A stretch of 40,513 bases of DNA. Source: Rhodospirillaceae bacterium. Its GTDB lineage: Bacteria; Pseudomonadota; Alphaproteobacteria; Rhodospirillales; Rhodospirillaceae. The stretch lies in assembly GCA_019694335.1 (NCBI GenBank), contig JAIBCD010000027.1:1-40513 (forward strand), read 5' to 3'. Made by a program: the position numbers and the translations under genes. Shown piece after piece: positions 1-40,513 of this stretch. The stretch's first letter is position 1; each line of letters begins with the position of its first letter. Below the pieces are notes generated by a model. That model was not told the origin of the DNA. It saw only the letters and a program-made list of their open reading frames with translations, and made no database searches.

Positions 1-741
1 CCGCCATATACGCCGCTGCTCGAAAGCGGATCGGTGCGCGCCACCCTCGCCAACTACCGCGATGTCTTCGCCGATTCCTTCTATGCCGGCGCCTATGCCG
101 GTTCGCTCAAGATCGCCGGGTTCGCCGCCGTCCTCGCCGTGCTCGCGGGGTATCCCATGGCCTATGCCATTGCCCAAGCACCCGAACGCCGGCGCGGGTT
201 TTTGCTCCTGCTGGTGACCTTGCCGTTCTGGACCTCGCTGCTGATCCGCGTCTACGCCTGGATCGGCTTGCTGCGTCCGGGCGGGGTGATCAACAGGCTG
301 CTGGAATCCGCCGGCCTGATCGACGCGCCCCTCAAGCTGATCAACACCACCGGCGCGGTCTGCCTCGGCATGGTCTATGCCTACCTGCCGTTCATGGTGC
401 TGCCGCTCTACGCGCGCCTGGAGCGGCTGGACCCTGCCCTGATCGAAGCGGCCAACGATCTCGGTGCGCGGCCCTGGCGCGCATTCCTCGCGGTGACATT
501 GCCGCTGTCCTTGCCGGGCGTGGTCGCGGGCGCGCTTCTGGTGTTCATCCCCTGCGTCGGCGAGTTCGTGATCCCCGATCTTCTCGGCGGGCCGGATACC
601 GTGATGATCGGCAAGGTGCTGTGGAGCGAGTTCTTCTCCAGCCGCGACTGGCCGCTGTCGGCCGCTCTGACCGTGGCGATGATGGCGGTGCTGGTGATTC
701 CGATCCTGGCTCTGCAGCGGACGCTGGGGGAGGAGCCATGA
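1..741 (+). CDS. potB: Spermidine/putrescine-type ABC transporter permease, 5'-truncated
   Basis: Inner-membrane permease subunit of a polyamine-type (PotABCD/PotFGHI family) ABC importer. The frame is open from base 1, and the residues before the GTG at 34 read PPYTPLLESGSV, which looks like family sequence, so the true start lies outside the window and that GTG is probably internal. The protein shows the usual hydrophobic segments, the PFWTSLLIRVYAWIGLL stretch typical of PotB/PotH, and the cytoplasmic EAA loop (EAANDLGARPWRAFLAVTLP), which contacts the ATPase. The stop overlaps the next permease by ATGA, so the two are translationally coupled. The ATPase and binding protein are expected upstream. 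Polyamine is the family's usual substrate; the true substrate cannot be read from a permease. Confidence 0.88.
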   Translation, partial: PPYTPLLESGSVRATLANYRDVFADSFYAGAYAGSLKIAGFAAVLAVLAGYPMAYAIAQAPERRRGFLLLLVTLPFWTSLLIRVYAWIGLLRPGGVINRLLESAGLIDAPLKLINTTGAVCLGMVYAYLPFMVLPLYARLERLDPALIEAANDLGARPWRAFLAVTLPLSLPGVVAGALLVFIPCVGEFVIPDLLGGPDTVMIGKVLWSEFFSSRDWPLSAALTVAMMAVLVIPILALQRTLGEEP

Positions 742-1541
742 GGCGCATCCCCTGGCTTTCGCTGGCCTTGGCCACGGGCCTCGCGTTTCTCTATGTGCCG
801 CTGGCGGCGGTGATCGTCTATTCCTTCAATGCCTCGCGGCTGGTGACCGTCTGGACCGGCTTCTCGACGGTCTGGTACGGCGAATTGCTGAACGACCGGC
901 AGATCATCGCGGCAGCCGAGACCAGCCTGATTGTCGGCGTGTTGTCGGCGACACTCGCGGCGATCGTGGGCACGGCCGCCGGCTACGCGCTGGCGCGGTT
1001 CGGCGCTTTCCGCGGCCGCTGGCTGTTCGCCACCGCGGCCATCGCGCCGCTGGTGGTGCCGGAAGTGATCACCGGGCTCTCGCTCCTGCTCCTGTTCGTG
1101 GCGGCGGAAAGCGCCTTGCCGTTCCTTCCGGGGCGCGGCGTCGCCACCATCGTGATCGCCCACGCCAGCTTCACCATGGCGACGGTCGCATTGATCGTGC
1201 GCGCGCGCCTGGCTGGCATGGACCGCGAGGTCGAGGACGCGGCGCGCGATCTGGGCGCGCGTCCGTTCACCGTGTTCTTCCGGATCACGTTGCCGATGAT
1301 GGCGCCGGCGCTGGCGGCCGGGTGGCTATTGGCTTTTGTCCTGTCGCTGGACGACGTGGTGATCGCGAGCTTCGTGGCCGGCCCGCAGTCCACAACCCTG
1401 CCGATGGTGGTCTATTCGAGCATCCGTTTGGGGGTCAGCCCCAAGATCAATGCGCTCGCGGCGTTGCTGGTGGCGGTCACGGCGGTATTATTGGGGATCG
1501 CCGCGCTTATGGGCCGCAAGGGTGTCAGCGCCCGGCGGTGA
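738..1541 (+). CDS. potC: Spermidine/putrescine-type ABC transporter permease
   Basis: Second permease of the polyamine-type importer, 267 residues, close to the length usual for PotC/PotI. The chosen start is the ATG at 738, whose last two bases begin the TGA of the preceding permease; an upstream in-frame ATG at 621 would only extend the protein back into the previous gene. An N-terminal membrane segment (LALATGLAFLYVPLAAVIVYSF) is followed by the permease domain and the EAA loop EDAARDLGARPFTVFFRITLP. The segment FVLSLDDVVIASFVAGP is characteristic of PotC-type permeases. It appears to be the last gene of its operon: the next gene is convergent and overlaps its 3' end by 17 bases. Confidence 0.9.
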   Translation: MRRIPWLSLALATGLAFLYVPLAAVIVYSFNASRLVTVWTGFSTVWYGELLNDRQIIAAAETSLIVGVLSATLAAIVGTAAGYALARFGAFRGRWLFATAAIAPLVVPEVITGLSLLLLFVAAESALPFLPGRGVATIVIAHASFTMATVALIVRARLAGMDREVEDAARDLGARPFTVFFRITLPMMAPALAAGWLLAFVLSLDDVVIASFVAGPQSTTLPMVVYSSIRLGVSPKINALAALLVAVTAVLLGIAALMGRKGVSARR

Positions 1542-1794
1542 CCTTGCCGCCCTGGATGACGGCGACGTCCCTCCCGGCGACCTCCACCGAGGTGTCGCCG
1601 ACCAGGATGACGCAGGACGTGCAGACATTGGCCACCCGCTCGCCGGCCTTGAGGGTGAGCACATTGCTCTGCCCGTCGTTGGTGTTCACCACCGCTTCCC
1701 GATCGACACGGTCGCGGTTGACGAGGTCGACGGCCAACGCCGGTGTGCTGACCAGAATTGCCATGGCCCCTAAAGCTTTTGTGACGGATTTCAT
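1525..1794 (-). CDS. Small secreted/periplasmic protein with CxxC
   Basis: An 89-residue protein with a clear Sec signal peptide (MKSVTKALGAMAILVSTPALA, cleaved before VDLVNRD). The start at 1794 is preferred over the longer frame from 1857 because it puts the signal peptide at the N-terminus and has a GAGGGGGAT ribosome-binding site just upstream. The mature part is about 68 residues, mostly predicted beta, with a CTSC motif (two cysteines two residues apart) near its middle. I recognise the general look of small alphaproteobacterial periplasmic hypotheticals but no named family. The cysteines could form a disulfide or bind metal; that is inference. It is convergent with the permease gene and divergent from the Nudix gene. 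Confidence 0.7.
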   Translation of the reverse strand: MKSVTKALGAMAILVSTPALAVDLVNRDRVDREAVVNTNDGQSNVLTLKAGERVANVCTSCVILVGDTSVEVAGRDVAVIQGGKVTAGR

Positions 1795-1875
1795 CGACGC
1801 TATCCCCCTCGCAGGCCCTAGGATAGTACAGGCCGAGCACGGACTGGGAGAGGGCATGACGACCCCGAGGCGCCG

Positions 1876-2334
1876 ATGAGAGCCCTGATCGCGGCCCTAT
1901 GCCGGCGCCTGCCGGGCTGGCTGATCCGCGGGCTGCTGCATGCCGCCAATCCGCATTTCATCGTCAGCGCGGCGGGGATCTTCCGCAACGGTGCGGGCGA
2001 GGTGCTGTTGTTGCGGCATGTGGTCCGGGGCAGCTATCCCTGGGGCTTGCCGGGCGGGTTCCTCAAGGCCGGGGAGACCCCGGAGCAGGGCGCGGTGCGC
2101 GAACTCACCGAGGAAACCGGCCTTGTGGCCGGCGCCGCCGGGATCGTGGGCGTGAACATGATCTCGCCGCGGCATATGGAAATGATCGTGCTCGGCGCCA
2201 CGGCGGTCGAAATGCCCTCCCGGCTCGATTTCGAGATTTTCGAAGCCCGGTTTTTCGCGGTGAACCGGCTGCCCGAGGACATGCCGCCCGGGCACCGCCG
2301 GGTGGTCCTCGAAATTGCAAACAAGAGTTGCTGA
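1876..2334 (+). CDS. Nudix hydrolase
   Basis: A 152-residue single-domain Nudix hydrolase. The Nudix box GX5EX7REUXEEXGU is complete, from G61 through E67, R75-E76, E79-E80 to G82-L83, and provides the Mg2+-binding glutamates for hydrolysis of a nucleoside diphosphate linked to another group. The N-terminal 25 residues are hydrophobic and basic (LCRRLPGWLIRGLLHAANP) and precede the fold proper; they may be a short membrane-facing helix. The segment GSYPWGLPGGFLKAGE resembles the ADP-ribose/NADH-type branch, but the substrate cannot be assigned. The gene begins 81 bases from the divergent small secreted protein gene and is followed by ferredoxin after 64 bases. Confidence 0.85.
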   Translation: MRALIAALCRRLPGWLIRGLLHAANPHFIVSAAGIFRNGAGEVLLLRHVVRGSYPWGLPGGFLKAGETPEQGAVRELTEETGLVAGAAGIVGVNMISPRHMEMIVLGATAVEMPSRLDFEIFEARFFAVNRLPEDMPPGHRRVVLEIANKSC

Positions 2335-2398
2335 CAAAGGCCTTGCGGGCAAAAGGCGACCTGCGATACCCAGCGCTCCTCTGGGAAAAGGGTTCGCC

Positions 2399-2716
2399 AT
2401 GGCTATCATCAACGTCACCGACCGCGCCGGCCGCAAGCACGTCATCGACGCCACGCCGGGCCCTTCGCTCATGGAAATTCTGCGTGACCGCAATCTCGAT
2501 GTGGAAGCGGTGTGCGGCGGCTGCTGTTCCTGCGCCACCTGCCATGTGCTGATCGACGACGCCTGGACCGCCAAGACCGGCCAGCGTTCCGAGGACGAAC
2601 AGGAACTGGTGGAACACACCGGCGCCTACAAACCCGCCAACTCGCGCCTGTCGTGCCAGATCCGTTTCACCGACGCCCTCGACGGCATCGCGCTGATCAT
2701 CGCGCCGGGTGAATAG
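2399..2716 (+). CDS. 2Fe-2S ferredoxin, adrenodoxin/ISC type
   Basis: A 105-residue electron carrier of the adrenodoxin/Fdx type, which typically feeds electrons to iron-sulfur cluster assembly or to P450 or dioxygenase partners. The cluster ligands are C39, C45, C48 and C86 in the CX5CX2C...C pattern (CGGCCSCATCH, then SRLSCQI). Two extra cysteines, C42 and C43, lie inside the loop where alanine is common. The ATG at 2399 is chosen over an upstream in-frame start at 2315 because it matches the family N-terminus and is preceded by a purine-rich GGGAAAAGGG site. No isc/suf genes or oxygenase are nearby, so the partner is unknown. Confidence 0.9.
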   Translation: MAIINVTDRAGRKHVIDATPGPSLMEILRDRNLDVEAVCGGCCSCATCHVLIDDAWTAKTGQRSEDEQELVEHTGAYKPANSRLSCQIRFTDALDGIALIIAPGE

Positions 2717-2824
2717 CGGAACGTGTCCAGGAAAAGTGGGCGCCGCCGCCGGCTGAAGGCCGGCTGATTCAAGAAAGCGCGCCTTCCGCGCGCGGCCGCC
2801 CGGAACACGCGACCAAACAAAAAA
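2717..2824. terminator. GC-rich hairpins between convergent genes
   Basis: This 108-base gap between the convergent ferredoxin and acyltransferase genes holds a perfect 6-bp stem GCCGGC with a 5-base loop (near 2750-2766) and a second GCGCG/CGCGC hairpin (near 2778-2793). The outer parts, CGTGTCC near 2721 and GGAACACG near 2803, are imperfectly complementary. The block may fold into one large structure acting as a bidirectional terminator. There is no strong T-run, so classical intrinsic termination is not certain. It may also be a decayed intergenic palindrome. Confidence 0.4.
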
Positions 2825-3706
2825 CTAATCAGGCCAGCGGCGGTGCATCCATAGCCACTGCCCGGGCTTTCGCCTGATCCACTGCTCCAGGCGTTCGTTC
2901 ACCTTGGTCAGGCCGGCGCGGAGCGCGCTTTCGTCGCCGGGCGGGCCGGGGGCAAAGGCGAAGGGTTCCTCCACCGACACCAGATAGCGGCCTTCGGGCA
3001 TGCGCTCGGTGCGCACCGGGAACACCGGGCAGCCATAACGCATGGCGAGGCTGACCACCGCCGGGCTGGTGTAGGCGGCCCGGCCGAAGAACGGCACGGC
3101 CAAGCCGGTGTTGAGTTTCTGGTCCACCACCATGATGACATGGGCCGCGTCCATCAGCGCCCGCACGATGCGCCGTGCTCCCGCCACGCCCTTGGCCAGC
3201 ATGTCGGCGGTATAGGGGGCGCGCGCTTCGGCGATCATCTGGTCCACCAGCGGATTGTTGGCGGCGCGGTAGACGATGGTCAGCGGCTTGGTGCGCCCGG
3301 TCAGGGCCAGGGGAATCACTTCCCAGTTGGCCAGATGGGCGCAAAACAGGATCACCGGCTGGCTGGCGGGGATCGCCGCCAGCCGCTCGAAACCCTCGAC
3401 ATCGACGCGGCGTTCGCGGTCGAGCCGTTGCAGCAGCGCGTATTCCACCATGGTGCGGCCGAAATTGTCCCAGGCCTCCGTCAGCCATGTATCGCGCTGG
3501 GCGGCGCCGGCCTCGGGCAAGGCCGCGGCCATGTTGCGCCGGGCGATGCCGTCGGCGCGCGTGCGCGGGCCGACCTTGCGCCCCAGCCAGCCGCCGAAAT
3601 TGGATGCGGTGCGCGTGGGCAACAACCGCAGCAGCCCAAACATCAGGTGCGCGGCGAAGGCTTCAAGACGGTGGCGGACGGGATATTTGAGTGGGGTATC
3701 GGTCAT
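2825..3706 (-). CDS. Lipid A biosynthesis acyltransferase (LpxL/HtrB family)
   Basis: A 293-residue late acyltransferase that would transfer a secondary acyl chain onto lipid A at the inner membrane. The catalytic HX4E motif is present as H124-LANW-E129 within LFCAHLANWE. The family signature around the C-terminus (GQWLWMHRRW) is also present, and there is a hydrophobic N-terminal stretch (AAHLMFGLLRLLP). The start at 3706 gives a normal family length. The gene is divergent from a glycosyltransferase gene across about 100 bases, so the two may share a control region. A role in envelope glycolipid synthesis fits both. Whether the chain is laurate or another acid cannot be told. Confidence 0.88.
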   Translation of the reverse strand: MTDTPLKYPVRHRLEAFAAHLMFGLLRLLPTRTASNFGGWLGRKVGPRTRADGIARRNMAAALPEAGAAQRDTWLTEAWDNFGRTMVEYALLQRLDRERRVDVEGFERLAAIPASQPVILFCAHLANWEVIPLALTGRTKPLTIVYRAANNPLVDQMIAEARAPYTADMLAKGVAGARRIVRALMDAAHVIMVVDQKLNTGLAVPFFGRAAYTSPAVVSLAMRYGCPVFPVRTERMPEGRYLVSVEEPFAFAPGPPGDESALRAGLTKVNERLEQWIRRKPGQWLWMHRRWPD

Positions 3707-3808
3707 AGGCGGCAGACTTATAGCGCGTATACGCTTTTATTTGGTCGCATTTTCTACGATGAACCGGTACCCACTTCCTCGGAAAATGCTCCGGTAGGAG
3801 TGTGGCAT

Positions 3809-4828
3809 ATGCGCGTATTGCAAGTCATGGCCAGCGGCCGCCACGGCGGCGCGGAGTTGTTCTACGAGGATCTGGTGCCGGCGCTGGCGAAGGCTGGGGC
3901 CGAGCAGGTGGGCGTGATCCGCCCGTATCCCGACCGTGCGGCGATCCTTAGGCAGGCCGGCTGCCGCGTCACCATGCTGAAGTTCGGCGGGCCGCTCGAT
4001 CTGGTCACGCGCTTCAAGCTGGCGAAGATCGCCAGGACCGAACAGCCCGACATCGCCATGGGCTGGATGAACCGCGCCTGCAACGACCTTCCCACGGGGC
4101 CGTGGGTGAACGTCGGCCGCCTCGGCGGCTATTACGACCTCAAATACTACCGCCGCTGCACCCAGCTGATCTGCAACACGCCGGACATCTGCGACTATGT
4201 GGTGCGCGCAGGCCGCAAGGCGGACGCCGTGCACTACATCCCCAATTTCTGCCCGGTGCGCGACGAGCCGCCCGTGGACCGTGCGCTGCTTGGCGGCGAG
4301 GCCGCGCCGGTGCTGCTGATCCTCGCGCGCCTGCATCCCGCCAAGGGGATCGATGTCGCCCTGCGGGCGCTGCCGGAGATCAAGGACGCGGTGTTGTGGA
4401 TCGCGGGCGATGGCCCGGATGAAGCCAAGCTCAAACGTCTGACCGCCGACCTCGGCCTCGGCAATCGCGTGCGCTTCCTCGGCTGGCGCGACGACCGTTC
4501 GGCGCTGCTCAAGGCCGCCGATGTCTGCCTGCTGCCGTCGCGCATGGAGCCGTTCGGGAATGTGGTTCTCAATGCCTGGGCCCACGGCGTGCCGCTGGTG
4601 GCCTCCATGAGCCAGGGCCCCGGCAAGCTGGTGCAGGATGGCGACGACGGACTGCTGGTCCCGGTGGACAACGCGGGTGCCCTGGCGGCGCGGGTGAAGG
4701 CGGTGCTTGGCGACAGGGCGCTGGCCAAGCGGCTCACGGCCGGAGGATTGCGGCGCACCGCCGCCGAATTCTCCGAGTCCGCGGTGGTCGAGCGCTATCT
4801 CGCGATTTACCGCGCGTTTCTGGCTTAA
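3809..4828 (+). CDS. GT4-family glycosyltransferase
   Basis: A 339-residue GT-B fold glycosyltransferase of the GT4 type. The N-terminal domain begins MRVLQVMASGRHGGAE, with the glycine-rich acceptor/donor loop. The C-terminal domain carries LLILARLHPAKGIDVALRAL and the donor-binding region SRMEPFGNVVLNAWAHGVP. The usual EX7E motif is modified: E247 is present but the second position is N255. The ATG at 3809 is chosen because it has TAGGAG eight bases upstream and starts the fold directly, although the frame is open further 5' inside the divergent acyltransferase gene. The most likely role is transfer of a sugar to a lipopolysaccharide core or other envelope glycan, inferred from the fold and the lipid A neighbour. 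Confidence 0.85.
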   Translation: MRVLQVMASGRHGGAELFYEDLVPALAKAGAEQVGVIRPYPDRAAILRQAGCRVTMLKFGGPLDLVTRFKLAKIARTEQPDIAMGWMNRACNDLPTGPWVNVGRLGGYYDLKYYRRCTQLICNTPDICDYVVRAGRKADAVHYIPNFCPVRDEPPVDRALLGGEAAPVLLILARLHPAKGIDVALRALPEIKDAVLWIAGDGPDEAKLKRLTADLGLGNRVRFLGWRDDRSALLKAADVCLLPSRMEPFGNVVLNAWAHGVPLVASMSQGPGKLVQDGDDGLLVPVDNAGALAARVKAVLGDRALAKRLTAGGLRRTAAEFSESAVVERYLAIYRAFLA

Positions 4829-4888
4829 AGACACTCCAAGGACGGCATTCCGCCTCGATTGTCCCGCCGTGCGGGACAGGGCATAGTC

Positions 4889-6685
4889 ATGGGGATGCCC
4901 AAGCAAGCCTCCAAGCGCGTGGCGGACAAGGCCGAGGTCCAAACCGGCGCGGATAAACATGCCGGTCATGGCGTAAAGGATCACCTCGGTCTCCTGGCGG
5001 AGATGACGCGCGAGTTCACCGCCAGTTCCGACTACAAGACCATCGCCCAGTCGGCCTTGGCGCGCATCACCACCTATATGGGCGCCGAGGCCGCGTCCCT
5101 GTTCCTGGTCAGCGACACCGGCGAAGCGCTGGTGTGCTCGGCGTGCTACGGGCCCGTGGACATCACCGGGCTCAATATCGCCGCCAACACCGGCGTGGTC
5201 GGCCGCGCCGTGGCGACCCGCGAAGGCGCCCTGGTGCGCGATGTCGCCGAGCGCGCGGATTTCGGCGCGGCGGTGGACGCCAAGACCGGCTTCACCACCC
5301 GTTCGCTGCTGGTGGCGCCGCTGGCGATCGGCGGCGACTGCCTGGGCGCGATCGAGGTCATCAATCGCATCGGCGGCGACGGGCTGTTCGACGCCGAGGA
5401 CTTGCTGCTGCTCGAAACCCTCGCCGGCGCCGCCGCGCTCGCCATCAGCAATTTCCGCCTCACCCACAAGATCGTCCAGCAGGAACGCAACCAGCACGAG
5501 TTGGAACTCGCGGCCGAGATCCAGCGCGACCTGTTGCCGCAGGCCACCAGCCGGGATTTCCCGATCCACGGCATCAATATTCCGGCGCGGTCGGTGTCGG
5601 GCGATTTCTTCGACATCCTGCCGCTGCCCGACGGGCGCATCTGGTTCAACGTCGCCGACGTGTCCGGCAAGGGCATGAACGCGGCCCTCTTGATGGCCAA
5701 GACCTCGAGCCTGTTCCGCTGCCTCGCCAAAAGCGCCGAGGATCCGGGCCAGCTCCTGAACGCCATCAACAACGAACTGTGCGAAACCAACTCCCACGGC
5801 ATGTTCGTGACCATGGTGGGCGGCCTGTTCCACCCCGGCACCGGCTCCCTGCGCCTTACCAACGCCGGCCACGAGCCGCCCCTGCACTTCGATTTGCGGA
5901 CCGAGCGCTTCATCGCCATTCCCGCCGACGCGCCGCCTCTGGGCATCGCCCAGGATATCGCCGGGCCTGATGGTTTTCCGGTGACCGAGATCTTTCTCGC
6001 TGGCGGCATGCTCTATGTGTTCACCGATGGCCTGACCGAGGCCACCACCTTCGGCGGCGGCATGCTGGGGATCGACGGCGTGCGCGCCCTGATCCGCGAC
6101 CATGCCGAGGAGACCCCGGACCTGCGCCTGAAAAGCATCGCCGGTGCGGTCAAACTGCCCGGTCAGTCCTTGCGCGACGATTTGACCCTTTTGGTGGTCG
6201 AGGACATGGGCCTCGCGCCGGTCGGGGCCAAGCCGCCGATCGACAACAAGCTCTCGGTGGAAGACGGCCAGATCATGCGCATCCGCATTCCGGCCCGCCC
6301 CGACCGGCTGAAGCTGATCCGCGCCGCCACCGAACAGGCCTGCAAATATTGCGACGCGCCGGAGCCCTGGACCTTCGACCTGAAAATGGCCGTGGACGAG
6401 GCCTGCCAGAACATCGTCCGCCACGCCTACGGGAACCGGGGCGAAGGCGACATCATGATCGACTATTCGCGCGAAGGGGACGTCCTGGTGGTCGACATCA
6501 TGGATTTCGCCGACGCGGTCGACCCCGAAACCATCAAATCCCGCAATCTCTCGGAAGTCCGGCCTGGGGGCCTGGGTGTTCATCTGATCAAATCGGTCTG
6601 TGACGACGCCCGGTTTGTGCCGCCGCCGCCGGGCGTCGGGAACTTATTTAAATTGACCAAACGCCTGCCAAACAAGGTAAGTTAA
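4889..6685 (+). CDS. GAF-SpoIIE phosphatase-HATPase regulator (RsbU/RsbW-like fusion)
   Basis: A 598-residue signalling protein with three domains: a GAF sensor (about 35-190); a short coiled linker (QQERNQHELELAAEIQRDLLPQ); a PP2C/SpoIIE serine phosphatase (about 215-430) with metal-binding aspartates D239 and D242 (SGDFFD) and D380 (FTDGLTEA); and a GHKL ATPase/anti-sigma kinase domain (about 450-595) with E504 and N508 of the N-box and the G-box GGLGVHLIKSV. It thus carries both the dephosphorylating and phosphorylating activities used on STAS proteins in partner switching. The ATG at 4889, with GGGACAGG upstream, is preferred over a TTG at 4859. The next gene encodes a STAS protein 27 bases downstream, the obvious substrate. 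Confidence 0.88.
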   Translation: MGMPKQASKRVADKAEVQTGADKHAGHGVKDHLGLLAEMTREFTASSDYKTIAQSALARITTYMGAEAASLFLVSDTGEALVCSACYGPVDITGLNIAANTGVVGRAVATREGALVRDVAERADFGAAVDAKTGFTTRSLLVAPLAIGGDCLGAIEVINRIGGDGLFDAEDLLLLETLAGAAALAISNFRLTHKIVQQERNQHELELAAEIQRDLLPQATSRDFPIHGINIPARSVSGDFFDILPLPDGRIWFNVADVSGKGMNAALLMAKTSSLFRCLAKSAEDPGQLLNAINNELCETNSHGMFVTMVGGLFHPGTGSLRLTNAGHEPPLHFDLRTERFIAIPADAPPLGIAQDIAGPDGFPVTEIFLAGGMLYVFTDGLTEATTFGGGMLGIDGVRALIRDHAEETPDLRLKSIAGAVKLPGQSLRDDLTLLVVEDMGLAPVGAKPPIDNKLSVEDGQIMRIRIPARPDRLKLIRAATEQACKYCDAPEPWTFDLKMAVDEACQNIVRHAYGNRGEGDIMIDYSREGDVLVVDIMDFADAVDPETIKSRNLSEVRPGGLGVHLIKSVCDDARFVPPPPGVGNLFKLTKRLPNKVS

Positions 6686-6712
6686 CCCCTTACGGAGCAT
6701 CAGAGCGAGACG

Positions 6713-7039
6713 ATGAGCTACGAGATTCGCAATGTGAACGGGGCGGCGGTGGTGGCGCTCAACGGCGACGTCGACCTGCAGACCTCGCCGGTGGTCCGCC
6801 AGAAGCTGCTCGAGAGTCTCGAGGGCAACACCAAGGTCGTGGTCGACCTGTCGGCGGTGAACTACATCGATTCCTCGGGCGTCGCCTCGCTGGTCGAAGC
6901 GTTCCAAGTTAGCCGCAAGAAAGGCGCCTCGTTCGCGCTCGCCAGCGTGTCGTCGGCCGCCATGCGGGTGTTGTCGCTCGCGCGCCTCGACAAGGTGTTC
7001 ACCATCCATTCGTCCGTCGAAGCGGCTACTCAAGGCTGA
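6713..7039 (+). CDS. STAS-domain protein (anti-sigma factor antagonist/MlaB-like)
   Basis: A 108-residue single STAS domain. It contains the phosphorylation-site motif YIDSSGVASL (D53-S54-S55-G56). S55 aligns with the serine phosphorylated in SpoIIAA and RsbV. Two roles are possible. As an RsbV-type antagonist it would be the substrate of the upstream phosphatase/kinase fusion. As an MlaB-type protein it would bind and stabilise the MlaF ATPase encoded two genes downstream; in E. coli MlaB is also a lone STAS domain encoded in the mla operon. Its position between the two sets of genes, 27 bases after one and 11 bases before the other, supports both, and the two roles could be combined. It is not a membrane protein. 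Confidence 0.88.
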   Translation: MSYEIRNVNGAAVVALNGDVDLQTSPVVRQKLLESLEGNTKVVVDLSAVNYIDSSGVASLVEAFQVSRKKGASFALASVSSAAMRVLSLARLDKVFTIHSSVEAATQG

Positions 7040-7050
7040 GATGCAGTGCC

Positions 7051-7887
7051 ATGGCCGAGGCTCCGATCCAAGGCGGCGCTAACGGCCTGTCCACAAAAAT
7101 CACCGCGGTCCTGACTCGCCTGGGCGAAAAGGCGGTCGCCGCCGTCGCCGAAATCGGCCTGGGCGCCGTGCTGTTCGGCCAGAGCGTGTTCTGGATTTTC
7201 ATGGGCCGCCGCCAGGCCCAGCCGGTGCGCATCGGCGCAACCTTCGCCCGCTGCATGGAAGTCGGCATCGAGGCCCTGCCGATCGTCACCATGATGTCGA
7301 TCACCATCGGCATCATGCTGGCGATCCAGGGGATCTATGCGCTGCGCGTATTCGGCGCCGAGGACCAGGTCACCATCGGCCTGGGGCTGTCGGTGGTGCG
7401 CGAATTCGGGCCGCTGATCACCGGCATTCTGATTTCCGGCCGCACCGGCTCGTCGCTGGCGGCGCGCATCGGCACCATGCGCATCAGCCAGGAAATCGAC
7501 GCACTCACCGTCATGGGCATCAATCCGGTGCGGTTCATCGTCGCCCCGGCCCTGATCGCCATGTTCGTGATGGTGCCGCTGCTCGCCTTCTGGGCGGATA
7601 TGGTGATGCTCGCCGGCGCCGGCTGGTACGTGACGGTCGATCTCGGCATGACCTTCTCGGCCTATGTGCAGCGCCTGACCGAGACCGTGACCCTGCACGA
7701 CGTCATGCACGGCTTGTCCAAGGCGGGGCTGTTCTCGGTCCTGATCACCCTGGTGGGCGTGATCAACGGCGCCAGCGTGTCCGGCGGCGCGGAGGGCGTG
7801 GGCAAGATGACCACGCGCTCGGTGGTGCTGTCGATCAGCGCCATCATCGTGACCGACATGGTCTTCGCTTACGTCACGACCCGGTGA
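7051..7887 (+). CDS. mlaE: MlaE-type lipid ABC transporter permease
   Basis: A 278-residue permease of the MlaE/TTG2B family, which with MlaF and MlaD moves phospholipids between the inner membrane and the periplasm. Family landmarks visible are VVREFGPLITGILISGRTGSSLAARIGTM, the EIDALTVMGINPVRF coupling-helix region, and a C-terminal hydrophobic segment ending in VFAYVTTR. An N-terminal amphipathic region (FGQSVFWIFMGRR) precedes the membrane segments. It starts 11 bases after the STAS gene stop and ends 4 bases before the ATPase gene, so the genes are co-transcribed. No mlaC-like periplasmic carrier is encoded in this operon. Confidence 0.92.
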   Translation: MAEAPIQGGANGLSTKITAVLTRLGEKAVAAVAEIGLGAVLFGQSVFWIFMGRRQAQPVRIGATFARCMEVGIEALPIVTMMSITIGIMLAIQGIYALRVFGAEDQVTIGLGLSVVREFGPLITGILISGRTGSSLAARIGTMRISQEIDALTVMGINPVRFIVAPALIAMFVMVPLLAFWADMVMLAGAGWYVTVDLGMTFSAYVQRLTETVTLHDVMHGLSKAGLFSVLITLVGVINGASVSGGAEGVGKMTTRSVVLSISAIIVTDMVFAYVTTR

Positions 7888-7891
7888 CGTC

Positions 7892-8731
7892 ATGAGCCAC
7901 GCAGAAGCCGCGCCCTATCAACGGCCCGATCTCACCGGGGCGCCGAATGTCATCGAGATCCACGATCTCGTCACCCATTACGGCACGCGCAAGATCCTGC
8001 ACAACGTCAGCGTCGAGGTGCGGGAAGGCGAGATCATGGTGATCATGGGCGGCTCCGGCTCCGGCAAGAGCACGCTCCTGAATACACTGCTGGGACTCCT
8101 GCGTCCGACATCGGGCGCGGTGCGCATCCTCGGCCAGGATCTGTGGGGGATTTCCGACGTCGAGCGCACGCATCTGCGGCAGAAAATCGGTGTCGCCTTC
8201 CAGGGCGGCGCGCTGTTCAGTTCGCTCAACGTGCTCGAAAACATCCTCCTGCCGCTGCGTGAGCACACCAAACTCGATCTCAACACCATGCGCATCATGG
8301 CCCGCCTCAAGATGCAGGTGGTCAACCTGGCGGGCTTCGAAAACCTGATGCCGGCGGAACTGTCGGGCGGCATGATCAAGCGCGCCGCCTTCGCCCGCGC
8401 CATCGTCATGGACCCGCGCGTCCTGTTCTGCGACGAGCCGTCGGCGGGCCTCGATCCCATCGTCGCGTCGGCCATCGACGACCTGATCCTCTCGCTGCGC
8501 GACGCCATGGGCATGTCGATCGTCGTGGTCACCCACGAACTCGAGAGCGCCTTCCGCATCGCCGACCGGATCTGCGTGCTCGATCGCGGCCATATCCTGA
8601 TGGTGGGCACGGTCGATGAGGTGCGCGCGAGCCAGAACGAGCGCATCCAGAACCTGCTGAATCGCCGTACCGAGGAGGAAAACCTCGATCCCGATGAGTA
8701 TTTAAAGCGTCTGACGGCGGCGGCGAGCTAG
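7892..8731 (+). CDS. mlaF: MlaF-type ABC transporter ATPase
   Basis: A 279-residue ATP-binding subunit of the lipid transporter. It has Walker A G53-GSGSGKST-61, an ABC signature written as LSGGMIKRAAFARA (the methionine after LSGG is typical of MlaF, where most ABC proteins have Q), Walker B VLFCDEPSAGLDP, and the H-loop VVTHELES. The C-terminal tail (RRTEEENLDPDEYLKRLTAAAS) extends past the core ATPase and could be the surface that contacts a STAS partner, as in MlaF-MlaB; this is inference. The gene is 4 bases after the permease gene and 53 bases before the MCE-protein gene. Confidence 0.93.
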   Translation: MSHAEAAPYQRPDLTGAPNVIEIHDLVTHYGTRKILHNVSVEVREGEIMVIMGGSGSGKSTLLNTLLGLLRPTSGAVRILGQDLWGISDVERTHLRQKIGVAFQGGALFSSLNVLENILLPLREHTKLDLNTMRIMARLKMQVVNLAGFENLMPAELSGGMIKRAAFARAIVMDPRVLFCDEPSAGLDPIVASAIDDLILSLRDAMGMSIVVVTHELESAFRIADRICVLDRGHILMVGTVDEVRASQNERIQNLLNRRTEEENLDPDEYLKRLTAAAS

Positions 8732-8784
8732 TGCCGGACCGAGAATCGCTGTAATCAGGAACAGGGAATCGGGCGGACAGGATT

Positions 8785-9747
8785 ATGCAGGATAGCCGCA
8801 TAAATTACGTGGTGGTGGGCGCGTTCGTCGCCGCCATGCTGGTTGCCTTCGTGGTGGTGGCCAGCGTGCTCGCGGGGCGCACCGGCGCCACCGATTCCTA
8901 TTACACCGTCTACAACAACGTCGGCGGTATCAAGTACGGCACCATCGTTTTCTACGAAGGCTTCCAGGTCGGCCATGTCGAGAGCATCGAGCCGATCCAG
9001 AAAGGCCGCCAGCTGACCTTCAGGGTCAACATGGAGATCACGCACGGTTGGCAGATTCCCACCGATAGCGTCGCCCGCGCGCTGATCTCGGGATTGCTGT
9101 CGGCGGTCGCCATCGACATCAAGGGCGGCAAGGCCGAGGCGCTGCTTCCGCCGGGAGCCGAGATGAAGGGCCAAGGGCCCGGCAACCTATTCGCGACGCT
9201 GGCCGACATCGGCGCGGAGTTCGGCGACCTGTCCACCAACTCCATCAAGCCGCTGCTCGAGAACGTCAACGTCCTGGTCAAGCAGCTGTCGGCGTCGACC
9301 GCCGACAATCTGCCGGTCATTCTGGCCAACCTGAACAAGCTCTCGGGGAGCGTGGAGCGCTCGGCCGCCGTGATCGAGAAGGGGTTCTTGAAGCCCGAGA
9401 ACGTCCAGCACATGGATGCCATCGTCGCCAATGTCGATCAGGTGACCGCCAATCTGAATCAACTCTCCGCCGGCCTCGAAGAGACGCGCAAACTGCTCAA
9501 TGAGTCCGTCGCGCGGGTCAACAAGGTCGTGGACAACAACAGCGGCAACGTCGACGAGGCCATGCGCAACCTGCGCTATACGACCGACACCATCGCGCGC
9601 AACGTGGACGATATCGCTCACAATGCCGCCGCCACCGCCCGCAACATGGCCGAGTTCAGCCGTTCGATCCGCGAGAACCCGGGCCTCCTGCTCGGCGGCG
9701 CCGCGCCGGAAGATCCCGTGAAGCCCAAGACCGGAGGCGGCAAATGA
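8785..9747 (+). CDS. mlaD: MCE-domain lipid-binding protein (MlaD-type)
   Basis: A 320-residue inner-membrane-anchored MCE protein. One N-terminal membrane helix (YVVVGAFVAAMLVAFVVVASVLAG) is followed by the MCE beta domain (about 38-115: YYTVYNNVGGIKYGTIVFYEGFQVGHVESI) and a long, mainly helical C-terminal region (about 125-300) rich in heptad-like hydrophobic spacing, such as NLNQLSAGLEETRKLLNES. It is longer than E. coli MlaD (about 183 residues), and the extra helical part resembles the tunnel-forming helices of PqiB/YebT-like or Mce proteins. It probably forms a hexameric ring passing lipid to or from MlaEF. Its stop overlaps the lipoprotein start by ATGA. Confidence 0.9.
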   Translation: MQDSRINYVVVGAFVAAMLVAFVVVASVLAGRTGATDSYYTVYNNVGGIKYGTIVFYEGFQVGHVESIEPIQKGRQLTFRVNMEITHGWQIPTDSVARALISGLLSAVAIDIKGGKAEALLPPGAEMKGQGPGNLFATLADIGAEFGDLSTNSIKPLLENVNVLVKQLSASTADNLPVILANLNKLSGSVERSAAVIEKGFLKPENVQHMDAIVANVDQVTANLNQLSAGLEETRKLLNESVARVNKVVDNNSGNVDEAMRNLRYTTDTIARNVDDIAHNAAATARNMAEFSRSIRENPGLLLGGAAPEDPVKPKTGGGK

Positions 9748-10346
9748 CAATTTCCCGCCGTTGGTTCGTGGGGGGCGCGCTGGCGCTCTCGGCCTGTTCC
9801 TCGGGCGTCGTGCCGCGCGATACGTTTTACCGCCTGGGCACGCCCGCTACGCCGCAGGCCCTCGCGGGCGGACCGATCAAGGGCACGGTGGAAGTGCCGC
9901 CGTTCCGCGCCCAGGGCATCGTCAACGAGCGCGCCATGCTGTATCGGGAGAGCGCGTTCGAGCTGGCGCAGTACAATTATCACACCTGGATCGAACCGGC
10001 CTCGATGATGGTGAGCCGCGTGTTCATCGAGTCCTTACGCGCCGCGCAGGCGTTCACCGCCGTGGCTTCGCCCGAGATGCGCCAGAACCGCGATTACGAG
10101 TTGTCGGGCGATATCCGCGAGTGGGAGCATGTGTTGCCGCAGGCCGGCGGCCCGGCGGTGGCCATCGCCATCGATATCGCTCTGCGCCGTATCGCCGGCA
10201 GCCGGGAAATGCTGCTGAAGAGTTACCGCGTGCATGAGCCGGTGGCCGGCGACGGCATCGACGCGGTGGTGCAATCCTTCACCACCGGGCTCGACAAGAT
10301 CGTCGCCCAGGTGCTGGGCGATCTCGCCGCCCTCCCCAAAAGCTAG
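9744..10346 (+). CDS. ABC-type transport auxiliary lipoprotein (PqiC-like)
   Basis: A 200-residue lipoprotein of the ABC-transport auxiliary family (PqiC/YmbA-like), which assists MCE transporters at the outer membrane. The N-terminus is MTISRRWFVGGALALSACSS, with a lipobox L-S-A-C and lipidated C18. It also contains S-R-R-x-F, close to the twin-arginine signal consensus, so export may be Tat-dependent; this is unusual for the family and unproven. The body shows FYRLGTPATP near the start and the paired beta/alpha pattern of the family. The ATG overlaps the MlaD-type stop (ATGA), which ties it to that transporter. It is the last gene of the run. Confidence 0.85.
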   Translation: MTISRRWFVGGALALSACSSGVVPRDTFYRLGTPATPQALAGGPIKGTVEVPPFRAQGIVNERAMLYRESAFELAQYNYHTWIEPASMMVSRVFIESLRAAQAFTAVASPEMRQNRDYELSGDIREWEHVLPQAGGPAVAIAIDIALRRIAGSREMLLKSYRVHEPVAGDGIDAVVQSFTTGLDKIVAQVLGDLAALPKS

Positions 10347-10435
10347 ATACAGACCCGCACGATCAGGCCGTCGCGTTTCTCCGCGGCCTTATTCGGCCAC
10401 CGCGCGCGGAACAGGGTGTGGAATATACCTGCACG

Positions 10436-10462
10436 TAATGAATGTAGATCACACATTCATTA
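10436..10462. promoter_or_regulatory. Perfect 10-bp inverted repeat, operator-like
   Basis: TAATGAATGT (10436-10445) and ACATTCATTA (10453-10462) are exact inverted repeats around a 7-base spacer. They lie in an AT-rich island (about 10420-10485) inside otherwise GC-rich DNA, upstream of threonine synthase and downstream of the lipoprotein. Arms and spacing look like a dimeric regulator site. It could also be a stem-loop at the end of the upstream operon, but no T-run follows. Confidence 0.5.
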
Positions 10463-10569
10463 ACAACCTTAAATTTATAAAAGGCGTCGCGCAGCGATAC
10501 GGGCATGCACCGCAAATGCATTGAAATTGCCTCTTAATTCGCCCCAAGACGGGTTGAGAAACCGTTGAG

Positions 10570-10598
10570 TTGCCGGGGTTTTCCCGGGCCTTTAGTAT
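10570..10598 (+). promoter_or_regulatory. Possible thrC promoter
   Basis: TTGCCG at 10570-10575, a 17-base spacer, and TAGTAT at 10593-10598 form a plausible housekeeping-type promoter. It ends about 40 bases before the thrC start and would give a short leader. The match is moderate: the -35 has the TTG but not the full TTGACA. Confidence 0.4.
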
Positions 10599-10637
10599 CC
10601 GCCGCCTTCCAACACGACTTCAGGACCAACCGCCACC

Positions 10638-12044
10638 GTGCGCTATGTGAGTACCCGGGCCCATGGAAATCAGGGGGCCCCCGATCTTGGCTTCGACGAT
10701 GTCTTGCTGGCGGGGCTTGCCACCGATGGCGGGCTCTATCTGCCGGCCACCTGGCCCCGATTCTCCCCCGCCGAGATCAAGGCGCTCGCGGGCCTGGACT
10801 ATGCGGCACTCGCCGAACGCATCATGGCGCCCTTCATGCAGGGCAGCGTGCTGGCGCCGCACCTCGGCGCCATCTGCCGCGAGGCCTATGGCCGTTTCAG
10901 CCATCCGGCGGTGGCGCCGCTGCGCCAGCTTGGACCGAACGAATGGATCATGGAGTTGTTCTGCGGCCCGACGCTGGCCTTCAAGGATTACGCGCTCCAG
11001 GTCGTCGGCCTGATGTTCGAACGCCTGCTGGCGGTGCGCGGGAGCCATATCACCATTGTCGGCGCCACCTCGGGCGACACCGGCTCGGCGGCCATCGAGG
11101 CCACGCGCGGCCGCAAGGGGATCGATATCTGCATCCTGCATCCCGCGGGCCGCACCTCCGACGTGCAGCGCCGGCAGATGACCACGGTGGACGCCCCCAA
11201 CGTCCACAACGTGGCGCTCGAAGGCACGTTCGACGACTGCCAGAACATCGTCAAAGCCTTGTTCGCCGATGCCAAGTTCCGCGAACAGGCCAACCTCTCG
11301 GCGGTGAACTCCATCAACTGGGCGCGGATCATGGCCCAGGTGGTCTATTACTTCTGGGCGGCGGTCAATCTCGGGGCACCCGACCGTTCCGTCGCCTTCG
11401 TCGTGCCCACCGGCAACTTCGGCAATGTGTTCGCGGGGTTCGTGGCCAGCCGCATGGGCCTGCCGGTGACCAAGTTCGTGGTCGGCTCCAACACCAACGA
11501 CATCCTGACCCGGTATTTCGAGACCGGATCCATGACCGCGGCCGGCGTGCAGCCCACGCTCAGCCCATCCATGGACATCCAGATCTCAAGCAACTTCGAG
11601 CGCCTGCTGTTCGACATGGGCGGCCGCGACCCGGTCGCCGTTGAACGCGCCATGGCGCAGTTCAAGCAAAGCGGTTCCTACGCGGTGGAAGCCAAGCACC
11701 ACCAGGCCATGACCGCGCTGTTCACCGGCAGCCGCCTGGATGACGCCGGCACCTTGAAGACGATCGGCGAGGTTTTCCGCACGACCGGCGAACTGATCGA
11801 TCCGCATACCGCCGTGGGCGTGGCCGCCATGCGCGCCGCCGATCTTCCCCGCCATGTGCCGCGTATCGCGCTTGCCACCGCGCATCCGGCGAAATTCCCC
11901 GATGCGGTGGAGAAGGCCGCCGGCCAGCGCCCCGCGTTGCCGCCGGCCCTTGCCAACCTGTTCTCGCTGCCCGAACGCTTTACAAAGTTGCCGAACGACC
12001 TGGATCAGGTGAAACGCTTCCTCAAGGATACGGTCATCAGCTGA
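10638..12044 (+). CDS. thrC: Threonine synthase
   Basis: A 468-residue PLP enzyme converting O-phosphohomoserine to threonine, the last step of the pathway. The PLP lysine is K116 in GPTLAFKDYALQ. The phosphate-binding region GATSGDTGSAAIEA and the family segment VPTGNFGNVFAGFVA are present. Length and the N-terminus (MRYVSTRAHG) match the long class of threonine synthases found in proteobacteria and fungi. The start is a GTG at 10638, without a strong ribosome-binding site. The stop overlaps the start of the M16 peptidase gene (TGATG), a common arrangement in alphaproteobacteria. Homoserine kinase, the preceding enzyme, is encoded about 2.5 kb away on the other strand. Confidence 0.95.
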   Translation: MRYVSTRAHGNQGAPDLGFDDVLLAGLATDGGLYLPATWPRFSPAEIKALAGLDYAALAERIMAPFMQGSVLAPHLGAICREAYGRFSHPAVAPLRQLGPNEWIMELFCGPTLAFKDYALQVVGLMFERLLAVRGSHITIVGATSGDTGSAAIEATRGRKGIDICILHPAGRTSDVQRRQMTTVDAPNVHNVALEGTFDDCQNIVKALFADAKFREQANLSAVNSINWARIMAQVVYYFWAAVNLGAPDRSVAFVVPTGNFGNVFAGFVASRMGLPVTKFVVGSNTNDILTRYFETGSMTAAGVQPTLSPSMDIQISSNFERLLFDMGGRDPVAVERAMAQFKQSGSYAVEAKHHQAMTALFTGSRLDDAGTLKTIGEVFRTTGELIDPHTAVGVAAMRAADLPRHVPRIALATAHPAKFPDAVEKAAGQRPALPPALANLFSLPERFTKLPNDLDQVKRFLKDTVIS

Positions 12045-13300
12045 TGCCGGTTCGCGTCACCACACTTCCCAGCGGCTTGCGGGTCGTCACCGACCGCATG
12101 GATTCGGTCGAGACGGTGGCGGTCGGCGCCTGGGTGGCGGCCGGCACGCGCCACGAGACCGCCGAGGTCAACGGCATCTCGCACCTGCTGGAACACATGG
12201 CCTTCAAGGGCACCGCGCGGCGCAGCGCGCAGATGATCGCCGAGGAAATGGATAACGTCGGCGGCCAGCTCAACGCCTACACCAGCCGCGACCACACCGC
12301 CTATTACGCCAAGGTGCTGAAAGAGGATCTGGACCTCGCGGTCGACATCATCGCCGACATCCTGCTCAACCCGGCGATGGACGCTGACGAACTCGCGAAA
12401 GAGCAGCACGTGGTGGTGCAGGAGATCGGCCAGGCCAACGATACGCCCGACGACATCATCTTCGACCATTTCCAGGCGACCGCCTTCAAGAACCAGCCCA
12501 TGGGCTGGCCGGTGCTGGGCAAGGAGAAGATCGTGCGCGCGATCACGCCCGACCGGCTGAAGAAATACCTGGCGGCCCACTACGCCGCCGACACCATGAT
12601 CGTCTCGGCCGCGGGCGCGGTGGACCACGACGCCTTTGTGAAGCTGGTGGAAGCGGCGTTCGCCGCGCTGCCGCGCCGCGCCGCCGTCAGTGAAAGCCGC
12701 GCCACCTACAACGGCGGCGATTTCCGCGAGGAACGTGACCTGGAGCAGGCCCACCTGGTGCTCGGCTTCGGCGGGCTCTCGTTCGATGACGCGGATTTCT
12801 ACAATCTCGGCGCGCTTTCGACGATCCTGGGCGAAGGCATGTCCTCGCGCCTGTTCCAGGAAATCCGCGAAAAGCGCGGGCTGGTCTATGCGGTATTCTC
12901 CAGCACCCAGTCGTTCTCCGACTGCGGCCTGGTGCAGATCTACATGGGCACCGGTATCGACGACGTGCCGCAGTTGATCCCGGTGTTGTGCGGCGAGATC
13001 AAGAAAATCACCGAAGGCGTTTCCGCCGACGAGGTCAAACGCGCCCGCGCCCAGACCAAGGCCGGCCTGCTGATGTCATTGGAAAGCCCGGGGTCGCGCT
13101 GCTCCCAGCGCGCGCGGCAGTTGATGATTTACGGACGGACTCTGGAGACGGCGGAAATCCTCGCCAAGGTGGAAGCGGTCGACGCCGCCGGCATCAAGCG
13201 CGCCGCCGAACGCGTGTTCTCCACCGCGCCGACTTTCGCGGCGCTCGGCAATCTCAAGACGCTGGAAGAGTTCAGCGCGATCAAGGCGCGGTTGGTTTGA
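12044..13300 (+). CDS. M16-family zinc peptidase (processing-peptidase-like)
   Basis: A 418-residue peptidase of the M16 (pitrilysin/mitochondrial processing peptidase beta) family. The inverted zinc motif HXXEH is intact as H47-LL-E50-H51, followed by the conserved MAFKGT stretch. A downstream glutamate in VVVQEIGQANDTPDD supplies the third metal ligand. The C-terminal half repeats the fold without the zinc site (AHLVLGFGGLSFDDADFYNLGALSTILGEGMSSRLFQEIREKRGLVYAVFSS). No signal peptide is visible, so it is probably cytoplasmic. It is coupled to thrC by a TGATG overlap, although no biochemical link between them is known to me. Confidence 0.93.
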   Translation: MPVRVTTLPSGLRVVTDRMDSVETVAVGAWVAAGTRHETAEVNGISHLLEHMAFKGTARRSAQMIAEEMDNVGGQLNAYTSRDHTAYYAKVLKEDLDLAVDIIADILLNPAMDADELAKEQHVVVQEIGQANDTPDDIIFDHFQATAFKNQPMGWPVLGKEKIVRAITPDRLKKYLAAHYAADTMIVSAAGAVDHDAFVKLVEAAFAALPRRAAVSESRATYNGGDFREERDLEQAHLVLGFGGLSFDDADFYNLGALSTILGEGMSSRLFQEIREKRGLVYAVFSSTQSFSDCGLVQIYMGTGIDDVPQLIPVLCGEIKKITEGVSADEVKRARAQTKAGLLMSLESPGSRCSQRARQLMIYGRTLETAEILAKVEAVDAAGIKRAAERVFSTAPTFAALGNLKTLEEFSAIKARLV

Positions 13301-13306
13301 GCTTCT

Positions 13307-13339
13307 TGTCATCCTCGCGGCTTCGCCGCAAGGATGACA
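13307..13339. repeat. Intergenic palindrome (GTCATCCT family), symmetric form
   Basis: TGTCATCCT at 13307-13315 pairs with AGGATGACA at 13331-13339. Inside, GCGGC at 13317-13321 pairs with GCCGC at 13325-13329 around a 3-base loop, with one C/A mismatch. It lies between two convergent genes, 6 bases after the peptidase stop, and could serve as a bidirectional terminator. It belongs to a family with other copies in this window (18280, 21225, 23397 and 36767). Confidence 0.8.
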
Positions 13340-13363
13340 GAGGTCACGTTGGCTGCGTTCCCG

Positions 13364-13981
13364 TTAGCAGTGCCCGGCGACCGGCGAGAGCAGCGCCGCG
13401 TTCACGCCGAGCTTGGCGAGCGCCCTTTCCCACTTGCTGCTGAAGTCGCCGGAGAACAGCAGGTCCGGGTCCGCCGGCACGTTAAGCCAGGCGTTGCGCT
13501 TGATTTCCATGTCGAGCTGGCCGGGGCCCCAGCCGGAATAGCCCAGCGCCATCAGGTTGGCGCGCGGGCCGGCGCCGCAAGCGATCGACTTTAAGATCTC
13601 GGTGGTGGCCGACAGGGCGACCTGGTCGTTGAGCACGAGGGTGCCGTCGCGGTTGTAATCGCGGGAGTGCAGCACAAAGCCGCGCTGGGTTTCCACCGGG
13701 CCGCCGCGATGCACGTGGATCGCACGGCAATTGGACGTCGTCGGGATGATGTTCAGGTTCTCGAGGACGTCCACGAACTTCAGATCCTGGAGCGGCTTGT
13801 TGATCACCAGGCCCATGGCGTTCTCGGGGGTGTGGGCGCAGAGGTAGATGACCGCGCGGGCGAAGCGCGGATCGGCCATGCCCGGCATGGCGATCAGGAA
13901 TTGACCGGCCAAGGATCCAGGACCACCGGTCAACTGACCTGGTGTGTAACCAATGGCGGCTTTGGCGAACTGTGGGTCCAT
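13364..13981 (-). CDS. YqgE/AlgH family protein (UPF0301)
   Basis: A 205-residue member of the YqgE/AlgH family (UPF0301), a conserved proteobacterial group with no firmly established biochemical role. Typical sequence is SLAGQFLIAMPGMADPRFARAVIYLCAHTPENAMGLVINKP near the N-terminus, and HRGGPVETQRGFVLHS and YSGWGPGQLD further on. The start at 13981 (MDPQFAK) is chosen because GGAG stands 11 bases upstream; in-frame starts at 14005 and 14038 lack a good site. It is followed on the same strand only by the intergenic palindrome, and RNase HI lies upstream with a 164-base gap. Confidence 0.88.
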   Translation of the reverse strand: MDPQFAKAAIGYTPGQLTGGPGSLAGQFLIAMPGMADPRFARAVIYLCAHTPENAMGLVINKPLQDLKFVDVLENLNIIPTTSNCRAIHVHRGGPVETQRGFVLHSRDYNRDGTLVLNDQVALSATTEILKSIACGAGPRANLMALGYSGWGPGQLDMEIKRNAWLNVPADPDLLFSGDFSSKWERALAKLGVNAALLSPVAGHC

Positions 13982-14145
13982 GATGTCTTTGTCTCCGTCC
14001 TTCATCTTACAGATGGGACCCCCTGATAGCGAAGACAAGTCATACCCAAATAATGCCCGATTCGCCGGGGCGGCGCTTCCGGAATTTTCGCCCTTTGGGA
14101 TTGTGGCAACGCATGGTCGCGGGTCTTTCGGCGTGCCGCCTCTTG

Positions 14146-14586
14146 CTAGAGTGCGCGAAACTTTTCCGCTTCGGCGCGCGCCAGTTGATCGACGCGTTCA
14201 TTCTCCGCGTGGCCGGCATGGCCTTTCACCCAGGTCCAGGTGACATCGTGCCCGCTTTGCGCGGCATCCAGCGCCTGCCACAAGTCGGCGTTTTTCACAG
14301 GCTGTTTGTCGGCGGTGCGCCAGTTGCGTTTCTTCCAGCCGTGGATCCATTCGCTGATGCCTTTCTGGACATACTGGCTGTCGGTGAACACCTCGACCGT
14401 GCTCTGGCGGGTCAGCGCCATCAGGCCTTCGATCACCGCCATCATTTCCATGCGGTTATTGGTGGTGAGCTTCTCGCCGCCCGCCAGCTCCTTCTCGGCG
14501 CCCTTGTAACGCAGCAGCGCCGCCCAGCCGCCGGGGCCGGGATTGCCCAGGCAGGCGCCGTCGGTGAACAGCTCGACCTTATTCAT
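14146..14586 (-). CDS. rnhA: Ribonuclease HI
   Basis: A 146-residue RNase HI that cleaves RNA in RNA-DNA hybrids, removing R-loops and primers. All four catalytic acidic residues are present: D9 ([14 protein letters not shown]), E47 (NNRMEM), D69 (FTDSQYV) and D133 (NERVDQLA). H123 in VKGHAGH corresponds to the mobile catalytic histidine, and the basic protrusion [10 protein letters not shown] is intact. The length is close to that of E. coli RNase HI (155 residues). The ATG overlaps the homoserine kinase stop (TGATG), so the two are translationally coupled, as is common in alphaproteobacteria. Confidence 0.96.
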
Positions 14587-15560
14587 CAGTTCAGGCCGTA
14601 TTCGGCCATGCCGGCGACGCGGGCGTGGAACATCAGCTTGTGCAGGTACTCGCGCGGATCCTTGGGTTTCACCAGCGCGCCCGCCGGTGTGTTGACCCAG
14701 TCATAAAGGCGCGTCAGCAGGAACCGCATTGCCGAGCCGCGCGCGAACAACGGCATCAGTTGCTTTTCGCGCGGCGAGAGCGGCCGCACGCTTTCGTAGC
14801 TGGTGAACAGCCGGTTGGCCTTGGTGATGTTGAAGGCGCCGTCGGGCTCGAAGCACCAGGCGTTCAGGCAGATGGCCAGGTCGTAGGCCAGGAAATCGGT
14901 GCAGGCGAAATAGAAGTCGATCAGGCCGGAACACCTGCCGTCCAGGAAGAACACATTGTCCGGGAACAGGTCGGCGTGGATCACGCCGGCAGGCAAGTCC
15001 TCGGCCGGCGCGGTCGGCCACTGCTGGCCGAGTTGATCCAGCTCCGCCTGGAGTTTCGCCACCAGGCCCTTTTCCAAATCCTCGCCCGACTGGCCGGTGC
15101 GTGCGAACAACGCGCGCCAGCCGTCGAGGGAGAGGTTGTTCGCCCGGCTCAGGGAGAAGCTCTTGCCCGCCTGGTGCAGCAGGGCGAGCGCGCGGCCCAG
15201 TTCCTGGCAATGTCCGGCGGCGATCTTGCGCGGCCACATGCCTTGCAAGAAAGTGACCACGGCGGCGGGCCGCCCGCACAGGATTCGCAGGGCTTGCCCG
15301 TCCTTACCCTTGAGCGGCACGGGGCATTGCACGCCGGCTTTGGCCAGATGCTCCATGAGGCCGATGAAGAACGGCAGATCCTTCGGGTCCACGCGCTTTT
15401 CGTAAAGCGTGAGGATCAGGGGGCCCTTGGCGGTCTCCAGGAGGTAATTGGAATTCTCGACCCCTTCGGCGATGCCCTTGCAGCCCAGGATCCGGCCGAA
15501 ATCATAGGCCGCGGCAAAGGCCTGCAGGTCGTCGTCGGAGACTTCGGTGTAGACCGCCAT
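14586..15560 (-). CDS. thrB: Homoserine kinase (APH-fold type)
   Basis: A 324-residue homoserine kinase of the aminoglycoside-phosphotransferase fold (the ThrB type of alphaproteobacteria and Pseudomonas), phosphorylating homoserine for threonine synthesis. The catalytic loop is H195-AD197-LFPDN ([14 protein letters not shown]) and the metal-binding aspartate is D215 in [18 protein letters not shown]. The N-terminus [15 protein letters not shown] is typical. It is first in a thrB-rnhA pair on the minus strand. Related species often place ispH just upstream of this pair; here the upstream neighbour is instead a divergent lipoprotein gene across 178 bases. Confidence 0.94.
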
Positions 15561-15738
15561 TGCTGCTATTTAACGCCCTAAGGTCAGGGGGGCGGGTTTG
15601 CCAGGGTTTGCCCCGGCAGCTACACTGCCCCCTTCGGAATCACCGTTTTTTGATAGCAAATTCAGGATCATGGCGAAAGGTGCCGCGCCGCGCGCGCGGG
15701 TAGCCAACAGCCGCCCAACCAAGCTATAAACCCCGCCC

Positions 15739-16266
15739 ATGAATGACCTGTTTTCCCGCATGATTCCCCGCGCGCCCGCGCTGCTGGCCCTCCTCGCTCT
15801 CGCGAGCTGCGGCGCCGACAAGATCGTGCCGCCGTGCCCGCCGGTACGTATCGACAACGCCACCGCCGTCCTGACCAAGTTCAAGGACGGCGCAGCACAA
15901 GACATGGCCAACATGGAATACCGTGCGGAACTGGTGGGCTACAAAGGCCAGTGCACCTTCAAGGACGACCGGGTCGAGCTGAGCATGGATATCGACTTCG
16001 CCTTTGAACCCGGCCCGGCCGCCGGCGGCGCGACCAAGGTGCCGTATTTCGTCGCCATCCCGCAGTTCTACCCGCGCGCCGAAGGCAAGCGCGTGCTGGA
16101 GTTCGCCGCGCCTTCGGGCAAGGGCGCGCAGCGCGTGCGGGAAGCCAATATCACCACGGTGATCCCGCTCAAGAAGGACGAGCCGGCCGCGAGCTACGAC
16201 GTCTATATCGGCCTGCAGCTCACCCAACAGCAGCTCGACTACAACCGCGCCCACCCGGCGCGGTAA
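15739..16266 (+). CDS. Predicted lipoprotein
   Basis: A 175-residue predicted lipoprotein. The N-terminal hydrophobic segment APALLALLALASC ends in a lipobox with L21-A-S-C24. Residue 25 onward (GADKIVPPCPPVRIDNATAVLTKFKDG) has a second cysteine that might pair with another in the body (GQCTFKDD). The rest is predicted beta-rich, such as RVELSMDIDFAFEPGP and YDVYIGLQLTQQQLDYNR. I recognise it as a conserved-looking alphaproteobacterial hypothetical but cannot name a function. It is divergent from thrB and ends about 200 bases before the glycine riboswitch. No strong ribosome-binding site precedes the ATG. Confidence 0.75.
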   Translation: MNDLFSRMIPRAPALLALLALASCGADKIVPPCPPVRIDNATAVLTKFKDGAAQDMANMEYRAELVGYKGQCTFKDDRVELSMDIDFAFEPGPAAGGATKVPYFVAIPQFYPRAEGKRVLEFAAPSGKGAQRVREANITTVIPLKKDEPAASYDVYIGLQLTQQQLDYNRAHPAR

Positions 16267-16364
16267 GCGCCCCCGGAAAAGGGCCGCCGGCGCCAACCGC
16301 GGGCTGGCGGATTTTACGATAGCGCGCATTCGCGCGCCGGCCGGCCGGGCGAGTCGTCTTCAAG

Positions 16365-16373
16365 TTATCCACA
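16365..16373 (+). promoter_or_regulatory. Perfect DnaA-box match
   Basis: TTATCCACA matches the strict DnaA-box consensus exactly. It is a lone site about 100 bases upstream of the glycine riboswitch. A TTGACC at 16414-16419 could be the -35 of the riboswitch promoter, although no convincing -10 follows. A single 9-mer can occur by chance in 40 kb. Confidence 0.35.
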
Positions 16374-16466
16374 GGAATCTGAAGCGCAGCGGACGGGATT
16401 CACCCGCTCGCCGTTGACCCCGTGCACAAGCGTGGGCCACACTTCCCGCGACCTTGATACCCCCGT

Positions 16467-16750
16467 GGAAGAGACCGGACCCGCCTAGACTTTGGGAGCC
16501 GGCGCCGAAGGAGCAACCGCCCTCGGAAACTCTCAGGCAAACGGACCGCGGGGGATTGGTTCTCTGGAAAGCAGGCGGCCCCTCTTAGGACAGAGGACAA
16601 CACCGCCTCACCGAAGATGTAAGCCGGCCCGGCGCCGTCACGCCGCAAACCGGTGAATCTTTCAGGTTTTCCGACAGAGGAGGGCGCACGAGACGTCACA
16701 GCCGCAAGGCTGAGAGTCGTTTGCGCCTATTTCCTCTGCCGGAGTTTTAT
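16467..16750 (+). promoter_or_regulatory. Tandem glycine riboswitch and expression platform
   Basis: Two glycine aptamers in tandem. The first (about 16467-16558) has the core GCCGAAGGAGCAA, GGAAACTCTCAGGCAAA and GGACCG. The second (about 16560-16681) has P1 strands CTCTG (16562) and CAGAG (16675), the core CACCGAAGATGTAAGC, and GTGAATCTTTCAGGTTTTC. A P2 helix is formed by GGCGG/CCGCC (16574, 16603). Downstream, GGCGCA (16683) pairs with TGCGCC (16722). The 3' P1 strand (16671-16681) is complementary, with one mismatch, to 16732-16742, which includes the first two G of the gcvT ribosome-binding site GGAG. Glycine binding would hold that strand in P1 and free the site, giving an ON switch. The mechanism is inferred from pairing. 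Confidence 0.93.
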
Positions 16751-17869
16751 TTGACGGACTCACGTCTTAAATCGACCCCGCTGCACGCGCTTCATGTTTC
16801 CTTGGGCGCGAAGATGGTGCCGTTCGCGGGCTACGACATGCCCGTCAATTATCCGCTGGGCGTGCTCAAGGAACACCTCCACGCCCGCGCCCACGCCGGC
16901 TTGTTCGATGTTTCGCACATGGGCCAGGCGACGCTCACGGGTAAGGACATCGCCGCCGCGCTGGAAACCCTGGTGCCGGGCGACATCGCCGGGCTGAAGC
17001 CGGGGCAGATCCGCTACACGCTGCTGCTCAACGACCAAGGCGGCATCATCGACGACCTGATGGTCACCAGGGCCGATCGTCCCGACACCCTGTTCCTGGT
17101 GGTCAACGCCGCCTGCAAGGACGGCGATTTCGCGCATATCGCGGCCAAGCTGGCGGGCAAGGCCACGCTCACGCGTCACGACGACAAGGCATTATTGGCG
17201 CTGCAAGGCCCCGAGGCCGCAAGCGTGCTCGCGAAATTCATTCCCGCTGCTGCGCGCATGGAGTTCATGACCAGCCGCGAGGACAGCTTCGACGGCGTGC
17301 CGGTGCGTTTGTTCCGCTCGGGCTACACCGGCGAGGACGGCTACGAAATCTCGGTGCCCAATACGGCGGCCGAGAACATCGCGAAAGCGCTGCTGGCCGC
17401 GCCCGGTGTGCAGCCGATTGGCCTGGGTGCCCGCGATTCCCTGCGCCTCGAAGCGGGGCTTTGCCTCTACGGCTCCGACATCGACACCGCGACTTCGCCT
17501 GTGGAAGCGGCGCTCTCCTGGGTGATCGGCAAGCGCCGGCGCGAGCAGGCTGGTTTCCCGGGTGCCGCGCGCATACAGAAAGAACTTAAGGACGGCGCGA
17601 CACGCAAACGCGTCGGCATCAAGCCGTTGGGCCGGGCGCCGGCGCGTGCGCATACCGAAATCCAGGACGCGAGCGGCAAGAAGGTCGGCGAAATCACATC
17701 CGGCGGCTTCGGCCCTTCGTTCAATGCGCCGGTCGCCATGGGCTATGTGGACACCGCGCTCGCCAAGCCGGGCACGAAACTCAATCTCATCGTTCGCGGC
17801 GCTGCGTTACCGGCGGAAGTGGTCACGCTTCCGTTCGTCCCGCATCGCTACGTCAAATCCAAAGCCTGA
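16751..17869 (+). CDS. gcvT: Aminomethyltransferase, glycine cleavage T-protein
   Basis: The T-protein of the glycine cleavage system, 372 residues, which releases ammonia from the aminomethyl-lipoyl group and passes the one-carbon unit to tetrahydrofolate. Recognisable segments are [44 protein letters not shown], and [17 protein letters not shown], which lines the folate site. The start is taken as TTG at 16751 because GGAG lies exactly six bases upstream and the protein then begins [15 protein letters not shown]; an upstream in-frame TTG at 16721 lies inside the riboswitch platform. A weak codon under riboswitch control fits tightly regulated translation. It is the first gene of gcvT-gcvH-gcvPA-gcvPB. 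Confidence 0.94.
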
Positions 17870-17888
17870 ATCCGGGAGAGAAACCACC

Positions 17889-18269
17889 ATGAGCCAAATC
17901 CGTTTCACCAAGGATCACGAGTGGGTGCTCCTCGACGGCAAGATCGCAACGGTGGGTATCACCGAATATGCCCAGAGCCAGCTCGGCGACATCGTGTTCG
18001 TGGAAGTGCCGGCGGCGGGCAAGGCGCTCTCGGCCGGCGGCGAAGCGGCGGTGGTGGAGTCCGTCAAGGCCGCGAGCGAGGTCTATTCGCCGGTGGCGGG
18101 GAAAGTGACCGAAGGCAATGCGGTCCTGCCTGACGCCCCCGAGACCGTGAACCAGGATCCGCAAGGCAAGGGCTGGTTCTTCAAGATGGAAGTGGCCAAC
18201 CCCGCCGACGTCGCGGCGCTGATGGACCAGGCCGCCTACGACAAATACCTCGCGGAACTGAACGGGTAG
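17889..18269 (+). CDS. gcvH: Glycine cleavage system H protein
   Basis: The lipoyl carrier of the glycine cleavage system, 126 residues, shuttling the aminomethyl intermediate between P, T and L proteins. The lipoylation lysine is K60 in [17 protein letters not shown]. The N-terminus RFTKDHEWV and the [19 protein letters not shown] segment are textbook family sequence. The ATG at 17889 follows GGGAGAG at a good distance; the frame is open far upstream but that part is only overlap with gcvT. It lies 19 bases after gcvT. A degenerate copy of the intergenic palindrome separates it from gcvPA. Confidence 0.97.
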
Positions 18270-18279
18270 GCAAATTCGG

Positions 18280-18310
18280 GGTCACCCCCGGGTCAAACCC
18301 CAGGATGAGC
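18280..18310. repeat. Degenerate intergenic palindrome inside the gcv operon
   Basis: GTCACCCCCGGG (18281-18292) and the following TCAAACCCCAGGATGAG form an imperfect copy of the palindrome family seen at 13307, 21225, 23397 and 36767. It occupies most of the 59-base gap between gcvH and gcvPA, so it would be transcribed within the operon and may affect mRNA processing. Confidence 0.55.
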
Positions 18311-18328
18311 GGAAAAGGGAAGAGGTAG

Positions 18329-19675
18329 ATGCGATACCTGCCACTAAGTGAAACCAACCGCCGCGACATGCTCGCCGCCATCGGCGCGGGCAGCGTGGAC
18401 GAATTGTTCCGCGATTTGCCGAAAGCGGCATTGGCGAAAGCGCGCATCGATCTGCCGAACAGCGCCTCCGAGATCGAGGTGGAGCGGGCGCTGTCCGCCA
18501 TGGCGGCGAAGAACCGCAACTGCGGGCAGGGGCCGTCGTTCCTGGGCTGCGGCAACTACCGCCATCACACACCGGCGTCGCTCGATTACCTGATCCAGCG
18601 CGGCGAGTTCCTCACCGCCTATACGCCGTACCAGCCGGAAATCAGCCAGGGCACGTTGCAGGCGATCTTCGAGTTCCAGTCGCAGGTGGCGTTGATCACC
18701 GGCATGGAAGTCGCCAACGCCTCCATGTACGACGGCGCCACCGCCTGCGCCGAAGCGGTCACCATGGCCGCGCGCGTCACCAAGCGGAACAAGGCGATCC
18801 TCTCGGGCAACCTGCATCCCCACTACCGCGACGTCACGCTCACCAACTGCAAATTCCTCGACATGCAGATCGAGGCGCTGGCGCCCGATCCCACGGCGAT
18901 CGAAGACCTGGTGGGCCGCGTCGGCCCCGACCTCGCCTGCGTGGTGGTGCAGACGCCTGGCTTCTTCGGACACCTCAACGACTATTCCAACCTCGCCAAG
19001 GCCTGCCATGCCGCCGGCGCGTTCTTGGTGGTGTGCGTCACCGAGCCGGTGGCGCTGGGCCTGATCACGCCGCCCGGACATATCGGTGCCGACATCGTGG
19101 TGGGCGAGGGGCAGTCCATGGCCGGGCCCATGAGCTTCGGCGGACCCGGCGTGGGCCTGTTCGCGACGCGCGAGAAATTCCTGCGCCAGATGCCGGGGCG
19201 CCTCGCGGGCGAAACCACCGACGAGAACGGCCGCCGCGGCTGGGTGCTCACTCTCTCGACCCGCGAACAGCACATCCGCCGCGAGAAGGCGACCTCGAAC
19301 ATCTGCACCAACTCCGGGCTGATCGCGCTGGCGTTTTCGGTGCACATGACGCTGTTGGGCGAGGCCGGGTTCACCAATCTCGCGCGGCTCAATCACGCGA
19401 CGGCCGTGTCGCTGGCCGAGAAGCTGGAGCAGATCAAGGGCGTGAAGCTGTTGCCGAGCGCTTTCTTCAACGAGTTCGCGGTCAAGCTCGGCAAGCCCGC
19501 CGAAGCCGTGGTCGAGAAACTCGCGGCCAGGGGCATCCTCGCGGGGGTTCCGGCGGCGCGGTTCTATCCGACCTACCCCGAACTCGCGGACGTGCTGCTG
19601 GTGGCGGCCACCGAGACCAACACCGAAAGCGACATCGACGCCTTTGCCGCGCGCCTGAAGGAGGCCCTCGCATGA
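18329..19675 (+). CDS. gcvPA: Glycine dehydrogenase (decarboxylating) subunit 1
   Basis: N-terminal-half subunit of the split glycine decarboxylase (P-protein), 448 residues. With GcvPB it decarboxylates glycine and loads the aminomethyl group on GcvH. Family segments are the N-terminus [65 protein letters not shown] and the glycine-rich [14 protein letters not shown]. This subunit does not carry the PLP lysine. The ATG at 18329 follows GGGAAGAGG. The stop overlaps the gcvPB start by ATGA, so equimolar production is expected. Confidence 0.96.
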
Positions 19676-21210
19676 CCATGCCCGCCACCGCCAGCGGCAA
19701 CCAGGGCCTTCAGTTCGAACAGCCGCTGATCTTCGAACAGGATACGCGCGGCGCCACCGCCGTGGATTTGCCGGCGCTGCCGCATACCCGGGAACGCCTG
19801 GGTACGCTCAAGAATACCCAGGCGATCGGATTGCCGGGTCTGTCGGAACCGGAGGTCGTGCGCCATTACACGCGGCTTTCCCAGAAGAACTACTCCATCG
19901 ACAGCGGTTTTTATCCGCTCGGCTCCTGCACCATGAAGCACAACCCGCGCCTGAACGAGAAGATGGCGCGATTGCCCGGCTTCGCCGATATCCATCCGTT
20001 CCAGCCGGTGTCCACCATCCAGGGCGCCCTGGAACTGATCGACACGACCGCGCACTGGCTGAAGCAGCTCACCGGCATGCCGGCGGTGGCCATGTCGCCG
20101 GCGGCGGGCGCGCATGGCGAGCTGTGCGGCCTGATGTGCATCAAGGCGGCGCATGTCGCGCATAATCAGGGTACCCGCACGGTGGTGCTGGTGCCGGAAT
20201 CGGCCCACGGCACCAACCCGGCCACGGCCGCCTTGTGCGGCTATAGCGTCGAGGCCATCCCGGCCAACAGCGAAGGCCGCGTCGATCTCGCGGCGCTCCA
20301 GGCAGCGCTGGACAAGCACAGCGCCGACGTGGCGGCGGTGATGATCACCAACCCCAACACCTGCGGCCTGTTCGAACGCGAGTGCATCCAGGCGGCGGAG
20401 ATGATCCACGCGGCCGGCGCGTACTTCTACATGGACGGCGCTAACTTCAACGCCATCGTCGGGCGGCTGCGGATCGGCGATCTCGGCGTCGATGCCATGC
20501 ATATCAACCTGCACAAGACTTTCTCGACGCCGCACGGCGGCGGCGGCCCGGGTGCGGGCCCGACCGTGCTGTCGGCGGCGCTGGCGTCCTATGCCCCCGT
20601 GCCGTTCGTGGTGCATGGCAAGGACGGCTTCTCGGTCGAGGAGCACGCGGGCCTCGGCGGGGCCCAGGACAGTTTCGGGCGCATGAAGGGCTACCATGGC
20701 CAGTTCGGCGTGTTCGTGCGGGCGCTCAGCTACATGATGGCCATGGGCGCGGACGGCCTGAAGCAGGCCTCGGGCGACGCGGTGCTCAACGCCAACTACC
20801 TGCTCGCGCGCCTGTCGGCGGAAATGACCCCAGCCTTCGCCGGCCCGTGCATGCACGAATGCGTGTTCGACGACCGCTTCCTGAAGGGCACCGGGGTCAC
20901 CACCCTCGATATCGCCAAGGCCCTGATCGACGAGGGCGTGCATCCGCCGACCATGTACTTCCCGCTGGTGGTCCACGGCGCGCTGCTGATGGAGCCGACG
21001 GAGACGGAGAGCAAGGCGACCCTGGATCAGTTCGTGGAGTCCATGTTGCATCTCGCGCGCAAGGCCAAGGCGGGCGGAGCGGAAGCGGAGTTCCGCGCGG
21101 CGCCGCAGTTCTCGCCGCGCCGGCGGCTGGATGAAACCAAGGCGGCCCGGAAGCCGGTGTTGCGATGGATGCCGCCGACGGCGGGTGCAAGCAGTCAGGC
21201 GGCGGAGTAG
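19672..21210 (+). CDS. gcvPB: Glycine dehydrogenase (decarboxylating) subunit 2
   Basis: C-terminal-half subunit of the split P-protein, 512 residues, carrying the PLP site. The PLP lysine is K282 in [17 protein letters not shown]. Other landmarks are [42 protein letters not shown] and [11 protein letters not shown]. The ATG at 19672 is chosen over the one six bases later because AAGGAGG sits seven bases upstream and the ATGA overlap with gcvPA is standard. The C-terminal 25 residues ([20 protein letters not shown]) look like an unstructured tail. It is the last gene of the operon; two hairpins follow. Confidence 0.96.
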
Positions 21211-21224
21211 GGGCTTCTATCTTT

Positions 21225-21253
21225 GTCACCCTCGGGTCAAGCCCGAGGGTGAC
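21225..21253. repeat. Intergenic palindrome, symmetric form
   Basis: GTCACCCTCGGG (21225-21236) and CCCGAGGGTGAC (21242-21253) form a perfect 12-bp stem with a 5-base loop TCAAG. It is a member of the dispersed family, here between the convergent gcv and atp operons. Confidence 0.85.
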
Positions 21254-21263
21254 GTACAAAGGG

Positions 21264-21287
21264 AAAGGGGCCCTTTCGGGCCCCTTT
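21264..21287. terminator. Bidirectional terminator between gcvPB and atpF
   Basis: AAAGGGGCCC (21264-21273) and GGGCCCCTTT (21278-21287) form a perfect 10-bp stem with loop TTTC. T-rich sequence follows on both strands: GTCTTTCTC on plus, and TTTCCCTTTG on minus. It stands between convergent operons and probably ends both transcripts. Confidence 0.75.
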
Positions 21288-21298
21288 GTCTTTCTCGG

Positions 21299-21787
21299 TT
21301 AGTTCAGCCGGCTCGGCAGTTCGGCGATGGCCTTGTCGGCCAGCGCCTGCCTTTTGCCCTGGTCGAGGCTGCCTTGGATCAGTTTCTCGGCGGCGGCGAG
21401 GGCCACGTCCACGGCGGTGTTGCGCACCTGGGCAACCGCCTGAGCCTCGCTTTGGGCGATGCGCTCCAGGGCTTGCTGTTTGCGGCGTTCCAAGGCGAAC
21501 TCCAGATCCTTCTCGGCGTCGGCCTTCAGGCGCACGGCTTCGGCGCGGGCGGTGGCGATGATCTTCTCGGCCTCGGCCATCGCGTCGCGCTGCTTGCGCT
21601 GGTACTCGGCCAGGAGCGCCTGGGCCTCCTCACGCAGCTTGCGGGCTTCCTCGATCTGGGCGCGGATCTTGCCGGCGCGGGCGTCCAGGTTCTCACCCAC
21701 GGCCTTCATGGCCGGGCGGTAGAACAGGGCCACCACGCCGATGAAAACCAGCGCTACCCAGAACTCGGGATCGTGGAACAGCTCCAT
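21299..21787 (-). CDS. atpF: ATP synthase F0 subunit b
   Basis: Subunit b of the F0 peripheral stalk, 162 residues: an N-terminal membrane helix (FWVALVFIGVVALFY) followed by a long charged coiled coil (LDARAGKIRAQIEEARKLREEAQALLAEYQRKQ) that reaches F1. The ATG at 21787 overlaps the b' stop (TGATG) and has AAGGAG eight bases upstream; a GTG one codon earlier is the alternative. It is the last gene of the F0 operon, followed by the terminator at 21264. The second member of the b/b' pair lies directly upstream. Confidence 0.93.
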   Translation of the reverse strand: MELFHDPEFWVALVFIGVVALFYRPAMKAVGENLDARAGKIRAQIEEARKLREEAQALLAEYQRKQRDAMAEAEKIIATARAEAVRLKADAEKDLEFALERRKQQALERIAQSEAQAVAQVRNTAVDVALAAAEKLIQGSLDQGKRQALADKAIAELPSRLN

Positions 21788-22278
21788 CACCGGGTCTCCT
21801 TCAGCGCCGCGGCCACGGCCGCATCCACCGCGCCCGCGTCCGGCGTGACGGACGCCAGCTTGGCCACCACGTCGCGGGCCGTGTCGGCGGCGATGCCCTT
21901 CATCGCATCGAGCGCCGCCTGTTTGGCGGAGGCGATACGCGCCTCGGCCTCGGACACCTGCTTGCCGATCTGGCCAGTTATGTCGGCAGTGCGCTTCTCG
22001 GACACCGCCTTCACATCCGCCTGCATCGCGCGCATATGGTCCTGGGCCTGGTGGCGGGCGTCGGCCATGGCCTTTTCGTAGGCGGCCGCCGCCGCGTCGG
22101 TCTCGGCCTTGAGCTGGGTGGCCCGGTCCAGGTCTTCCTGGATCACGCGCGCGCGCTGCTCCAGCACCTCGCCCACGCGCGGCACGGCCACTTTCGCGAC
22201 CAGCCAGTAGAGGGCGATGAACGACACCAACAGCCAGAACAGCTGCGGCGAGAAGACGCTTGGATCAAATTGCGGCAT
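21787..22278 (-). CDS. atpF': ATP synthase F0 subunit b'
   Basis: Subunit b', 163 residues, the second peripheral-stalk protein of photosynthetic-type and alphaproteobacterial ATP synthases. A short N-terminus (MPQFDPSVFSPQLFWLLVSFIALYWLVAKVAVPRV) contains the membrane helix and is followed by an alanine-rich charged coiled coil. It pairs with b to form a heterodimer. It lies 59 bases after atpE and overlaps atpF by one base. The gene is also named atpG or atpX in some genomes. Confidence 0.93.
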   Translation of the reverse strand: MPQFDPSVFSPQLFWLLVSFIALYWLVAKVAVPRVGEVLEQRARVIQEDLDRATQLKAETDAAAAAYEKAMADARHQAQDHMRAMQADVKAVSEKRTADITGQIGKQVSEAEARIASAKQAALDAMKGIAADTARDVVAKLASVTPDAGAVDAAVAAALKETR

Positions 22279-22337
22279 GGCCCGGGAGTCCCCGTTCCTT
22301 CAGTTTGTTTGAGGCGCGCGTTTCGGCGCGCGACGAC

Positions 22338-22562
22338 TTAGGTGAACAGGATGATGAGCGCGATCACGAGGGCGAACAGCGAGGTCGCTTCGGACAGCGC
22401 GAAGCCCAGGAACGCCGGGGTGCGCAGCTTGGCTTCCATGGACGGGTTACGGGCAACGGCGTTCATGTACTGCGCCCACACCTGGCCGACGCCGATACCG
22501 CCGCCGAGCACACCGATGGCCGCAAGGCCGGCGCCGATCATCTTCGCTGCTTCGGTTTCCAT
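22338..22562 (-). CDS. atpE: ATP synthase F0 subunit c
   Basis: Proteolipid c subunit, 74 residues: two membrane helices joined by the polar loop R38-N39-P40. The first helix carries the glycine-rich GGGIGVG, and the second the proton-binding carboxylate E58 (FALSEATSLFALVIALIILF). No extra sodium-binding ligands are obvious, so a proton ring is expected. An AGGAAC-type site precedes the ATG. It sits between atpB and atpF'. Confidence 0.96.
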   Translation of the reverse strand: METEAAKMIGAGLAAIGVLGGGIGVGQVWAQYMNAVARNPSMEAKLRTPAFLGFALSEATSLFALVIALIILFT

Positions 22563-22613
22563 AGTCGTAGTTCCTTTCTGAGTTGAAGTCTTAAGTGTTG
22601 GTTGAAACGTCGG

Positions 22614-23363
22614 TTAATGCAGGTGAATCGCGTCGTTCAGGTAGATGCAGGTGAGCAGCGCGAACACATAGGCCTGGAGGAAGGCCACCAGCAATTCGAG
22701 GAGGGTGATGCCGAACACGGCGAGCAGGGGCACCCAGCCGAAGAACAGGCCGAGCGCGATGATGAAGCCCGCGAGCACCTTGAGCAGCACGTGGCCCGCC
22801 AGCATGTTGGCGAACAGACGAAGCGAGAGGGTGATCGGCCGGATCATGTAGGAGAACAGTTCCAGCGGCACCAGGATGAAGCACATCGCCAGCGGGGTTC
22901 CGGGCGGCACGAACAGCGAGAAGAAGTGCAGGCCGTGCTTGACGAAGCCGAGGATGGTGACGCCGACGAAGATCACCACCGCCATGCCGGCGGTCACCGC
23001 GATATGCGAGGTGAAGGTGAAGCCGTAGGGCATCAGCCCGAGGAAGTTGCCGAACAGGATGAACAGGAACAGGGTGAAGACGAACGGGAAGTAGGGCATC
23101 GCCTCCTTGCCGGCGTTGCTCTTCACCATGTCGGCGACGAATTCGTAGATCAGTTCCGCGACCGACTGCCAGCGGCCCGGCACCATCAGGCGGCGGCGCG
23201 TGGCGCCCCAGAACAGCAGGAAGGTGAGGCCCACCGCGAAAGTCATGAACAGCGCGGAGTTGGTGTAGGAGATATCGACGCCGCCCACGTTGATGGGGAT
23301 CAGGCGGTGGATCTCGAACTGCTCCATCGGGCCATGTGCGCCCTCGGCGGCTTCGTGTGCCAT
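22614..23363 (-). CDS. atpB: ATP synthase F0 subunit a
   Basis: Subunit a, 249 residues, which forms the two proton half-channels against the c-ring. The essential arginine is in ITLSLRLFANMLAGH, and the conserved LLELLVAFLQAYVFALLTCIYL helix follows near the C-terminus. FGNFLGLMPYGFTFTSH is the typical central loop. The N-terminus (MAHEAAEGAHGPMEQFEIHRLIPI) is typical of alphaproteobacteria. It lies 51 bases before atpE and 90 bases after atpI; that second gap holds a copy of the intergenic palindrome. Confidence 0.96.
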   Translation of the reverse strand: MAHEAAEGAHGPMEQFEIHRLIPINVGGVDISYTNSALFMTFAVGLTFLLFWGATRRRLMVPGRWQSVAELIYEFVADMVKSNAGKEAMPYFPFVFTLFLFILFGNFLGLMPYGFTFTSHIAVTAGMAVVIFVGVTILGFVKHGLHFFSLFVPPGTPLAMCFILVPLELFSYMIRPITLSLRLFANMLAGHVLLKVLAGFIIALGLFFGWVPLLAVFGITLLELLVAFLQAYVFALLTCIYLNDAIHLH

Positions 23364-23396
23364 TTAGCTCTTCTCGCCTTCTAACTCTTTTTACGG

Positions 23397-23426
23397 TCAT
23401 CCTCGGGCTTGACCCGAGGATCCAGG
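23397..23426. repeat. Intergenic palindrome, asymmetric GATCCAGG form
   Basis: ATCCTCGGG (23399-23407) and CCCGAGGAT (23413-23421) form a 9-bp stem with loop CTTGA, preceded by GTC and followed by CCAGG. It is the clearest copy of the classical alphaproteobacterial form in this window. It lies between atpI and atpB within the operon. Confidence 0.85.
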
Positions 23427-23453
23427 GTTCCGAACGCCGAACCCGTTTAATTT

Positions 23454-23837
23454 CTAATCCTCGTCATCATCCCGGAACCCCTTGGCCGCATCCTCTTCGG
23501 CCTTTTTGTCCCGTACCGCGCGCCCATAACCCACCGCGCTGTCGAGGCCCTTGATGATCCTGAGCACATCCATCACTCCGGCGGTGAATCCGAGCACCGA
23601 GAACGCCAGCATGAAGATGGGCTTGGTGCCCAGCTTCTGGTCGATGAACCAGCCGAGGGCCACTCCGGCCAGCGTGGCGGCGATCAGCTCGATGCCGATC
23701 CTCATGCCGATGCCGACGCTGCTCGATGAGGCCCGTGTGGCCTGGTACGCCTGTTCCTTCTCCGCCTCTTCCTGGTGGATCGCGGAAAGGCGGTCCCCCA
23801 GCTTGTTCAGTCTCTCGCGGTCTTCCCGTTCGGACAC
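23454..23837 (-). CDS. atpI: AtpI-family F0 assembly protein
   Basis: A 127-residue AtpI-type protein, which helps assemble the c-ring. Two membrane helices are visible: GIGMRIGIELIAATLAGVALGWFI and PIFMLAFSVLGFTAGVMDVLRII. They are flanked by a charged N-terminus (MSEREDRERLNKLGDRLSAIHQEE) and an acidic tail ending FRDDDED. The GTG at 23837 is chosen because AGGAG lies eight bases upstream; the longer frame back to 23933 adds a stretch without family character. It is the first gene of the F0 operon. The promoter is at 23987-24015. Confidence 0.88.
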   Translation of the reverse strand: MSEREDRERLNKLGDRLSAIHQEEAEKEQAYQATRASSSSVGIGMRIGIELIAATLAGVALGWFIDQKLGTKPIFMLAFSVLGFTAGVMDVLRIIKGLDSAVGYGRAVRDKKAEEDAAKGFRDDDED

Positions 23838-23986
23838 GGCGGTCACTCCTTCAAAAGCGCCCAGCCAGGCCAAACCGGCCACCCCGCAAGCTTCGCGGGT
23901 TATGTAGCGAAAATCGGGAACGGACGCCCCCAAAAACCGCTCAAAAACCCAGTAAAAACGGGCTTTTGCACCGCGAAAGCGGGCGG

Positions 23987-24015
23987 AAGATAGGAGAGGG
24001 GGTGGGGGGTGTCAA
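23987..24015 (-). promoter_or_regulatory. Promoter of the F0 ATP synthase operon
   Basis: On the minus strand, TTGACA (24015-24010), a 17-base spacer, and TATCTT (23992-23987) make a strong housekeeping-type promoter. The predicted leader before atpI is about 140 bases. It contains AAAGCCC and GGGTTTT arms (around 23945-23968) that could form an attenuator-like hairpin running into a short T-tract. The spacer is an uninterrupted run of C and pyrimidines, which is unusual. Confidence 0.65.
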
Positions 24016-24082
24016 GGAGGTTGGGGGGGAGATACAAGCACTTGTTAAATATGATGATTTTTCGTTTTGCGGTGAGCAAATC

Positions 24083-26338
24083 TCACCAGTCATCATGCCA
24101 AATGGTCGCGTCCGTTTTTCCACTAGAGCGATCTCGTACGGCTTTCACAAATGCAGCCACCGCCTCCCTTTGCTCTGCGGTAAAGCCACTTTCGTCCATC
24201 CGCTTCAGTCGCTCCACTACCACGGGCAGGTCTAGATGGTTCGCGATGTGGTCCAGTTTGAAGAAAGCACGCCTCTTCGTGATGCCACCCGTGGAAACAA
24301 AACTAATATCCACAAAGCCGGTCAACATTTTCAGAAGGTATTGGTCGTCGAGGAAACACCCAACCAACCACTGAATTGGTGCTGTTGAGCTATCAAGCTC
24401 CCTCCAACTGAACCAAATTCGTGCGACGTGGGGAGTGTGGCCAAGCGACTGATCGGCTGCGCTGGCAACGATCTTCTGTAGCCAAAGGGCACGGCCAGTT
24501 TCCAAAGCTCCGTCCGATAAAAGGAGATCGTTCTTGTTTGCCGCTGATTTTCGAGAAATCTGCTCATCTCGCAGAATTTGCCCCGGTGTGGAGAGACCAT
24601 GCGATTTGCCGAACGCCGCTATAAAGGCTGCCGACCTCTTCTCGGGGTCGGGTTCCTTGACCAGAAATTGGATACAGTTACTCCATACTTGGCGATAGTC
24701 GTTGACACCAAATCCAGGCTGCGGATTGGAGTCCACTGCTTCGGAAAGATCGAACATCGTGCTCAGAAATTCTTCCGCAAATGCAAAATCAATGGCTGGA
24801 ACTTGAATTAACGTGCGACGCAAAAGAGGAATGATTAATCCTCCATTGGCCATTTTCATTACTTCGCGACGGAAAGCGCCGCCCTCAGGAAGAAGCTTCA
24901 GAAGATCGGAGAAGGCTTGCTCCGTAATTTGATGATCGGGCACCGCATAGATAAAATATCTGTCGAAGAATTCTTCCGTACAAACGCGAAACGCCCGAGC
25001 CCAATCAGACGAAAAGGTGGGACTTAGCACGTTTGGCATGTATCGCGCCGCCGATGGGAAAAGGTGGGCCACGAGAGCGGATACAGGCCCTAGGCGCTCA
25101 GCACTGGAGTATTCGAGAAGAGTTCGAACTTCCTCCGCTCTTTCATCGTGAGTGTCATTGGAGGGAGAGGAAAGGAGCAGCTGTTTTGCGTCGGGAAGTT
25201 TCTTAAATAGAGCGGGCTCAAAGACGGCAAGCGTTTGTAGCGCGATTAGATCGACGGCATTTACTTCAAGAGTGGTGCGTCCTCGTAGGGCCGGAAGCAT
25301 CCCGGACAGTACGGCGAGAAGGCGATAGACGTCGCGCACATTGCGAACAATTGGGTTTACCCCTTCGTACAATATGAGCGCCCATCGTCCTTCATCAAAC
25401 CCATGCCTAGCGTCGGCAAACTGTCCAAGAATATCATTGAGGCCGTCGATGAGCACTTTCTCCACCCGGCCTTCTTCTACTCGCGGAAGAACAAGGGGGA
25501 TTTGAACTACTTTTTGAAGATACTTTCGCCCGTTCGCGGACGACAGACTCAGGACTTGTTCGACAATTTTCTGGTCGAACAGAAGTAAAAAGATCAGTCG
25601 AGGGAAATTGAGCGAGCTTTTGACCAAGCTAATAATCGATCGAATTTCTTCGTCAGTGGACCGATCGATATCATCAACGATCACTACAATGTTTTTGGGG
25701 AGAGCTTTCAGTTGCTCCGTCAGAGACTCTCGCAGTTCTTCTAGGGTTTTGTCGCTGCCCTCGCAAAAACTGAGTAGTGCGCCTAGGCCGGAACCCAACG
25801 CGGATAGGAGAATTGTCGCCAGCGTCAGGGCGCTGCCGAACCACGTTGCGGCAACACGCATTTCCGGCGGAACTAACCCGCTGACCGTCAATCCGACGGA
25901 CGCAAATAGTCCGATCCACAAGATTAGTTTAGCTTTTGCGGTGGCCAGCGTGTCGGCCGTGCCTTGCAGAAGGCGGGCGTACTTGCCCCAACTCAGAAGA
26001 AACGCAAATTTCTGCTTAAATGGGGAGGACCGCAGTACGGCAAGCCGTATCTCCCGAAGGAAAGCTGCCGTAGCCTCTTTCGGATCCCTCCAATGCCAAG
26101 GGCTAAACTGTATTAGAGTTGGCTGCTGATCATCTGATCGTTTTCGCAACTCCTCGACCATCATGTTGATGATCGAGGTTTTTCCCTCTCCCCAAGCCCC
26201 ATCTATGGAGATGACGACGCCGCGATCAATTGGCGCAGTGTCGATGATTTTTAGTAGGTGAAGAGCGAATTTTCTTCGGCCCAACTTATCTTGGGCCGAA
26301 GATGTTATGGCGGCATCGCCTACCAGGAATTCATACAA
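24083..26338 (-). CDS. KAP-family P-loop NTPase, probably acquired
   Basis: A 751-residue KAP NTPase. Walker A is G47-AWGEG-K53-T (DGAWGEGKTSII) and Walker B is NIVVIVDDIDRS (about 216-227). Two membrane segments (about 138-158 and 166-190) are inserted between them, the hallmark of the family, placing the ATPase at the inner face of the membrane. The C-terminal 450 residues have no motif I recognise. Some KAP proteins, such as PifA of the F plasmid, exclude phage, so defence is one possible role. Base composition is clearly lower in GC, with more A/T-ending codons than its neighbours. It interrupts an atp/smc block. The start is a TTG at 26338 with AGGA upstream. Confidence 0.85.
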   Translation of the reverse strand: MYEFLVGDAAITSSAQDKLGRRKFALHLLKIIDTAPIDRGVVISIDGAWGEGKTSIINMMVEELRKRSDDQQPTLIQFSPWHWRDPKEATAAFLREIRLAVLRSSPFKQKFAFLLSWGKYARLLQGTADTLATAKAKLILWIGLFASVGLTVSGLVPPEMRVAATWFGSALTLATILLSALGSGLGALLSFCEGSDKTLEELRESLTEQLKALPKNIVVIVDDIDRSTDEEIRSIISLVKSSLNFPRLIFLLLFDQKIVEQVLSLSSANGRKYLQKVVQIPLVLPRVEEGRVEKVLIDGLNDILGQFADARHGFDEGRWALILYEGVNPIVRNVRDVYRLLAVLSGMLPALRGRTTLEVNAVDLIALQTLAVFEPALFKKLPDAKQLLLSSPSNDTHDERAEEVRTLLEYSSAERLGPVSALVAHLFPSAARYMPNVLSPTFSSDWARAFRVCTEEFFDRYFIYAVPDHQITEQAFSDLLKLLPEGGAFRREVMKMANGGLIIPLLRRTLIQVPAIDFAFAEEFLSTMFDLSEAVDSNPQPGFGVNDYRQVWSNCIQFLVKEPDPEKRSAAFIAAFGKSHGLSTPGQILRDEQISRKSAANKNDLLLSDGALETGRALWLQKIVASAADQSLGHTPHVARIWFSWRELDSSTAPIQWLVGCFLDDQYLLKMLTGFVDISFVSTGGITKRRAFFKLDHIANHLDLPVVVERLKRMDESGFTAEQREAVAAFVKAVRDRSSGKTDATIWHDDW

Positions 26339-26347
26339 AGAATGATC

Positions 26348-26395
26348 CTACGCCACGTTCCGCATTTCTTCCGCCGACTGCAGGCCCATGCCCAC
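26348..26395 (-). pseudogene. Diverged partial copy of the smc 3' end
   Basis: These 48 bases match the last 48 bases of smc (26525-26572) at 41 positions by my count, in the same orientation, 177 bases away. Translated, the end reads SAEEMRNVA-stop against AAEEMRDVA-stop in smc. The similarity fades upstream (about 26396-26440), and no complete gene is attached. The copy ends 10 bases before the TTG start of the KAP gene. It may be a remnant of a duplication or of recombination when the KAP gene arrived. Confidence 0.7.
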
Positions 26396-26457
26396 TAACG
26401 TCACCGCCGCCAGCCTGGCCTCTGTTTGCCAGCGTTCGCCATGGTGGAAGCTTAATC

Positions 26458-26473
26458 TGTTTCACGTGAAACA
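26458..26473. promoter_or_regulatory. parS: parS chromosome-partitioning site
   Basis: TGTTTCACGTGAAACA is a perfect 16-bp palindrome and an exact match to the bacterial parS consensus bound by ParB. It lies 52 bases downstream of the smc stop, between it and the KAP gene. ParB bound at parS loads SMC, so the location beside smc is striking. parS sites usually cluster near the replication origin. I saw no second copy in this window. Confidence 0.92.
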
Positions 26474-26524
26474 GCCGCCCCCACTCTCCACAGCACCGCA
26501 CTTCCGGCGGCGCTAGCGTCGCCG

Positions 26525-29500
26525 CTACGCCACGTCCCGCATTTCTTCCGCGGCCTTCAGGTCCACGCTCACCAGGCGTGACACGCCGCGTTCCGCCATG
26601 GTGACGCCGAACAGGCGGTCCATGCGGGCCATGGTCATGCGGTGGTGGGTCACCACCAGCACGCGGGTTTCGGTGGTGCGGATGATCTCGGTCAACAGGG
26701 AGCAGAAACGGTCCACGTTGGCGTCGTCCAACGGCGCGTCCACTTCGTCCAGCACGCAGATCGGCGCGGGGTTGGTCATGAACACGGCGAACAACAGCGC
26801 GATGGCGGTCAGGGTCTGCTCGCCGCCCGACATCAGGGTGAGGTTGCCCAGGCGCTTGCCGGGCGGGCTCGCCATGATCTCGAGGCCGGCTTCCAGCGGG
26901 TCTTCGGCTTCGGTCAGTTCCAGGTGGGCGCGGCCGCCGCCGAACAGCTTGGTGAATAGATTGCGGAAATGCCCGTCCACCTCGCGGAAGGATTTCAGCA
27001 GGCGTTCGCGGCCTTCCTTGTTGAGCTTCGAGATGCCCTCACGCAGGCGCGCGATGGCGGCGATCAAATCATCGCGCTCGGTGGTGAGCGTGGTGATGCG
27101 CTCGGCCATCTCGTTGCTTTCCTGCTCGGCCAGCAGGTTGATGGCGCCGAGGTTGTCGCGCTCGGACACCAGGCGCTGGAGGCTCTTCTCGGCCTTCTCC
27201 AGCGGCGGGGTTTCCTCGCCTTCCTCGAACTTGGTGTGTTTCTGCACTTCATCCGGCTCGCACTGGATGCGCTCGCGGATATTGCCGTCCACGACATCCA
27301 GGTTCTGGCCGATCTGCACCACCATGGATTCCCGGCGCACGCGTTCCTCGCGCACTTCGGACAGGGCGTGGTCGGCTTCGCGCAGCATCTTGTCGGCGCC
27401 GGACAGGCGGGCTTCGCCCACGGCCAGGGCATCGGCGGCCTCGCGGCGGCCGGCTTCGGCGATCTCCAGCTGATCCATCAGCGCGGCGCGGTTCTCCTCG
27501 ATCTCGGCCGGGCGGCTCGCGAGTTCCGCGATCTCGGCTTCGGCGGCGGCGAGGCGCTGCTTCAGGGCTTCGTCCTGGCGCAGCGCTTCCTCGCGGCGGC
27601 TGGTCCAGCCGCGTTCGTCGTTGGTGAGGGCGGCGATGCGGCGCGCGCGGTCCTCGGCCTGGCGGGCCAGGCTGTCGTAGACGGCGCGGGCGTCCATCAG
27701 GCTCTGGCGCAGGGCGCCGAGGCCGGCGTGCTTGGCTTCGGCTTCCGCGCGCATTTCCGCCCCGTCGCCGAGGTCGGCGATGCGGGCGCGGGTTTCTTCG
27801 ATCTGGCCCGAGGCTTCGTCCACTTCCGCCTGCAGCTGGGCGCGGCTGTCTTCCAGGCCCGAGATGCGGCTTTGCAGGGCGGCGACCTTCTGGCGCAGTT
27901 CACCGAGGGCATCGCGCGAACGGTTGCGCTCGGTCTCGGCGTCGCGGGTGGCGGCGCGGGCGGACTGTTCGGCGGATTGCGCGGCGCCGATGGCGGCCTT
28001 GGCCTGATCCACGGCGGCTTCAGCTTCGCCCAGGACGTTGCTCGACTCTTCCAGGCTGACGCGCAGTTCCTTCAGGCGGTTGCGCTGGCGCAGGCGGGTG
28101 GCGGCGGCGGTGGGCGTGCCGGAGGCGGCGATGAAGCCGTCCCAGCGCCACAGGTCGCCGGTGGAGGTGACCAGGCGCTGGCCGGGCTTCAGCTCGCCTT
28201 GCAGGGCGAGGGCTTCTTCGGTGGAACCGACCACGCCGACCTGCGACAGGCGGCGGGCGAGGCGCGTCGGCGCGCGCACCACGTCCGAGAGCGCGCGGGC
28301 GCCGGAGGGTAAGGGATGGTATTCGGCGAACGGCGGCAGTTCGGCCCAGCGTACCGGCGAGACATCGTCGCCGGCGGCGGAGAGATCGTCGCCGAGCGCG
28401 GCGCCGAGGGCGGCTTCGAAGCCGGGCTCGACGGTGACGCTGTCGATGATCGGGCTCCACTGGCCCTGGGTCTTGGGTTCCGCCAGCAGTTCTTCCAGGG
28501 CCACTGCTTCGGCCTGGAGCTTGGTGTGCGAAGCGGCATGGGTCTGGGCCGCATCGCGGGCCGACTCATAGGCGAGCTGCGCGGACGCGCGGGCGGCCTC
28601 GGCTTCTTCCCAGGCGGCGCGGGCGGCGTTCATGGCCTCTTCGGCGGCGCGCTCGCGTTCTTCGGCGCTCGCGACCACGTCCGGGGCCAGGGCCGACTGC
28701 TTGGCGATCTCGATCTGCTGCAAAATATCCTGGAGCCGGCGGTCGGCGCGCTGGCGGCGCATGTCCGACTCATTGAGCTGCTGGCGCGCGGCGGCGCGGG
28801 CCTGGTCGGCTTCGGCCAGCGCCTTCTGCAGATAGACCAGTTCTTCTTCCACGGCCTCGACGGCCTGGGCGGCGGCCATCAGCGCTTCGCGCGAGGTCTC
28901 GCGCTCGGCGGCTTCGGCGACGGTGGCGGCTTCCAGTTCGGCCTTTTCCTCGGCGATCTTTTCCAAGGCGGCGGTGGCGTCTTCCAGGCGGCCGGTTTCG
29001 CGCGCGAGGTCGTCGCGGATCTGCGCGAGGCGCATCTCGGCGGCTTCGCGGGCACGGGCGATGCGCGCCAGTTCCTCGTCCAGCTTCTCGCGCGCCATGG
29101 TCAGGTGCTGCACGCGGGCGGCGGCTTCGACCTCGGCCTTGCGCAGGGCGGGCATGTCGGCGGCGGCTTCGGCCTGCTGGGTGGCGGCGTGGGCGGCTTC
29201 GCCGGTGCGGGTCGCGACCAGCACTTCGGTTTCGGCCAGCGCGGCCTTGGCGGCTTCCAGCTGGGCGCGGGTTTCGTTGCGCTTGATCAGCAGCACCAGG
29301 GCCTCGGCGGCGCGGATGCTGTCGCTGATGGTGCGGTAGCGCAGGGCCTGGCGTGCCTGTTTCTTCAGGGCTTCCAGCTGGCCTTCCAGCGCCTGGATCA
29401 CGTCGTTGAGGCGGTTGAGGTTGGTTTCCGCGGCCTGCAGGCGCAGCTCAGCCTCGTGCCGGCGCGAGTGCAGGCCGGTGATGCCGGCGGCTTCTTCCAG

Positions 29501-29992
29501 CAGGTGGCGGCGCTGGTTGGGCTTGGAGTTCAGGATCGCGCTGATGCGGCCCTGGCCGACGATGGCGGTCGAGCGCGCGCCGGTGGCGGCGTCGGCGAAC
29601 AGCAGCTGCACGTCCTTGGCGCGCACGTCGCGGCCGTTGACGCGGTACAGCGAGCCCTTGTCGCGTTCGATGCGGCGGGTGATCTCAAGTTCCTCGGCTT
29701 CGTTGAACTGGGCCGAGACGTTGCGCTGGGCGTTGTCGAGCATCACGCCGACTTCGGCGATGTTGCGCGCGGGCCTATCTCTTGTGCCGCCGAAGATCAC
29801 TTCGTCCATGTCGCCGCCGCGCATCTGCTTGGCCGAAGTTTCGCCCATCACCCACTTCAGGGCTTCCACCAGGTTGGACTTGCCGCAGCCGTTGGGGCCG
29901 ACGATGCCGGTCAAACCCGGCTCGATCAGCAGTTCGGTGGCGTCCACGAAGGACTTGAAACCCGACAGGCGCAGTTTGGTGAACGAGACCAA
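26525..29992 (-). CDS. smc: Chromosome segregation protein SMC
   Basis: A 1155-residue SMC ATPase, the core of the ring that compacts and aligns chromosome arms. The N-terminal head has KLRLSGFKSFVDATELLIEPG and Walker A GPNGCGKSN (K38). Two long coiled coils flank a hinge (about 495-640). The C-terminal head has the signature LMSGGEQTLTAIALLFA (near residue 1052) and Walker B ICVLDEVDAPLDDANVDRF (near 1080). The length is normal. The coils are very rich in alanine and glutamate, which creates long false open frames on the other strand. A parS site lies 52 bases beyond the stop. DsbA-like genes precede it on the same strand. Confidence 0.97.
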   Translation of the reverse strand: MVSFTKLRLSGFKSFVDATELLIEPGLTGIVGPNGCGKSNLVEALKWVMGETSAKQMRGGDMDEVIFGGTRDRPARNIAEVGVMLDNAQRNVSAQFNEAEELEITRRIERDKGSLYRVNGRDVRAKDVQLLFADAATGARSTAIVGQGRISAILNSKPNQRRHLLEEAAGITGLHSRRHEAELRLQAAETNLNRLNDVIQALEGQLEALKKQARQALRYRTISDSIRAAEALVLLIKRNETRAQLEAAKAALAETEVLVATRTGEAAHAATQQAEAAADMPALRKAEVEAAARVQHLTMAREKLDEELARIARAREAAEMRLAQIRDDLARETGRLEDATAALEKIAEEKAELEAATVAEAAERETSREALMAAAQAVEAVEEELVYLQKALAEADQARAAARQQLNESDMRRQRADRRLQDILQQIEIAKQSALAPDVVASAEERERAAEEAMNAARAAWEEAEAARASAQLAYESARDAAQTHAASHTKLQAEAVALEELLAEPKTQGQWSPIIDSVTVEPGFEAALGAALGDDLSAAGDDVSPVRWAELPPFAEYHPLPSGARALSDVVRAPTRLARRLSQVGVVGSTEEALALQGELKPGQRLVTSTGDLWRWDGFIAASGTPTAAATRLRQRNRLKELRVSLEESSNVLGEAEAAVDQAKAAIGAAQSAEQSARAATRDAETERNRSRDALGELRQKVAALQSRISGLEDSRAQLQAEVDEASGQIEETRARIADLGDGAEMRAEAEAKHAGLGALRQSLMDARAVYDSLARQAEDRARRIAALTNDERGWTSRREEALRQDEALKQRLAAAEAEIAELASRPAEIEENRAALMDQLEIAEAGRREAADALAVGEARLSGADKMLREADHALSEVREERVRRESMVVQIGQNLDVVDGNIRERIQCEPDEVQKHTKFEEGEETPPLEKAEKSLQRLVSERDNLGAINLLAEQESNEMAERITTLTTERDDLIAAIARLREGISKLNKEGRERLLKSFREVDGHFRNLFTKLFGGGRAHLELTEAEDPLEAGLEIMASPPGKRLGNLTLMSGGEQTLTAIALLFAVFMTNPAPICVLDEVDAPLDDANVDRFCSLLTEIIRTTETRVLVVTHHRMTMARMDRLFGVTMAERGVSRLVSVDLKAAEEMRDVA

Positions 29993-30110
29993 CGTGACTC
30001 TCCGCTAACTGTCCGCGGCGCCAAGGCGGCGCACGCGGTCATAAAAGTGATGGGTGGAATGCGCCCTGAAAACCGGCCGGGCGCGCGCCGTATCCCCCGA
30101 ATAGCTGCGC

Positions 30111-30782
30111 TTACTTCGTGGCGGTCGCGAGCGCCTTGTCGATCATCTCTTTCAGTCTGGCGTAGTCCGCGCCTGGCACGCGGTCCTCGCCCACCAGGAA
30201 GGTCGGCGTGGCGTCGACTTTGTACAGGCTGGCGGCGGTCGAATAGACATCACGGATCGTGTCCACGATGGCCTTGTTCTGCAGGCAGGCTTCGACGTCC
30301 TTGTCGCTCATGCCGGTTTCCTTGGCATAGGCGGTGAGCGGCTCGATCGGTTTCTCGGCCTGGATCCACTTGAGCTGTTCGTTGAACATTTTCTCGATCA
30401 TCCCCATGCCCTTGTTGCCGGGGGCGCAGCGCGCCAGCAGGGCGGCGCCGAGCGCCAGGTTGTCGAGCGGGAAGTCGCGGTAGATGTATTTGATCTTGCC
30501 GGTGTCGATGTAGTCCTTCTTGAGCTTCGGGTAGTCCTCCTGCGCGAAGTGGGCGCAGTGCGGGCAGGTGAGCGAGGCGTATTCGATCACCACCACCTTG
30601 GAATTGGGGTTGCCAAGCACGAACTCCCGGTAGACCGGGCCCGCGGCGGGGGTGGTGGCCGCCGGCGGCTTGGGGGCGTCGGCGGCAATGGCGGCGCCAG
30701 CCATAAGGCCGGCTAAGGCCCCACCGGCCGCAAGGCCGGCTAAGACCATGGCAACGCCTGCGATTCTGCGACGGGTATTCAT
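30111..30782 (-). CDS. DsbA-family thiol-disulfide protein
   Basis: A 223-residue periplasmic thioredoxin-fold protein of the DsbA/BdbD type. The signal peptide is MNTRRRIAGVAMVLAG... ending AAIAADA. The active site C73-P-H-C76 lies in YASLTCPHCAHF, and the cis-proline is in DATPTFLVG. The fold is otherwise complete (YPKLKKDYIDTGKIKYIYRDFPLDNLALGAALLARCA). The ATG at 30782 has GGAGGCGAG upstream; an earlier start at 30869 would bury the signal peptide. It probably introduces or isomerises disulfides. A paralogue lies directly upstream on the same strand, and smc follows. Confidence 0.92.
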   Translation of the reverse strand: MNTRRRIAGVAMVLAGLAAGGALAGLMAGAAIAADAPKPPAATTPAAGPVYREFVLGNPNSKVVVIEYASLTCPHCAHFAQEDYPKLKKDYIDTGKIKYIYRDFPLDNLALGAALLARCAPGNKGMGMIEKMFNEQLKWIQAEKPIEPLTAYAKETGMSDKDVEACLQNKAIVDTIRDVYSTAASLYKVDATPTFLVGEDRVPGADYARLKEMIDKALATATK

Positions 30783-30920
30783 CTCGCCTCCACAACATGC
30801 TGGGGTATTGCGGCTGGCCCCCCACCAGATGTGGCGGATACTAGACCAGCGGCCCCGAGAGAGTCTCAAGCCGTGTTGCGGATTTTCTAAGGCGGGGTTG
30901 TGAATCCTGGGGATAGTTTT

Positions 30921-30943
30921 GCGGCGGGGTTTTGCCCCGCCGC
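30921..30943. terminator. Strong hairpin between the two dsbA-like genes
   Basis: GCGGCGGGG (30921-30929) and CCCCGCCGC (30935-30943) form a perfect 9-bp stem with loop TTTTG. It lies 43 bases beyond the stop of the upstream paralogue on the minus strand. No T-run follows on that strand, so it may stabilise the mRNA end or attenuate rather than terminate. Confidence 0.45.
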
Positions 30944-30985
30944 TAAGGTGTTCTGATCGCTAGAATTCCGGCCGGTGGACGGGCG

Positions 30986-31609
30986 CTATTGCAGCGCCTT
31001 GTCGATCGCCTTCTTGAGCGGTTCGTACTGTTCGCCGGCGACCTTGGTCTCGCCGACGAAGAAGGTCGGCGTCGACTCGACTTTGTAGACGTTCGAGGCG
31101 CGGTCGACGGCGGCGTTCAGCTCCTTATAGATGGACTCGTTCTTCATGCAGGCGTCGAAGTCGGCGCTGCTCATGCCGGCCAGCTGGGCGTAGCCGCGCA
31201 AGGTGGTCTCGGGCGCGCTCATCCAGGCTTCCTGGTTCTTGAACAGCATCTCGATCATGTTCATGCCCTTGTTGTTGGGCACGCAGCGCGCCAGCTGCGA
31301 CGCGGCGAAGGACAGTTCGCGCGGCGGCGTCGGCAGGTCGCGGTAGACGTATTTGATCTTGCCGGTGTCGATGTAGTCCTTCTTGAGGTTGGGGAAGGAC
31401 TCGACAAAGAACTTGGCGCAGTGCGGGCAGGTGACCGAGGCGTACTCGACCACCGTGACCTTGGCGTTGGGATTGCCCAGCACGAATTCATAATAGGTGG
31501 GCTGCTTCTTGCCCGCGGGCGCGTCGGCGGCGGTTGCGGTTCCGCCAAGGGCCAGGCCAGCAAGCATCAGCGGGGCGATCAGGGCCAGGACTTTGCCAAG
31601 GGTCTTCAT
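30986..31609 (-). CDS. DsbA-family thiol-disulfide protein (paralogue)
   Basis: A 207-residue periplasmic thioredoxin-fold protein, closely similar in plan to the next gene downstream. The signal peptide MKTLGKVLALIAPLMLAGLALGGTATA is followed by the active site C61-P-H-C64 (YASVTCPHCAKFF) and the cis-proline segment ESTPTFFVG. Shared stretches such as NLKKDYIDTGKIKYVYRDLP mark a tandem duplication, though the middle has diverged (TPPRELSFAASQ against DNLALGAALL). AGGAGAC precedes the ATG. The two proteins may differ in substrate. The divergence suggests they are not redundant. Confidence 0.92.
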   Translation of the reverse strand: MKTLGKVLALIAPLMLAGLALGGTATAADAPAGKKQPTYYEFVLGNPNAKVTVVEYASVTCPHCAKFFVESFPNLKKDYIDTGKIKYVYRDLPTPPRELSFAASQLARCVPNNKGMNMIEMLFKNQEAWMSAPETTLRGYAQLAGMSSADFDACMKNESIYKELNAAVDRASNVYKVESTPTFFVGETKVAGEQYEPLKKAIDKALQ

Positions 31610-31796
31610 AGGGTCTCCTCCAGCTCGTTTGGCCGGAGTTTAGACCAGGATTCAACGGCTTCGTAAATCACTTGGCTGTCATTGACGGCCCGAACCTTGC
31701 GGCCCCTACAGGCGGGGGCCGGGCCCCCGGTTCCCGCTGCGCGGGCCCAGGGCCGAGCTCTCGTAAGCTCACGTCGTTCGCCAACGAAAGCCAAGG

Positions 31797-32669
31797 CTAG
31801 AACCCATACACAAAAAATGTGCTGGCGGTGACGTTGTTGCGGTCGCCGCGCAGGCGGATCAGGGGGCTGTTGGCGGCGCTGCCGACCAGACGCTCGTAAT
31901 TGACGGTCCCGAAGACGGTCCATTTGTCGGTCAGGGTATAGCTGCCGTTCATGCCGGCGTTGACGTCCTTGAAGCCGGTGGCGGCGCGGTAGGCGGGCAG
32001 GCCGGAGCGCGCGGCCTGGATCGGGTTCACGCCGAAGAAGGATTTCATATAAGCCGCGCTGGCGCCGTCGAGGCCGAGGGTGCCGCTCAAGGACATGCGC
32101 GTGCCGCGGATGAAGGTGTGGGTGTAGTCGAGCTGCAGGGTGGCGCCCTTGTGCCCGCCGGCCACGTCCTGGCGCAGGCGTGCGCGGAACCTGTCGTCGG
32201 GCAAAAGGAACGAGGCGAAGGCGCCGAGCTCGATGCTGGTGCCGACGTTGCCCATGCCTTTCAAGTCGGGGCTGTCCTTCTCGCCGTGGCCGAAGTTGAG
32301 GCTGACCAGGGGACCGACGCGCAGCGATCCGCCGGCCCGGTCGCTGCTCACCACGGACGTGAACAGGTGGTTGAAGGCGGTGACCTTCACCTCGTTGTTG
32401 ATGACCTCGATCATGTCGCGGTAGCGCAAGGACACCACCGGCACCGCATGGACACTGGAATGGCGGCTGCCTTCGAAGTCGGGGTAGACGCCGGGGCCGA
32501 TGCCCAGGCGCACGCCGTTCACGCCCGGCGGCAGCAGGTCGATGGCGGTCTGCAGGGTGTCGGTCAGGCGGGTGGTGACGCGCTGGAAATCCTGGGCAAA
32601 AGCCGCCCCCGAGGCAAACAGCGCGAACAGGCTCGCGATTGCTGCGTTTGCGATACGTGACGCGATCAT
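31797..32669 (-). CDS. MipA/OmpV-family outer-membrane protein
   Basis: A 290-residue predicted beta-barrel. The signal peptide MIASRIANAAIASLFALFASGAAFA is followed by GVRLGIGPGVYPDFEGSRHSSVHAVPVVSLRYRD, typical of the MipA/OmpV family. Alternating strands run throughout, and the C-terminus ends in the aromatic F (TASTFFVYGF) used for barrel assembly. In other bacteria MipA was proposed to link murein synthesis and hydrolysis, while OmpV-like proteins act as porins or adhesins. Nothing here decides between these. It starts 7 bases after the stop of the DUF721 gene, so they may be co-transcribed. Confidence 0.82.
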   Translation of the reverse strand: MIASRIANAAIASLFALFASGAAFAQDFQRVTTRLTDTLQTAIDLLPPGVNGVRLGIGPGVYPDFEGSRHSSVHAVPVVSLRYRDMIEVINNEVKVTAFNHLFTSVVSSDRAGGSLRVGPLVSLNFGHGEKDSPDLKGMGNVGTSIELGAFASFLLPDDRFRARLRQDVAGGHKGATLQLDYTHTFIRGTRMSLSGTLGLDGASAAYMKSFFGVNPIQAARSGLPAYRAATGFKDVNAGMNGSYTLTDKWTVFGTVNYERLVGSAANSPLIRLRGDRNNVTASTFFVYGF

Positions 32670-32676
32670 GACGCTT

Positions 32677-33240
32677 TTAGTCTTTCTCCGGGGGTGAATT
32701 GCCGGCTCGGGTTACAACGCGGGCCTCCGTCCGATGTTGCAGGCGGGCGCCGAGTTTTCGCAGGGCGTTGCGCAAATCTTCCGACGCCACCTGCGCGGTG
32801 GCGGTGTCCACGGCCGGTGACGGGACGGGATCGGGCGCCGCGGCCGGGCCTTTGGCCGGACGCGGCGGCAAGGGGCCGTGGCTGGCTTCCAGCCGGGCGA
32901 CGGCGGCATAACCGAAGAACGCGTTCACGCGTGCGAGGATTTGCGGGGTCTTGAGCTGCAGCATGGCGGCGGCGGCGCTGGACGACACCCGCAACACCAG
33001 GGTGGCGGCGTCAGTGCGGCCGCCTTTTTTATACCTGGGCGGATATTTGACCTGCATCGGACAGGCGAAGGCGGCGAGGTCCGCGCCCACGATCTCCGGC
33101 CAGCGGGCGACGACCGCGGCGTCGGTGAAGCCGCGCTTGCCGAGCGCGGCGCGGGTCAGCCGGTCGGTAAGGCGCGATACCGCGAGCGGGCCTTTGGCGC
33201 GGCGCTCGGTTGGATCGGGTGCGGGTTTGGGGTTCGCCAC
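32677..33240 (-). CDS. DUF721/DciA-like protein
   Basis: A 187-residue protein of the DUF721 (DciA) family. DciA is the ancestral loader of the replicative helicase DnaB in bacteria lacking DnaC. The domain (about 15-110) has the typical ARWPEIVGADLAAFACPMQVKYPP and ATLVLRVSSSAAAAMLQLKTPQILARVNAFFGY. The remainder is a proline/alanine-rich linker and a short helical tail (ASEDLRNALRKLGARLQ). The start is a GTG at 33240 with AAGGA upstream; the longer frame runs into the divergent mutY region. A replication role by family is likely but not certain, since many DUF721 proteins are untested. Confidence 0.8.
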   Translation of the reverse strand: MANPKPAPDPTERRAKGPLAVSRLTDRLTRAALGKRGFTDAAVVARWPEIVGADLAAFACPMQVKYPPRYKKGGRTDAATLVLRVSSSAAAAMLQLKTPQILARVNAFFGYAAVARLEASHGPLPPRPAKGPAAAPDPVPSPAVDTATAQVASEDLRNALRKLGARLQHRTEARVVTRAGNSPPEKD

Positions 33241-33290
33241 AAAAAACGTCCTTGAACAGGGCGGCGTATATCCTACACGGTCGGGGCGCG

Positions 33291-34373
33291 ATGGCCCCCG
33301 CCCGAAAAACGAAAATTTCCGAAATTTCACCGCCCGAGCCGGCGGTTTTGCTGGCGTGGTACGACCATCATCGCCGGGTCATGCCGTGGCGCGCGCCGAC
33401 GGGAAAAAAATCCGACCCCTACGCCGTGTGGCTGTCGGAAATCATGTTGCAGCAGACCACCGTCACGGCGGTGAAACCCTATTTCGAGGCGTTCCTGGTG
33501 CGCTGGCCGACGGTGGCGGCGCTCGCGGCCGCGCCCAACGCCGAGGTCATGGCCGCCTGGGCGGGCCTCGGCTACTACGCCCGGGCGCGCAACCTGCACA
33601 AGTGCGCGGGCGTCGTGGCGGGCGGCGGCGGAAAATTCCCCGATACGGAAGCCGGGTTGTTGGAATTGCCCGGCGTCGGGCCGTATACGGCGGCGGCGAT
33701 CGCGGCCATCGCCTTCAATCAAAAGGCCACCGTGGTGGACGGCAATGTGGAGCGCGTCATGGCGCGGTTGTTCGCCGTCGCCGAACCGTTGCCCGCGAGC
33801 AAGCCCGTGCTCAGGGAGTTTGCGGCCACGCTCACGCCGGAAGAACGCCCGGGCGACTACGCCCAGGCGGTGATGGATCTCGGCGCCACCGTCTGCACGC
33901 CCACATCGCCCAAATGCCTGCTGTGCCCCTGGGCGGAGAACTGCCGCGCGCGCGCCGCCGGGATCGCGGAAACGCTGCCGCGCAAATCGCCCAAGGCCGT
34001 GAGCCCGCAGAAATACGGTACGGCCTTCTGGATGGAGCGCAAGGATGGATCGGTGTTCTTGCAACGGCGTCCCGCGCAAGGCTTGCTCGGCGGGATGATG
34101 GAAATTCCGTCCACGTCCTGGCGCACCAAGACCTGGACGGCGAAAGACGGGATCACAGCGGCGCCCGTGGCCGCGGATTGGCGGGAACTGGATGGCGTGG
34201 TGACCCACGTGTTCACGCACTTTCGGCTGGAGCTGACGGTGCTGGCCGCCCGTCTCGGCGCGAAGGCGGCGGCGAGTCTCGACGGAGAATGGGTGCCGCT
34301 GGAACGTCTTGGCGCCGCCGGGCTGCCCAGCGTCATGGCAAAAGTCGCCAAACACGCGCTCAAAAACCGCTAG
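33291..34373 (+). CDS. mutY: A/G-specific adenine glycosylase MutY
   Basis: A 360-residue DNA repair enzyme removing adenine opposite 8-oxoguanine. The catalytic glutamate is in [13 protein letters not shown]. The helix-hairpin-helix is [31 protein letters not shown], with its catalytic aspartate in VVDGN. The 4Fe-4S cluster ligands are C202, C209, C212 and C218 (CX6CX2CX5C). The C-terminal Nudix-like domain (about 235-350) recognises 8-oxoguanine and includes [11 protein letters not shown] and [10 protein letters not shown]. The ATG at 33291 gives the family N-terminus. It is divergent from the DUF721 gene across 50 bases. Confidence 0.95.
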
Positions 34374-34425
34374 ACCCCCGCTAAACACCCTATACTCTTG
34401 GTGTTTTCCACCTTCGAGGACGCGG

Positions 34426-36750
<2,325 letters not shown>

Positions 36751-36766
36751 CGGCTGTCCTCTCCGT

Positions 36767-36879
36767 TCTTGTCATTCTTGGCCCGTAGGGCCGAGAATCC
36801 AGGGGTATATGTTTTTTGGTTTTAAACCAGGAAACAAAAACCTCTGGATTCTCGCGGCTTCGCCGCAAGAATGACAAGA
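36767..36879. repeat. Nested composite palindrome: two repeat copies facing each other
   Basis: TCTTGTCATTCTT (36767-36779) is the exact inverted repeat of AAGAATGACAAGA (36867-36879). Inside them GAGAATCCAG (36793-36802) is the inverted repeat of CTGGATTCTC (36844-36853). Each half is one asymmetric copy of the palindrome family with its own small hairpin (GGCCC/GGGCC on the left, GCGGC/GCCGC on the right), and the two CCAGG ends face inward. Between them is a 41-base AT-rich spacer. The right end is 7 bases before the GIY-YIG start. Confidence 0.9.
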
Positions 36880-36886
36880 TAAGAAA

Positions 36887-37180
36887 ATGTCGAAAACTTA
36901 TTACGTCTACATTCTCGCCAGCGGTAAGAAGGGCACGCTTTACGTTGGCGTAACCAACGATCTCGCGCGTCGGATGCATGAGCACAAGGGCGGCCTCCTC
37001 GACAGTTTCGCGAAAAAGCATGGCGTGAAGAAGCTCGTCCATTTTGAATCCGGAGAGTCTGCCGAAGGGGCAATAGCGCGAGAGAAGTCCATCAAGCACT
37101 GGACGCGCGCCAAGAAACTCAACACCATCGAATCCGTCAACCCGCTATGGCGCGCTCTTTCGGAAGATTTCACCGCGTGA
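36887..37180 (+). CDS. GIY-YIG domain nuclease, single-domain
   Basis: A 97-residue protein consisting only of a GIY-YIG nuclease domain (the UPF0213/YhbQ-like class). The motif reads Y6-V-Y8 ... Y19-V-G21 (YYVYILAS, TLYVGVTNDLARRMHEHK), with the catalytic arginine pair R28-R29 and a metal-binding glutamate expected in the following helix (AIAREKSIKHWTRAKK). It ends in the typical ESVNPLWRALSEDF. The start ATG is 7 bases from the end of a nested palindromic repeat, with only a weak AAGA site. Its stop overlaps the next gene's start (TGATG). Such small proteins are abundant in alphaproteobacteria with unclear function. Confidence 0.88.
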   Translation: MSKTYYVYILASGKKGTLYVGVTNDLARRMHEHKGGLLDSFAKKHGVKKLVHFESGESAEGAIAREKSIKHWTRAKKLNTIESVNPLWRALSEDFTA

Positions 37181-38739
37181 TGTTTCGCATCATCTGTGCG
37201 TTGTTGTTGCTCGCGGCCTCGGCCCATGCCGAGACCGTGCTCCATCGCGGCAACCGCTACGAGCCGGCGACGCTCGATCCGCAAAAGACCAACACACAGT
37301 ACGAATCCGTCGTCATTTTCGATCTGTTCGAAGGGCTTTTGACGCCGGATGCGCAAGGGCACCCGGCCCTCGGCGTCGCGGACTCCTGGCAGGTCAGCGC
37401 CGACGGCACGCGCTATACCTTCCACCTGCGCCCGGGGCTGACCTGGTCCGACGGGACGGCCTTGGATGCGACCGCCGTGGTCGCCTCCTTCCGCCGGCTG
37501 ATGGCCCCCAAGACCGCCGCGCACTATGCGCAGCTGATGTACGTGCTCAAGAACGGCCGCGCGGTGAACACCGGCGCGGCGCCGGTTGAATCCCTGGGTG
37601 TCACCGCGCTCGACGCCGCCACGGTCCAGATCGACCTGGAGGCCGCGACCGCCTATTTCCCCGAGCTGCTCGCCAATAGTTTCGCGGTGATCGTACCGGC
37701 GGCCATCGCCGCCAACGACAACTGGACTCAGCCGGGCAATATCGTTTCCAACGGGCCGTTCACGCTCGAGGCCTGGAACCGCGAGGACCGCATCGTGCTG
37801 GCGCGCAATCCGCGCTTCCACGACGCGGCGGGCGTGAAACTCGACAAGGTGTTCCTCTATCCGATCGCCGATCCCAACACCGCGCTGGCGCGGTTCAAGT
37901 CGGGCGAGTTCGACATCAATATGGATTTCCCCGCCAGCCAGGCGGACCGCCTCAGGATCGAGATGCCCAAGGAAGCCCTGATCGACCCGGCGCTGATCAC
38001 CTATTACCTGGCCTTCAACACCGTCAAGCCCAAGTTCGCCGACAGGAACGTGCGCCGCGCGCTGTCGCTGGCGATCGACCGCGAGGCGATCACCGGCAAG
38101 GTTCTGCGGCGCGGCGAGCAGCCGGCGTTCAGCTTCGTGCCGCCGCCCACGGCCAACTACAAACCCGCGCCGGTGGACTTCGCCGCCTGGCCGGTGGAAC
38201 GGCGCCTGGCGGAAGCGCAAAAGCTGTTGGCCGCCGCCGGCTACGGGCCCGACAAACCGCTGCGCTTTGCGCTCAACTACACCACCAACCAGGACTATCG
38301 CCGCATGGCGGTGGTGCTGGCCGCGATGTGGAAGCGCGTCGGCGTGGAGGTCACGCTCCAGAATTTCGAGGGCAAGGTGCATTTCGCCAATCTGCGCCAG
38401 GGCGATTATGAGATGGGCTTGCTCGCCTGGGTCGCGGACGTGAACGACGCCGGCAACTTCCTCTATATCCTGCAATCGTCCACCGTCGGTTCCAACTACA
38501 GCCGCTATCGCAATCCGGCCTTCGACGCCCTCATGGATAAGGCGGCCGTCACCACCGACCTCGTGGCGCGCGCGGGTGTCCTGCGGGAGGCGGAAGCCAT
38601 CGCCATGGCGGACCAGCCGATCGCGCCGCTGTATTTCGCGGTCAACCGCAACCTGGTGCGCGCCCGCGTCAAGGGTTGGCTCCAGAACCCCACCGATGTA
38701 CACCCGAGCCGGTATCTTTCCGTGGAGGCTCCCCCGTGA
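37180..38739 (+). CDS. Peptide/oligopeptide ABC transporter substrate-binding protein
   Basis: A 519-residue periplasmic binding protein of the OppA/DppA family (SBP family 5). The signal peptide is MFRIICALLLLAASAHA. Family sequence includes EPATLDPQKTNTQYESVVIFDLFEGLLT, the central NGPFTLEAWNREDRIVLARNPRF, LAFNTVKPKFADRNVRRALSLAIDR, and MWKRVGVEVTLQNFE. The ATG at 37180 is preferred since it places the signal peptide first and overlaps the nuclease stop; an in-frame start at 37147 adds 11 residues. No permease or ATPase gene lies beside it, so it must use a system encoded elsewhere. Confidence 0.92.
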   Translation: MFRIICALLLLAASAHAETVLHRGNRYEPATLDPQKTNTQYESVVIFDLFEGLLTPDAQGHPALGVADSWQVSADGTRYTFHLRPGLTWSDGTALDATAVVASFRRLMAPKTAAHYAQLMYVLKNGRAVNTGAAPVESLGVTALDAATVQIDLEAATAYFPELLANSFAVIVPAAIAANDNWTQPGNIVSNGPFTLEAWNREDRIVLARNPRFHDAAGVKLDKVFLYPIADPNTALARFKSGEFDINMDFPASQADRLRIEMPKEALIDPALITYYLAFNTVKPKFADRNVRRALSLAIDREAITGKVLRRGEQPAFSFVPPPTANYKPAPVDFAAWPVERRLAEAQKLLAAAGYGPDKPLRFALNYTTNQDYRRMAVVLAAMWKRVGVEVTLQNFEGKVHFANLRQGDYEMGLLAWVADVNDAGNFLYILQSSTVGSNYSRYRNPAFDALMDKAAVTTDLVARAGVLREAEAIAMADQPIAPLYFAVNRNLVRARVKGWLQNPTDVHPSRYLSVEAPP

Positions 38740-39737
38740 CTTCAGCGCGTGACACATTCAGGGCTTATGTGGTCGATCAGGTCGACGGCAAATACACCGG
38801 CGGCTTTCGCGATCTCACGCTTAAGGACTTGCCGCTCGAGAAGGTACTGGTGGACGTGTCGCATTCCAGCCTGAATTACAAGGACGGGCTCGCGGTCACC
38901 GGCAAGGGCAAGATCGTCAGCAAGTTTCCGATGGTGTGCGGCATCGATCTCGCCGGCACGGTCGCGGAGTCCGACGATCCGCGTTTCAAGAAAGGCGATA
39001 AGGTGGCGGCGCTCGGCGCCGGGCAGTCGGAATGGCTGTGGGGCGGTTATTCCCAGCGCATGCGGGTGAAGCCCGAGATCCTCACCAAGATCCCCGCGCC
39101 CTACACGCCGGAACTCGCGATGGCGATCGGCACCGCCGGCTACACCGCGATGATCGCGGTCATGGGCCTCGAACACGAAGGCATCACGCCGGACAAAGGC
39201 GAGGTCGTGGTGACCGGTGCTGGCGGCGGCGTGGGGTCCATCAGCGTCGCGCTGCTCGCGAAGCTTGGCTACAAGGTCGTCGCCTCCACGGGCCGCGCCG
39301 ACACGCACGATTACCTGCGGGCGCTGGGTGCTGCGGACTTCATCGCCCGCGCCGATCTCGACCGCCCGAGCAAGCCCTTGGAAAAAGCCCGCTGGGCGGG
39401 TGCCGTGGACAGCGTCGGATCCAAGACCCTCGCCACCATTCTCGCGCAGACGCAGCAGGAAGGCGCGGTGGCGGCCTGCGGCCTCGCGGGCGGCGCGGAT
39501 CTGCCCGTGACCGTGATGCCGTTCATCCTGCGCGCGGTGAAGCTGATCGGCGTCAACTACCTGCCGGTGTCGGAGGCCAAGAGGGATGAGGCCTGGGCGC
39601 GGCTCGCGCGCGATCTCGAACCCGCCAAGCTCGCCAGCATGACCAGGACCGAACCGCTATCCAAGATCGAACAACTCGCGGACGCAATCCTAAAAGGCGC
39701 CACGCGCGGGCGCACCATCATCGACGTCAACGCTTAG
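38736..39737 (+). CDS. MDR-family oxidoreductase (AcuI/YhdH acryloyl-CoA reductase type)
   Basis: A 333-residue medium-chain dehydrogenase/reductase of the YhdH/AcuI type, which reduces acryloyl-CoA to propionyl-CoA with NADPH. The segment SSLNYKDGLAVTGKGKIVSKFPMVCGIDLAGTV and VTGAGGGVGSISVALLAKLGYKVVASTGR (dinucleotide fold) are family-typical. There are no zinc ligands, as expected for the quinone-oxidoreductase branch. The GTG at 38736 overlaps the previous stop (GTGA), with GGAGG upstream. Acryloyl-CoA is the family's best-known substrate, which would protect against a reactive metabolite; the exact substrate is unproven here. It ends 4 bases into the convergent small membrane protein gene. 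Confidence 0.88.
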   Translation: MTSARDTFRAYVVDQVDGKYTGGFRDLTLKDLPLEKVLVDVSHSSLNYKDGLAVTGKGKIVSKFPMVCGIDLAGTVAESDDPRFKKGDKVAALGAGQSEWLWGGYSQRMRVKPEILTKIPAPYTPELAMAIGTAGYTAMIAVMGLEHEGITPDKGEVVVTGAGGGVGSISVALLAKLGYKVVASTGRADTHDYLRALGAADFIARADLDRPSKPLEKARWAGAVDSVGSKTLATILAQTQQEGAVAACGLAGGADLPVTVMPFILRAVKLIGVNYLPVSEAKRDEAWARLARDLEPAKLASMTRTEPLSKIEQLADAILKGATRGRTIIDVNA

Positions 39738-39940
39738 GCTTCAGCCTCTTCGGCGGTCACCTCTTCCACCGGCGCCGGGAGGGGCTTCAGGAGCCAAAGC
39801 ACGATCACCGTCACCGGCAGCAGCGCGCCGGCCAGGCCCCAGGCCATGGGGTTGCGGTTGCGGGCAATGGCCCAATGCTGGCCGAGGAAGGCACCGGCGG
39901 CGATGCCGACGATGAGGGCCGCGGTATCAATGACGTTCAT
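39734..39940 (-). CDS. Small two-helix membrane protein
   Basis: A 68-residue protein with two predicted membrane helices (AALIVGIAAGAFLGQHWAIA and MAWGLAGALLPVTVIVLWLL) and an acidic tail PVEEVTAEEAEA. I recognise no named family. AGGTGTGCG precedes the ATG. Its stop codon overlaps the stop region of the convergent reductase gene by 4 bases, so one terminator may serve both. Confidence 0.65.
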   Translation of the reverse strand: MNVIDTAALIVGIAAGAFLGQHWAIARNRNPMAWGLAGALLPVTVIVLWLLKPLPAPVEEVTAEEAEA

Positions 39941-39980
39941 CGCACACCTCGCGGAACCATGGCGTCGCGACTATAGCAGA

Positions 39981-40394
39981 CTAGCGCCTGAGCGTGGCGA
40001 ACCGCGCATCCCGTAAAATCTTGGCGTCCAGTTTCCAGTCGGCATAGCCGCGCGCGATGATATTGAAGTAGCCGAGCTCCGGCGGTGCTTTTTCGCCGCC
40101 GTTCATGACATAGACCATGGCCTCGCCCGGTCCCTGATCGCTCTCCACCGTCACCGCGAGCTTGCGGTAAAGCTTGGGTACGTCCTCATAGCGGTCGAGC
40201 GCCAGTTCGCAGGCGGGCGTCAGTTCATAGAGCACGCCGGTGACGGCGCCCTTGGGGTCTTTGACGATATCGGCGAACTGCTTGAACACCAGCTTGTAGC
40301 CGGCGAGGCGCGCGACACCGATCGCGCGCGCCCGCGGCGCATGACGCTTGATGTTGCGCTGATTCACATTGGCGCCATAGGCGAAGTAGAGCAT
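39981..40394 (-). CDS. Gamma-glutamylcyclotransferase/AIG2-like protein
   Basis: A 137-residue protein of the gamma-glutamylcyclotransferase (GGCT/AIG2-like) fold. The N-terminal substrate-binding motif is YFAYGANVN, and the conserved region VTGVLYELTPACELALDRYEDVPKLYRK contains the glutamate in RYED that could act as the catalytic acid. Family members form 5-oxoproline from gamma-glutamyl amino acids, but many bacterial members are untested. The length is normal. It lies 40 bases upstream of the small membrane protein gene on the same strand. The 53-bp tandem repeat starts 20 bases upstream of its start codon, so it overlaps the expected promoter region. Confidence 0.85.
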   Translation of the reverse strand: MLYFAYGANVNQRNIKRHAPRARAIGVARLAGYKLVFKQFADIVKDPKGAVTGVLYELTPACELALDRYEDVPKLYRKLAVTVESDQGPGEAMVYVMNGGEKAPPELGYFNIIARGYADWKLDAKILRDARFATLRR

Positions 40395-40413
40395 CCGGCG
40401 AGGATAGCGAAAA

Positions 40414-40513
40414 ACAAAAGCGGCGGGTCATTTTCCGATGGCCCACGCGGCTCCGCCGCCCAAAAGACAAAAGCGGCGGGTCATTTTCCGATGGCCCACG
40501 CGGCTCCGCCGCC
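40414..40513. repeat. 53-bp-period tandem repeat at the window edge
   Basis: A 47-base unit at 40414-40460 repeats exactly at 40467-40513, where the window ends; a 6-base spacer CAAAAG separates them. Each unit begins ACAAAAGCGGCGGG and ends CTCCGCCGCC, so GCGGCGG and CCGCCGC can pair around a 26-base loop. The array may continue beyond the window. The unit is too long and the spacer too short for CRISPR. Confidence 0.85.

Follow-up and report, generated by a model that had tools for sequence, protein, structure and literature searches.

We found six genes in a 40,513-nucleotide stretch of Rhodospirillaceae DNA (the window) that probably encode an Mpc/Mla-type inter-membrane lipid transporter whose free, phosphorylatable STAS subunit is under a dedicated RsbW/SpoIIE partner switch. 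The genes span positions 4889–10346, all on the + strand, and ORF and Pfam analysis gave the order GAF-SpoIIE-HATPase, STAS, MlaE, MlaF, long MlaD and PqiC-like lipoprotein (Table 1). Intergenic spacing was, in order, 27, 11, 4 and 53 bases, with the last pair overlapping by 4, suggesting that the six genes form one operon. The original prediction had described such a same-strand run with short gaps or an overlap, and all six ORFs were recovered in place. A defence function was ruled out, as PADLOC gave no match.

Table 1. Features of the six-gene block in the window
Feature	Position	Strand	Basis
GAF-SpoIIE phosphatase-HATPase (RsbW/SpoIIAB-like kinase) fusion, 598 aa	4889..6685	+	ORF, Pfam, invariant residues
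GAF domain, aa 47-186, presumed sensor	5027..5446	+	Pfam GAF/GAF_2
SpoIIE (PPM) serine phosphatase domain, aa 247-438	5627..6202	+	Pfam
HATPase_c_2 serine kinase domain, aa 467-586	6287..6646	+	Pfam
STAS protein, 108 aa; position MlaB-like, sequence SpoIIAA/RsbV-like	6713..7039	+	ORF, Pfam, profiles
Ser54 codon (DSSG), expected phosphorylation site	6872..6874	+	Conservation in alignment and further STAS matches
MlaE-type permease	7051..7887	+	Pfam; clade placement with same-type permeases
MlaF-type ABC ATPase	7892..8731	+	Pfam
MlaF C-terminal extension DPDEYLKRLT, aa 266-275	8687..8716	+	Core pattern [YF][LMI]xxL
MlaD/MCE protein, 320 aa, long C-terminal part	8785..9747	+	Pfam
PqiC-like lipoprotein (ABC_trans_aux), lipobox-like LSAC by eye	9744..10346	+	Pfam

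We propose that unphosphorylated STAS would bind MlaF, aided by the MlaF C-terminal tail, and, like MlaB in E. coli, would permit the complex to assemble or to hydrolyse ATP. S54, the counterpart of MlaB T52 at the interface with MlaF, would be phosphorylated by the RsbW-like HATPase domain; phosphorylated STAS would then leave MlaF, and transport would fall. Under the control of the GAF domain, the SpoIIE domain would strip off the phosphate and restore transport. Unphosphorylated STAS may, in addition, be an object of competition between the HATPase and MlaF. The contact between STAS and MlaF is inferred, as are the phosphorylation step, the sense of control and the signal. The more specific idea, to which we give an even chance, is that a partner switch of the RsbW/SpoIIAA type has come to act on an ABC transporter instead of on sigma factors: the kinase and MlaF would compete for one STAS face, and serine phosphorylation governed by GAF-SpoIIE would turn lipid transport off and on.

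A single chain matched the Pfam families GAF/GAF_2, SpoIIE (138 bits) and HATPase_c_2 (72 bits), bearing out the earlier claim that phosphatase and kinase domains precede the STAS gene. The SpoIIE match exceeded the PF07228 cut-off of 25 bits and the Asp residues were kept, indicating a PPM phosphatase of the SpoIIE/RsbU kind. In 21 phosphatase-kinases selected as single-frame and full-length (alignment A2), D239, D257, D380, D430 and D431 were invariant; we take the invariant Asp residues of SpoIIE domains to be metal-binding. HATPase residues E504, N508 and D539 and the GGLG box (560–563) were invariant in the same rows, and presumably correspond to the N-box Glu/Asn, the G1 Asp and the Gly-rich box. 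With the HATPase_c_2 fold, these features identify a GHKL kinase of the RsbW/SpoIIAB kind; the HATPase part scored 51 bits against the RsbW equivalog cut-off of 145 and 25 bits against the SpoIIAB cut-off of 135, reaching neither.

The STAS protein was of the anti-anti-sigma kind by sequence (TIGR00377 ant_ant_sig, 80.9 bits vs cut-off 53.45), with the serine of DS(S/T)G conserved. Profile scores were 84.7 bits for TM1442, 57.4 for RsbV and 52.0 for SpoIIAA vs 23.5 for MlaB, and NCBIfam mlaB_1 gave 29.1 bits, below its cut-off of 90. Its context was of the MlaB type, as STAS lies in the transporter operon and MlaF carries an extension with aromatic and Leu residues. Alignment with SpoIIAA, RsbV and E. 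coli MlaB placed the phosphorylatable serine at S54, the first Ser of D53-S54-S55-G56, opposite MlaB T52; Ser58 of SpoIIAA and Ser56 of RsbV are, we assume, likewise the first Ser of the motif. The original prediction was therefore right that STAS keeps a phosphorylatable DSSG serine and wrong in numbering it S55, which was dropped as acceptor. S54 was invariant in all 33 rows of alignment A1, which holds 33 of the 41 STAS proteins from the window and 40 loci, and was present in 90 of 91 further STAS matches, the remaining one being a fragment that stops before the site. DSSG was found in 39 of the 40 loci; at the exception, L038 (read from its twin L094), Glu precedes both serines.

This sequence kinship favours a conventional partner switch, in which STAS and the HATPase would control a sigma factor or other regulator of the mla operon or an envelope-stress regulon, and STAS would never touch MlaF. 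HATPase and STAS modelled as one chain reached pLDDT 86.8 and pTM 0.76 (expected pTM by our own estimate, ~0.5), and the nearest folds included RsbV/RsbW and SpoIIAB/SpoIIAA chains; this model also counts in favour of the switch proposed for the transporter. In addition, two genomes have kept phosphatase, kinase and STAS where mla is not intact: G029 lacks mla, and G054 has a broken mla. However, none of 61 genomes had a SigB/F/G match (TIGR02980) reaching the cut-off of 234.35 bits (best, 136.5), though weaker sigma-70 matches occurred in 60 of them; among 14 control genomes, 1 passed. The original prediction had named binding of STAS to a sigma/anti-sigma partner only as evidence against itself; a sigma partner of the usual kind was not found at that threshold. 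STAS lies directly ahead of MlaE in 39 relative loci, where the gap never exceeds 69 bases, so there is no room between them for a regulator gene, and the order matches that of a sister clade in which STAS is fused to MlaE. The MlaF tail, moreover, was found in this type alone among those compared. We consider a conventional switch improbable.

The linkage of the switch to the transporter was then assessed across genomes. HATPase and STAS stood directly upstream of MlaE of the same type in 52 of 56 genomes (relatives 39/39, class 11/13, phylum 2/4), which ruled out chance adjacency. These 56 genomes comprise 39 of 61 relatives, 13 further genomes of 385 from the class and 4 further of 398 from the phylum. 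Same-type MlaE was taken among relatives as the lower-scoring second MlaE, verified by locus, and in the class and phylum as a match of >300 bits with profile A3, at most six candidates being scored per genome. G023, where STAS and MlaE are fused, was excluded from the counts, and MlaE fragments in G002, G043 and G055 were left out of the classification. The six-gene order was repeated in 38 further genomes of the 61 in the order, one of them without SpoIIE, and also outside the class (L195). SpoIIE was present in 38 of the 39 relative genomes with same-type MlaE, so that the loss of the phosphatase from most relatives, foreseen as a possible refutation, was not seen. Among the best 80 of 347 kinase-seeded loci, 75 had MlaE, 3 met a contig edge and 2 had no MlaE. 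The locus sets overlap, as 21 of 40 relative loci share STAS DNA with a named locus. On these counts, the locus is old and conserved. Departures from the pattern included a transporter with the tail and no adjoining switch (G519), a lone MlaE (G481), a kinase-gene start at a contig end with no second MlaE found (G008), and a sole STAS match on another contig with no SpoIIE or HATPase nearby (G372).

STAS could also be a constitutive, MlaB-like structural subunit, with the phosphatase-kinase acting elsewhere or co-transcribed for another reason. In E. coli, stable MlaFE requires MlaB (available parts of PMC5016091 and PMC7367683), and the 2.9–7 kb stretches surrounding 23 fused-type permeases yielded no phosphatase or kinase and no strong match to a free STAS. 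We judge a constitutive subunit unlikely, as the kinase-phosphatase is linked to the transporter both inside and outside the class, and two remnants of the locus (L046, L077) suggest that kinase-phosphatase and transporter were lost together. The acceptor serine is also conserved, whereas Thr prevails in the fused relatives: by eye, fused STAS domains without a detected kinase had Thr at the site in 17 of 23 cases and Ser in 5 of 23 (L203, L205, L209, L210 and L211). A strict rule that Ser occurs at the site only with a kinase nearby fails on these five. L072 and L075 also look fused and lie outside the set of 23. Furthermore, the window's own genome (97% complete) offered no other free STAS as kinase substrate. 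Its one STAS_2 match was the locus STAS, and the sole other PF01740 match was a SulP-like transporter. A second mlaB, which the original prediction had accepted as refuting, was not found in this genome by the STAS profile search.

The genes downstream of the phosphatase-kinase gave Pfam matches to STAS (75 bits), MlaE (221), ABC_tran (110), MlaD (42) and ABC_trans_aux (61). MlaE, MlaF and an MCE-domain protein in one inferred operon indicate an MCE transporter of the Mla/Mpc type, with phospholipid movement between membranes as its putative function. An MlaEFD-type transporter had been predicted; its genes are present, but the absence of mlaC among the six, the 320 aa MlaD and the PqiC-like lipoprotein fit the Mpc architecture better than that of E. 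coli Mla. Within the operon, the Mpc traits were this long MCE protein, the ABC_trans_aux lipoprotein (22 bits with NCBIfam PqiC vs cut-off 200) and the lack of MlaC; the STAS-permease fusion of Mpc was absent, STAS being a separate 108-aa ORF. The Brucella abortus Mpc (Mla-Pqi chimera) likewise has an MlaE-like permease, an MlaF-like ATPase, a long MCE protein and a PqiC-like lipoprotein without MlaC, and its STAS belongs to the transporter in the order STAS-permease (available part of PMC12436622). Unlike here, its STAS is fused to the permease, and that part of the paper names no phosphatase or kinase. The window instead encodes a free STAS next to a SpoIIE-HATPase enzyme, and its MlaF carries an additional C-terminal tail.

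Same-type permeases formed one clade, sister to permeases with an N-terminal fused STAS, the published Mpc architecture; the two clades had support of 100/98 and 99/96. The fused-type permeases of this tree, which holds no Brucella sequence, are putatively Mpc by their architecture. The core of the MlaF tail, [YF][LMI]xxL in the last 45 residues, was found in 36 of 36 relatives and 74 of 77 further loci (overlapping sets), but in none of the 14 canonical and none of the 7 fused-type MlaF compared. As judged by this motif, the tail is confined to the STAS-switch type among the MlaF types compared. The MlaF of L181 and L182 lacks the tail, and that of L183 fails the pattern. Likeness to the E. 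coli MlaF tail is by motif, as MAFFT did not superpose the two tails. Neither the tail nor the comparison with the fused-STAS sisters had been part of the original prediction.

STAS, a linker and MlaF modelled as one 672-residue chain gave pTM 0.55, with pLDDT <50 at 297 of 672 residues. By our own estimate, an unplaced STAS would give pTM ~0.44 and a placed one ~0.55; judged by pTM and pLDDT, the model may fit a STAS-MlaF contact, in that its pTM exceeded the lower of these estimates. Mutual information with APC was computed for STAS against MlaF, HATPase and MlaE over 81 clustered operons of 107 (effective number 47); the top scores of the three pairs were alike, and no interface pattern emerged.

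The E. coli MlaFEDB complex resembles the present system in that MlaB is a free STAS protein, MlaF is extended at its C terminus and T52 aligns with S54. It differs in that mlaB is the last of five mla genes, Thr occupies the site, MlaC is present and MlaD is short. In addition, no kinase or phosphatase for MlaB is named in the available parts of PMC5016091 and PMC7367683, where MlaB phosphorylation was hypothesised in 2016 and 2020, respectively, with no enzyme named. T52 is central in the MlaF-MlaB interface, T52E weakens binding to MlaF, and in the known cases discussed there phosphorylation breaks partner binding (available part of PMC7367683). T52A abolishes ATPase activity with assembly intact (available part of PMC5016091), and carrying a phosphate may therefore not be the only role of the site. 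A hydroxyl that matters beyond binding would suit control in the opposite sense, with phosphorylated STAS as the active form; docking of STAS on MlaE rather than MlaF would agree with its tether to MlaE in the fused relatives. The T52E result and the known cases speak against these variants, and the conserved tail sits on MlaF; we regard them as quite unlikely.

In Bacillus partner switches (RsbU-RsbW-RsbV and SpoIIE-SpoIIAB-SpoIIAA), the STAS protein is phosphorylated on a serine in DS(S/T)G. They share with the window a SpoIIE-type phosphatase, a GHKL serine kinase and a STAS protein with Ser, but their target is a sigma factor, whereas here none of that type was over cut-off and an ABC transporter adjoins. 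Rv1364c has a sensor and an RsbV-like domain. It also joins RsbU and RsbW domains in one polypeptide (3ke6), as here; unlike in Rv1364c, STAS in the window has a gene of its own, linked to a transporter. SypA/SypE and Bordetella BtrU/V/W are STAS phospho-switches with an output outside the classical sigma-B circuit; to our knowledge, neither targets an ABC transporter.

The original prediction is partly supported: its phosphorylation step and the form of STAS that would engage MlaF stay proposals, and its idea that a GAF-sensed signal would set retrograde or anterograde lipid flow gained no support. It knew of no earlier description of such control. This stands insofar as no kinase or phosphatase for MlaB is reported in the available parts of PMC5016091 and PMC7367683, but phosphorylation itself had already been hypothesised there. 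The top-listed papers in searches of the open-licence PMC literature yielded no kinase or phosphatase for MlaB and no SpoIIE-STAS-Mla operon, and the main text of a STAS review (PMC8256260) makes no mention of ABC, Mla or lipid. If true, no dedicated pair of kinase and phosphatase acting on the STAS subunit of a lipid ABC transporter would precede ours in the papers that these searches listed, and inter-membrane lipid traffic would be controlled post-translationally by a switch known for transcription. If the kinase and MlaF compete for one STAS face, the STAS-permease fusion of the sister lineages would be the unswitched form. The regulation of MlaB-type STAS proteins was left open in print in 2016 and 2020 (available parts of PMC5016091 and PMC7367683, respectively), and one operon here holds candidate enzymes, acceptor protein and transporter.

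The full gene order also occurs in the named isolates Magnetovibrio blakemorei MV-1 (L161), Terasakiella pusilla (L170) and Terasakiella brassicae (L148). We take these three species to be culturable and non-pathogenic; therefore, the question can be tested with a few purified proteins.

The original prediction held that a phosphatase (SpoIIE), a kinase (HATPase) and a STAS protein form a phospho-switch that controls lipid transport through binding of STAS to MlaF. The six-gene arrangement on which it was built was confirmed by ORFs and domains; all six ORFs run in the same direction, successive ORFs are spaced by 27, 11, 4 and 53 bases, and the last pair shows a 4-base overlap. Threonine synthase and an M16 peptidase-like gene (the latter identified by eye) lie downstream. 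With tblastn, the glycosyltransferase-like gene was detected upstream at most of the genus's loci and also in two other genera of the family, and it was not found at the loci from other families; the phosphatase-kinase was the first gene retained throughout the compared loci.

Features of the switch and transporter locus and its upstream neighbor
Feature	Positions in window	Length	Remark
Glycosyltransferase-like gene	3809-4828		60 bases upstream of the six ORFs; identity by eye
GAF-SpoIIE-HATPase_c_2 protein	six ORFs, 4889-10346	598 aa	first ORF
STAS protein		108 aa	second ORF
MlaE permease			third ORF
MlaF ATPase			fourth ORF
MCE/MlaD protein		320 aa	fifth ORF
PqiC-like lipoprotein			last ORF

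We assessed the conservation of this order by sorting the MlaE matches of the order by score and locus. MlaE was matched in 61/61 genomes, own included, and 39 of them had an additional, window-type MlaE; a lower-scoring STAS-MlaE fusion (G023) was excluded. STAS and HATPase were directly upstream of the window-type MlaE in all 39 genomes and SpoIIE was at the locus in 38, the gene being cut by the contig end in G035; absence of the phosphatase from most relatives, which had been named as a refutation, was thus not observed. A locus on contig C18 of G038 (L071) carried HATPase-STAS-MlaEFD-lipoprotein without adjoining SpoIIE, with cytochrome-oxidase-like genes upstream. In the class sample, window-type MlaE (own included) was found in 14/385 genomes, with a drop from 303 to 229 bits before the next MlaE matches. 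SpoIIE, HATPase and STAS preceded MlaE in 11 of the 13 further genomes. The locus of G372 was cut by a contig edge; its sole STAS match was on another contig, and neither SpoIIE nor HATPase was found near it within the 7 kb taken. In G272 (L183, L215), STAS-SpoIIE-HATPase was convergent with the adjoining MlaE-MlaF-MlaD-lipoprotein; its STAS frame has a long additional C-terminal part. The phylum sample yielded 6/398 genomes, four of them new. G574 and G562 are outside the class; G574 showed the complete gene order and G562 HATPase-STAS-Mla beginning at the contig start. G519 contained the transporter without an adjoining switch (HATPase-STAS and SpoIIE-STAS pairs were on other contigs), and G481 contained MlaE alone. 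Across the three samples, the switch was linked to window-type MlaE in 52/56 genomes.

Of the 347 named matches from a kinase-seeded search of public records, the top 80 included 75 with MlaE; among these 80, three loci reached contig edges (L114, L117 and L129), and L113, with a truncated phosphatase-kinase gene, and L133 were without MlaE. This set and the relatives are not independent, as 21/40 relative loci share STAS DNA with a named locus. Phosphatase and kinase were separate neighboring frames in some lineages (e.g., L060, L064 and L066-L069). Two genomes from a single family have a tandem pair of STAS genes, both with DSSG, separating HATPase from MlaE (L174:1285-2003 and L175:3831-4546); the pair may be competing substrates of the same kinase. 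Most other kinase matches were titled Rhodospirillaceae or Rhodospirillales; seven records (L091, L093, L096, L097, L099, L105 and L154), with kinases 72-90% identical to that of the window, were titled Candidatus Marinimicrobia, and these titles look wrong.

S54, the expected phosphorylation site, and S55 were invariant in 33/33 aligned STAS rows, and both serines were present in 90/91 STAS matches of named and class loci, the exception, from L109, being a piece of a split gene that stops short of the site. Across 21 aligned phosphatase-kinase rows, no variation was seen at the Asp residues of the phosphatase or at the N-box, G1 Asp and GGLG residues of the kinase. In the alignment, T52 of E. 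coli MlaB occupies the S54 position. For 23 STAS-MlaE fusions from the class and phylum samples, the equivalent residue, read by eye, was Thr in 17, Ser in five and Val in one; the 2.9-7 kb taken around them gave no match to SpoIIE or HATPase and no strong one to a free STAS. Mpc of Brucella abortus is described with a STAS-fused permease, a long MCE protein and a PqiC-like lipoprotein (PMC12436622).

A separate mlaB, which had been named as evidence against the switch, was not found in the own genome: the single STAS_2 match was the locus protein, the only free STAS found, and the only other STAS match was a SulP-like transporter (by eye). The locus kinase was the strongest HATPase_c_2 match (75.8 bits; runner-up, 29.3). 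SigB/F/G sigma factors above the cut-off were found in 0/61 genomes of the order; weaker matches, in 60/61, were taken for RpoD and RpoH. The canonical mlaEF pair (L073, contig C51) lies between alr- and radA-like genes (by eye), with no mlaD or window-like STAS beside it. The remaining MlaD-family matches were two neighbors on C143, and a second SpoIIE-like phosphatase occurs at C29:14818-15552 (721-aa frame).

HATPase and STAS modeled as a single chain gave pLDDT 86.8 and pTM 0.76, with RsbV/RsbW and SpoIIAB/SpoIIAA chains as the nearest solved folds and Rv1364c RsbU-RsbW also among the matches. STAS and MlaF, modeled as a single chain with a disordered stretch of ~290 residues, gave pTM 0.55. 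By our estimate, both scores exceed those of unplaced domains, and they may lend slight support to the modeled placements. At its C-terminus, window-type MlaF carries a conserved tail (DPDEYLKRLT in the window, variants elsewhere), whose core, [YF][LMI]xxL within the last 45 residues, was present in 36/36 relatives and in all but three (L181-L183) of the 77 named or class loci whose ends were complete (74/77), and in 0/14 canonical and 0/7 fused-type MlaF. The tail resembles that of E. coli MlaF by motif, although MAFFT left the two unsuperposed.

Since STAS sits in the MlaB seat, keeps the acceptor serine, and is the sole free STAS found, and since its kinase and phosphatase accompany the transporter, a phospho-switch acting on MlaF through STAS is plausible and the most economical reading; the prediction was strengthened, short of proof. 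By analogy with E. coli MlaB T52E, as described in PMC7367683, phosphate on STAS would release MlaF. T52A abolished ATPase activity and kept assembly, according to PMC5016091; by the same analogy, phosphate may affect activity rather than binding. As to novelty, no report of a phosphatase-kinase-STAS-Mla operon was found in open-licence literature; however, MlaB phosphorylation had already been hypothesized, with no enzyme given in the passages concerned of those two papers.

Loss of switch and transporter as a unit would fit two remnants in genomes with one MlaE each: a truncated phosphatase-kinase gene lacking its HATPase part, with no STAS or mla at the locus (L046, G018), and a short remnant (L077, G011). 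In G008, a kinase-gene start was at a contig end and a second MlaE was not found in the genome. However, phosphatase, kinase and STAS were retained without mla in L054 (G029) and with broken mla (an 82-aa MlaE fragment) in L063 (G054), which counts against unit loss.

Phylogenetic analysis of 52 MlaE sequences set the window (23 rows, including L183, L192 and L194, which depart from the usual gene order), fused (19) and canonical (nine) types each apart from all other rows by a well-supported branch. The window and fused types grouped together, separate from canonical and E. coli MlaE. The branches of E. coli MlaE and L183 are long, and the tree was rooted for display only. L192 and L194, with no adjoining switch, were nested in a 22-row branch (95/84) that excludes the fully linked L195; therefore, their state looks derived. 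Elsewhere in the window, a KAP-family NTPase gene (24083-26338) lies in a low-GC stretch (0.518 at 24001-26000; flanking values, 0.63 and 0.65) that was possibly acquired.
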